Source of the DNA: Nymphaea colorata
Taxonomy: Eukaryota; Streptophyta; Magnoliopsida; Nymphaeales; Nymphaeaceae
DNA length: 64,000 nt
NCBI RefSeq assembly: GCF_008831285.2
Contig: NC_045145.1
Location: forward strand, 20,706,802-20,770,801
Reading direction: 5' to 3'
Shown here: positions 1 through 64,000 of the stretch, in pieces
Layout of the letters: every line of letters starts with the position of its first letter
Position numbering within the stretch: position 1 is the first letter of the stretch
Translations under genes and position numbers: made by a program
The notes under the pieces: model-generated
What the model was told of the DNA's origin: nothing
What the model saw: the letters and a program-made list of their open reading frames with translations, nothing else
Databases searched by the model: none

Positions 1-511
1 ATTATCTCCTTTTTGGGGCGGGGCACTATCTATTGACAATATATTACATTCTTTCGGCAGTTTGCATGGGCCCTTTCTGTGGATGAAATCTGTTGGCTCG
101 TTGGCAGCCTTGTAGTTGGATAAAAATACAATTCAATCTGTTGGTAGCTTGTCGAAGGTAAAGTCTAGTTGTCAGTTTGATTCTGGTTGGTGCTATTCTA
201 AAACTGTGGATATATAACACTTTAGTTGACAGTTGTCTAGCTCTCTACTCAGGTCTTGAAACAGTCTTAGCCCTTAAGGATAGGGGAAGAGGAGGGGCTT
301 CGGCATTTTTGTAGATCCTAATTAAACTTGGCTCCTGATCTCTAACACCTCTGAGTATGAAGGTAGACTCAATTTCATGTGTGCTGCTTCTGAATAGAAT
401 ACACCTGCTGCTTCTGTAATGAGTGAATGCAGACTTTTCTCACGAGCAATCGGTCTAATCGTCTGTTGGGTGTGAGTCCACTAGGCCACACGAAAGCCGG
501 ATGATGTCAAG

Positions 512-548
<37 letters not shown>

Positions 549-550
549 CC
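1..550. repeat. Dispersed repeat ending in a GA tract (copy 1)
   Basis: By eye, 140-300 aligns with 35990-36180. Shared blocks include 'GTCAGTTTGATTCT' / 'GTTAGTTTGATTCT', 'CACTTTAGTTG', a 'CTACTCAGGTCTTGAAACAG' / 'CTACCCAAGTCTAAAAACAG' block, and 'GAGGGGCTTCG'. Both copies are followed by a GA or CT microsatellite. Related fragments occur near 34996 and inside the tandem array at 19.9-20.8 kb. The outer limits are not resolved, and no coding capacity is visible. Confidence 0.5.
515..547. repeat. (GA)n microsatellite
   Basis: An uninterrupted GA run of roughly 33 bases, directly seen in the sequence. It lies at the right edge of the dispersed repeat. Confidence 0.95.
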
Positions 551-3500
551 TGACATGATCGGATTGAGACTTTACTTGTTCTTAGCAAGATTTGCGTACT
601 CCGGGAACTCAAATAGATCATAAATGTTCAACTAGTGGTGGTGCTGGTAGTGCATGTTTGAAGCCATGCATGGTTTTATCCTACAGGAATTTTATTGGCT
701 TGAGTTCCAGACAAGATTTGCAGATATTCAATAAAGGCATTTAAAAGGATGATCAGATATAAAGTGGGGCTGACCTTTGTAATCCTCATACGATCTGATA
801 ACAATATGGGCCTTGTAATCCTTATATAAAGACCAGGTTTGCAACTTTGGAATATTAGGGAAGCCAGGCTAGCCAGCACCTTCAACTCATTGGTACACCC
901 ATACTGATATATGGTATAGAAATAGACTATTGTTTTTGTCAACACAAAGACTTAAATTTCACTCTTATCGCAGAGATGCCTCTTCTTTCCATTTCCTAAC
1001 AAAAATCTAGAAGTTTGCAAGTCGAACTGGTCTGTATGGTGTCCTTGTGATTGTAGAGGGACCTGTCTGTACAGATCTGCTTTCTTGTTTCCCTTCTAAA
1101 ATTGAAGAATTTGATTTCATAAAAAGGGCTGGCAGTAATAATATGATATCTAGTGGAAAGCAGGATTCATCCCATGCGCGCGCGCGAGAGAGAGCGAGAG
1201 AGAGAGAGAGAAATTTTGGAGTTTTCATGCAGAAGGATAGATACCCAGAAGCGATCTATCCAGTGTGTATACTATTGTTTGATAATTATCTGGGTGACAT
1301 TATCCAGGAATTTTTTCTTATTGTTTGCTTACTTGGACGATTGTACACCTGTGTTGGATTTTGAAGACGCCATGGCAGGTTTACTCGTGAATGGCAAGGA
1401 AAACACCCACGTTGCATGAATTCCTTATCTTAGAACTTGTTGCTGAAGCACCCAATTGCACATCCAATTAGAGTTTACATCTAATTAGCATATAGAACTA
1501 AGTTACAACTATATATCCAATGTCACACGTGCTTGGAAGTGCAATGAAGCAATTGTTCTCATACTGAAGCATAGCAATGTACAATCCTGGGAATCGGCAA
1601 CGGGTTGCAGTTTCTTCTATTATGATTGTCGTTCTCTCTATATGGCCGGCGCCATGGCCAAGAAGTGAAAGGCGGAAACAGAGGCCAGCTGAAAGTGGCG
1701 GAGCTGCTGCTTCCTCTTGTGGAGGAAGCACCGGCGGAAGGTGCTGCGATCCAGACACTACTATTGCTGAAGAGGTCCAGACCACGGCCGGGTTCCTCAA
1801 CGATACATGCCCTTAGACTTTTACTTATTCAGGAAAAATAGTGCTGGGACAAGTAGTCCACTACTTTCCTAGCAACACCTGCATCTTGTGCATTACATAT
1901 AATCGGGCTTCCATCAATTTGATGGAGAATGCTTAACCAATGGGATAAATAAACGAGAAGTTGTCTCTGGATGCATGGGCCACAGGTATGGGGAGTGAGT
2001 GAGTTGCCTGCACCGTTGAAGCACGCAACCCATTGCGTGTGCCGTTAGTGTACGCAACTCATATATGCGAGCAGAAAAGTATTTTGGTAATTATCTAAAC
2101 AATATACTTTTAAAATCTTTTTACTTTTTGAGATTTTCTTTTTCATCCTCATAAAAAGGTTTCTTTTTTTCATTAATAGATGATATTTTCATCATTCCAA
2201 AAATTCATAGACTAGTATGATGTACATAACCAGCTTAGAACATTGCCCCCGTGTTAAATTTAACAAGCAGCTTGAGGCATCTTATGTTTTGTGTGAGGGC
2301 ATTTGTTTTTTAGTGTGACAGCTTTTTTGTCTTCACATTTTGTCCTTGCAGCGGGTTCCTTTTCTGGTTAATGGCAGCAGCGGAGTGAGAATGTAGAATA
2401 TTCTGGTTGATGGGCACTAGAGTCCCAAGTGTAGATTTGATGTGAAAGCTCAATGCAATTTGTAAGTCATCACAATGTCATTTTAGTTTTTTCATGAAAC
2501 TTGTGATGGGTTGGTGTGGGCAGTGGCCCACACATGCCTTCATGTATCTCCGGCACTGGTTGAAGGGCATTTTCATGTTTGATCTAGAGGTGCTATTTGA
2601 TTGTGGATGAGACAATCGACATTGTATCAGGGCCACAAGTACCTTTTTGCAACAACGAGAAGATTTTCTCCAAACGAGCAGAGGTCATTTCCTTGAATTA
2701 AGTACTTAAAAGAATGAATTTTCTCTTTCTCAAGGTTAACATCATAAACTGTTCTGATCTTCCTTTGAAAATCATACCTGATAATGGCACACCATTGAAG
2801 AATCGAAATATGAAAAAGTTTCATGCTGGGCTTCTGTTAAGCAATCTTTCTCCTCTACTGTACGCGAGATAGAGCACAAGGGAGAAAATTCAGTCAACCT
2901 TAGTCAGAAAGACGCTTCGCAAGATTCGGAAGAAGGCGGTCCACAAGAAGCGTGAATGACATGACTAGAAGACGCTTGATAAGGTGTGGGCTCCTCGCAC
3001 TACCGTTCCCTGTTCTCTGCTTTGCCGGCGAAGAGGTGGTACTGTCATCGGAAATGCAGTTACCCTCGTTAAGGGTAGCAATCCAAGAGAAACTTACTAC
3101 CAATATGCGTTGAAACCCATATGATGTGGAATAGGAGTGAAAATAGTTCGAATCAAGCAATTCAAATACATGTAGACACAAGTTCATATAACTTAAGTGG
3201 AGAAGATCGGATCAGTCTTCTCAAATTCTTTACAGCAAAAAGATCTAACGTCCAATACCTCAAAAAACATATACAAAGTTACTAACAGCGTGATCTCTAT
3301 GCCTTCAAATTCCACCGTGAGTTTGTGAATTGATGTACAAGGTATTGTCTCAAGATATTTCGGTTATTCTATATAATTAAGTTATATTATCTTCCATGAC
3401 AATGTGGACACACTTTGTAACGGCGTGTTCTGCAAACACTGTAGTTCTATTTTGTCGAATTGTATCTCAAAGGTGGACTTGGGGCGCGTTGGAGGCACAA

Positions 3501-4076
3501 CTATAGTATGGAAGGCTATGTTCTTCTACCATAACCGGGGTGAGTCATATGTGTAAGTTGAAACACATGGAAATCTGACCACTTGGTATCGACACAACAT
3601 GGACCTTAGGGACTTGGCTTCTGCTCTCACCTGAGCAATGAGAAAACCGTCTCGCTCACCCGAAATATAAACAACAGATAAGGAATGACAGAACATACTG
3701 TTCGTGAGTTACAAATTCAGAGTTTTCCTGCACTAATCTGTGACGAGGGACTATGGAACGGACATGCGAGGCAACTCGATAAACACTGGCATGCCTCATT
3801 CCTTATTACTTGAAACTGTTCTCATGGAAAATGGCAGGACCAGATGACCTGTTATGATAACATCCAATCAAACATAATCTTAGCAGTTGTTTGGTAACAT
3901 GAACATTAGCACAATGTTTCCTGAACCTATCCCATTGATCGGAACAGATTTATAAAATACTTGGCATTTTATAGATCTATCAAGTGTTTCATGATTATGC
4001 CCCAACTGTTAACATTGATTTGCAAAGCATTGTACTAGTATTTTTCTTGCCAAACGCTCTGTTAAGTTATTGGTTT

Positions 4077-4078
<2 letters not shown>

Positions 4079-4125
<47 letters not shown>
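4079..4125. repeat. (AT)n microsatellite
   Basis: About 47 bases of pure alternating AT. On the complementary strand it gives a spurious Tyr-Ile repeat reading frame, which is not a gene. Confidence 0.95.
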
Positions 4126-4129
<4 letters not shown>

Positions 4130-5138
4130 GTTTAGAACGCTACCCACATTATGAGATTCATTGAACCTGTTTCTATCAATTTGTGATTCATTTTCTGGTT
4201 GTGGGTAGCGATAATTGGACCAAAATAAACACTTATAAAGTCTTGGCTGCAATGTTTAATAATCTTGCTTGCGACAACGAAACTGAATATTCGTACTTAC
4301 AACTAAATGACATTTAGAAGTTATTATATGCAAAACCTCGATTAATCTTTACAGATTCTACAAGTTGCTTACGCAATCTTCACTAGCTCGTTGCGTTCCT
4401 GGCTTTTATAAAGAGATCAAGTTCGGTACTAAGAATCACAATCTTGCGTGTAGAAGCATTCTTTAATTTGTTGTCACTGTTGTATTTCGTTGAAATCAAT
4501 TAATTAGTTTGTGTTGAATCACATTGGTCTGGAAGCAAGCTCTAAACCCGAAAAGCTAGGTTGGCGCATGGAAACAGGGAAGACAATTAATTTGTTTGTT
4601 GCTTTGAAATATCTAAAATTTCTTATGTTATTTGTCTATTCATACCTTATAAATTATACTACATCCAAATTATAGCCTGACCTACCATGTCCTCCATCAG
4701 ATTAATCTAGAGAAAAATAATAAGGAAATGATTTTTTATGATACTGATATTTATGAGTAATCAGAGTGCATAGGTGTCTTAACTAATTTGCATGTATAGT
4801 TAATCAGGTTGCCTTTGTAGATGTCCAGCTTCCATGTCACATATAATTTTTTAAAAGGTACTGAACTTAATTATTAAATGCAAGCGAATCACGTGTAAAT
4901 CATGTGAAGTTATTTAATCAACATTGCATCGGCATGTAGTGTTTTCTTTTCTTTATATATGTACGTTGGACCGTCGGCCACAGTTTAATGTGGGGGGAGC
5001 ACTTGCTGATGCTGTTCTGATCTTCCCTTTCTCCACCATGAAACAGAATATATTCCTGCTCCAGCTGAAGTTGACTACTGCAGAAATTCGCTGGTTAGAG
5101 TTAAAATGGTGTACCACAAAGCCCTCATATGCTATGAG

Positions 5139-5460
5139 TGTAACAATCCTACCCATTTCTGGGCACTTTCGGATTTTTTTTTGGGTGTTACAATCCACCC
5201 CCTTAAGGCACATGCGTTCGTGCGTGTGAAACTTTAGTTTTGAGTGTCGAACCGGCTTTGATACCACTGAAATAACCCGACTCATTTATGGGCTTGGGTC
5301 CTTGGTTCGGCGGATCCCAACTCGCCTTCTACCAGTTTCAACTCGAACTCCAAAAAAGCTAAGAACCAGGACAACTATCTATTGAAAAACTCTCTTTATA
5401 AGTACTTGAAGATCTCTCACAATCTTCAATGCGAAACTAAATTTTTTTTAGGGCATTACA
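5139..5460 (-). mobile_element. TRIM retrotransposon (truncated 3' LTR, complete 5' LTR)
   Basis: On the minus strand the element reads 5' LTR (5460 to 5268, 193 bp), one spacer base, a primer binding site TGGTATCAAAGCC (5266 to 5254) matching initiator-methionine tRNA, about 50 bp of internal DNA, a purine-rich tract GGGGGTGGAT (about 5202 to 5193), then a shortened 3' LTR (5192 to 5139, 54 bp). Both LTRs keep matching ends: TGTAACAATCC.. and TGAAATAACCC.. at one end, ..GTGTTACA and ..GCATTACA at the other. Flanking pentamers ATGAG and CTGAG agree at 4 of 5 positions, as a target-site duplication would. The right LTR holds a TTATAAAG TATA-like box in the element's orientation. There is no coding sequence. 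A second family member lies at 41.25-41.64 kb. Confidence 0.75.
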
Positions 5461-5566
5461 CTGAGATTCAAAATTGAAACTGACTGCTTAATTGGAACTG
5501 GCTGCCTAATTGGAACTGGCTGCCTATCAACTCTTGTCGTGATTGTTGGAGCAACTCCCTCGGGAA

Positions 5567-5671
5567 CAGTTGGTCATGTGATTAAAAATCTACTTATGTA
5601 TCAGTTAGTCATGTGATTAAAAATCTACTTATGTATCAGTTGGTCATGTGATTAAAAATCTACATATGTAT
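5567..5671. repeat. 35-bp tandem repeat, three copies
   Basis: Three head-to-tail copies of a 35-bp unit starting CAGTTGGTCATGTGATTAAA and ending CTTATGTAT. They differ at only two or three positions, such as GTTGG versus GTTAG and CTTATG versus CATATG. Just upstream (5484-5526) is a shorter repeat of the 18-mer CTGCCTAATTGGAACTGG, about 2.4 copies. Both are non-coding. Confidence 0.95.
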
Positions 5672-6395
5672 TCCTTTTTAGTTTATTTCTAGCTTTGCCT
5701 AGACACCACAAAAAATATGGTACAAGTTGCCTTTAGAAAGCCAGGTGTTTGAATATATATATATATATATATATATAGGTAGATCCCAGAATACTACATC
5801 TTAGACGAAAACCAGACACCAAAAAATCGATTGCTAAAACATTTTTTTGTTTAATTTAACTTTATATATATGAACTTGAAGATGTTTTGATGTGAATCGT
5901 ATATTAAATTAGTCATTTTTTAAGTTTAAATGTTTCTATAATAAAAAAGATGGCTCTTATGACATCACATTTTTAATAGTGAAAAATCAACGTTTACTCG
6001 AAAATAACTGGAACTAAGACAAACACATTGGAATGTTCATATATTGATTAAAATGCCTTCTAATAAAAATTGAAGGTCTGGAACATACCAACTATCCTGT
6101 ATATATATAGGTGGCTGTCAGACCCTTAAGTGCTTGATTCCTATGTCTTTAATTTAGTTCGGTTGAATAGTTGAGAGAAAAGTAAATAAGTAAATATCAT
6201 ACGATGCAGTGCAAGGCGCTCAGAGAAAGCGTTGTATGTGGAGATTTTGGTAGAGACAATATGAAATAAATCTTATTATTATAGTACAAAATTACATAAT
6301 TACATCATAAATTACCAATTAAGCACAGTGCTTATTTAATTTGGTTTATCTTTTATATCTCGCTAAAAGAATCTCTTGGTTGGATCTGGACCTTT

Positions 6396-9300
6396 TCAAA
6401 TTGTGACGCTGTTGGGGATGCCCCTTCCGGTGACCCCCGACTCGGAGCTTGGCGTCATGAGCTCATAAGGAAGCACGCCGGCGCCGCACCGGTTCCGAAG
6501 GTTCGGATCCGAATTCCGGTGCTGGATGACCCGTTCGATCTTCTGGATCTCAGCCGCGAACTTGTAGTACGCCTCGATCATGTCCAGGTCCGCGCTCCAC
6601 GTCGACTGGTGCGGCCGCTGGCCCAGGTACTCCTCGTCCGGCGAGTGCGTCGACAACGTGTCGACGACCGCCATGAACTTGGTCGCCTGGAGCACGCTGG
6701 GAATCGACGTCAGGAAGTAGTTCTCCGGCGACTGGACGAAGTTCCGGTACTCCGGGTCCACTTCCCTCGGCACGAGCCGCCTCATCAGCGGCGGCCGGTT
6801 GGGGACGTATCCATTGTATGGGTACTGGCCGAAGTTGAGGGCGGCGTGCTGGGCTGAGGCGAGCCAGATGAGGATGGTGAGGATAGAGGCAAGGTCCGCC
6901 GGGGTGTTCAGCGTCGGCCACCATTTCTCGCGCCGCTTGTCACGGTGGCCAACGTGCACGGACTCGGCGTACCATGACTGGAGCTCGGCGTCCGACTGGA
7001 CGGTGGCCGCGTCCGGGTAGTAGTAGGACACGTACTCGTTGACCCATGTCTCAATGGCGGACCAGATGAGCAGCCCGTCTGCTGCGTATGGGTAGTCCTC
7101 GATCAACAGCCTAAGCCCATGTGGTTGGCTTGGATCCTCGACGGCCATGCCCCTGCAGCAACGATCAAGCAAATCAGTCTAAAATTTGCCTCCTTTAAAC
7201 CATGAAGCAAACACGCAGAATTACATGATAGAGAGGCAAAAGCTGCTGCTGCTGACCTTCTCAAAAGATCTGCGGGCAGACCCTCTTGATCAAAGCGCCA
7301 AGCCTTGTCGTAGGCCATGGCGCTGATCTCCATACCGTAGGGACCCGGCGTGAAGCAGGACTCGATGACTCCTCCGGCGTTGATGAGGATCTGCCGGGCC
7401 ATTGCGTTGATCTCGAGCGTGTACCTCATGTGGGGATGCAACAGCTTCATTATGGGATGCATGGCGCTAAGCTGCCTGTGTGCTGCCAGTATGAACGGCT
7501 CAACGCAGGCGTGAGTCCGAAGCCTGCATTTCATCAAACAGTTGGCGACGGTAAGTTAACGCGACCAATGACAGCCAATTCTCCTCTCAAGAACAAAAAA
7601 TAAAAGCAAAGCATGGACTTACCAGTGGTTAACAAGTTGGTGAGCGCCGGCATCGTTGGAGCAGACATGGGCCTTAGCCAATTGCCACAGCCAGTGACTG
7701 GTGGCGTCGCTCGCCGGGGTCAGCACTCGCTTCGAGCTGGAACCGGACAGCGTCGGCGGAAGGCTCAGCTCGATGGCAATGGGTTTCAAGGTGCCCAAGG
7801 GCGTGAGGAAGAAGAGAGTGCGAGTGGCGTAGGCTTTCCGGCCATCCTGGCTGTTGATCCGGTCCAGAAACGGCATGTAAATGTCGTGGTAGTCCAGCAT
7901 GAAGAGTTTGTTTTCTTGGAGAGCCTGTTGCACCGACATGCCGTCGAGCTGACCGATGACGTGCTCCTCTCTAATGGCGGATTCAGGGGGGCCATACACT
8001 TCCGGATCAAGCTTGCTAACGGGAGGAAACACCTGAACATCGGAGGCAGTGCTCGTAAATTAGAATGGCGCTGACCTAAATCTTCCGCCGTCAAAAAGAG
8101 ACCATATACATATTGTAACCACGGCGTGCCTTCTCCGTGTCTACGAGAGAGAGGGAGAGATTTTTAACAGCCAATTGCTTGCGAAGTTACTGGGAACATG
8201 TTGTTCCGCACCTTTTAAGGCACGTTTGCTCACACTTTTCGAAAAGTTGAGGTCCCATGTGTAATTGATTCAACTTCCCCACTCATTGATGTGACACTCA
8301 AATTGGCAATTATATATAATGTTGACAATGACTTGGCTTTGCAATTCAATCATTTAATTAAAAATGATAAATGGTTAAGAGAAAAAGAAAATGATGATCA
8401 AAATATCATTTTATGTGTTTTATTTTCTTTTAAGTATCTATTTACTGTAGATGAACAACCTTAGTTAGTCATTTTATTTATCTACCTAATCTTAGTTAGA
8501 TGATTAGATGATTAAGTATGCCAACCATGAGTCATCATCAACTTTATATATATATCTAAGGAAAAGAGGTAGAGAGAGAGCCCTTACATTCAGTTTTTCG
8601 ATACCCACGGGGTTGACGCCGGCTAAGGTCTGACGGGCGAATTCGTCGTCTCGTAGCCATGCATATTTATCAACTGTCGCAATTTAAAACGAACATTAAT
8701 GCATTATCAATGATAAGACAACCATTTAAAAAAAATCCAAGCGTTGGTTGCTTGAGGGAAGGGCGCCATTAAAGACACGGAATGAAGCCGCTGCCCACCA
8801 GTGGGGCTGGAATCTTCACGGAATTAATTCTAAAAGATGAAGGACGGGAACCGTGCTCACCGGAAAGAATACTGGGAGTGTCATATCTCAGGTGGCCCAG
8901 GCTCGATTCTTCGATCTTCTTCACAGGCTTGGGCAGAGGCAGCTTCTTCCATATCTCATCGTGGAGCCCAAACTTGCGGACCAGGCTCTCGCGGTAGAGC
9001 CCTTCTATCTCGAGGAAGCCCTTGAAGTCATGGTTGTCCTTCGAGATGGAGGCCTTGAGTGAAGGTATCAGGTTGTGCAGCACCCCCCTGCGCCTCCACT
9101 CCTTAATCATCTCCTGCTTCATCTCCTCGAAAGCTTCATCCCGCGGCACGTACATTGGATTGGGCTTCTCGATCCTGCTCTCACATGATATATCTGTTGT
9201 AGTTCAGACAGGGGAAGAAGAAAGGAACAGATTAGACGGTCTGATTAACTTAACCATCATAATTTTCATACATTTCTATGGTTCATGGAAGTAAATATGC

Positions 9301-11817
9301 TTGCATTTTCTTTAATTTTCATGCATGTTTACTGATTGGGGTCAAAAGATATACTTAGAAAGAGTTTTATCACTGCTCCTAAGAAGCTTCGGGCCAGGGT
9401 TCCCTTTCCAACTTGTGCCATAGGAAGGATTTTTCTTTTGGTAAAAATGGCTAAAGTAGGAGGACACCGAACCCCACTATCGGAAAGTTGTGTGGTTTAG
9501 TTTCATGCCTCTTACATCCTATGTCATGTCAACCAAGTGGGAAATAATATATTTGGAAATTCCATCTTCTTTGTTAAAGTTCCAAATGAAGCCAATAGTA
9601 ATTTTTGAGGAAAAGAAAAAAGCTTAGTTGGGTTGTTGCAAAAAGAACTGCCAGCTTCAGATTTGAATATAATATCAACGTTGGGATCCGAAAAAATCTT
9701 ATTTACAGCCATCACCGGCAAAGATATTTCCTTGTTTACTTCATCATCCGAGAAACAGAAGATGGCTCGATGATCACCTTATGGTCGAAACCTGACTCAG
9801 TAAAACAAAGATCTATACCCCACAATATTTTAAAATTTGGTTTTGAAGAGTCTTAGTTATCGAGCACAAGGCAAGGCCGTTTTCAATTTTCCAAACATCA
9901 GAGTAAAGATGGGGATCCGAAAGAGAAGTCCAAAAAACTCATTAAAGAAAAGAAAGCTGGGCCCATAAGTGAACCAAATATCGCTGTCATCTTCCTCACA
10001 TAAACTTTTAAAAAAGGAAATTTAAAACCTGACCAGTATCATAGCGACCCAAAACTAATATTATAGTTCTTAAAATAAGGAGGAATTGAGCGCATGCACA
10101 ATAAATATAGCTACATAGTCGACTAAAGTATTCAATCCGTGTGGAATAAGCTTTCCCGCAGCCATCATTTTCTCCTTCCAAGAAGCACGAAACACAAGAA
10201 CACGGGATAAGAAAGAAAAACGGAGAAGATAACTGGAAAAAGAAAGAAACAGATAGGGCATGATACCGACCGGAATCCGTGGGGGGCCTGCCGGTACGGC
10301 ACCTCCTCGGGTATGGAATCTCCTCCCCTCCCAGCGTTGGCCTCTGCATGTTTCTACCTTGATCCGGGTTCCCCAGATCGTTGTAGACGTCGAAGTCGAA
10401 TATCCGATCGGTGAGCTTCCGGGTCCCTGACCCGTCTCCCCTGATCTCCTTCAACTCCTTCTCCCTCAGGTACTTCAGACCTTCTGGAGTCTCCGACGGC
10501 AGATAAGCCTGTCCCCACAAAACAATCGTCAGTCGTCATCACAGATCACTAGCAGAATCCGCATGCATCATGTGGATGTACCATGGGTATGGAAGAAAGG
10601 CATTCTTTTTTTGTTCTTTTTGTTATCATATTCTTAATGGACTACTGTTCAGGACGTAGCTGTGCTTCAATCTAGATCAGCTTCGCCACCATTCATTATT
10701 CATAAACCTTTAAGATGAAAGGCTTTTAAATTCATCTAACAAGTTCATTCAACTTGTAGAATAAATTGGTAGTTGCAGAAAATTAGTACTCTTCGTACTT
10801 CAATGTTGCCGTCGTAATAGGCTTAATGGTAGGGACTGAAAAATTCTGGAATTGCTTGGATTTGAAGCTGGGCAGCTTCAATTTGAAATAAGTAGAAATG
10901 CTCTTTCTGGGAGGCAGATGAAAGACTTTATGCTGGTTGTTCTAGACAGGGACATGTGTAGTGTTTTACAGATGTCAGAAATAGCAGGACAAGACTCTAG
11001 AATCCATGACATGGCACCTGTGGTCTTATGTGGAGAGAGGGTGAGAGGGAGAAAGACTTTTTTAGTGTTTTTTTACCTTGTTGGTGAAAAAAATTCTCTT
11101 CTCCTGATGAACAGTGGTGGACTGAACCCAGGAGTTGCATGTGAAATAGACAGGTCCGCCGATGAACCCTTCGAGCACTATGCTCTCCAAGAAGAACTCC
11201 CTCTGGTGCTGGTTCATCACCGTGATGGCCCCCGGCGTTCCGAAGTCCGACGTCACCTCGAATTCCGCCGTGTACTCCACTTTCTCGGCGTTGACGTTCG
11301 ACTTCTTGAGCCAGTGCTTCAGCGCGCCCTCGTTGCTCCTCTTCGCCGACCTGGTATCTACTCGTCGCCACCACAAAAACAAAATCAAACGCATTAAAAA
11401 TTCGCTCACACTTGAACCAATTAGCCGAAAAGGATCAATGCGGAATCGTCGCGTACTCTGGTCGATTTCGGTACTGACGATCTGGAGGAGAACGTTCTTC
11501 CCCAACCGATCGTAGAGGGCGTCGATATGCTTCCCAATGATGTCCTTGAGGTCCTCCTTGTTCTTTTTCCTGATGGTGACGATGGCCCTCACTTTGAACT
11601 TGACGGCCTTCTCCGCCACCGCGGCCGTCTGCACTCTGTCGCTCACCACCGCCATGGTCGGCCGCAGGCATTTCCTCGTGCGGGCCGCCGGAAGGGGAGA
11701 GCCGGTCCCCAGTCCGAAGGAGACCATCCTCCTCTCTACGATGGAAACCGGAGGGGCACCCACCAAAAATGAGGGCCGCTTCGTGACTTGGCCATCCATT
11801 TTCACGATGGCAGCCAT
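6396..11817 (-). CDS. LOX: Chloroplast-type 13-lipoxygenase, eight exons
   Basis: Exons, in transcription order: 11817-11457, 11357-11077, 10508-10271, 9193-8861, 8673-8588, 8032-7623, 7523-7257, 7152-6396. All introns are GT-AG, the phases agree, and the total is 2,733 nt (910 residues plus stop), usual for plastid type-2 lipoxygenases. A basic, Ser/Pro-rich N terminus of about 60 residues looks like a plastid transit peptide, and a PLAT/LH2 domain follows (about 70-240). The catalytic domain has all five iron ligands: H569 and H574 (HQLVNHWLRTH), H761 and N765 (HAALN), and the terminal I910 (GIPNSVTI). The GPPESA and FARQTLAG blocks are intact. A619, at the Coffa position, predicts an S-hydroperoxide. 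The family adds oxygen to linolenic and linoleic acid and feeds jasmonate synthesis. The 13-position call rests on the transit peptide and overall similarity, so exact regiospecificity is inference. Confidence 0.93.
8033..8587 (-). other. Lipoxygenase intron 5 with an AT-rich insertion-like segment
   Basis: This 555-bp intron is much longer than its neighbours (187, 99 and 104 bp). Most of it, about 8255-8570, is AT-rich with repeated CATTTAATTAAA, TAGATGATTA and GAGTCATCATCA words. The same words and style recur at about 17190-17440, 'CAACCATTTAATTAAGG' and 'TAGATGACTAAG', next to an AT microsatellite. I infer an old miniature transposon insertion, but I could not define clean ends or a target-site duplication. 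Confidence 0.35.
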
Positions 11818-11981
11818 TCTTCCACTCTCTCCTCCAATGGAGTTCCTGCTTTCCTAGTGATGGAAGCAAAGAATTTCTGTTTTCCTAGTGATCGAAGCAA
11901 ACAAGAAGAAGAAGAGGAGGAGGAGGAGAGAAGGCGGGAAGCTGTAGGATCACCTGGATGGCCGATCATCCGTTGTGCTCG

Positions 11982-11989
11982 TATTTATA
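11982..11989 (-). promoter_or_regulatory. TATA box of the lipoxygenase gene
   Basis: The minus strand reads TATAAATA here, 165 bp upstream of the chosen ATG at 11817. Transcription would start near 11957, giving a 5' leader of roughly 140 nt. That leader is strongly pyrimidine-rich on the coding strand (CTTCTTCTT/CTCCTCC, 11898-11936), a common feature of plant leaders. Confidence 0.7.
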
Positions 11990-12176
11990 AACGCGCGAGC
12001 TCGCAAAAAGTAAGAGGAGGTCCTCCCACCGGCCATGACACACGGTAAAGAGAGAGTGTGTGTGAGGGAAAGAGTTTGACCTAACACACGGAGCCAATTC
12101 TGCGGCGGTCAGCCATCAGCGTTGCGCTGTCGCCTACCATACCGAGTAGCAAGCCTCCCATGTGTCCATCGCGTCT

Positions 12177-12182
12177 CACGTG
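12177..12182. promoter_or_regulatory. G-box CACGTG upstream of the lipoxygenase
   Basis: The perfect palindrome CACGTG lies about 190 bp upstream of the TATA box. CACGTG is the known binding core of MYC2-type bHLH and bZIP factors, and plastid LOX genes are classic jasmonate-induced targets. Occupancy here is inference. Confidence 0.5.
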
Positions 12183-12189
12183 TCTCCGA

Positions 12190-15100
12190 ACCCCTTGTTT
12201 GTCAGCTCAATCCCAAGCAAAAAACTTCAAGGACCCTTTTTGTCATTTTCGTTAATCAACTTCTTTATCAGTTAAAAAAAATATATAAAGAATATTTTTT
12301 TTCAAAATATAAATTAAGTGTGAACATTAATTTAAGATACCCAATTAAAATTAATTAGCCATTAGATCATGACTCGATTCAAGCTTATGATTTTGACAAC
12401 AAGAGATCTCAGAGCGAAAAAACTTTTTCGATCTGTTCAAAGCAAATTTATGATTTCGAAAATTATATGTTATTGTGCTTGAATGTCCACGTTGTAAAAA
12501 TGCCAACTTGGTCACTTTTTCTAATGGGACGATGACAATTTTAAATCTTAAAAAGAAGCTGCGAGGTCCCCAGATGAAAAGTCGGGAGTGCTCGTGGTCG
12601 CCATTGCAACAGTGACCTTAAATCCGAGGAACCTTCTCTCGAGCAAACACGTTTTACTTAATTATTTTGTTTGAGACGCATCGTCCCCCGTAACTTTTCA
12701 TCACCGGACCAGCGCGTTCAACTCTTCTGGCGAACGAGATTGAATAGTTTTAGAGTTCCGGCGAAGAAGGGAATGCCGAGGCTCTCGGCTTTCTCCTTGT
12801 CTTCAGGGTCGAGGACAGCGTTCGCTTGCATATTATATGCGCTACTAGTTCGTAAGATTTCATTCACAGGCGTACATCTCTACTTTGACTGCGAATCACG
12901 AAAGGAACAATTGGGACATGGCATGGTTAGCATGCACCTCTTGAGTTTGGAGTCTGAACCTCCGAAGAGTTAAACTCGCTGATGGTCTTTCCGAGAAGCA
13001 AAACTGGACATGAATCTTGATGGATCATGTTTTCAACTTTGTCATTTTGTTACTTGGTGCCAATCTCATTTTGAGAATTTTCTGTGCATGAGGCGATGAA
13101 CCAATTGTTGGTTGAAAACCTCATCTTCTCAAAGGAAGAAAACAAACTTAAAATACAACAGAGGTACATTGGCCTTCGAATTCTTTCCATTTAACCACAT
13201 ATTTTGTACAGCTAAAAAGTATAATCAAACTTGAGAATGTTTTCTTTGCAGCTTCAAAGGCTGAGGGTCTTCTTGTGACACTTTTGTTTTAAATGGCATT
13301 TTCTTGTATTTTAGCATATGAAAATCGGTGAGCAGTCTATAATCTTTAAACGAAAATTCAGATGAAGTTCAGGCCGTAATTGTGGCAAATTTTTCGTCTC
13401 GTCCGAGACCTCCTCAACTTTCCGACTGCTGACTGTAAAGTTGGGTGAAAATGAGACATGATTGACTGGGTGTCATGCGATTCATACAGTTCACCATGTT
13501 TGATCGAGCTCATGGGCGGAACGAGTATTTTTTTTTTTGGGCGGGTCAAACAGTTCAATGAACTTATCTGAGTAGGGCCAAACTAAACCTGAATCTAAAA
13601 AATACATCAGACAACTAATTTATTTTAATTTTTTTAATGTATAGTTTTTTTTCAATTAGCCAGGGTAGGCCACGGCCTAGGTGGGCCCCCTTGGATCTGC
13701 CCCTTATCGAGCGAGATTAGTGACAAAAGTCTTACGGATTGCTCTATTCATGTAACTTTGAGGGCGCTTTGGCAGACAATTCAGGGGCTGTTTGGCGGTT
13801 GGAACACTCTGTGAGTGTGTTCCACTAAAACTTGATGTCCACGAATCTGTCCCAGATTCTAGGTAGGTTGTAGTGTTCTATTTGTGACACATTGATAATA
13901 TATACAATAGTAATTTGATCTAACATATTGGCTGATTTGTTGAAAAGCAGTAACGTCTTGTTTGAATGCGTGACATTTTACTGTAAATGGGGGACTTTAA
14001 TCCAACTTTTATAAGAAATTTCAACAAGAAACAAACATAAAAATTAGTGCACCAGGATCTTTTGATCTATTATGAAACTTTAGTACTGGGAATAAAGTTC
14101 CACTTAAAAGGATGAAAAATTTAAATTTTAAGCATGGGTAAAATTTTTTTGCCATTGTTTTTCACTTTTCAGCACTCCTTGTATATGAAGATGTGCATAA
14201 TAAAAAACTTCCATACAAAAACAAACATGGAACTAAAATGCCTAAAAGAAGTTTTATATCATCATAAAAGGATGGTGTAAGCTTTTGTTCCACTTAAAAG
14301 CCAGCCAATATTAAATACCGGGCATTCTAATGCCCGAGCATTTAATACCATGTATTCAAACTTGGCCTAAGTTTAAATTTTGCGGTTACATTGTTTAAGC
14401 CTTTTCATATATTGATTTAATGAATGTGTAGTCGGGACTCAACTCTCTTCGTAAAATACTCTATATACCCAAAAGAAGAAGAACATGCTAAAGTTCCAAA
14501 AAAAAAAGAAAAAGAAAAGATCTTTCATCCATTCTTGATTATTTAGATAGTGTAAAACTAATAGTCTTGCTAATTATATACATTCTCATATAAAGCAGTG
14601 AACCTATTTATATAAACAGTCCACTTAGAAGTGGTAGAAGATCTGTATCTACTGATATGTTGGTTTTGATTTTGAGGATTAGAATATGTGATTATTCTGC
14701 CGAAATGTAAGCATTCTCATTAATTGATGTAATCCGACTCTTGGTAGTTGGTCATGCTCAGTTTCAAACAAACTTTTGCATTGTCAACTCCTTATATTCG
14801 AGGAGTGGGGAAGGGGACTGCTAATATGTAAGTTGAACCATAACGGAACATTACTTAAAAGCACCGAAGACCTGTCTTAGGGACATGAAAGAAAAAAGAA
14901 AAGTTTCCGCCTTCCTGAGTAATAATATTTCCTCTTACTTGGAATCCAAGAATAGGAAAACACATTATCTCTCAAATACGAATAAAGAGGCAGAACATAG
15001 GCCCATGACATTCAGTAGGTCTAGGGCATTCCTGCACAACCTATACGACAATAATAATAACAAGACATTAACTAAATGTACCTACCCAGCGGACTCAAGT

Positions 15101-18100
15101 AACATTTTGTATATATATATATATATATATATATATTTGACTTTACAACTCGGACGCCATGTCGGCAGCGTTGATCTCACTTGACTTGGCTTTTAGAGGG
15201 ACACTTCAATTATACTTTCTGACGCAAAAAATAAATCCTTCGGACCAAAATGTTAACAGCAACTTATATGTATATAATCATAAAGCCAATCATATTTGAG
15301 TGTGTATGTGTGTGCATGTGCACGAATTCCTCCTCTCACCTACAATTTGGTCGGTTTGAATGCTATATAGCTAAAGTGCTTTCTTTTTGGTAATCTAACC
15401 TTGTAAGATGATCTTAAAAATTGGCTGATGCAAAATGTACATTATGTATATTGTTTTTTGGGTTTTTAATAGGTGTTTTTAGAAGAACAAACAATCAATG
15501 GCTGCCACAGTATATTTACATTTTGAAAGTAGGAAAATCCACACAAGAAAAAACAACAACAACTTGATTCAAAACATGTTTTATATGAAAATAATTTCTA
15601 TAATTATATTAGGATCGCTAAAATTTAAAATGAATCTTCACTAAAACCTTTATAAAGTATAACGACATCCAAAATCAAGTTAATGTCAATCTAGTAACTA
15701 TCTTTTTGCAACAAATTTTAAATTTCAACCGTCCGACATACGACAATACTCGACTCATCTATAAAATAATATATATACAGAAATTTGGTTCTGAAGCGAT
15801 AGAAAGTACTTAAAAGTTATTTTTAAGCAAAACTGAATAAAAAACATTATAATTAACTAAAAATGAAAAACTTCTGCTTTAAAATTTTTAAAAATGTCAA
15901 GAAATTGATATATGATATCGAGCTCTGAATTTAATCAGTATCCCTAAGTTTGATTTGAAAGCCCATTCTAGTAAGTCCAACACAAACACGGATAAGCGTC
16001 CACTTGTAGGAGAATCCGGCACGCGTCAAACGTATAAACAAACATATCCTCTAGAGGTATGCTCCTCAATAAAATTTAACAAAGGCATCATTCTGGCCGA
16101 CATGCGGGAGGACAACCAAGTGTCGATCAATTCAAAACGTCCGAAAAAATTATTCAAGTTTGCATATCCAAGAGACAAGCCGGGTAGCCAGCCCACGGTT
16201 TAGGCGCACTGGTGAAACCACATATAAGCTAGTGTTGGCAGTTGCCCTCACTAAACCCACAAAATATCTTATTTTTATATTCATATTTTATATTTAACGA
16301 TAAATATTCTTGAATGAGTGCCCATCCCACCAAAATTTTTAGCTCCGCCACTGCCAATGTCTGTAAGGTTGCGAAACAAGTGGAAACTGGGTGGGCCTCG
16401 CGGCCTAAGCCTAGCCATTAATACCTCACAGGTCCACATGCCTGATCATATTCACTGGGCTCAGTCGGTTCCAGCAACTGGGTTAGGTATTAAATTGGGG
16501 CGTTGGGTAAGGGGGTAGAGACCCACAAGTGGGTCCAAGCTCTAGTGCTGCAAAGGTGATGGGCGAGGGACCCATGAGATCCAAGTCGGCTGGTACTGTT
16601 TGTTTTTCTCGGTCAATTTATCTGATTTTTATCCCCAAAAAACGCCATAATGCGTTTTAAAAGCATCATAATAATTAATGCGGATATTAAATCTGTACGA
16701 TATTTTGAAAGCCGGTCGTGTGCTGGTTAGGAGATGCCACAGATAAAGGCAAGGTTTACGGTTCGGTCGACGCCAGAATGAGGACTTGGTTCGGACACGC
16801 AAGGTCCTTGTACCTCCGCCGACATTTATAAGCAAAGTAAATTTTCACCGTGCCTTCGTTTTCATCATTGATGGACTCTTCTCAGTCATTTATAGCCTTA
16901 TTCAAAGCCCATCACGAACATAAATACAAAATTCTTTGTATTGCCAATAATAATTCAGAATGGGCAGTTATATCATCACCATGTATGATAGAATCTGTTT
17001 GCCTCCAATTAAAACGTCTGACAATGCAATATAGGGGATGGCATTTTACGTGAATATAATTCAGGCTATTCTTTCTGTCTTTCTCTCTCTCACTTTATAT
17101 ATATATATATATCTTGTCGGCACTTCTATTATATATATATAAACTTGTCGACAAGTTATATATTACAATATATTAAAGCCTCTTATATATAGTGGGTGAA
17201 TGATGACTTTGATTATTTAGAGTCACTCAACCATTTAATTAAGGCCGTCCATCTAAAGTAAATAGACGATTAAAAGGAAAACAAATAAAAAAATTTGTAA
17301 ATTAATATTAAATAACAAAAATGTCCAACACATTTTTCTCTTAACTGTCCATCTTATTTGATTGGATGGTGTAAATTAGATGACTAAGTAAGACTCCAAA
17401 AAATTAGAGTCACAATTCAGTTTATATATATATATATATATATAAAAGAAAAGGTGCTACATGTAGGTTAGGTTGGTGTGGACAGTTCCCTACACCTACA
17501 CCTCTACAATTGACTGTATTTAAACTGGGTTCAGTTTTATCTTTGGTACATAGAAGATAAGAAAAGAGTGAACCGGAAACCTAGCGGTTTATCTTAAAGA
17601 AAACTCCCACTTATTTAGCGTTTGACTGTCTTCAAGTTAACACACGACATTTAATTGAAAACCAGTAACTATATAGCATATCACCAAATATAGTCTGTCG
17701 AAATTGTAAAAAAATTGTCCACTGATCATTGAGCCCTTCTTTTTTTTAACCTTTTTTTACTCAGGGGTAAGAATGCAAACTCAGATTATAACTAACCTGA
17801 ACTGTCCAATTAAAAATATTAAGAATAAAGAATAAATTCTCTGAAATAACAGCACGGACCATTAATTTCTATATTATTTCTTTGACCAACTATGCCAAAT
17901 GACCTGCATTTGCAATTTGATGAGAGGTTGGAACTGTTCCCGTTTTCTTATAGGCAGGGGCCAAAAATAACTTTTTTTTTTCCCTCAAGAGCCGAATTAT
18001 TTCTTCAAAACTTTAATGGAGGTTTTAATATAATTTTTCAATTTTTTATGTGGGTTAAATTAAAATTTTTAAATTTTACAAATATAATTTTTATTTTCTA

Positions 18101-19900
18101 AAAATATGAGGAAGGGCCATGGCCCTCCCTCCCTTTTGCCTTTGTCCTTATCCCAGGGTTTAACGCTGTTTTTGGCAGTGCATCTATCATTTAGTCGCTG
18201 TTGAAGGACAATGGCAACATAAAACTTTCACCAACCAAATTAACCACTCGCATTTACTTTTCAATAATTTGAAATGACACTTTCAATTCATCCGTATCCC
18301 AGCCGCAGCAGTCCCCAAAGATATTTTCTTTTGTTAATATTTACCCCACACTACATTGATGCATGGATGTATGATTTTAGTTTTAAGCTTTTTTATAATT
18401 CTCCTAAGCTCTCTCCTAATTTTCATTAGGAGACTAAATTTTAAGACTGAAATCAACTCCGAATAATGGACGAGCAGCCATGGAATCAACAGCATATTAC
18501 CATGCTAGTCATCGCCATCGCCGACTTCATGCTTCTATGGCTAAAGATTGGGTGCTATTCCCCATAGCCATGGCGGTGCAGTCGATGGACAAAAACAAAA
18601 CGGGACTAAACTTAGGTTCAGAAGCCGAGAGGGCAAAGGAGAGTCGATAAAGTTGGGCCAACCAACAAGGATCACTCTAAATGGGCTTTGTTAGCATGGG
18701 AAGGCTTTCACATGGGCCCTACTCCACTCAAAATGTTTTTTATAAAGTTATATATAAATTTTAAACCATTTTACTTGTTTTATATAAAATTTTTGAAAAA
18801 TAATATAAATTTGAAAACTTTAATTCAACTTTTTTCGTGAAAAATTTCTAACTTTGCCCCTGATGTCATGTATATGTACACATAGTCGTTTGTCTTTTAG
18901 TCTATATAAATTCAGGTGACATATTTTACGTGTTGGCCCATACGTTGCCGTATTTCCTTGAACAAAAATAAGATAGAGTTGAATTAGGGGTGGAGACATA
19001 AATTTTGTATTAGAATGGTCGAATTAAAGCTTCACAACTTTAACTCGAGCCGAAATATAGTTTTTTCAAAATTTTTATGTAAGGCAATTGAAAATTACGT
19101 GTAAATAAAACTTTTAATATTTGAAAACATTGCAAATTGTAAGTAAAATTCTCGCTTGCGCTTAAAAAAAAAAAGAGTACGGGAACAACGTCATATTGGG
19201 AAAGTAATTTCGTGTTAGTGTACTCTCAATCTTCTCCACTTTCTTTGGTCAGTTTGTTTTCCCCATCATAGCTTCACCAGTGTATTCCGTCCTCGTTTAC
19301 TATGCATGATATGCAGAAAACAGCTAGCATCAATGGCGGCACACCAGGCAGCGGAAAATTAAATTTACAAGCAAACCTTAGAGGGAATTTTGATGGCAGC
19401 CCAAAACCAGGTTTTTTGGTGTTGGTTTTACTTCAAAAACATGGTTTCAAGTGGGTTTAAATGACATCAAAACCGAGTTTTTGTAGATAAAACTAATTTA
19501 AAGTTTTCGTGAAAACTTAATTTTTCACTAAATCAAGTGTTTTTTTCAACCCCTTAATGTTTTTGAAAGAGCAACAAAATTCTGATCCCATCCGAGCATT
19601 TTGTATGAAAATTAAGAGGCATCAATTTTAATTTTAACATTTGAACGCGGCCACGATATGACGAAGGAGAATGATTCAAAAATGAAGAGAACACTCAAGA
19701 GGATGTCACGATGAGGAGGGAGATGACTTAGAGCGGCCGTGGAAAGAGGGAAGGCGTTGATGGCATGAGCTTTCCCTTGGACGGTGGGAGGGGCGGAGAA
19801 AGAAAGGAAGGGAGCAGGAGACGTTGCGGCAGTGTCGACTAACAGAAGGAAGGAAGGGAAGCGGCTGCCGCCGCAAACGTAGTCATACGTCCTCTGATAG
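12190..19900. other. Gene-poor AT-rich intergenic region
   Basis: I see no supported gene. The segment holds AT microsatellites (15111-15136, 17095-17110, 17422-17443) and several fragments of small non-autonomous transposons. Segments near 13510-13700, 16220-16355 and 17950-18150 carry terminal motifs of the GGCGGAGCCAGG / CTCCGCC type. A segment at about 13787-14375 begins GGGGCTGTTTGGCGG and ends CAAACTTGGCCTAAG, like a degraded hAT-type element. A 100-residue open frame at 12671-12973 looks like chance. Confidence 0.5.
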
Positions 19901-19925
19901 CGACGCCTTCGTGACCACGTCTACG

Positions 19926-20790
19926 GGTTGAAGTGGCCACCGGTGCCGGTGCCTTCTGCCACCAGTTCAGCAAGAAATTCTGTCTATGCCGACGCCTCAT
20001 CTAGTCCACCTAATTCCGAAGCTACCACCTGTAAATTTCAAGTTTGGTCTCAAACTTAGAGATTTTTTTTTGTTCATGGTGGAAACAGAAGCCGCAGTGT
20101 TGACGGTTATACCACGAATCTACTTAGGTCCTAAACAACCATATGAACTAAGAATAAAGAGTGAGGCTTTTGAAGGATGGGGCCGGTGCCGGTGCCTGCT
20201 GCCACCATCCTCCCTACTGTTACACTGACTCTTGTGCCGGTTTAGGAAAAAAAAAGGTTCCCAAATGCCGGCCCTTGATTTCGTCCACCTACTTTCGAAG
20301 CTACCACCTAAACTTCAAGTCGTGTTTGAAAGCTGGAACTTTTTTTTTTTTTTTTTTTTTGAAAAATTTGTCGGTCAAAACATAGGCTCAAATGTGAAAC
20401 TCTAGAAACTCTAGTTGACGGTTGTACCATTGATCTGCCTATATCCTCAAACAGCCCTTAAGCTCTGGAGGGTGGGTTGAAGTGGCCACCATGTCCGTCC
20501 TTGTTTTCACTATCCTCCCCATTAGTATGCTAACTCGTGCACCTGTTCAAGAAAAAAATTCTTTCAATGCGGACACCTGATCTCATTCACCTATTTTTGA
20601 AGCTTGCACCTTGCAAACTTTGAGTTTGTGTTTGAAAGCTGGAGAAAGTTTTTCTTGTTTTTTTCTTGTAGGCCAAAACATAACATGCATGACGAATTCT
20701 ACGAATTCTAATTGATAGTTGTACCATAGGTCTACCTAGATCATCAAACAGTTCTTTATGGATGAGCCCCGAGGGTTTCCGGTGCCCTTT
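19926..20790. repeat. Diverged tandem array of an approximately 300-bp unit
   Basis: Three consecutive units align by eye. The landmark GCTACCACCT starts at 20021, 20299 and 20602 (as GCTTGCACCT). The landmark GTTGACGG starts at 20099, 20414 and 20711 (as ATTGATAG). Spacing is therefore 278-315 bp. Each unit also carries a 'GGCCACC/GGTGCCGGTGCC' block, a poly-T run in the middle, and a 'CTAGATCCTCAAACAG' block at its end. A fourth unit begins near 20761. The array is non-coding. The end block also resembles the dispersed repeat at 223-300 and 34996-35060. Confidence 0.7.
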
Positions 20791-22663
20791 ACCAAAAAAT
20801 ATAAGCTGATGTTGTAGGGTTTTACGTGCCGAAAACTCTTTCTTTTTTTTTAAAAAAAAAAAAAATAGTTAATGTTAGGGATAACATTAGTCCAAGTTGG
20901 ACGCACAAGATGAGTACTCCAAGAAACCTGGGGTATTTTTGTGATTTCCAAAAAAGAGAAGCACATTTTGGGATACAAACCCATTGGAATCCAAACAAAA
21001 ATACCCTTTATCATTAGATTTATTATGTGCTCCATGTTTGAATTTGAATTGAAATGTGAATGGTAGAAGCGACAGAGCCAGAAATTTTTGGCTAAGGAGT
21101 ATAATTGTAGAATTTTTCATTTTTCATGAGAAAAAACCATATATAAATAACTAAATAATTGTAAGACATATATATATATATATATAATTGTTGCTGGCAT
21201 GAGCAAATACAAGCTAGATGAACGAAAAAAGTTATGTGAATCCTAGTCTGACTTTCGTATTCAAATATGCATTGTATAGGAATATGGCCTTTAAATTCAA
21301 ATTCTAATCTGAATCCAACTTTTCAATTAACAACTGCAATCAAACCGCCCTATGATACATTAACATCCCGCTTTCGGAATGTATGCATATTGAATAGGGA
21401 GAGTTTAAACTGACCATGTTAATGTTTACTGTCCGATCACAAAAATCATTCAAAAGATGCCTCTCATACTTGGTTCTTTATAAAACGATATATGGAATTT
21501 TTTTTTCAAATAAAAAAATAATTGTTACAAAAAAGACTTTCGCATGTAACACTTAACAAAACTGTTCATCAGACATTTTGTAATCGGGCAGCATGATTAA
21601 ATCTTATATAAAAAATGTAATATTGAGAACGCATTATTAATGAACGTACTTTGTGGCTATTGTGCTTCTTACTAAATGCTTCATAATGAAAATTCAAAAC
21701 AGACAATTATAAAATGAGTAGTGCATTAGACTTACGTAGATAATATCCATAAATGTGACAGTACTCAAGTATTTATAGTCGTTTGGTGGTTTTATTAAAA
21801 TTTGACTTTATAAGGTCCAAAGTCTACACAATCCAAGAAAAAATTAATTTAAATGCTATGCATAAATTTGAATTTGTTGAAGATAAAAAATCAATGATCT
21901 TAAATTGTTTTAAATTGATAAAAAAAAATTGAATTGTCATAAAACGCAATCCACGCGTCGGATTTAGGGTGATCTTTCTTAAAAACCCTTAGGACTAAGT
22001 ATTCTAAGTTCATTGCTCTGTGAAATTTTAAAAAACACCAGCCAAAATTTCAACCGACCAATAGGACAGAGACAAACAGAAAAAAAATGTGACTCTTCAA
22101 TTCACTTGTTTGATACATTATATATATATATATATATAGCATGGCTTAACGAATATGACCGCATAAAATAATGAAATTGCCAAAAATACACCTGATTTTA
22201 TAAAATCATTAGTATAAACTATTTTTTAGTTTGGTTATGTTATAAGGTTGTAACTTTTATGAAATCTTGATCAATCAAGGCATGATGTTTTTTCTTCTAC
22301 TTCTTCTTTTACTAGAGTCGTGTAAGGAATAGCTTGAAATTGTTCATGTATCCCCGTCCGTTGGATTCTGACGGGGCAAACTAAACTGGTCAAGGGCCAG
22401 TTTAGTAATGCTCACAGAAAGAATGTCAAATTTGCTTAGCACAAGTACCAACCTTCTCCTAATTCGTCTCGACATTTATTGAAATCTTTCATTCTTGTCG
22501 TCAATAAAGTGCAAAAACCATGTTTTGTTATTCTGGAAACAAAGACTTTGAGTACTACTTTAGTAGTTTATCTTTTGAACTGGTTTAGTGGTTGAGTCCA
22601 TGCGTCCACACCAACCTCACAAAGTATGTTTAGTTTTACATTATTGTTTTGGATATATTTCAT

Positions 22664-22698
<35 letters not shown>

Positions 22699-23680
22699 CA
22701 TTAAAGTTATTGAATTAATGCTTTTCATATAAAATTTCTGGCTCTATCGGTGGCAAATTTGACTGGATTCCTGAGTTTCTCTTTGGAATGTGTAGCCATT
22801 CTCGGTGGTTTGGTGGGTTTTTGGAAGGCGACGATTATCAAGAAGCCAAGTTTCCATGAATGAGCAGACAAAGAAATTTTCTTTGCACACTAGTGCTTCT
22901 AATTCTCATGCATTTTTCCATATTTTTTGGTTCGCTGCTCCTATACGTAAAGGGTTTGAAAAAAATCTTAATGAGTATGTAGAAACTATCTGCGCAAGCA
23001 ATGACAATGAGTGCACGGGCGGAGGGAGGGGGGGGGGGGGCGCCTAGGCTATTGCCCCAACCCCACCAAATGAAAAAAAAAATTACAATGTAAAAATTAA
23101 TATTTTTTAAATGTGAGTTCAGTTTGGCTTTATCCAAATCCAACCCACAAAACTCAGTTCTCATTTGGCTCGCCCCTTAAAAAAATCCTGACTTCGTCCC
23201 TGAATGCGGGCTAAGTAGAGCCAATCTACGGAATTTTGGAACCCTTGAATACATAATAAAATGTGCGAGGGGTTTCAATGTACAAAATAAGCATATGATC
23301 GGAGCTGATCGATGTGTAAATAAACAAATTTTGTGGAACTGCCATAGGTCTGTGCACTCCATAGCCATGGGCGGCCCCAGGTTGAGCTGCTTCCCGGAAA
23401 CTTTCACTGTTTGAAATCCAGGGCTTCTTGCCGCACAAAAACAAAGTTTGGTATTCTCTACACTGGTGCATATGGTATGGACCTCAGCAGTTTGTTCTTT
23501 TGGGCAATAGTGTGCTGCCAAAGATAAAGTTTTCGCTTGACCCCGCCCGCCCCCTTTGATCACAAAGACATTGGGCACCGACCATAGTAAACATCGCTTT
23601 TCGTATGAGATATAGAATTGAGAAGACAACATATATCAGTATATGTACGTGTTAATTGATATTCAGCAGAGACTCGCGGA
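20791..23680. other. AT-rich intergenic DNA with transposon remnants
   Basis: No gene supported. AT microsatellites lie at 21165-21187, 22119-22138 and 22670-22696. Segments at about 21067-21200 (GACAGAGCCAGAAATTTTTGGC), 22730-22755 (inverted, TTTCTGGCTCTATCGG) and 23015-23205 carry the GAGCCAG-type ends. The last of these contains a G-run and ends GACTTCGTCCC, with imperfect flanking TGAGTGCA / TGAATGCG that could be an 8-bp duplication. Confidence 0.45.
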
Positions 23681-23689
23681 TCATTTGAG

Positions 23690-24545
23690 ATTTCCCGGCG
23701 GCGGCCGTCGCAGTCAGTCATGATCACCAATTGCCACTAGAAATTTGGCGCAGGTAAGCCGACACTGCAAGGCTTTGGACGGACTTCTTCTGGGTGTGGC
23801 CGGTAAGTTTTAGGTATCCGACTGGATCCGAATCTTCATGTTTGAAGCGCAGATACGAATGCCGACATGCAGGATAGCGATTTGAAGCGACGCAGTCCAC
23901 AACCTAATTCGATACGTGGTTCTCGTCTAGCTGTCATTTTGGCAAGCCTAAAGGTGTGCACTCTGATAGGTGAACCGGCCGGCGGCACGAATAGTGCCTT
24001 GACAGGTCAGTTGGTCCCGGCCGGCGGCCGGGTAAAAGCTGCTGCTTGGCCACAAGCTGGGCACTCACACTTCAGCATCGCGGCCGAGTCCGGCCGCACT
24101 CGGGTTGAAACTCTGGCATACGTCTTTTGAATTCAAAACTTAGATAAGAGTCTTTTAGAGCAGCAAGGAATTTTCGGGGAGATTTCGGCGAGGTTCGGGA
24201 TTCGCGTTCGGGCGGAGTTCAGAACGCGCCAAACGAGACTTTTTTAGGGGGAGATTCTAGAGAAAATGGACGGCGCATGGGACTGGGAGTGTCCCGCAGC
24301 TTAACGATCTGCAGCACCGTCCAGCTTTCAACGCCTGATGGTGACTGGTCTGAGGTTCGGCTACCTCCGTCTCTCTCGCTTTCACATGGAAAGCACTGGG
24401 ACGCAACTCCCCCGACCGACCAAGAGGAGCCTTCTCGTCGTCACCGCCACTCTAGCGGCACTGGTAAAAGGGACGAGCGGCCGCCGGCCGGTGTTCCTTT
24501 GCCGGGGGCCGCGCACGACTCATCTCAGTTCAGAAAAAATTCAAA
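23690..24545. other. GC-rich island of unknown function
   Basis: Base composition rises sharply here compared with the AT-rich flanks, with many CGG/CCG and GGCCGGC words. Reading frames of 87-98 residues are open on the plus strand, but none resembles a known family and they overlap in different frames. Candidate splice donors such as CAG|GTAAGC (about 23753) are present. It could be a remote first exon, a captured gene fragment within a transposon, or a non-coding RNA. I cannot decide. Confidence 0.35.
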
Positions 24546-27500
24546 CCAGTAAGGCCAAACCTCAACCGAACAGCCACTCTATATGGCGTCAGGAAAAGCA
24601 TACCTCTTTCTCTATCTTATGCTGCTTTGCATAGAGTAAGTTGTGTGACATGCAACCAATATACGCCAAAAAAACATGGATATTTATTGGTAATTATTTA
24701 TAAAATGTCTTTTCGTTAGATTTTCATTTTTACAAAAAAAAATATATATTTTTTATTAATTAAGAGAATCTTCGTCGCACGAAAATTCATACACTAATAT
24801 GACATACATAACCAACTTCTGCATTGCAAGTACGATCTTGATGTGCTCTATATACTTAATAAAAAGATTTTGAGGTATTTTCAGCATTTGTATAAAAAAG
24901 AACATATTGTGCGGGAATCAAACATATTGCCACAAACCAAATATGTCATGCATTTTTCCCCCCGCTCAACCGTATACTTTCGATAGCTAAGGTCACTCTT
25001 GATGAATCAAACACTGAAGAGAATCGGACATCTAACCGAAATGCTTTAAAAAATCAAATATAAATTCACCGAGATTCAGATTTAAATTAAATAATAGAAA
25101 AATATTCTATATTCAATATACATACATGTTCAAAGTTGGAATTTAACATATCATAACGTGATTTAGATTCCGTGTATACGTGGAAGTCAGAAAGTCAGAT
25201 TCATATGTGAAGAAAAAGCCGGGATTCAATTCTGTTTCGTGTTGGGAATCTAAAAATTGATTTCAGGTATGCTATAAAATTTTCTTCCTTCGTTGTTGAA
25301 TTTGGGATTCTGAGTATCTGATCGTTTGAATATAATATAGTAAAGAGAACATCAGATTCGAATTTGATTTTGTATGCGTCATATATAATAGCAGGCCATT
25401 TGGTAAAAGAACAAACAACTTGCATATAAAAAATCATATTCAGAAATTTCATCCAAGGAACTTTTGAAAGAAAAAAGAAAATCTAAAGCTACTGCACGCA
25501 AAGAAAAGAAGGCGAGTTTGGTTTGTCTTGTACTGAAGGTACAAAGGCGACTAGAATCTTCGGTCTAATGCCAATTTAACAACTAACAACTAATGTCGCA
25601 GTTTAAATATAATTCCTCGAATGAAATGCTTCGACTTTTGTTCATGCTTTAGTTTGGTCAATGGGCAGCGTTCTACCTAACCCAGGCTTCTTCAAACTTA
25701 CAAAGAAAATGCCAAGGGAAGAAGAAACAGATGCAGGGAAGCGACTACCAAGTCTAAGGACATGTTAGAAAGAAGCTTGCTTGCGAAAGAAGAAGACGAC
25801 GACGACGAGCATATATATATATACATATAAAGACACTGCAAAGACACCAATGATCATCCGATCTAGTGCCGAACACGTCTTCTTTCTCCATTCCACTGAA
25901 GAATTTTGACGTGAGGGTGTTGGTTTTGAAAAGCAAAACGTAGTGAGAATGGCGCAGCCGCCGTCGCGAAGTTCAACGCCAAAGTCTACAACTTAACTTA
26001 AAAACATTTTTTACGGGTCGTCTCTGCAACACGAGCGCACCGTCCTCGTCTCTCTCAAGGCAACTCGCTTTCTCATGTGCTTTCGTATGTTGCTTCACCT
26101 CGACTACACGGGTCCCATTTGCTTCTGCTGTTGTCTTTTTGTAGAAGTTTGTAGATGGTTTGAGTTAGAGGCAGGTTCAGTATCTACCAAATTCAGCTAG
26201 CAATGGCGGTGGCGGAGCCAGAAAAATTATGTTCAGAAACACTTATATATTCGAAGGTACACCTCTATATGTGTAAAAGAAAATATTAAATTTACCAATG
26301 TAAAAATAAAGGAATTCTAATGAGCTGGCTACCCCGGTGAGATTTTGTCGGGTTGTTGTTGAATATCATGTGGGAAAGCCGTCTTTGATCCTCTTTTCTT
26401 TCTGTCCGTAAGGCACAAAGCTACTTTGGGACATATGTGGTTCAATGGTATATCATTCAACTTCAGAGTCGTGCATGTCATAGTTTACAGTATAGAGAAG
26501 TAGTAGCCATGAAAATCAAGTCGAGGGAGTCAAGTCAACTTTATAGTTGAATATCAAAGTCGAACTCCTAGTAATTCGTTATCAAACTGCGGAGTGAATC
26601 CCAATCTGATTAGCATTTGGATCCAGATTCCTTTACTAGATCCAGCTAGCCGAATTTAAATTGAAATTGGATTCGGCATTTGGATATATTTAATTCATTT
26701 ACATCCCAATTCTTTATCGCCTTTTGTTTGCTAACAAGTGACAACACCGATGAAAACCACGGAAAGAACCTTGATTCTTGAATCTAGTGTCGGATTTATA
26801 TTATATATTGTGGATTATTTCATGAATCTCAATGTATATTATATATATGTTGATGTGAATTTTGAGTACAAAAAATGGGGAAACGATATAAGATACGTGT
26901 GTTGTCCAATAAGTAGGTTTATGAGTTTTTGAACGATCAGCAGTAAGCAATTTGAAAAATGTCCGGCTTCTAAAATCTAGTTTACATCTTGAGAAAGGTA
27001 TCTCGAGTTAATTCCTCAGTTTCTAGACATGACGACCACTAGAAAAAACTGGTTTCGACAAGGTGGCATAAAATTCAACGAGGACAGAAAAAAAAAAATA
27101 TGTTAGAAGCACAGTTTCTAGCTATAATCCAAAACATTAACGTCGAATCATCATATATTGAGAAAAATAATTGCTAACAACTACTAAATGGGGGCCCAAA
27201 TCACACCTCTTTCGCTTAGTCAAGTTCACATAATAACAATGATATTTTCCCCCTTATGATATCATAACTAAGCAATCACTTGCAACGTAAAGGACAAATA
27301 TGAAAAGGTGAACGATCCCCATATTCCCAATTGACGTGCCCAAAATCTCAGGCTCTTATTGGGCAAATTATAGTAGGTGCACTAGCAATTTGGGTTCAGA
27401 TTGATCCAACTTTCACTGAATTTGACTTTGATTTATATGTAATATGTTCAATCTTTATATCACTAAATGGTCTTGCATTTTCCTTCAATTAGAAAAAGAT

Positions 27501-28326
27501 ATTGTCTTGGGGGTCTCACGCTAAAGGCGGTTTCTCTTAAGTAAACATTAATAAAAAGATTGAACATATTCGCTGCATTTACATGGCCAATTATGGCCAA
27601 ATTCATGACCCCGCAATTTTAGAAAAATCGGGAAACAAGAGGCCTTTTACAATTAAATAATGGACAGTTGGTTATAGTTGGTAAACCCGTGAATCAAAGC
27701 TATCTGCTGACAATGGGGTCCTCGGTCAAGAGTGATTTGATCGCCGTGTGACTCAAGTGATAAACTTTTGTTGTCTATTTTTTATGCAATTAGACGAAGA
27801 AATTCAACATGCTTTAAAATACTAATTATCGGGCATATACAATCAACCGTTGTCTGCGGACATCAAGCACAAATTGCTAGTGTTATACAGCTAGAAAACA
27901 ACAATAAACAACTAAACAAACAGCAGCTAAAAATCAATTGAGTAGGAGGTTAACAACCCATTGCCCGAAAATTACCCTAAAGTCTGTTTGCTTGGTCATT
28001 GGTCAAACATTACTTTCAAGATTTGACATTTAACAGCTAGGTTCATCATGTGAGACACTTATATATACAAACAGCGGGTTTATGTGACCGATTGAAAGCG
28101 CAGAAAAAAATTACCTAACATCTTTGCAAGTTCTACTAATGGAAGTTGTAAGAGATCAGGTCCCACAGACTGCCCACTTTTTGCAGAAGCAGGCGAACCT
28201 ATGAAATTATTTTGATTTACATAAAACACAGGCATTATACCATTATACAACCGAATAGAAGGTCTTTTGGTGGAATGGAGATCCCAGTGACAGGCAAAAG
28301 GTTGGCTGCTTGGAAGGGGCAGACCC
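24546..28326. other. Gene-poor intergenic DNA
   Basis: No supported gene. Around 25040-25260 and 26560-26720 there is GATTCGGATTC-like sequence related to the element family near 30 kb. At 26205 a GGCGGAGCCAG transposon end occurs. At 27044 the word CACTAGAAAAAACTGG resembles one end of a CACTA transposon, with no partner found. A 15-codon frame beginning ATGGCGCAGCCGCCG at 25950 is too short to call. Confidence 0.45.
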
Positions 28327-28552
28327 TAGAGCTGCACACGAGATGAGTCGAACCCGAGCTTGGCCAGTTCGAGCACGACTCGTCCGAGCTCCCTATAGCA
28401 AGCTCGAGCTTGACATGACAACACAAAATCGAACTCGACTCGTTTATCGTTTCGAGTATTTTGTTAGCTCAAACTTGATTCGTATACAAGAGGGTCGAGC
28501 ACGAGCAAGTTCAAGTCGAGCCTGAGTTGACTCGACTAGTTGTGCAGCCCTA
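28327..28552. mobile_element. Miniature inverted-repeat element (TAGRGCTGCACA ends)
   Basis: The left end TAGAGCTGCACACGAG and the inverted right end TAGGGCTGCACAACTAG match at most positions, and the 226-bp interior is rich in GAGCTCGAGC-type words. Such TAGGGSTGBMCA ends are typical of plant hAT-derived miniature elements. The flanking octamers do not match, so the insertion is old or the ends have shifted. Confidence 0.55.
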
Positions 28553-29396
28553 GTCATATATAATAGCCGGTAGAGCTGAGAGAGCTACAGTGACATTATA
28601 GTTCGGAAGTATACTACTTATGTGAATCGAATTAATGATAAACCTTCTATCTAAGCATTAACTCGACCAGCTATGTTGAGCCCCTTGGAGAGAGAGAGAT
28701 TTTGAGCAGTACTCAACCATTTGGGGGGTCAGTAGGGTCCCTAGTCCTAGAGAGTGGCCCAGCAAGCTGGCTCGGGTGATCCGATCCCTCCTAAAATGTG
28801 CCAAACTATAGGAATAACAGTTGGCCTTGAAATAAAAATTGACCAATGAGTACATATACTTTATGAGACATAAATGGGGGATGTCAATAGATACATATTT
28901 GGATGGGAATTCAAATTTGAAACAAATGAAAAAAATGTATATTTGAATCCCAATCTGAAATCTGTTTCTACAATCCAAATCTGATCTAAATCTGACATTT
29001 GAATTGACATCCAAATCCGAATCTGAATTTTAAGCTGATTTTCAAAATGTAAGGGCATTGAATATAAGATATTTATTCCTACAAAAAAGGAAGCAAAAAA
29101 AAAAAAAAGAAGAAGACGGAAAAGCAAAACAAAAAGTAAAAACAGTGAGAAGAAGTATGCGTGCTTGGGACTCAAACAGGGAACCTAGCACAGAGTCCTG
29201 TGCTGGGTTCTATACAATTTTTTCTAATAACTCTCAAATCCAAACCTAAGTTGAAATTTTGTCAATACATCATATTATTTAAAATGTAGGAATGCAATTT
29301 TAGTGGGAGGCATTTTTTTATTTTTTCAGGTTAACAAGTTAATAATAGTACACACAGTGCAGTGCAGTGCAGTTCATTGTAAACATGCTTCCAAAA

Positions 29397-29514
29397 ATTG
29401 AGATTAATTCATGAAACATTATTACAAGTATTCTATGAATCTGCCCTATTTTTAAATTGAGATTGATTCATGAAACATTATTACAAGTATTCTATGAATC
29501 CCTATTCTTTCAGT
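29397..29514. repeat. 59-bp direct duplication
   Basis: Two adjacent copies of a 59-bp unit that begins ATTGAGATTRATTCATGAAA and includes CATTATTACAAGTATTCTATGAATC. The two copies are nearly identical (one A/G change over 45 bases), so the duplication is fairly recent. Just before it a GTGCA pentamer is repeated three times (about 29356-29371). Confidence 0.9.
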
Positions 29515-29901
29515 CGGATACTTGGAACAGTAATAAAATGTTGTCATTGCCAAACAATCTCTCAAAGTTCAAAGCTCTTTGACCATTGAATGGTTTTTGT
29601 GAAAAATGTGAAGGTCGATTAAAATGGGTAACCCAGGAACATTTGAGATGCCTTTTTGTTATTTTCATAAGAAGTCACTTGTTGAATTGCAACTTTACGC
29701 TTATAAGGGAGGTCTTTAATTTATCTCTAAAGATATTCTTATCATTTCTAAAGGGCCTAACGTATAGCCTATGCAGCAAAGGCTGACCCTCTTCAAACGT
29801 TTACAAAAAAGGTCTTCTGTTTTGCCCTTAGTAAGTAAAACGTGGGAGCAGAAACACACAGTTTTCCATCATATATATGCAAGTTCTTCGGGCGTTTTAG
29901 G

Positions 29902-30346
29902 TAGAGATGTCAATATATTTGATTTGAATCGGATGTCCGACCATTTCGATCACAAAAAAATTGGATACGAAAGAAAATAATATCTGATTAAGAAATCAGA
30001 TCAAATTCGGATTTAATAAATGGCATCCGATCGAATTTGGATTCGGATTCAGATATACATAAACATCCAACCAGATTCAAACACTGATTTGGACTGGATT
30101 CGTTTTTAGACAAATATAATGTATCTAATGCTATTAAATTTTGAAAATTGGCAAAATCTGGTTCAAAATTCTCATTCGGATATGAATTAAAAGTTGGATT
30201 CAGATTGTAAACTCAGATTTTGGATTCAGATTCAGATTCAGATATGACTTTCTTTATTCAAATTTAAATCCAAATATGTGAATATTCGAAAAAGGAGATA
30301 TGATTAAAGATATATCCAATCCGAATCTAATCCATTAACATTCCTA
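29902..30346. mobile_element. Non-autonomous hAT-like element with 8-bp duplication
   Basis: The 445-bp element starts TAGAGATGTCAATATATTTG and ends with the complement of TAGGAATGTTAATGGATT, giving imperfect terminal inverted repeats of about 20 bp. It is flanked by GTTTTAGG (29894-29901) and GTTTCAGG (30347-30354), a 7 of 8 match, as expected for hAT transposition. The interior is GATTCGGATTC-rich and codes for nothing recognisable. A relative starts TAGGGATATCAATACAT at 31193 and aligns along its whole length to about 31590. Confidence 0.7.
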
Positions 30347-31192
30347 GTTTCAGGTAAATAAGAGATTAACAACGCACTGCTAGGAAAAAAGGTCCTAAGG
30401 TCCCCGCCAATTCCAGTTGCTTCGTGGGTCCTGGGCTGACTCAGAGTCCCTCAACAGTTCAAGTGCTTGGCGATAGATTGAAGACGTTCGAGTCGAAAGT
30501 AGCTTAGACATGGATGTCTCCATGCCTATCTTAACATAGTAGCTATATAAAAGAATGTAAAAGCTATAGACTGCTGCAACTCAAAAGAGTTCCGCAAGTA
30601 TTGCGACCACAGAAAAGGTGATGTCTCCATATTGTTGCACGTCATGTCTAGAGTTCGATATAAAACCAAACAAATGCGATATTTTTCAGAGATCTGATGC
30701 AGTCTATTCAAAAACTAGTTAGGACGAGAAACATGGCAGCGTTGGTCTACGTAACTGTAGGTCCGTTTCTTCTGCATTTATAAAGTCTGTTAAACCTTTT
30801 ATCAGGGAAGGAAGAACTATCATGACACGTTCACATTCTTCTGGAAATGATATCCATGACATGCATTGATTTTCGACCTTGGCGTGGCACTTTCCTTGTT
30901 AATGATAGACACGAATCGCATATTGATCCTTCTTTCTTTTTCCTTCCTTAAGATGAGCCGGAGCACGTCGGCTTCTACTTTTCTTGAAAGAGCTTGTTCT
31001 ATGTCGCTGTAGATAACCCAGAATTGATGACCATCTTTCCTCTCGGGATGGTCCATGAAACGAATATCTGATTGTAACGCAACTTCTTTGTTGGCATATA
31101 GGGTCTTCTTCCCGAATGATAGATTTTGTCGGCCATTAGACTGATTAGATGCTTCAAGGAGAGAAGGAAAGGAGAGGGGCCCTGGTGTGAAT

Positions 31193-31590
31193 TAGGGATA
31201 TCAATACATCCTTATTTCAATCAGGGACGAAACATTCTAAAAAACACAAAATAGGATATGGAAAAAGAGAAAAAGTTATTCAATTAAGAAATCGAGTCGG
31301 ATTCGGATTTAAGAAATGACATTTGATCGTATTCGCATACAAATATCGAATCAGATTTAGTATTAAAGACATAACTCATGTCCAATGTTCTTATATTGTT
31401 CAAAATTGTTGTTCAGATTCAGATATAAATATAAAAGTCGGACTAAGGTCGGATTCAGTTTGTGATTGCAGATTTCAGATTAGGATTCTCATAAGGCTTT
31501 TCTTTATTCATATCTGAATCTAAATATGTAAATATCCAAAAGGAGGATATGATTAAGAGTATATTTTATTTGAATCAACATCGTTGGTTT
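31193..31590. mobile_element. Second copy of the TAGGGATRTCAAT element
   Basis: It aligns with 29902-30346 through shared blocks: AAGAAATCRRRTCRGATTCGGATTTAA, 'TTTCTTTATTCA', 'AATATGTRAATAT' and 'GGAKATATGATTAA'. The left end is clear, but the right end is degraded, so no target-site duplication can be seen. Confidence 0.55.
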
Positions 31591-32291
31591 GATTCTCTTG
31601 GGTGTTAACTGTTAGCCTCCTAGGCACGGCTCCCAAGAGTGCCTCAACCAGGTGCTAACCTCCAAAACACACTTTCGAATGAGCCCGTGTTGGTCCGATA
31701 AAAAAAAGGCAAAGTTGGTGCCGTCGGACCCAAAGTTGATGACGGACGGACCTTTCATTCTGGTGGCCCAGCTTAGAGGGAAAGACGTGAGATCTATCTA
31801 CCTGCTCGCTTTAACGCAAGGGTTCTTGACGAACTCAAGAAAGAAGTGTTTGAACATGGATGTGATAACGAAGTAGGGCCTTCAGTGGTGGAGTCAGAAA
31901 TTTTTCGCCAAAGCACACCTAAGTCTAATGGGGCATGGCGCTCATATGACTAGAACTAAGACCCAAGTCCATTTTCGTTCTAAAACTTACGAGCTCGCTC
32001 GCCGCCACTAGGCCCATGCCTCGGGCTCCTCGGGCATCGATCTCTATGCATTGGGACTCACTGTCAACCTTCATCATTCTACCAAAAATGATGTCACATT
32101 TTTATGTTTTTTTTTCAGTCCAAGCAGTTACACTGTATGTTTTGGATCATAACAGGTTGTTCACATCGAATATAGCATGATAATGTGAACTTTACTATCG
32201 CACTCGCTCGTCAAATCCAAACAGAAACTTGGATCTGGCTTCTCCTCAAGTGGATGTGGGACGTGAAGTCCAGGGCTTCAGTATCCCATTA

Positions 32292-32949
32292 GAAGTGAAA
32301 AACATATTCCAATGAAGGATGTTGGGAGGTAGGCTCCCCACCATTTATTGAGAAGGTATAATATGTACATGAAAAAAAGATGTACAAGATTGACAAGGAT
32401 GCCATGCATCAACCGGTAAGAAGAGACATCAAAAAACCAGAGCTGCTAACACAGCAACCCCTCACAAGTAACACAAAAACCAGGCTAAAAAGGCCTCACC
32501 CAAAAAACAAAATTGAGCATGTAGGATGATCAACTAGTGGAGTATCTGTCAAAAGAGTCAGAGCAGTCCCTTACCAGAAAGCATATGTTGAAGGGAATTG
32601 TATCATCTTTGAGCCTCCAGTGGCCACTGTGTTCAGATAAAAAACGCCATTTCTCAGGCCAGTTCCTTCTACCTTGAATAATAGACTTAAGGCGTCTGAT
32701 CCATCTTTTGTTGTTGGAATAGATGGCAAGGGGGATCGGGCTGGTGGAGTGCACAGTTTCCCCCCACTTGAGAATGTTAAATTCTGCATCATCTACACCA
32801 TAACTTGCTTCTAGGGACAAAGCGCCTTTAATGTTAGCATCTGAGTCTTGTAGGCACCCAACCATAATTCTTTTGCATTTAAAGATGAGAGTGATGATAT
32901 ACAACTTATCTAAAATGCCTACATCTTCATTGGAAGTGAAAAACATATT
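32292..32949 (-). mobile_element. Insertion-like segment bounded by a perfect 17-bp direct repeat
   Basis: GAAGTGAAAAACATATT occurs exactly at 32292-32308 and again at 32933-32949. Immediately inside lie inverted repeats: CCAATGAAGGATGTTGG on the left, and CCAATGAAGATGTAGG when the right side is read on the complement. The 624-bp interior holds an open frame on the minus strand of 138 residues (32530-32946) that matches no family I know, followed by CTCAATAAATGG, a good poly(A) signal, at about 32335-32346. The combination fits either a retrocopy with a long target-site duplication or an unfamiliar DNA element. The frame's start overlaps the right direct repeat. Confidence 0.5.
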
Positions 32950-33289
32950 ACGTGCAGCTATGGTCCAGTGGGAAGAATGCTTGGATTAGAGATCCAAATT
33001 TAAGTAATTAATGGTAGGTATCTCTCTCTCCCTCTCTCCCTCACACACACAGTGATGATCATGACGATGATGACCTTGATACGGAGCTGATAACTATGCC
33101 GAATGTGCTAACTATGTATATGATGCTGAAAATGGATCACTTTGAAATCACCCTTCCATTAGAATTAGCAAAAGCAATGTCTTCTTGCATAATATGAATT
33201 TCAAACATTCATGATCTGTATGTGAATGACTTATCATTCGGTCTATTAGTGAACCATCTCACCAGGGATTATGAAAGATGTTTCACTAA

Positions 33290-33349
33290 AAATATTAGTG
33301 TTATTGCTTTGATTCATATTAAATATTAGTGTTATTGCTTTGATTCATA
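33290..33349. repeat. 31-bp tandem duplication
   Basis: AAATATTAGTGTTATTGCTTTGATTCATA is present twice in tandem with a 31-bp period. Non-coding. Confidence 0.9.
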
Positions 33350-33926
33350 CTCCCTAAAAGATACAAATACATGCATTAAGATACAAAGACTTCTTATTCC
33401 ACAACAAAGAACACACTTTTATTCTTTCATATATTGGGGGGTTCCGCTTGGAAAAGAAAATGTCCCATACTAATGGATTCATATCCATAACCATGGGTTC
33501 CAATGCACGAGACTTGTAGCACTTACCAATGAGGTCATATATCAATTAGTATTACACCAAAAAAAAATTATAGATACTAGTACAATTAGATCAGCTCTTC
33601 ATAGACAAACTTGGGATTTGGAATCCCAAGTTAGATGCCCTAGTATCATGCCAATTTATTGGTTCTTGATCCTCCAGGAAACTCACAGCTTAAAAGAAAC
33701 TTCAATTGTCCAATGTCCAAGCATAGTGAGCTTTGTTTTTCTAATTTCTCAAGCCACTAGAATTTGCAAAACTTCCCGTGTTTCAACACTTCGTGGGCAC
33801 CAATTCCAAATGAATCCGCATATAAACGGTGGATGTTAAAATCGATTCATGTCAGCTAAATCTTTCGTTTCAAATGGGCAACAAAAATGCCATGCAACCA
33901 TCTATTCAAGAGAATAGGTGGGTCAG

Positions 33927-34544
33927 TAGGGGTGTTCACGAGCAAAGCTCGACCGGAGCTGGGCCAGCTCAGATCGGCTCGGACCAACTAAGCTTGAGAT
34001 GAGATGGCAATTGGCCCAGCTTGATCTTGAATGTGCCATTTACAAAAAATATTGTCTTATTGATAAGCAAAACGGGGAGACTCAAACCCTTAGCCTAACT
34101 TTTGCTAGGCAGGGGGAGAGGCTAAGCATGGCCCCACCCTGGCCAATGGAAAAAAAATTGCATTGAAAAGAATGAAATTTTTTAATTGCACCATGTATTT
34201 TTTGGATTTGAATTCAGTTTGGCCTACGTGGATTCAAAGGTTGGACTGTCGGCCCGCCCTTGAAGAAAATCCTGGCTTCGCCCCTACTGCTAGGCAAAAA
34301 GAAGCTCATTGGAACAACGTCCTTTTATGATAAAGAAAAAACATCTTTTATATATTCTCTGTCACAAGCTTTATTGACCTTAACTGAATTGAGTCCGGCT
34401 ATCTTGAGCTCAACTTGTATGTCTACGCATGTTCATCCATTAACTTGAATTTGATTTATTTATTAAATTGTTTGATGTTGAGTCAAGCTTACGCAAGCGA
34501 GTTCAAGTCAAGTCCGAGTTGCTTGACTTATTGAACACTCCTCA
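33927..34544. mobile_element. Miniature element (TAGGGGTGTTCA ends) carrying a nested insertion
   Basis: The left end TAGGGGTGTTCACGAG pairs with the complement of the right end, TGAGGAGTGTTCAA. The interior is rich in AAGCTCGA/GTCAAG words. A separate 177-bp element is nested at 34111-34287. Without it the outer element is about 433 bp. A flanking duplication is not clear. Confidence 0.55.
34111..34287. mobile_element. Nested 177-bp element with a perfect 8-bp target-site duplication
   Basis: TGCTAGGC flanks it exactly on both sides (34103-34110 and 34288-34295). The left end reads AGGGGGAGAGGCTAAGC, and the complement of the right end reads GTAGGGGCGAAGCCAGGATTTTC. Termini of the AAGCCAGG / CTTCGCCCC kind recur many times in this window. 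The 8-bp duplication places it with the hAT superfamily. Confidence 0.75.
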
Positions 34545-37386
34545 GTGCGTAAACTTGAGGACTTTATCTATAATGACTCGAATTCCTTCTTTTTGAAAAA
34601 AAAAATACTACTTTCACTTGAAGGATCCGCTTTTTCGAATGAGTCTGATTCAATAATTTGATTCCAAAACTGATTTTAAGAACATCGTGTAAGCACACAG
34701 TAGCGTGTGCATGTGCTTAGCTCACCCAATCAGACTTGTCATATGGTAAACCTAACTGAAGAGTGGTTCATTTTGTCTCTTTGGCGGCCCTCTGTACGTT
34801 ATTATTTTAATTATATAGCTCAGCAAGGTATAGATTGTGCCAAGAGATCTAGGTATGAAATGTTGAACTCCCACTATGGTTGGTAAGCAAGCAGCAGGAA
34901 AACTAAACAAAAATGCAAAGTCTTTAAAGCTTCTTAATCCTTTATATTATTTGTGTAAACTAAGAGATTGAGACTGCAAAGAGTGGTAAGCGGAACACTC
35001 TAGTTAACAGGTGCACCGTATATCTCCCCAGATCTTGAAGCAGACGTAGGGGCAGGGGAACGGGGTGGTATTACGGTCCCACAACCATATGTCACACTCT
35101 TTATCGCGAGAACGAGTAATGTATGACATGCTCAATTGCTGTCACAGCAAAGAGAGCGCGTGTTTGACGAGGCAAACATGCAACCAGTAGTGGAGGCAAG
35201 TGTAGGCTGATGTGGTCTATTGCCCACACCAGTCCATAAAAATGACCTTCGTACTAAAACGCGAACTCAAGATTCAGATTCTCAATTTAAACCTCCTTTA
35301 ATTTATTAATGTATCCATCCTTACATTATTGGTGTTTAATTAGGATAACTAATCAACTCCATTTGAAGGAAATTAATGTTTAAAATTTGGACTCCGATCT
35401 TATATGTACCCAAAAAAAAAACCTAAGCATCTGAGAATCATCTGGTAGAACCTTCAGCACGAACCACAATGGTTATCAATTTGCTTCAGATCTCATGTCT
35501 ACTATCTCTACCTTTATTTGAATTCCAAAGAAAAGTCTCCGTGTAAGTGTCTGTTCCTCTCCTGTGCTAGAAAATATCAAGAAGAAATTGGTATCAACTT
35601 TGTTATTTGTTCTTTCATTGATTCGCTTCATTGGTTTTCGATCTGAATTTCATTCAGAATCAGACGGTATCATATTAGACTAATTGATATGGCAATACAA
35701 CTAGATCTGAATCCCCACCTAATCCGATTTTAAAGAACGAGAAAAATCTGAATTACGTCCCTCTAAGGAAACATCCGAAACGTACTCAAGCAAGATTATA
35801 AGACCATATGTGAGTTTTTGATCGGAGCAGATGTGTGCATAATTGATCGATCTGCTCCTATCAAATGTTCAATTATAGTTAACATTTTCAAAGATTTGAA
35901 TGTGACTCTAAAAATTTAGGAAAGATATATTTGGCCCCTGTGAAAAAATTTTAAAACCTTATTGGAATGTTTGCATCCCTCATTGTATAGCTGGTCAGGC
36001 TAGTGGTGATGGACCGGCGAAAGTTTTGTCGTTAGTTTGATTCTTGCGGGCAGTACTCATTTGGACAGTAAATGGTGAATGTGCGACACTTTAGTTGCTG
36101 AGTGTACTGCTTCCCTACCCAAGTCTAAAAACAGCTTTAAACCCAACGGGCAGAATAAAAGGAAGAGGGGCTTCGACCTTTTCGAGGTACTCCTACTAGG
36201 GCATACACGCTGCACAAGGGCGAACACAGGTCGCGCCGGTGATTTTCTCTCTCTCTCTCTATAATTGATGTGGGGGCCAGGGTAGCCGGAGATGCAGTTT
36301 GCTGGTGGCATTTCCAGCCAAAAAGTCATCAACTGAAAGGGATTGCTTGTTTTTGCATTGTGTTCTCTTGTACAATAATTTTTGGCTCCTTGCTCCTATA
36401 ATTATTCTTCTAACGCAGATGCCCAAGTTATTTAAAAGAAACTCCAGCCAAGTTCGGTCTTGCACTTTCCATTCACAGGCTCAATAATTTTGCACCAAGG
36501 CCAAAACCGAATTGTTTAACATCATTTGGTTGGTGAGTTTGTACGTTGTGTTGGCCATCTAGTCCCTGTCGTCGCATGAGAGAAAGAGAAAGATATGGTG
36601 ATTAATTAAAAGATGCGGGGCGAAAATTTGTTAAATCTTTTTTAAAAGCATAGTCAAAGATTTTGTTGTCCTTGAAGAACCATTCTTAAGAGTAGTATTA
36701 TGTATAAAATATAACATTTAAAAAGATGGGCCTCTGGATTGGGATCCTCTTAGACTTTTACATCTTTTTCCAAATGTTTGTACTTTTTATAGGTATATAT
36801 ATATATATATATATATATAGGAAGGTGCATTAATTATTTTGACTAATTGATGGTATGTGAGAGACAAATTCTTTTTTTATCATTTTTAGTGTGAGTGGTT
36901 TAATCCAGCACCTTTAAGAGAGGTCACTACTTCCTTCTGATGTTCGCCACCTGAGTTTTCACAAAATATGCGTCGAGACTTTTTACAGTGTAAAAGTAAA
37001 ATGCATTAAGACATGCATTAGAACGTGATAGTGACCACTATTCGAATATGAGTATGCAGAGGAACCACCTTGTCGCCAATATGCTACCACCCTCATCGTT
37101 GTGCGATGCAAATTCACCTTATTTTTCTTAATTAGGTCCAAAGCTATTAGTATGCCAGTACACCTTTTAATTATCGATTTGATGTGCGCACCGACGACCT
37201 TGGTTACCAAAGCAATGAACACACATACACGCATATTTTTGTACAACTTGATAATTACCATTAATTTTACATGACAGATAAATACACCGCAAAAGAAAAA
37301 GAAAAGGAAAACTTAAGATTAACAAAAAAGGAAGCCGAAATTTTCCAAAAAAAAAAAACAGGGGAAAGGATGGATCGATGGAGCAC
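34545..37386. other. Intergenic DNA with dispersed repeats
   Basis: No supported gene. A fragment of the CTCTAGTTRACRGKTG repeat lies at 34996-35060, and a longer copy of the same dispersed family at about 35960-36260 ends in a CT microsatellite. A GTGGAGGC..CCCACACC transposon remnant lies at about 35184-35235, and an AT microsatellite at 36796-36819. Short frames at 36057-36487 are chance. The 3' UTR of the small-protein gene should run below 37387. Confidence 0.5.
35960..36260. repeat. Dispersed repeat ending in a CT tract (copy 2)
   Basis: Homologous to 140-300 (see the entry at 1-550). Shared landmarks are the GTTTGATTCT block, CACTTTAGTTG, CTACCCAAGTCT and GAGGGGCTTCG, followed by a pyrimidine microsatellite at 36247-36261. 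Confidence 0.5.
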
Positions 37387-37848
37387 CTAGCTTTTGAGGG
37401 CACCCAAGATTCGGGATGAGGGCGAGGAAGTCGCCTGGCCGTCGGATGGAAGGATGGACGGCACGGAGACCGGCAGCATGGGGGAGGCGAAGTAAGCGTC
37501 CATGAAGAAGCGGGAGTGAGAAGAGTCCATGGCCGCGCCGGCTTCCACGAGGTCGTTGAGGAGGCGGAGGTAGAGGACCTTGAGCTTCTTCACCAAGAGG
37601 GTGGCCCTGCAGCGGAGCCACCCCAGACGGAGCTGCCTGAAGGCCCGGAACAAGAAGCCCCCCCTCCGGCCGCGCCCCCCTAGCCGGATAGTCAGCACCT
37701 TCCTCCTCCTTGGCCTCACCCTCCACGACCCCGACCCCGACGCGAACTGGCGCCTCGCGTAGAAGAGCGTTGGCGGTATCGGCCGGAATATCTCCTGCCT
37801 CCGGCGGTTTCCGGCTGCCGTCAGCTGCTCGTCGCCACCTCCCACCAT
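37387..37848 (-). CDS. Small basic plant-specific protein, unknown function
   Basis: A single-exon frame of 153 residues in a GC-rich block. The N-terminal half is Arg-rich with no signal peptide. The middle carries a basic stretch (RRRKVLTIRLGG, then FLFRAFRQLRLGWLRC). A conserved-looking core follows, KKLKVLYLRLLNDLVEAGA, then a Phe-Ala-x-Pro-x-x-x-Val-Ser motif near residue 125 and a Ser/Pro-rich tail. I recall small uncharacterised plant proteins with the same arrangement (KKLK..Y..L..D..EAG, then FAVPVMGVSF), so I consider it a family member, but no function is known to me. A TATA box lies 80 bp upstream. The start at 37848 is the first ATG after the inferred transcription start. A longer overlapping frame (37319-37918) begins too close to the TATA box and is rejected. 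Confidence 0.7.
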   Translation of the reverse strand: MVGGGDEQLTAAGNRRRQEIFRPIPPTLFYARRQFASGSGSWRVRPRRRKVLTIRLGGRGRRGGFLFRAFRQLRLGWLRCRATLLVKKLKVLYLRLLNDLVEAGAAMDSSHSRFFMDAYFASPMLPVSVPSILPSDGQATSSPSSRILGALKS

Positions 37849-37928
37849 CTTTCCTCAGCGACAGAGAGATGTGGACCGGGGAGTTCAGAAACCCGAGGGA
37901 GAGCAGGGCGCTGGCCACCTGAGCCTTT

Positions 37929-37935
37929 CTTTATA
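37929..37935 (-). promoter_or_regulatory. TATA box of the small-protein gene
   Basis: TATAAAG on the minus strand, with transcription expected to begin near 37900. This gives a leader of about 50 nt before the ATG at 37848. Confidence 0.65.
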
Positions 37936-38604
37936 GGGAAGCAGCAAGAAGAAAGCTGTGGGACCCGCTTACTACATGTCGCTTCCTCATCTCACATGGA
38001 TCCATGTTGTCTACTTGAAGAGGATGGGTCGGTTAAATTCGGGTTGGATCCGCGCTTCATTGAATTTGACTAATTGGATTTGTATTCGGACACTTACGAA
38101 ACTGGATTCAGATAATGCAAGATCCGCCATTTATATATAACCTGCTCGAATTTTTTATCCAAATCCATTTGAGTATCAGATTTGGATTCAGTTGTAATAT
38201 TGGATGCATATCAAACTATGATAGCTCAGCTTAGAGCAGAGTGACTAACTCTGATTTCTTTTTCTAAGGATCGGCTGACTTGGTAGACCCATTTGGATAA
38301 GCTTTGGAGCAACTCCTCGCCACCGCACATTATAAAAATATTAAATAACACTATGCAGAGTTCAAGGTGAATAGTGACCGAATTGCAACTATAAACAAAT
38401 ATAATATGATAAAAATGTGACATGTAGCCCGGAAAATACTGCTATACTTTGCAAGAAAACACCGTAATCTAATAATTTTAAATGCCAGTAAGTTGACTTT
38501 ATTTTTGTTATTTTAAGGGCTATTTGGCAACAATGACATATTCTTACCTTTTCTCTAAAATTTGAGATAAATTAATGGAATATTGTCTTACATGTTTTTA
38601 TGAA

Positions 38605-38778
38605 TTTGCCGCAGAGCCAGGATTTTTTTGCTAAGGGGCACATGACAAGTTTGGTGTAGGCATAAGATGTAATTTTTGAGTCATGACAATGTGATCTTCA
38701 TAAGGTATAATAAGAATTTTGTTGGGCTAGTGTGGGCAATTGCCCACTCCATCCAGCAAGTAGCTCCGCCATTGCTTT
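38605..38778. mobile_element. Small element with GAGCCAGG / CTCCGCC ends
   Basis: The left end is GCAGAGCCAGGATTTTTTTGC, and the right end is AGTAGCTCCGCCATTGC, which inverts to GGCGGAGCTACT. It is about 170 bp long, with an interior 'GGGCTAGTGTGGGCAATTGCCCACTCC' that recurs in similar form at 16233 (AGTGTTGGCAGTTGCCC), 2514 (GTGTGGGCAGTGGCCCACAC) and 35207. It belongs to the most abundant short transposon family of the window. Confidence 0.5.
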
Positions 38779-40329
38779 CATCTTTTGTTGATAGCCTCGG
38801 CTCCGGCTCCCAAATTCGTTGCGGAAATTGGTAGGAGATGAGAGCTCTTGGAGTCCTTTCTGTGAGCCTGTAATTGAAAGTTAGAGCTCCATCAGAGCGT
38901 ATATATCTTCATTTTTTTACTAATAAAGGAAGGGGGGCTAACGCCCACACAGACTTTATCCCGAATATAATTTAACACTGAAACTTATGAAATAATTTTT
39001 TTTTCTGACTTTTCTTTCCAACAAATCCAAGAATAGGTCCTAGATTAGCCCCACTTGCTACTATCTACTTGGTGCCAGGTCTATATTTGTTTTAGCCTCA
39101 TGTTATTACTTCGTCTTCATTGAATTGACTGGGCGCGATTAGGTATACCTAAGCTGCATCAATAACTCTTTCGTCATGGGCACCTTAAAAGTGAAAAAGT
39201 CAAGCAAAATTTTACCTCCAAAATTTTGTATAATATACCATCTAAAAGCATCACATAAAAGCATATTGGTGATCACAACATGTTTCCCCAAAGAAGAACA
39301 TATTCTTCTTCGTCAACATAATCAACATGATATTTTCTTTACCAGACGCTCTGTCAGTGCAACTCTTGGTTTCGCTTTCCATTTGTTTAAGCAAATGCAG
39401 ATAGTGAAGCATGTGAACTGCTCTTCACGTACGTATCTGATTTTGACACTGATTTTTATGGCAGTTCAAGATGTGAAATAGAAAAAGCGAGATACACAGA
39501 CACTTTGCCACTTGAAAGTATATTTTAGACGGGGTTTCTCCATCGTCCAAGTAAAAGAAAAAGGAGCAGGTGGCCTCCTAAAAACAATGAAATAAAGTGA
39601 GATGACGGCAAGAATTATATGCATTAAATATGTTATTGCATGTCTCTCTCGAGCACCTAATGAGGCTGATAATCAGAATATATTCCTATTTTGCTGAATA
39701 ATTTTAGGTCCAGTCTCCGCATTAACGCCAACCACCTTCGATACATTTCAGAACGACCTCCTGAAGTCGTGAGAGTCCACTGACTTAACTCAACGTCATC
39801 GAGCTAACCAAAAAAGTCAATGAGTCGATTATTGATTCACCAGCCGTTTTGATTGCGAAATTGTGGATCCCAGCTGCTTCTCCATACATTGACGGATTGG
39901 ATTCCTACCATTATCTGATTATATATATATATAATATATGTATAAGAAAATTATCTAGACGTTTTAAGAAAATCATATGTAGGAGATTAAATTGAAAAAG
40001 TAGGAACCTAAGAAGAAATCGAAGTACCTTTAAAGGAAGTAAAAGATTTCAATTAAGAAAACTCATTTGTTTATTTCATTGAAAGGTATTTCAATCTCTT
40101 CAAATGCAACTGGCTTTTCATTTTTTTCAGTTTAATTCACATCATTATATATATATATATATATAAGTTATTTGGCATCCCCTCCCATCATGGTTGGACA
40201 GATACCTAGGTAGCTGATACGGCAGAGATCACCGAAGCACCTTTGAAGAGGTCTTGGGAGATCATGATGGCAGTGAGTTTAGAGGCAGTTTGCAGCGCCC
40301 TCAGTATGCGTCCTACCAGTAGCCCAATG

Positions 40330-40331
<2 letters not shown>

Positions 40332-40396
<65 letters not shown>
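40332..40396. repeat. Long (AT)n microsatellite
   Basis: About 65 bases of uninterrupted TA repeat, the longest in the window. It is likely to vary in length between individuals and is a weak point for assembly. Confidence 0.95.
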
Positions 40397-40399
<3 letters not shown>

Positions 40400-41245
40400 T
40401 CTGATTATGGAGTGAGGGTTATGAATTTTTAAGTAATATACTTTGGCTTTTTTCGGTCATACATTTGACTTGAAAACTTTCATAAAAGAAAATGAAAAGT
40501 GGGCTCGCCTGCGACAAAACCCTGAAACGTGCATTTATTGTGATCAAGTCTATACCAGTCTACCTTTAAGCCACACCTTTGGAAAAAAAAAAAAAAGTAT
40601 ATATTTTGTTCTTCAAAATTATGGCCACCAACCTTTTGGTAGAGATTTTAACCGTTCGGTTAGCGGGTTTAAGACTAGTCTCTATCTGATTCGACTAATC
40701 TATGTATTCAGATTCCTGAAGGTTCAGCCTCCTTTTTCTAATCTGAGTTCACATCCAACTAGTATAAGATCCAACATTAGTATGCAATCGGGTCCGATCT
40801 TTAACTCAGCTGGATATTTGACTAAAATTTAATTAGATTCAGTTACGAACTGCATGTTAAATCTAAATCCAAATAGTAATTGGATGTAGATTTCTTTGTC
40901 AGAACCATTTAAAGTTATTCAAAGTCAGATTGATAAGTGAAGGAATTGATCCTTTTACATCCCTAACTTCCAATTCCTTATGAAAAGTTACCCATCTCCA
41001 ACGGGTTCCTGTCATCTACCAACCACCGGTCCTACTAACAATAGACCATTTTGAACTCATATTGTGGACGGATCCGACGAATCGGCCCGTATGAGCTTAG
41101 AAGAATCTGCCCAAGTCCACCGATTTCTTCCTTCTATTCTAAAAATAATAGAAAACTATTTAAAAGATAATTAAAGCATCGAAAGATAAGAAAATTTCTA
41201 AATATCATATCGGTTGTATTGTTTGGCAGAACTCATATGGGCTGG

Positions 41246-41638
41246 TTCATAGCAACATTGGTAATATCGCTTCAAGTTTGAGTTTTGAAACCAAAAAAAG
41301 GCTAGGAATCAAGACAACCATCTTTTTAATAATCTCTTTTATAAATTCTTAAGATCTTTCACAATTTTTAACATGAGACTAAATTTTTTGAGTGTTACAA
41401 TCATCTCTGCGTGTGGGACCCTAAGTCCGAGTGTCGAACCGACTCTAATACCATTGTAACAGCTCGACCCACTCTTGGGCTAGGGCCCCTAGTTCGGCGG
41501 ATCCCAACCTGCTTCATAGCAATTTCGGTTCCAACAAAAAAAAAAACTAGGAATCAGAACAATCATCTCTTTAATAACCCTCTTTATAAGCTTTTAAAGA
41601 TCTCTCACAATCTTGGATTAATTTTTTGGAGTGTTACA
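41246..41638 (-). mobile_element. TRIM retrotransposon (second family member)
   Basis: The right LTR, 41455-41638 (184 bp), starts TGTAACAGCTCGACCC and ends GAGTGTTACA. The primer binding site on the minus strand is TGGTATTAGAGTC (41453 to 41441). The left LTR ends GAGTGTTACA at 41399. Its alignable part begins near 41246 ('TTCATAGCAAC', 'CTAGGAATCAAGACAACCATC', 'AAGATCTTTCACAAT'), and its outer end is lost or diverged. LTR blocks such as TTCGGCGGATCCCAAC and AGATCTCTCACAATCTT are shared with the element at 5268-5460. No coding region. Confidence 0.7.
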
Positions 41639-42962
41639 CAAGAAGTTTGAGTTTCAAATCCCCTGATTATTGCCACGTTCCGTTGTATTATCCTTTTACA
41701 TTTCAAATAGTGTTAAGCATGAGACTTAAGTTGAAGGATGTACTATATGTCCACCTTAGCCCCGAAGCAATGAAAACCTTAAAGGCAAACAAAAATGTAT
41801 GATTTTGGAGGGTTTTATATTAAAGATGGTTTCTTTTTGGTAAACATTAAAAACTTTCGGCCAGCAAACAACTATGTATTGAATATTACAACATTGCTTC
41901 TAAACTATAATATATTCCATAAGTGTTGCGTGTTCAGCACCCTCGTTTCAAAACCTTCAGTAAAATACTATGAATGAGCTCCAATGTTGCATTCTCATTC
42001 ATCCAAAACCAAGAGTACAACATTTCCCCACCAGATCTGTTATTTTGCCATGAAAATCTTCAGGGGACCCATCCTCCAAACAAACAAACAAGAAGAGAAC
42101 GGAGGACCGGACGGCGAGAATTCCCTCTAAATGGTGGGGCCGGACGGGTGCTTGATATATAGTGTGGAGATATATAAATGGTGGCTTGCCTTTTCAAGGA
42201 CCTGAATTGTTTTTTGTGTTCGAAAGGACAAATCTGGATCGGGAAAGTGTTCCTTCCGGCCCTCTCCGCATTTCGTGTTCCGCTTGTTCCCCGTTATTCA
42301 TCCTCCATATAAGGGATTTGTCCAATATCTTGGCACTACGTTGTGTCCGACTCTCAAATGTGTTTTGTCCCCGGCACCGGCAGCCGAGGTCCTTATCCCG
42401 AGAACACATCCTCGCAACTGAGAGCGACCATTGGAATATTTGGTGTCACAAACTCAGCCTCGTTCTAGCTTCTTGAAGATCTCCTTTCAAGTCTCACAAC
42501 TGATAATTTTTCATGCTTAGGAAGAAAAGATTCGTGCACTAACATCTTGAGTATTTATGGGTCAAAGGACACATGTAACACTTTATATATATGTATATAT
42601 ACGCCCACTAATGGCTGCCAAACCTTCATATAAGAGTCCCAATAAGAACCATTTGGGTCATTGATTCTAAGAAGATAAAATGGTGGATGTCAATTGAAAA
42701 TACAAAAGCCAAAATATTTTTTCAAGATAACAAAATACATTTCATTGTGGCATAATAGTCTCAATTAAGGAAACTAATTTTGTTCCCTCTCTCTTTCATA
42801 TGCACACATGCCCAAATGATTTTCCTTAATCAAAATTCTTAACGTCCTTTAAAGAGTATTTCAGTCATTTGAAAAAATAGCTTAGCTTCTCTTTTCTTAA
42901 CTTAATTTCTATTATATAATTGCCTTTGAATAAATGGCCTAGAGAATTCCCATTAATTCTAG

Positions 42963-42999
<37 letters not shown>

Positions 43000-44558
43000 G
43001 TAATTGTGTACTTGTACCTGCTTGTGAGAATTCTTACTTTTGGACTAATCTTGTGCTTCGTTTGGAAACTTATATAAGGCAAAATTTCTTGGCATGTTTA
43101 AGTTAGGGTCCGGGGTGGATGGAAGAGGCACTGGTAAGGACCTTGGCCATCCTCAGAGTTTAAAAACTTTAAAAATTTATATGTAAATCTAAAAAAAAAA
43201 ATTAAATATATATAAAATTGTTGAAAATTTTTATTTTTAAAAGTTTGGGTGGTGCAACAAAAAATTCCTGGCTGGGGAAGGGCTAGATTATGGCTAGATT
43301 TCGAATCTAAAGATAATATTCCTTTATGAGGTGGCCATGGAAGTTCATTGATAACAGTTTTGGTGCTAAACATGAAAAAGAGCTTTGCCGAAAAATACTC
43401 GAAAAATCCTCGCCGTTTAAATCATGTTAATAATATTTATGAATATGGTTAAAAAAGGATAAATATGAATGTAAGAATGGGATCCATTTTAGAATCTTCT
43501 TTATAGAGCGCACACCCCTGCATGATTTTTTTTTCATGCATATAGATACGCAATGACCAAAATGCCGTCATTAAAATATAAAAAATACAAAGGTGATAAA
43601 GGATCGTGGAAAAAGAAAAAGGTTTAAAATGTCCATTATTTTTATAAAATGCCAATAAATAATTAGGGTTTCATCACATTCCAGATTGATTTCAAAATGA
43701 GCCATTGACACCTTTATATAGCGATCTCTAGATCTGGATCTGAATAAAAAATAAATAAATAAAACAAATCTCCGAAACTGGATCTCTCTTGTTTCTATTC
43801 CTGCGTCACTGTTGAAATCATGACACACCCTCAAGTCATTGTGGAGTCATCAACAAGGACGTCATCAAAATCATGAACTAAAATCATGAATGAAGTCTTG
43901 GAGAGTAAAGATCGGCAGGGGAGTAGTGATCCAATATGATGGACAGTTAAAAAACAGAAGAATGATAAAAAGATAATAATATTAGTTTATGTCTTTTTTA
44001 ACCATCAATTTATTTTTTGATGAATGACCTTTATTAAATGGCTGGGTTATTTGGATCCTCAAAGTTATCAATTACTCCCTTTATATATATACAATATATA
44101 TACAAAACAAAGTAACAGCTAAAAAAAGCTAGAGCTAATATATTTCGGTCTCTTTAGTAGTTTTTATAAAATATGACTATTTTTAAATGATACAAAAAAT
44201 CATTTTTTAGTAAAAAATGAGGCTGACCGAAAAATGAAGAAAGAAAAAGGTCGTTGAGGTATTTTAGAAATTTTTATGATAAATTTATATTTTAAATTTT
44301 AAATTTTTTTGTGTTATTCTTTTAATTGTTTTTTAATTATCTGTTTTTACTTGATTGGATATTTTCGCAACAGCGCAAAATGACCTGTTTCGATATGTCG
44401 ACACCTGAAGACATCTCGCGTTGCTACTTCATTTGCCGCGCTTCCGTCGACCGAAGAAAGGGGGAAAGAGGGGAAAGAGGGAAAATCGGAAATCCCTCTG
44501 AGATTGTGGGCTTCTGCGGTGTAAGAAGAAGTAGAAGAGGGAAAGTGCGTGTCGAAAT

Positions 44559-47932
<3,374 letters not shown>

Positions 47933-50790
47933 TGGTGCTTCTTAAGAGGTTGTTATAATGGACGGCTGGCTTCTGTCCAGGGCCAATTTTTCTTCGCGTG
48001 CAGTGAAGATCACTTCATCCTCATATTAACGGCTCAGACCTCTGTTCATTGGGTTTCCCTTAAAGCCTGAACCTACTCGCACTTATCAAAGTTGTCTTGT
48101 ATTCTCATTTGTTGTCTGACCTCTTTTTTCAAGCAAAAACTATGTACAGTTTCCGCAGGAACCTCCTGTATGCATCTGGATTTATGTCTCTACTTAGCTG
48201 AGTTTTGTCTGTTCGCAAATTACTGATGGTTGTGTTGGTCGTGGACTCTGGCCTTCATTCTCTGTCACTCCCAAGTGGTAAATTTAGCCCCTCGGGAAGG
48301 GGTTGGAACTGGGTAGTGGATGGTTATGTGTGTGTGCGTGTGCGCATGCGCATGTGTCCATGTGCATGCGCTGGTGCATGTGTTCTTATAGTGTAAAGAT
48401 GCATGCCAGGTACTTGAGTGTTGATCGTTTTTCTTTTTGAAGTTTTTAGTTAACCCTCTATCAAGGTTATTATGAAGCGTTTGTCTACTTAGAAGACACA
48501 CACGCACACACTCTCTCTCTCTCTCTTGTTACCACAGAAAGTTATATAACTATACTCAAATGTAGAGATCTAAACACTATGATTTGATGATGTTCCGGGT
48601 TTATTTCAAATTTTCCAGCTAGAAAAGGTACAAGGGAACGATAGAAGAAGACCCGTTGGTATGTTTGATTACTGGTGCTGTGTGCTGGAAATGATAGTGC
48701 TTTTGCTAAAATTTTCACATGTTTTTCTCTGATGGAAATGCGAACTCTTGTACTTTCTTTTAGTGGATATGGGTGAAGGGTTGGCAACTTGTTAATATGC
48801 TACCTTTCAAAGGACAAGGTGGTGGCGCAGTAGCCGCTCAATTGTTACCAGGGTTTTAAACTTCACAAATTTTTCACGTTAGGAATTTTGAAAATTCTAT
48901 TATGTATACATTATGTGGGATGAGACTTTGCAGATTAGATGGTTTGGGTGGCAGAAAATTGAGTTCGATTTACCGCAAACGATCTTTCAACGAACAGAGC
49001 ATTTACTTGTGACTCAGGTTCAGTTTTAGATATATGCTGTTTTAGATCCATGATGCCGCATGAAAGTCGTTTATTTATTTAGATTAATGTTGTAAGAAAA
49101 TTGGTATACTTACATGGCGTATCTGTTGATATGCATCGTTGCTTATCTGCCCGTATGCCCCTCTTTTTCGATTTTATGAACTTAAAAATGGATTTTAAAT
49201 GTTTTAGATTTAAAAAAAAAAATAAGAACCTCCATCGGGCTTGTTACTACATATATCAGCCAACATCCTCCAATATGGAGCTATATTGATGACATTGGTT
49301 CAGGTTGTTAACTCAGAACGTCCATGGCTATCAGGGTTTTTCACGAGTGTCCATCGCAAAACTTGTAAAAAACCCTACTTTGCTGGCTAAGACAGTCTTT
49401 CGATTGATATCTAAGAAGGAATGGACATTAAATTCTGATTTTCTTGAACAATTTGGGGGCAGAGATCAAACGTTCTGGATTCAGGTCGTTTCCGCCATTT
49501 ACTATATTCAATTTAGTCGGGTCTTCTTTAAACTGATTTCAGCCATGGACTAGGGTTTGAACTTGAATTCGATAAACCGAATCTGGATGTAACAGACGTA
49601 AAAGCCAAATTTTACATGTACTTGGGCAGCTTTGGAAGTGCCAACTGTCATTTTACTAGTACATTGTCAATCTTTTTTCTCATACCTTACTATTTGAAGA
49701 TCATGGTGGCAGGTCCAACTTCCCAAAAAACAATTTAGAAAAGCAAGTGTCAATAGGGTTTGTTCTATTTGGATTTTAATTTTTGTCTAATTAGTTTTGA
49801 AGTTCTTAAAGTTTAGGGTTTCTTGTCAGAATGATTTCGTTTTATTATGTAATAGTGCTCCCTTTCGCATCAATCAAACAGCTACTAAGCCATGTTTGTT
49901 ACTGCATAAATGCAGGTGCAACAAAATTAAGATTCTCAGTGAAAAACCTTTCGAATTTGAAAGAGAAAGTTATGTTTTAAACATAGCGTTTGAATGGATG
50001 TTGTACAATTGCAATCATCTCATCCTGTGAGGCTTGCGCCTTGGATATTTCAATTGCGCATGAAATAGCAAAAAAAAAAAAAAAAGAATGTTTCGATAAA
50101 ACGATAGGAGATATTCACAACCGCTCCAGCTGATGTAAAGCACGACTACCCTTTTTTCTTTTATATGGAAGGGGCAGTCTTGTTAGTTTTGCAAAAGAAA
50201 TGGACATTTCTATCATTGTGCAAAAAGCAACACCTTTTGTTTTCACTTTTGCCTGAAAAGAAGAGCATTTCTTTATTTGGGACCCTAAAAAAAATGCACC
50301 CTTGGTTCCACATGCAGTAATTACCTTTCAAGTAAGTTCAAGTAAAGGTGCATTTATTTCATCGGCAAAAAAAAAAAAATAATAATTCGGCAATTAAAAG
50401 GTGCACTTGTGTACTTTTTTACTATCAATTTTATTGTTTTTCTCATTTTCTGGGAGGTAGCCCTTTCAATATTAGCATGTGATTGTGCGGCGATTTGAAA
50501 TTAACAATAAAACTGAGCTTTTTTACTTTTTACAAAAGGGACGGGGATGCTGTGATGATATGATATCTTTCCTTTGCCCGTAAGGTTGAACTGTATATTC
50601 AAAAGACGCTAACAATGTAATGGGAAATGGAAGCTTCTCAAAGGGAAACGGAATCCTTCTTCCCCGCCACGATCCTGTCCCTCGTTTAGTCACTCGCTGA
50701 GCGGGAAATCTCTCTCTCCCTCATGGCTTCTTATGAGCCCTAGAGGTTGGGTTTCTTTTTCCTCCGGGGGAGCCCTTCGGTCGGCGAAAA
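47933..50790. other. RBX1-GCR1 intergenic region
   Basis: It contains the RBX1 3' UTR at its left end and the GCR1 promoter and leader at its right end. A CA/GT-rich stretch lies at about 48329-48380 and a short CT tract at 48511-48526. Homopolymer A runs occur at 50071 and 50368. Open frames at 49305-49553 and 49797-50030 show no family resemblance. No gene is supported. Confidence 0.5.
50723..50743 (+). promoter_or_regulatory. Six-codon upstream ORF in the GCR1 leader
   Basis: ATG GCT TCT TAT GAG CCC TAG ends 47 nt before the GCR1 ATG. It directly follows a CTCTCTCTCCCTC pyrimidine patch of the kind seen at plant transcription starts, so it would probably be in the transcript, though the start site is not known. 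An upstream ORF could lower GCR1 translation. Confidence 0.4.
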
Positions 50791-53700
50791 ATGGCCAGCG
50801 GTTTCTCCGATAACGATCGCCGGATCCTGGAGGCAGTCGGCGCCGGCGCTTCGGGCCTCTCTTTCATAGGATCGTCTTTCATCGTACTCTGCTACGTCCT
50901 CTTCAAGGAGCTGCGCAAGTTCTCTTTCAAGCTCGTGTTCTTCCTCGCCCTGTCGGTGAGTGCTCGCCACGGTCTCCGTTTTTCCTCGATCCTCTTATGG
51001 ATCTCTCGAACGCCGGATATTTTCATTGTTTTTGTTTCTTTGAACTAGGATATCTGTTTGCTGTCGATCTGCATTCTTCCGTTTTATCCTGCTTCGCTGG
51101 AATTTGACCGTCTAAGTACCTGAGGAGAGAGATCTGTAGTTTGGTAATAGTTTTAGGACTCGAGGTAGCTAAGCAAAACAGCAGGAATTTGGTTACAATT
51201 CTTGTGTATTGTGGGGCAAAGAATTGTTTAAATCAGGTGTAAATTAGTTGTCTTGATGTTTCCCACTTGACATGGGTTCAAGGGGAGTGTAATATGCTTG
51301 TAAAAGAATGTCGATGCATTATATCCATGCGGACCTTGATCCCTTCATATAGGGAAACATTGTCTATTGGTGATGCTATCATAGTCGCGTCTTATTCAGC
51401 TAGACTTACACATGCAGGCAAGTGTTTAGTCTTATTAAAGTTGCACAGGATGGAAGAATTTAGAATGTACAAGCTAGCATGTGTAGATGTTGCTAAATAG
51501 GGAAGGAATCTGGGTCCAACATGTCAAACTTTTTTGGTCATGGATGTATGAGAATGTTATAATAGTTGAAATTGAAAATCACAAAATTTCGAGGTACTAA
51601 TGCTTGCAAGATTCATATAAGATGTGATGCATCTTGTAGCCAATCCATCTGGTTAATATCATTGCATATGCAGATTTGCATTAAAAAAATTTGAGAATTT
51701 TACTTTTTCGTGGGCACATCAAGTTCTTGGAGGTTTCCTATATTTATTCATTACTTTTCTCCTGATCCTTTTTGGTTCGCTCCATCTTGTTAGACACTTG
51801 AAACCATGTTGAATTTCTCTAGAACTGATACCTTGGGAGATCAATACGCTTGTTTTCTTCTATGTAGGCATTGTTGCTCTACTGTTTGCTTAAGACAACA
51901 ATTATGCAACTCTTCATAAGGCTGTCTTTGTCTATTTGTTACCTCACAAACATGCACCATAAAACAGGAAGGCAGATAGAACGTTTCTTGTCACTGACGA
52001 GCCTAAGTTGCCTCTTTGAATGTCAATTTATACTTTTAAAAGAGTGGGAAGCAAAAGTGCTACAAAGCCCACAAAATTATAACCCTATAGAATCCTAAAT
52101 GCATGCAAAATGTGAATCAACAGCAATTCTTAGAATAATAAAAGTCTAGCCAAAGCTGGCTAACTTGTTTGAAAAACACAGTATTTATCAATGATTCAAC
52201 AATACTAGGCCATGTGTTAGTGTATATCATGAAGTACACATCATACTAATATATATCCAATGCAATGGGATATTCACAACATCAGCCAAAATGCTAGACC
52301 AGAGAACAAACTTGCAAGTTCTGCCTTGGATTTTTTTAAAATAGTGATGCAGGTTCTAACATAAATTGGCTTAGGAAAGATAATTCTCATAGTAATTTTT
52401 CCTTTTGTGGTCAATGTGGGCCCAATTTCCATGGTTCACCTACACACACACATACGCAGGCACACACACAGACATACAAATATGAGTAATATTTTGAAAA
52501 TATCATGATATCATGATACATCCACTGTAAAAAACTTTCTTTATATGTAACTTACATGTATATTTACATTTTTTTGTTTCATAATCCAACAACTCCTTTA
52601 CTATTCTGTGCATGTTTTTGTTATGGTAATATAACAAGTTGACATCCTTTACTTTAATGAAGGTTAAACTTAATGGCCTCCGATACCTGGATGTTCTTAA
52701 GTTATTTTTTATCAGATGCATCCTGCACTTAAAATCTAGGTATACTTCCCCTAACATGCCTCCTGCTTTGTCCTTACCATCTTGTCTAGGTGATATAAAT
52801 GGCCATACGTACCTTTTTATGTTGTCCGTTTGATCTCATACTTATGAATTGACGCCGGCGCATATTTCTTTAATCAGTCAATACAGATACTCAATGTTGT
52901 TTTCTTTTGTCTGCTCGTTATGGAAGTTTTCTGACACATGGTGTTCCTGTTGCAGGATATGTTCTGCAGCTTCTTCAACATATTTGGGTATTCTGCTTCC
53001 ATCACTGGGTTAAGAATTAGGAATCCAATTGGAAATCAGAAATCTATTTTATAGAAGAGGTGTTGCATTTATATTCTCCAAATTATCAAGTAAACCTCAA
53101 CCATCAGTATTGTGTTCATATGCACCATAATCATGTTGTGGAACCAGCCTACTTGCCAACTCTCTCTGGGCTAGGAAATTCATATTGACCACCATTACCA
53201 TCACTGTTATATTCCGGCCACCTAATTAAAGTCATTGTCTTTGAAAATCTTCCTATTCTGATGCTGCCTATACATCCTTGTAGTGATGCATAAATACAGG
53301 AGATGCTGAGCTTTTTCTTTTGCTGGTTCAGTGTCATCAACACCTCTGAGTCTTAGTGATTATTATTTCTTCTGAAAAATATTTTTTTACAATCTCAAGT
53401 TTGTAGAATCTCTAAGATTTCTATATTTGTTGGTCATAATAAGATTCTGAATTTGTGAATTTCACATTCAAAACCATCATGTTGCTGTTGCAGGGACCCA
53501 TCAAAAGGATTTCTATGCTATGCACAGGGATACAGCACACATTTCTTTTGTCTTGCATCGTTTCTATGGACCACAACTATTGCATTCACCCTTCATCGTA
53601 CTGTTGTTAGGCATAAAACTGACGTTGAGGATTTGGGTCCTATCTTCCACTTATATGTTTGGGGTGAGCATTCTCTTGCAATCATCTGTAGATCTTTATT

Positions 53701-55316
53701 TGTTGGTGTCATGGGGTTTTCTTGATGGTAAAATTGGATGTTTGTTGGAAAGAACAGGCTGTGGTGTTATGCTCATTGTCTTTTAGTCTTTTTTTGCAAG
53801 TTTTGCTTCTAAGAATCAGAATGTTTTCCCTGTTCATTGCTTTACTAGGTGGCCACTTGTAAGTGTTTGTTGCCCAATTCTTCTTACCTTTTTTCTTTCA
53901 TTTAGTTAGTTAGAAATAGGTTGTCCAGTGGCTTATAGGTGGATTTTATTTTTAATAGAAGGATTATAGAAGATATGGACACCCATTTCAGTGTTGTCTA
54001 CTTCTCTTGTGGAAGATATTTACTTGACTTATCTATAAGACATGGTCTAGAACAATGGCCTAGTTTGGTAGATTTTTTTGTTTCCAGTACTTCTGTGTGT
54101 GTGTGCATGCATACTTATAGTTCCAACTCATGTGCTATTATACTTTGGATGTTTATATGTTAAGTTTTTAACTCTGCTTTACATGTCTTATTTAATATGT
54201 TTTTTGCTTATTGGAATTACGATAGAAGACAAATTTCTGGCAAGCAATGTAACATGAAAACATTGATTATATTGAGGATTTATGTTCCTTTTCCTTTGAT
54301 TAGGTCAGTAGTTTAGTCTTGCTTTTGGGATTTTAGTTTTAGATATTGGAATTGCAGATAAACAATTGACAATTGGGAACCTGTAACATTGAGAAGCATT
54401 GTTATTTATGTTTTAAGTTTTTTTTTGTGCTATATAACTTGTTAACTTTAATTCAGTGTCACAGAAAACATGTTTATTTGACAAAAAAAGTTAAAAACAG
54501 GTCAGCCAAAAAAGAGAGAAAAAAACATGTTCTTTTGAAAAAAATGCCAAAATGAAAAGGCAAGGTTTTTTCATGTTTTTTCCATTTTTTTAATTTTTTC
54601 CATTTCTTTCATGTTTTTTACATTTTTCGGTTAACAGATTTTTATTTTCATGTTTTTCACGTTATTTTTAGGATCTTTCCTTTTTCAATTTTTTTGTTTT
54701 AAACTTATTGAGATTTTCCCAAACAACTTTGGCATATTATACTGGAGAAGAACCTCGTCGTTTAATACCTGAAAATGATATTTATGACAATGCTATTCAA
54801 CTTCATCAAATCTAATATTCCAAACTTTTATTTGTGTTTACCACCAAGTTGCAAAATGTTTAATGTGTTCAAGCTATCATGCATTTTAATTGTTTTATTA
54901 TTGTAAGTTGATGGTTCTAGGTTTTTCACTGAAAAATGCTTTAGCTTCACTATTATTTTTAACAATTAATGTTGCATTTTATTGGTTTCCCTTATTATTA
55001 TTTTTTTTTTATAATTTGGTTTGTGTGGGTGGGTTGGGGGGGAGGGGGTAGTTTGGGTGCTTAATGTGCTTCGTGCCACCTAAGCTCTAGGGTGATCTAA
55101 CTACCTAGGCTTTGCCCAATGCTTTTCTGACTAGACTTTCTACCTCTCTCAAAATTCTGCGGGATGTCGGATGTTGCTGGATGGCAAAAATTTTTGTTGC
55201 TAAACAGCAGTCACTACATTGGCATTATTGACGGTTTATAGTGGCTCTAGTGATGATTCATGGTTCTTTCAGTGACGAATTTTTAAATTATAGCCGTCTG
55301 GCATCTATTGGCGTTG

Positions 55317-55369
<53 letters not shown>

Positions 55370-57711
55370 CTCTCTGTGTGTGTGTGTGTGTCTATATATA
55401 TATATGCTCAAAGAGCCTAGATTTGCCTATGCTCTATTCATTGCCTAGGCTCTGCCTAACATTTTAACCACATAAGGTGTGTCTCTTTTGGCAGGAGATA
55501 TACTTTCTTATTGACATGGTACTTGTTCTGCTTGATTTTAACTTGCTATATATTATCTTTTCCACTTTTCAGGGACTTCACTTGTGATGACTGTTGTACA
55601 GTCAATAGGTAATAATTATGGACAACTAGGTACTTGGTGTTGGACCCAGACAGGACAAACAAGCAAGGCACGTCCAGTATTTGTTGCTATGTAAATTCTT
55701 TCTTATTTCTTAACTCTCATTCGGATACCATCTGGTTTTGAGAATATACACCCGCATTGACCCATCAATTGATCATATTAGGTGACTGATGTTCATGATA
55801 AATAATGTATTGTGGTTTAGTTTGAGTATGAAATTGTGCAACCCTAATCTGTTACAACTTGTACCATAAATTTTCTTTGCTCCATGAATATTTTTCTGTG
55901 AACAGCTTGTTGTTCTGCATGGTTCATGTCCTATTTGTCTATGCTCTCCACTACTGTTCTATAGATTTATTCATAAAATTCCGTGATAGCACACATTTCC
56001 CACATGAGACAAATAAAAAAAGGCAGACAGTAACTGATTACCTTTTTGTAACTTTCTTTTGATTTTTGGTTGTTTTCTCCTTTTTCACCTTCTATTCTAT
56101 TATTCTTAATTAAATATGTGTTATTGTGGAGTAATTGTTGTGGAGCTCCATTATTGTGTGTCTCAGGAACTCAGTTCATTTGTTCTCATGCCATTTATCC
56201 TTCTTTTTCGTAAAGGCTCCTCCATGGTTCTTATTGAATATATTCAAGTAGTTTATGAGGACCTTGTGCTTAAGCTTTTGCACTCTTTCGTTTGCCTACT
56301 TTGGATGTCAGCTGAATGATTTCATGTATAATGCAGGTGGTGCATCTGATGACATTTTATGCACCTCTATGGGGTGCAATTCTTTTCAATGGGTTTACAT
56401 ACTTCCAAGTTATCCGCATGCTGAATAATGCAACTCGTGTAGGTTCATGATTCTGAAAATGCTGAACCTAAAGTTCTTTGTGTTGAAGAAACTTCGCATC
56501 TGTTCCTCCATTTAATTTTTTGGAGAATTTTGAAGGGGTTTGCAGCATAACCTATTTCACTAACAGTTAGTTTTTGAACTTTGTCAGATGGCAGTAGGCA
56601 TGCTGGATGGGACAACTCAATTTGACACAAGGGCAGATACAAAGGTAGTATTTTGTATATGTCTGCTTGCTAAAGGTTCCATTGATCCAAAATACATTTT
56701 GGACTGACATAAAAGCACATTTTGGACCAAAAATGCTGAACCTAAAAAACACATTTGTGACCGTGTTACTTCTAATAAAATACTCTATGGTTCTAGCTCA
56801 TTGAGCACAATTAGTAGAAGTAAGTTTTGGAAAGGGAATTGTGGAAACTTTCTCATTCATAATGTCCAAAAGAAATTGGAGGACAGCAAAAATGGGATGA
56901 ATTTATAGTTTTTTGAGCAAATCCAGCTGGAAAGATTAATCAAGATGGATGCAGTCCAATTGCCAATACGAATCCCATTACTCCTAATCCAATCGTTGAA
57001 CACTTGCTGGGCAGAATCACAAACTGACCGGCTTCTTCAATAATTATTGATGTGATTGTTGTTCACCATAGCAGCAGCCACAAACTTCCAGCAGAAGTAA
57101 ATAACAGCAATAGACTTTCAAACATTAAATTCAGCCAATAGTTGGTGAGCAGAAAACTTCAAGTCAACTTGGAAAACACCTTCCCAAGATGTCTACAGCT
57201 TGGAGAACAGGAGAGAATCTGATTGAACAAAGCCCGAAGCTCTGATACCATGTATACTATACTCCAGTCACCAAAAGAGTCTTCCCACGCGCAAGTGTAT
57301 CGAGAAACAATTCACAATGAAAACTGAATATTATTCATATGAAACAGTCATACAAGCCTGGCTTAAAAAACCATAGCAATTAACCTTAGGTTGATACAAT
57401 ATTTATAGAGGTAAAGAAACTAAAGGGCGACGAAAGCCAACTGTTGGACTGAGTTCCAACGGGTAGAAAACTAGCCGTTGGAACTCTCCAACATCTGGAA
57501 ACACAGAAAAAAGGAAAGAAAAATAAAAACTAGAAAAAGAAAAGAAATATAAAAAAAAGCACAGTACAGTCCTATGTACATAAAACATATGTAAGTACAT
57601 ATGTATACATACAAACACTTAAATACAGTGATGTATGCTGAAACATATGTACATACATATATATATGTACTTACATATAAACTAACAGAAAGTAGGTTCA
57701 ATATAAATCAG

Positions 57712-57745
<34 letters not shown>

Positions 57746-59924
57746 ACTGTGTGTGACTAACCTAAAGTGCATGCTAGATGTCTGACATAACTCTGATCAT
57801 TAAGTCAGGTAATGGTCTTGTTGGATAATTGTTTGGGGTGTGGGCATTCATCTGGTTTCACTTGTGTATCTAATTAGCATCTTGGTCAACTCTATTTTCC
57901 ATGTTTGGGCAGGTCATAAGTTTGTGAATCTTATCCAAAATACACCATCTACCTCCTTGATATACTCATTGATGATAATGCAAAAGGGTTCTTTCTTTCC
58001 GCAGTTGGAAAGGAAACATAGTTGTTTTGTGTATTAAAGCTGTGCAGTTCAGTGTTGCTTTATGTCACATGAGAAACCTTGAAGCTATCTGTGAAAATTG
58101 CTCATATATTACTTTTAATTTCTGTATTTCAGGCATTGAGCAGATGGGGATACTACCCATTGATCTTAATTGGTTCATGGGCCTTTGGAACTATTAATCG
58201 CATTCATGACTTTATTGATCCTAAACATAGAATATTTTGGCTGTCACTTCTTGATGTCGGAATGGCATCCCTCATGGTATGAATCTTATCTGCACAACCT
58301 CTATTTACCGGTAGAAATATTATAGCGATAATCTAGAACGAGAGTTCTTTATTTGCCAGTTTTGCTTTTATGCTATTCTACGCCTAGCGAGAAGGGCATA
58401 TGCAGAAGGACCAGGTATTGGTGACTGTTTATGAGGGAAGAATAAACGCCTGAGGAGTTGGTGCTAAGATCAATTCCATGTCAGTAATTGGTTGTATTGT
58501 TTTCTGTGCAATGTTGAGTGAGTCCTTTCTCTAGTTTAATTCATCCAGAAGCTTACAAACATGAAAAATACTTCTAGCCTTATTGGCTTGACTTTTTTTA
58601 GTTTAAATTTGTGATGTCATGTTAGGATCATTAACCTGCCTATGGTTTAATAGATCAGTCACGTATATCTGCTCACTACTTCACCAATTAGACATTTAAA
58701 ACTTTAAACTAAGACCTTCAGGTTGAAGAAGGCCAAGAGTTCAATACCAGGAGCTCATCTCTGTTGAAACACGAAATAACCTGGGATCTGCTGCCTAACC
58801 CTAACTTGTATATCTAAAGAAGATGTAAAAGTATTTTTTGTTGATTTTTCTTCACCATTACTAACTTATTATTGAAGCTACTTATCTACATATCATGCAT
58901 GTTCCAGGGTTTGTTCAATTCAATTGCATACGGACTTAATGCATCAGTGAGAAGAGCAATACTTGAAAGGCTAGATCAGTAAGTCAGTTTCCTGGAAATG
59001 AATCTAGTTGGATTACTTTTAGCTGTTGGCATTTGTTATGATCTTATGGTAGAACTCTACGTGCTTCATTTACAACTCTTATGTTGTTGCTGCTGCCTAC
59101 TGACTGTCTGTATGCCATACAGATAGTGTATGCCCTTAACATAGAACTTGGATGTGTTATTATGTTGATTCTGAAATGTTTTGTTTTGCATATGCTTATA
59201 TTGGAATGCTTCTATTCATGTAAAATTTACAATATCAGCTGCCTTTTAGTAGCCGTTTAGTAGCCATTTATTTTTTTCATTTCAGGATTTTATACTCGTC
59301 TGAGATGAAATTGGATGTGTTATTATGTTGATTCTGAAATGTTTTGTTTTGCATATGCTTATATTGGAATGCTTCTGTTCATGTAAAATTTACAATATCA
59401 GCTGCCCTTTCGAAGCTGAACAGCTCACATTTGTGAGGCAGTGGTCATGTGGATATTTTAGGTTGCTGTTTGGTGGTTTTCCTGTACTCATGAAAATAGC
59501 AGCATGGGCCCAACATTACGTTAACATGGTTCAGCACACTATTTTGTGCATCTATTCCATAGTTCATGTTCATGTGTGTCTGCATATCATGTGATACTCG
59601 ATATCCATGAAATATGTTGATCCTTGCTCTGACACTCCACTTAGTTATTTAATGTTAGTCCATTTCCTTCCATTTGCTAGGTCACTAATCTAGCTGCATG
59701 ATATATTGCTAAGCTATGACCATCTTGCTGAAGACCTGATATGAAATGTATGTTTTCTGTCTTCATGGGGTGCTAGGGCATTCTTACATATCGTATATAC
59801 TTTTGCAATTTTTTGCAGGTGTTGGCCTGATAGATTCAAGAAATTGCTTTCGGCTAAGATACATCTTAGGGGACAACAGCAGGAGAATGAGTTAGTTCCT
59901 CTAAGAGTTCACAATCAGCCCTAA
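50791..59924 (+). CDS. GCR1: GCR1, seven-transmembrane GPCR-like protein
   Basis: Exons: 50791-50955, 52956-52987, 53494-53663, 55573-55667, 56337-56438, 56588-56644, 58133-58276, 58908-58978, 59819-59924. They total 942 nt, 313 residues (Arabidopsis GCR1 is 326). All introns are GT-AG except intron 4, probably GC-AG. Signature blocks: FIVLCYVLFKELRKFSFKLV, DPSKGFLCYAQGY, FLWTTTIAFTLHRTVV, TDVEDL, FYAPLWGAILFNGFTYFQVI, RWGYYPLILIGSWAFGTINR. Predicted membrane spans lie near residues 20-37, 46-66, 75-95, 113-133, 156-178, 214-231 and 241-263, followed by a short basic tail. The family resembles slime-mould cAMP receptors, sits in the plasma membrane, and binds the G-alpha subunit in Arabidopsis. 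Classical receptor activity in plants is disputed. Introns hold a MITE (intron 3), an LTR fragment (intron 6) and a 96-bp duplication (intron 8). Confidence 0.96.
54454..54792. mobile_element. MITE in GCR1 intron 3, same family as in RBX1
   Basis: Left end CAGTGTCACAGAAAACATG; the complement of the right end is CATTGTCATAAATATCATT. The right half aligns with the RBX1 copy: ATTGAGATTTTCCC / GCCGAGATTTTGTC, CATATTATACTGGAGAAG / CGTATTATACTCGAGAAA, CCTCGTCGTTTAATACC / CCTCGCTGTATAATACC, TTTATGACAATG. The flanking octamers are not a good match, so it is older than the RBX1 copy. Confidence 0.65.
55323..55406. repeat. Compound (CT)n(GT)n(AT)n microsatellite in GCR1 intron 3
   Basis: A CT run of about 50 bases with one interruption, followed by GT and then AT dinucleotides. 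Directly seen. Confidence 0.95.
56900..57720 (-). mobile_element. 5' fragment of an LTR retrotransposon in GCR1 intron 6
   Basis: On the minus strand a primer binding site TGGTATCAGAGC (57250 to 57239) matches initiator-methionine tRNA, as in many Copia elements. It directly follows sequence ending ..GTATACA (LTR edge at 57251). A TATA box CTCTATAAATATTG lies upstream of it, within the presumed LTR (57410 to 57397). Downstream of the primer site is a leader with an ATG near 57068. No gag or polymerase domain and no second LTR are visible, so it is a truncated copy. The far end of the LTR is not defined because it runs into AT/GT repeats at about 57600-57743. Confidence 0.6.
59148..59406. repeat. 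96-bp direct duplication in GCR1 intron 8
   Basis: 59148-59243 and 59311-59406 are identical apart from one base (CTTCTATTC versus CTTCTGTTC), with 67 bp between them. The near-identity implies a recent event or ongoing gene conversion. Non-coding. Confidence 0.93.
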
Positions 59925-61296
59925 GTTCATGGCTTTGTCTTCCACTTGATGATATCATACTGCTTCTCTGCAAGTTTCACTCTTCAAATGGTACTTCAGG
60001 TGTTAAGCTTATAAAAATTTGAGAAGAGTGCTGTAAGCATACCAGAATGCTTTTTGTACCTTATGACATAAAAATGCAGTTCGTTGTTCATTTCATTGTA
60101 AAAGCTCATTTTTTGAGGTTCCAGTATCATGAACGATATATGTTTGCCAGGTCAGAGTGGTATTGTATATCTACACTAGAATTATTCACCACATTCGTTT
60201 CTTTCTGACTCAATTCATGATTGTTAAGATGGTTGTTGGTGATCTTGGGCTACAAAGTCAATGGTTTTCTTTTTGGTCTAATGAAATTCCTAGGATTTGC
60301 TTTGTTTAGTAGCATCATCTAACAAACTGCTGGGTTGAGGTGGCAGTGGAAAGTTCTACACCTATGAGGGCCTGCTGGTGAAAGCTAAGTCTCTGAGTCC
60401 ATCCTCAATTTCCTACTAAAGTTGGCAGTGATTTTATGAGTATGAGTAAATTTCTTAGATAGGTCATTTTGGATGGTGTAGGCCTGATGGTTTGCTCTTC
60501 GAATCATTGCAGCTGTATTTTGATACTTCTTAGGTATAAGTTTGACAGTGTACTGGGGAGTACCTCCTCTTCACTAAAGCCTACCTATCGGTATATGTTG
60601 ACCACCACCCTCATATGTCAGTTCTGGTCCCCATACTGGGTATTGCTGAAAATAGCACTCTGGTGCAGACACTGTCATGACGTTTTAAGGTTTTCAGATT
60701 GAGGATTATGCTCATGAAGTCTTGCTGTTTTCCAACATAAGTCTGCTCCAGGTGTGCTGATGACTGCATGGTTACTTTATAGTTCATAATTCTTTTCACT
60801 TCAATATAGGAAGAAACATAATGCCCGGTGTTGCAGCTCTTGAATTTGAAGACATGCACCAGAGAGAAAGAGTGAAAGAGGGAGCAAGATTAAGTGAGCT
60901 GAGGGATCTGGTTTTGCTGGCCTGATTTTGTACAGGAGTACCGAACCTGCAGCATCACTTTTAGGCACACTTCAGGATTATGAGCAAATTAATAATTCTG
61001 TTGGCAATGCAGTAAGACTTTGTAGTCTTCTTACTAGTCTTAGCTTATATTTTACCTCACATATTTCGTGAACAAAATCATTACTGCTTATCAAGTCAAT
61101 GAAAGATACCAAAATAAATGAATAAATCTCTAGTCCCATGGGAATGTAGTATGAGGATTCCTTAGGCCAATAACTCCAAACTTCAGAATCGGCAATAAGG
61201 CTGGAATCTTACTTAGCACATGGTTCCTTTTGCTTTTAGAAAATCAAGGAAGGATGACAGAGCAGGCACAGGAAAATTGAGAAAAGTAAGTGCCTT
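59925..61296. other. Convergent intergenic region between GCR1 and the Cys-rich gene
   Basis: This 1.37-kb stretch should hold the 3' UTRs of two genes facing each other. I saw no canonical AATAAA in the sense orientation of GCR1. Variants such as ATAAAAAT occur near 60012 and 60067. A frame at 60469-60702 has no family resemblance. No other gene is supported. Confidence 0.5.
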
Positions 61297-62668
61297 CTAG
61301 CATAACCAAGAAGGAAGAAAGCAATTGTTTGTACACTTTGGCCAACACAATAGGCTGGGCCATTTACAGCGTGGCCAACAACATGATGCCTTGGAACAAT
61401 TTGGCCAAGAGCATATGCAGCAACTGCAGTCTGGGACGCAGCAGGAGAGGCATGACAAGCTGCAGTCAGGCAGACAGCAAGAACAGCCTGGTAAACTACA
61501 ATTGCAGCTGGGAGTACAGCAAGAGCAGTCTGGTAAGCTACAATTGCACTTGGGGATACAACACGAGCAATCTGGTAAGCTACAATTACAGCCAGGTGTG
61601 CAACCAGAACAGTTAGGTAAACTGCAACAACACTTGGGAATACAGCAAGAGCAATCTGGAAGACTGCAACAACACTTAGGATAACAGCAAGAGCAATCTG
61701 GAAAACTGCAACGGCACTTGGGAATACAGCAAGAGCAATCTGGAAAACTGCAGCTGCACTTTGGAACACAGCAAGAGCAATCTGGTAAACTGCAACTGCA
61801 CGTGGGCATACAGCAAGAGCAGTCAGCTAAACTGCATTTGCACTTGGGCATACAGCAAGAGCAATCTGGTAAAGTGCAACTGCACTTGGGCATACTGCAA
61901 GAGCAATCTGGTAAACTGCAACTACACTTCGGTGTACAGCAAGAGCAATCTGGTAAACTGCAACTGCACTTGGGCATACAGCAGGAGTAGTCAGCTAAAC
62001 CGCACTTGCACTTGGGCATACAGAAAGAGCAGTCAGGCAACCTGCAACTGCACTTGAGAGTGCAACAGGAACAGTCCGGTAAACTGCAACTGCACTTAGG
62101 CATACAGCAGGAGCAGCCTGGTGATTTGCAACTGCACTTGGGACTGCAACAAGAGTGTTTCGCTAAACTGCAACACTTGGGGATACAAGAGCAAGCCGGT
62201 AAACTGCAATTTTTCAGGGTGCAGCAAGAGCAGTCCGGCTGGCTGCAGTGACACTTGGACTTACAGCGAAAGCAACCTGCCAAACTGCAACCACACTTGG
62301 AAGAGCAGCCTGGTATGCTGCATCTGCATTTATCAGCACCTCTGGAGCAATCTGCTGAACTGCAACCACAGTTGGGAATACAGCAAGAGCAATCCGGTAA
62401 ACTGCAACCGCACTTAGGAATACAAGAGGAGCAAACTGGTAAATTGCGATTCTGATCAGGTTCACAGCAACAGCAATCAGGCAAAGTGCAAGTGCAGTCA
62501 GGGCAAGAGAGACTTGGCAGGGCACATGGATTGCAGGTACAGCAATATGTCACACATTGCCACTTCCGACGCTTTTTTGCATGGCACGAACAACATGGTT
62601 TGGGCAAGCTAAGCTCACAGTTGCTGCTGCTGCAGCACAAGTATGAGAAATTGAAGCAGAAAATTACG
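61297..62668 (-). CDS. Cys-rich C-terminal exon, probable class-C G-protein gamma subunit (partial)
   Basis: The frame runs uninterrupted from a good splice acceptor (TTTTTGTATTGTTTTGCAG, then C at 62668) to TAG at 61297, about 456 codons. No ATG opens it, so it is a last exon and the 5' exons lie to the right. It begins with a short hydrophobic segment, VIFCFNFSYLCC, then a basic KKRRKW patch, then about 24 cysteine-rich units of the form CSCCxPKCSCSLPD (residues 83-398 counted from 62679), roughly 36% Cys, and ends with PSWLC. In class-C G-gamma proteins (AGG3, GS3, DEP1), a G-gamma domain is followed by a CFNLSWICC-like hydrophobic stretch and a very long Cys-rich tail, and no other plant family I know fits. 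The G-gamma core itself is not visible in 62669-64000, so the identity is inference. It could be another Cys-rich protein. Confidence 0.55.
61486..62433 (-). repeat. 42-bp coding minisatellite, about 24 units
   Basis: Each unit is 42 bp and codes 14 residues with cysteines at positions 1, 3, 4, 8 and 10. Most units are full length. Three are shortened by whole codons (11, 13 and 12 residues), so the frame is kept throughout. The right-hand (N-terminal) units are more diverged, and those between about 61490 and 62060 are most alike, as expected from recent expansion of one side of the array. Confidence 0.95.
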
Positions 62669-64000
62669 CTGCAAAACAATACAAAAATAGAAAACGCATT
62701 ATCTTTATTTTCTTTACCTCAATTAGAGCAAAAATGAAATAGTATAAATTATAGAACATCAGAAAGGCATATCCCTCTACAGGGTTATATGATTCCATAC
62801 CTTCCTTACAAATTAATGCTTAAAGTAGTCCAGTAAGCAATAAAGTATACATTGCATGGTGCTCATAACAAAGTTTAAAAGCTTGACAACGAGAGATCAA
62901 AAGAACAGAACATTTCAAGTATAAACATTTCCAGCCACACAAATTGAAGCATCCAGCATAGAAAAACAGCAGACAATTTGAAGCTGATAAATCCAAGCGA
63001 TCTCACTCAATTATCTAAAGCATCAAAAGGGAAGATCTTCAATTAGAGAGGCATTCTTCTGCCCATTCTACTTGACAGAATGGATAACGCATCGAACTTT
63101 CAACACTTCAATCTATCCAAACAAGCATGTAGCCCCTGATTATGTAATGTCGGTGGAAAGGCCAGATTCCGTCAATTATGATAGAATACCTCCTCATTCT
63201 TTTCAACAATGGCAATGCAGTCATTCTTTTCTGGAAGATGGCAGTAAGCAACGACCTGATCCAGGTGAATAGCCATATGGGTGCTTAAAGTCGTGGTTTC
63301 TATGTGCTTCGAAGAACTACGAATCGTTGCACCTTATCTTTAGTGTGTTGATGACTTAAACCACCTGCCTATCTTAAAATTCAGTCCAAAGAAAAGGCTA
63401 TTCTGAACCTGCTCTATGTATCCAAATGACATGCGTAATTGGAACCAGATTCAGAAAGTTGTTTCGTCCTGTTCAGTAATTCCAGCTTAGAACTATTGAC
63501 AGAGAGGAGCTTGAATGCAAGTTCACTTACCTACCCGAGCATACTGATTAAGCAGGGAAGTTGCTTTTTTTTGGGTCATGCAACATGATAGTTTATTCCA
63601 TTTGTTTGGGCAATAGGCACACTAAAAACTTCAACTTAACACAATAGGCAATGCAGGAAACCCGTAACTCAAGAACATCGCAGTGCAACTCTCGCGGGGG
63701 AAATGGGAAAAAAAGAAACAGACGAATGTCATCAACTTCGTTACTAAATTGTTGAAATTTGGCAACTTGATAAAATATGAAATAAGTACGTTTAATAAAA
63801 TTCAAATCTGTAGCAAATGTAAAAAAAATATGGTACCCCAAAATTCTCCAAATCCAACATGATTGAGCTTTCTGAACTCTGCACAGGATCGAAGAGAAAC
63901 GTAAAAATCCCAAATAGAAAGAAGCTCATGTTCGACAAAAATATGAAGAGAGGTGCATACATGGGTAATAGGGGATCTGCATTTTCTCGAACAAAATCAT
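62669..64000. other. Intron or upstream region of the Cys-rich gene
   Basis: I looked on the minus strand for a G-gamma core (an EFxxxPDPLIP-type block, or a coiled coil before it) and found none. The stretch is AT-rich, and the open frames at 63072-63272 and 63593-63913 show no family resemblance. It is most simply a long intron of the Cys-rich gene. Confidence 0.4.

Follow-up and report, generated by a model that had tools for sequence, protein, structure and literature searches.

The stretch of DNA analysed here (the window, 64,000 nucleotides of Nymphaea colorata, G000:C8:20706802-20770801, within a 25-Mb contig) carries a gene for GCR1 and, tail to tail with it, a gene for a G-protein gamma subunit (G-gamma) that is cut by the window edge. 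The sequence was followed past the window end by adding 38.4 kb, and coordinates above 64000 continue the numbering of the window. The positions of the features are collected in Table 1.

Table 1. Genes, exons and intergenic features at the GCR1/G-gamma locus.
Feature	Position	Strand	Evidence or remark
RBX1 gene	44559..47929	+	5 tblastn pieces for an Arabidopsis RBX1 query; Pfam zf-rbx1 E 3.6e-25
GCR1 gene	50791..59924	+	splice search; Pfam Dicty_CAR E 2.1e-11
GCR1 exons 1-5	50791-50955, 52956-52987, 53494-53663, 55573-55667, 56337-56438	+	
GCR1 exons 6-9	56588-56644, 58133-58276, 58908-58978, 59819-59924	+	
Intergenic gap, stop codon to stop codon, 1,372 bp	59925..61296		both gene models
AATAAA-like words in gap	60991, 61113, 61121	+	word search
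AATAAA-like word in gap	60186	-	word search
G-gamma gene	65255-61297	-	
G-gamma exon 1	65255-65094	-	read past window end
G-gamma exon 2	64160-64108	-	read past window end
G-gamma exon 3 (DPLL motif)	64005-63961; window part 63961..64000	-	cut by window edge
G-gamma exon 4, 42 bp	63837..63878	-	GT-AG borders; matches exon 4 of C10 paralogue
G-gamma exon 5, hydrophobic start and Cys-rich tail (456 aa, 142 Cys)	61297..62668	-	

The GCR1 gene is intact, with 9 exons that encode 313 amino acids. The splice search gave 16 open models, of which one was kept for its donor quality and its match to Arabidopsis GCR1; exon 4 of this model probably ends in a GC donor. The predicted protein matches the Pfam families Dicty_CAR (over residues 23-267 of 313, 44 bits, cut-off 21) and 7tm_2 (27.1 bits, cut-off 20.6), which agrees with the gene's initial identification and makes it, on Pfam grounds, a predicted member of the cAMP-receptor-like 7TM family. 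It shares this Pfam family with its counterparts At1g48270 in Arabidopsis and Os06g09930 in rice, whereas their gene neighbours differ from those found here. The genome search detected one clear GCR1 copy, with one weak row (E 0.217) set aside; three weak rows of another search (E 0.06-0.65) were set aside too.

The G-gamma gene model is complete, it contains five exons coding for 557 amino acids, and all four introns are GT-AG, with the acceptor before exon 5 (62668-61297) being TTTTGCAG. Joining exon 3 straight to exon 5 would also keep the frame, yet this was rejected because a paralogue on contig C10 carries a matching exon 4. This paralogue encodes 259 amino acids with a tail of 157, follows the same exon plan and has exons of 162, 53 and 45 bp in common with the gene described here. 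A fragment on contig C2 was considered as a third copy and rejected, as it contains a stop and, beyond the Cys-rich match, shares only about three short weak matches in 59 kb.

The sequence-only reading had proposed that the neighbour of GCR1, 1.37 kb away, is probably a class-C G-gamma subunit, and that the G-gamma exons should be sought on the minus strand beyond 64000. They were found there, so upstream exons devoid of a G-gamma domain, the result that would have refuted the proposal, were not what was obtained; the measured distance between the two stop codons agrees as well. The ADPLLP of exon 3 corresponds to the DPLL motif of the GGL domain. The Pfam G-gamma family matches the protein with E 8.9e-4 and 19.7 bits, under the curated cut-off of 27.1; in the same test on rice sequences DEP1 also remained below the cut-off (16.6 bits) and GS3 reached 27.5. 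A longer piece of the protein gave no Pfam match. Local alignment of the G-gamma part with rice GS3 and DEP1 gave scores of 175 and 129, respectively, while the maxima of 1,000 shuffles each were 52 and 54. A whole-genome Pfam G-gamma search returned no match, and it is uninformative because 14 control genomes gave none either. The neighbour gene carries a GGL domain, including its DPLL motif.

Type-C G-gamma genes are defined by five coding exons with most of the Cys-rich tail in the fifth (PMC3508898), and this is the plan seen here. The cysteine share of the tail, 142/456 or 31.1%, lies inside the 19-38% of type-C extensions. GGL domain and DPLL motif, the five exons, the hydrophobic stretch and the Cys-rich tail are all shared with the type-C or class III proteins (rice DEP1/qPE9-1, GS3 and OsGGC2, Arabidopsis AGG3, soybean group III), to whose AGG3/DEP1/GS3 kind the gene belongs. 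The protein ends in SWLC without a CaaX motif, as do about half of the surveyed type-C proteins (PMC3508898). It differs from the known members in its 456-residue tail, built on a 42-bp tandem repeat in exon 5 (61474-62447, 23.6 copies, 72% matches), and in having GCR1 as its tail-to-tail neighbour. The tail exceeds the 70-350 residues of the published survey, a described range that is termed quite variable and is not a defining limit (PMC3508898). Judged by its predicted protein, the neighbour of GCR1 is thus a type-C G-gamma, a further member of a known family.

Taken by itself, the Cys-rich exon matched no Pfam family, and its single match among solved structures (E 0.5) is uninformative; tandem-repeat exons are, moreover, error-prone. 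One could therefore suspect a misjoin in the assembly, or that the repeat exon is part of some unrelated gene. The latter candidate was rejected on account of the upstream GGL exons, which are in frame and have clean splice sites, and against an artefact of either kind stand the same plan in the C10 paralogue, the N count of 0 over 102,400 bases (window plus extension), and the presence of RBX1 on one side and LOR on the other, as at AGG3. We consider such an artefact next to negligible.

Among the genes recognised in the window, RBX1 lies directly upstream of GCR1, and RBX1 and a LOR gene flank the GCR1/G-gamma pair on either side. LOR is not the next gene, as at least one other gene intervenes. 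In Arabidopsis, AGG3 (At5g20635) is also near RBX1 (AT5G20570) and LOR (AT5G20640), so that RBX1, G-gamma and LOR look like an old neighbourhood, as far as gene order can tell, and GCR1 is the odd one out; among the genomes compared, only here is GCR1 found between RBX1 and G-gamma. The expectation that the two genes are normally unlinked was borne out in so far as published locus numbers, for the gene copies covered, show no linkage in any of five plants, namely Arabidopsis, Brassica rapa, soybean, rice and wheat, none of which is an early-branching angiosperm. A literature search, mostly short of full text, found no report of such linkage. Since the stretch around G-gamma looks old, the pair itself might have been linked in ancestral angiosperms; whole-genome duplication, with each copy then losing one partner, would have separated it in eudicots and grasses. 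This would not imply coupling. However, the pair is unlinked in all five plants, and wheat GCR1 has HAL3 about 7 kb away, whereas HAL3 was not found in the 102 kb read here. We regard ancestral linkage as unlikely, though it deserves more weight than the remaining alternatives.

The AATAAA-like words of Table 1 are the only ones in the gap. With these words in use, the two transcripts would share about 0.8 kb, but in plants words of this kind have little predictive value. Selection might keep the pair if overlapping convergent transcripts coupled the expression of both genes: the order is tail to tail, the gap measures 1,372 bp, and the words cross each other (60991-61121 on the plus strand, 60186 on the minus strand). 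On the other hand, the gap has room for two separate 3' UTRs, the pair is not conserved in the five plants, and GCR1 is absent within 148 kb around the C10 G-gamma copy. We find this explanation very improbable. Equally improbable is its extended version, in which GCR1 and a type-C G-gamma were adjacent in the first flowering plants, with overlapping transcripts coupling their expression, and were kept so here and lost in eudicots and grasses.

If 31,580 genes were distributed at random, GCR1 would lie beside one of 2-5 G-gamma genes with P ~1.3e-4 to 3.2e-4, while P for some two of 10-15 G-protein genes being adjacent would be ~0.3-0.7%. When every pathway is considered in which such a pairing could catch a reader's eye, we infer that a pair of this kind is to be expected. 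The chance of ~1e-4 for exactly this pair was counted against a by-product of rearrangement or retention, as was the transcript overlap that the AATAAA-like words would permit.

The two genes had also been assigned to the same small signalling system. For GCR1 this role is disputed in print. A review sees no compelling grounds for naming GCR1 a GPCR and states that it occurs in species without G-protein components (PMC3718340); a 2025 letter reports a GCR1-GPA1 interaction (PMC11843928), and a barley paper, as far as its available portion goes, mentions GCR1 in the reference list only (PMC11677487). Coupling of GCR1 to G-alpha is disputed as well.

The locus holds two intact conserved genes placed tail to tail, and in our opinion their adjacency most likely arose incidentally, through rearrangement or because the genes were retained, and involves no coupling. 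Judging from their families, G-gamma would use an N-terminal coiled coil to pair with G-beta and would keep the dimer at the membrane through its hydrophobic and Cys-rich portion, and GCR1 would act as a separate membrane protein. The arrangement is real and uncommon, and most likely without functional meaning. An exact gene model is now given for a very long-tailed type-C G-gamma. Should other early-branching angiosperms lack the adjacency of GCR1 and G-gamma, GCR1 is a neighbour by chance; should they have it, this would bear on the argument about GCR1 in G-protein signalling, for which an ancestral coupled pair, if true, would provide indirect genomic support.

The Cys-rich exon lying tail to tail with GCR1, a 7TM receptor-like gene, belongs to a type-C G-gamma gene that is now complete, and the sequence-only reading was right to call this convergent neighbour a probable G-gamma subunit. 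The G-gamma domain could not be seen in that reading since exon 3 straddles the window edge, and 38.4 kb beyond the window end were searched for the missing exons on the minus strand. Part of rice GS3 matched 65192-65094 (tblastn, E 6e-9; positions past 64000 continue the window numbering), and a generic G-gamma stretch gave a single gapped match across 64166-63960 (tblastn, E 8e-4). Exons 2 and 3 individually gave weak tblastn matches to GS3 and DEP1, the latter also from rice (E 0.48 and 4.4). Joined to the Cys-rich exon, these exons form a spliced model with four introns, all GT-AG, that encodes 557 aa without an internal stop.

A published survey characterizes type-C G-gamma proteins by DPLL in a central G-gamma domain, a five-exon gene whose last exon encodes most of the tail, and 19-38% Cys in that tail (PMC3508898). 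All of these are found here, i.e. ADPLLP in the domain, five exons and 142 Cys among the 456 tail residues (31.1%). A Pfam scan of a longer piece gave no match. The window protein matched Pfam G-gamma at E 8.9e-4, and its score of 19.7 bits lies under the cut-off (27.1); DEP1 and GS3, scanned together with it, reached 16.6 and 27.5 bits, so the cut-off fails to separate known members. The alignment scores were 175 against GS3 and 129 against DEP1, as compared to maxima of 52 and 54, respectively, in 1,000 shuffled controls each.

Exon 5 contains a 42-bp tandem repeat (23.6 copies, 72% matches) encoding a 14-aa unit, e.g. CSCSLPDCSCCIPK. The tail is 456 aa long as opposed to 70-350 aa in the survey, which also describes tandem repeats in cotton (PMC3508898), so the long tail represents an extreme of a known tendency. 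The strand opposite the array (61301-62734, plus) has long open stretches, e.g. of 127, 101, 86, 67 and 93 codons, and these are a by-product of the 42-bp unit.

Features of the pair, its neighbourhood and its relatives in the same genome (numbers past 64000 continue the window; G000, N. colorata assembly; C2 and C10, contigs)
Feature	Position	Strand	Remarks
RBX1	44559-47929	plus	upstream of GCR1
G-gamma gene, exons 1-5	65255-65094, 64160-64108, 64005-63961, 63878-63837, 62668-61297	minus	spliced model
TOD1/MUCI70 frame	84206-84682	plus	E 1.1e-58; upstream of G-gamma
LOR gene	~93.3-94.6 kb		Pfam E 2.3e-24; 28 kb upstream of G-gamma
Glycosyl hydrolase family 9 frame	99614-100306	plus	E 9.4e-58; upstream of G-gamma
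Second type-C G-gamma gene	G000:C10:5689991-5672253	minus	259 aa
Cys-rich exon fragment	G000:C2:22980074-22980520		67% identical to part of tail; stop inside

The own-genome searches covered 407.8 Mb in 783 contigs, with the window at G000:C8:20706802-20770801. With the tail as query eight matches were returned: the gene itself, two in the C2 fragment, two in the C10 gene and three weak ones. The exons of the C10 gene measure 162, 53, 45, 45 and 475 bp, versus 162, 53, 45, 42 and 1,372 bp in the window gene; its fourth intron spans 16,340 bp and its tail has 46 Cys in 157 aa. The N-terminal parts agree at 58 of 90 aligned positions, and exon 4 of the C10 gene (HRIWRILR) supports that of the window gene (WIWRILG). 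GCR1, RBX1 and LOR were not found in 148 kb around the C10 gene (reaching 70 kb past its 3' end and 60 kb past its 5' end), and apart from G-gamma this region has only short weak matches in common with the window region. The C2 fragment is probably a dead partial copy; beyond it, the 59 kb read there share only a few short weak matches with the window region.

The identity of GCR1, already recognized from the sequence alone, is confirmed by a complete model from a splice search (nine exons, 313 aa, start at 50791), whose product matches Pfam Dicty_CAR (E 2.1e-11). This model was picked from 16 open ones by its best donors and its agreement with Arabidopsis GCR1. Exon 4 (55573-55667) has two possible ends, a GC donor (GCACGT), which is probably the one used, or a GT donor nine bases further, which would insert three residues in frame. 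Exon 3 (55 aa), searched against the own genome, returned itself and one match at E 0.217.

LOR is a family with many members, and the LOR gene is not the next gene to G-gamma, as the TOD1/MUCI70 frame lies between. In Arabidopsis RBX1 is AT5G20570 (PMC11505812), the type-C gene AGG3 is At5g20635 (PMC3154445, PMC4156303) and a LOR gene is AT5G20640 (PMC8624885). The window G-gamma therefore probably retains an old neighbourhood, with RBX1 and LOR as putative counterparts of the Arabidopsis genes. Elsewhere in the window, a lipoxygenase gene is found on the minus strand (6399-11853), where frame 6399-7178 matches Pfam Lipoxygenase (E 6.5e-108) and frames up to ~11853 resemble, by eye, further lipoxygenase exons. 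A coding-like open frame of 155 aa (37390-37854, minus) matched no Pfam family.

Linkage in other plants was judged from published locus numbers, for rice with DEP1 alone, for wheat with chromosome 7A alone and for soybean with one named GCR1 copy. On this basis GCR1 and type-C G-gamma loci are apart in all five plants compared, in line with the earlier statement that such genes are normally unlinked: Arabidopsis and Brassica rapa (PMC4156303), soybean (GCR1, PMC8438133, PMC8476948; G-gamma, PMC3154445), rice (GCR1 Os06g09930, PMC2530877; DEP1 Os09g26999, PMC6412340) and wheat. The listed neighbours of wheat GCR1 are HAL3, ~7 kb off, and a polygalacturonase, with one intermediate locus number unlisted (PMC10179502); Arabidopsis HAL3B is AT1G48605 (PMC7432721). 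A HAL3 query found nothing in the 102 kb read here. An ancestral but uncoupled linkage of GCR1 and G-gamma is the second-ranked explanation, and we consider it unlikely. HAL3 near GCR1 elsewhere gives GCR1 a different recurrent neighbour, which argues to some extent against an old arrangement with G-gamma.

Between the two stop codons lie 1,372 bp, in agreement with the 1.37 kb noted earlier. With 31,580 water-lily genes (PMC7015852) placed at random, GCR1 would adjoin one of 2-5 G-gamma genes with a probability of 1.3e-4 to 3.2e-4. For some two of 10-15 G-protein genes to be neighbours the probability is 0.3-0.7%. The adjacency is unusual for one named pair and unremarkable across all pathways in which pairs might be noticed. 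The gap contains AATAAA/ATTAAA/AATAAT words at 60991, 61113 and 61121 (plus) and at 60186 (minus); in plants the predictive value of these words is low. If they are used, the transcripts would share ~0.8 kb, and this overlap would speak for the coupled expression suggested in the sequence-only reading. The role of GCR1 as a GPCR is disputed in a review (PMC3718340), and a GCR1-GPA1 interaction is argued for in a 2025 letter (PMC11843928). We find it quite likely that GCR1 and the window G-gamma are two working genes without coupling, and their tail-to-tail arrangement is an uncommon one, probably accidental.
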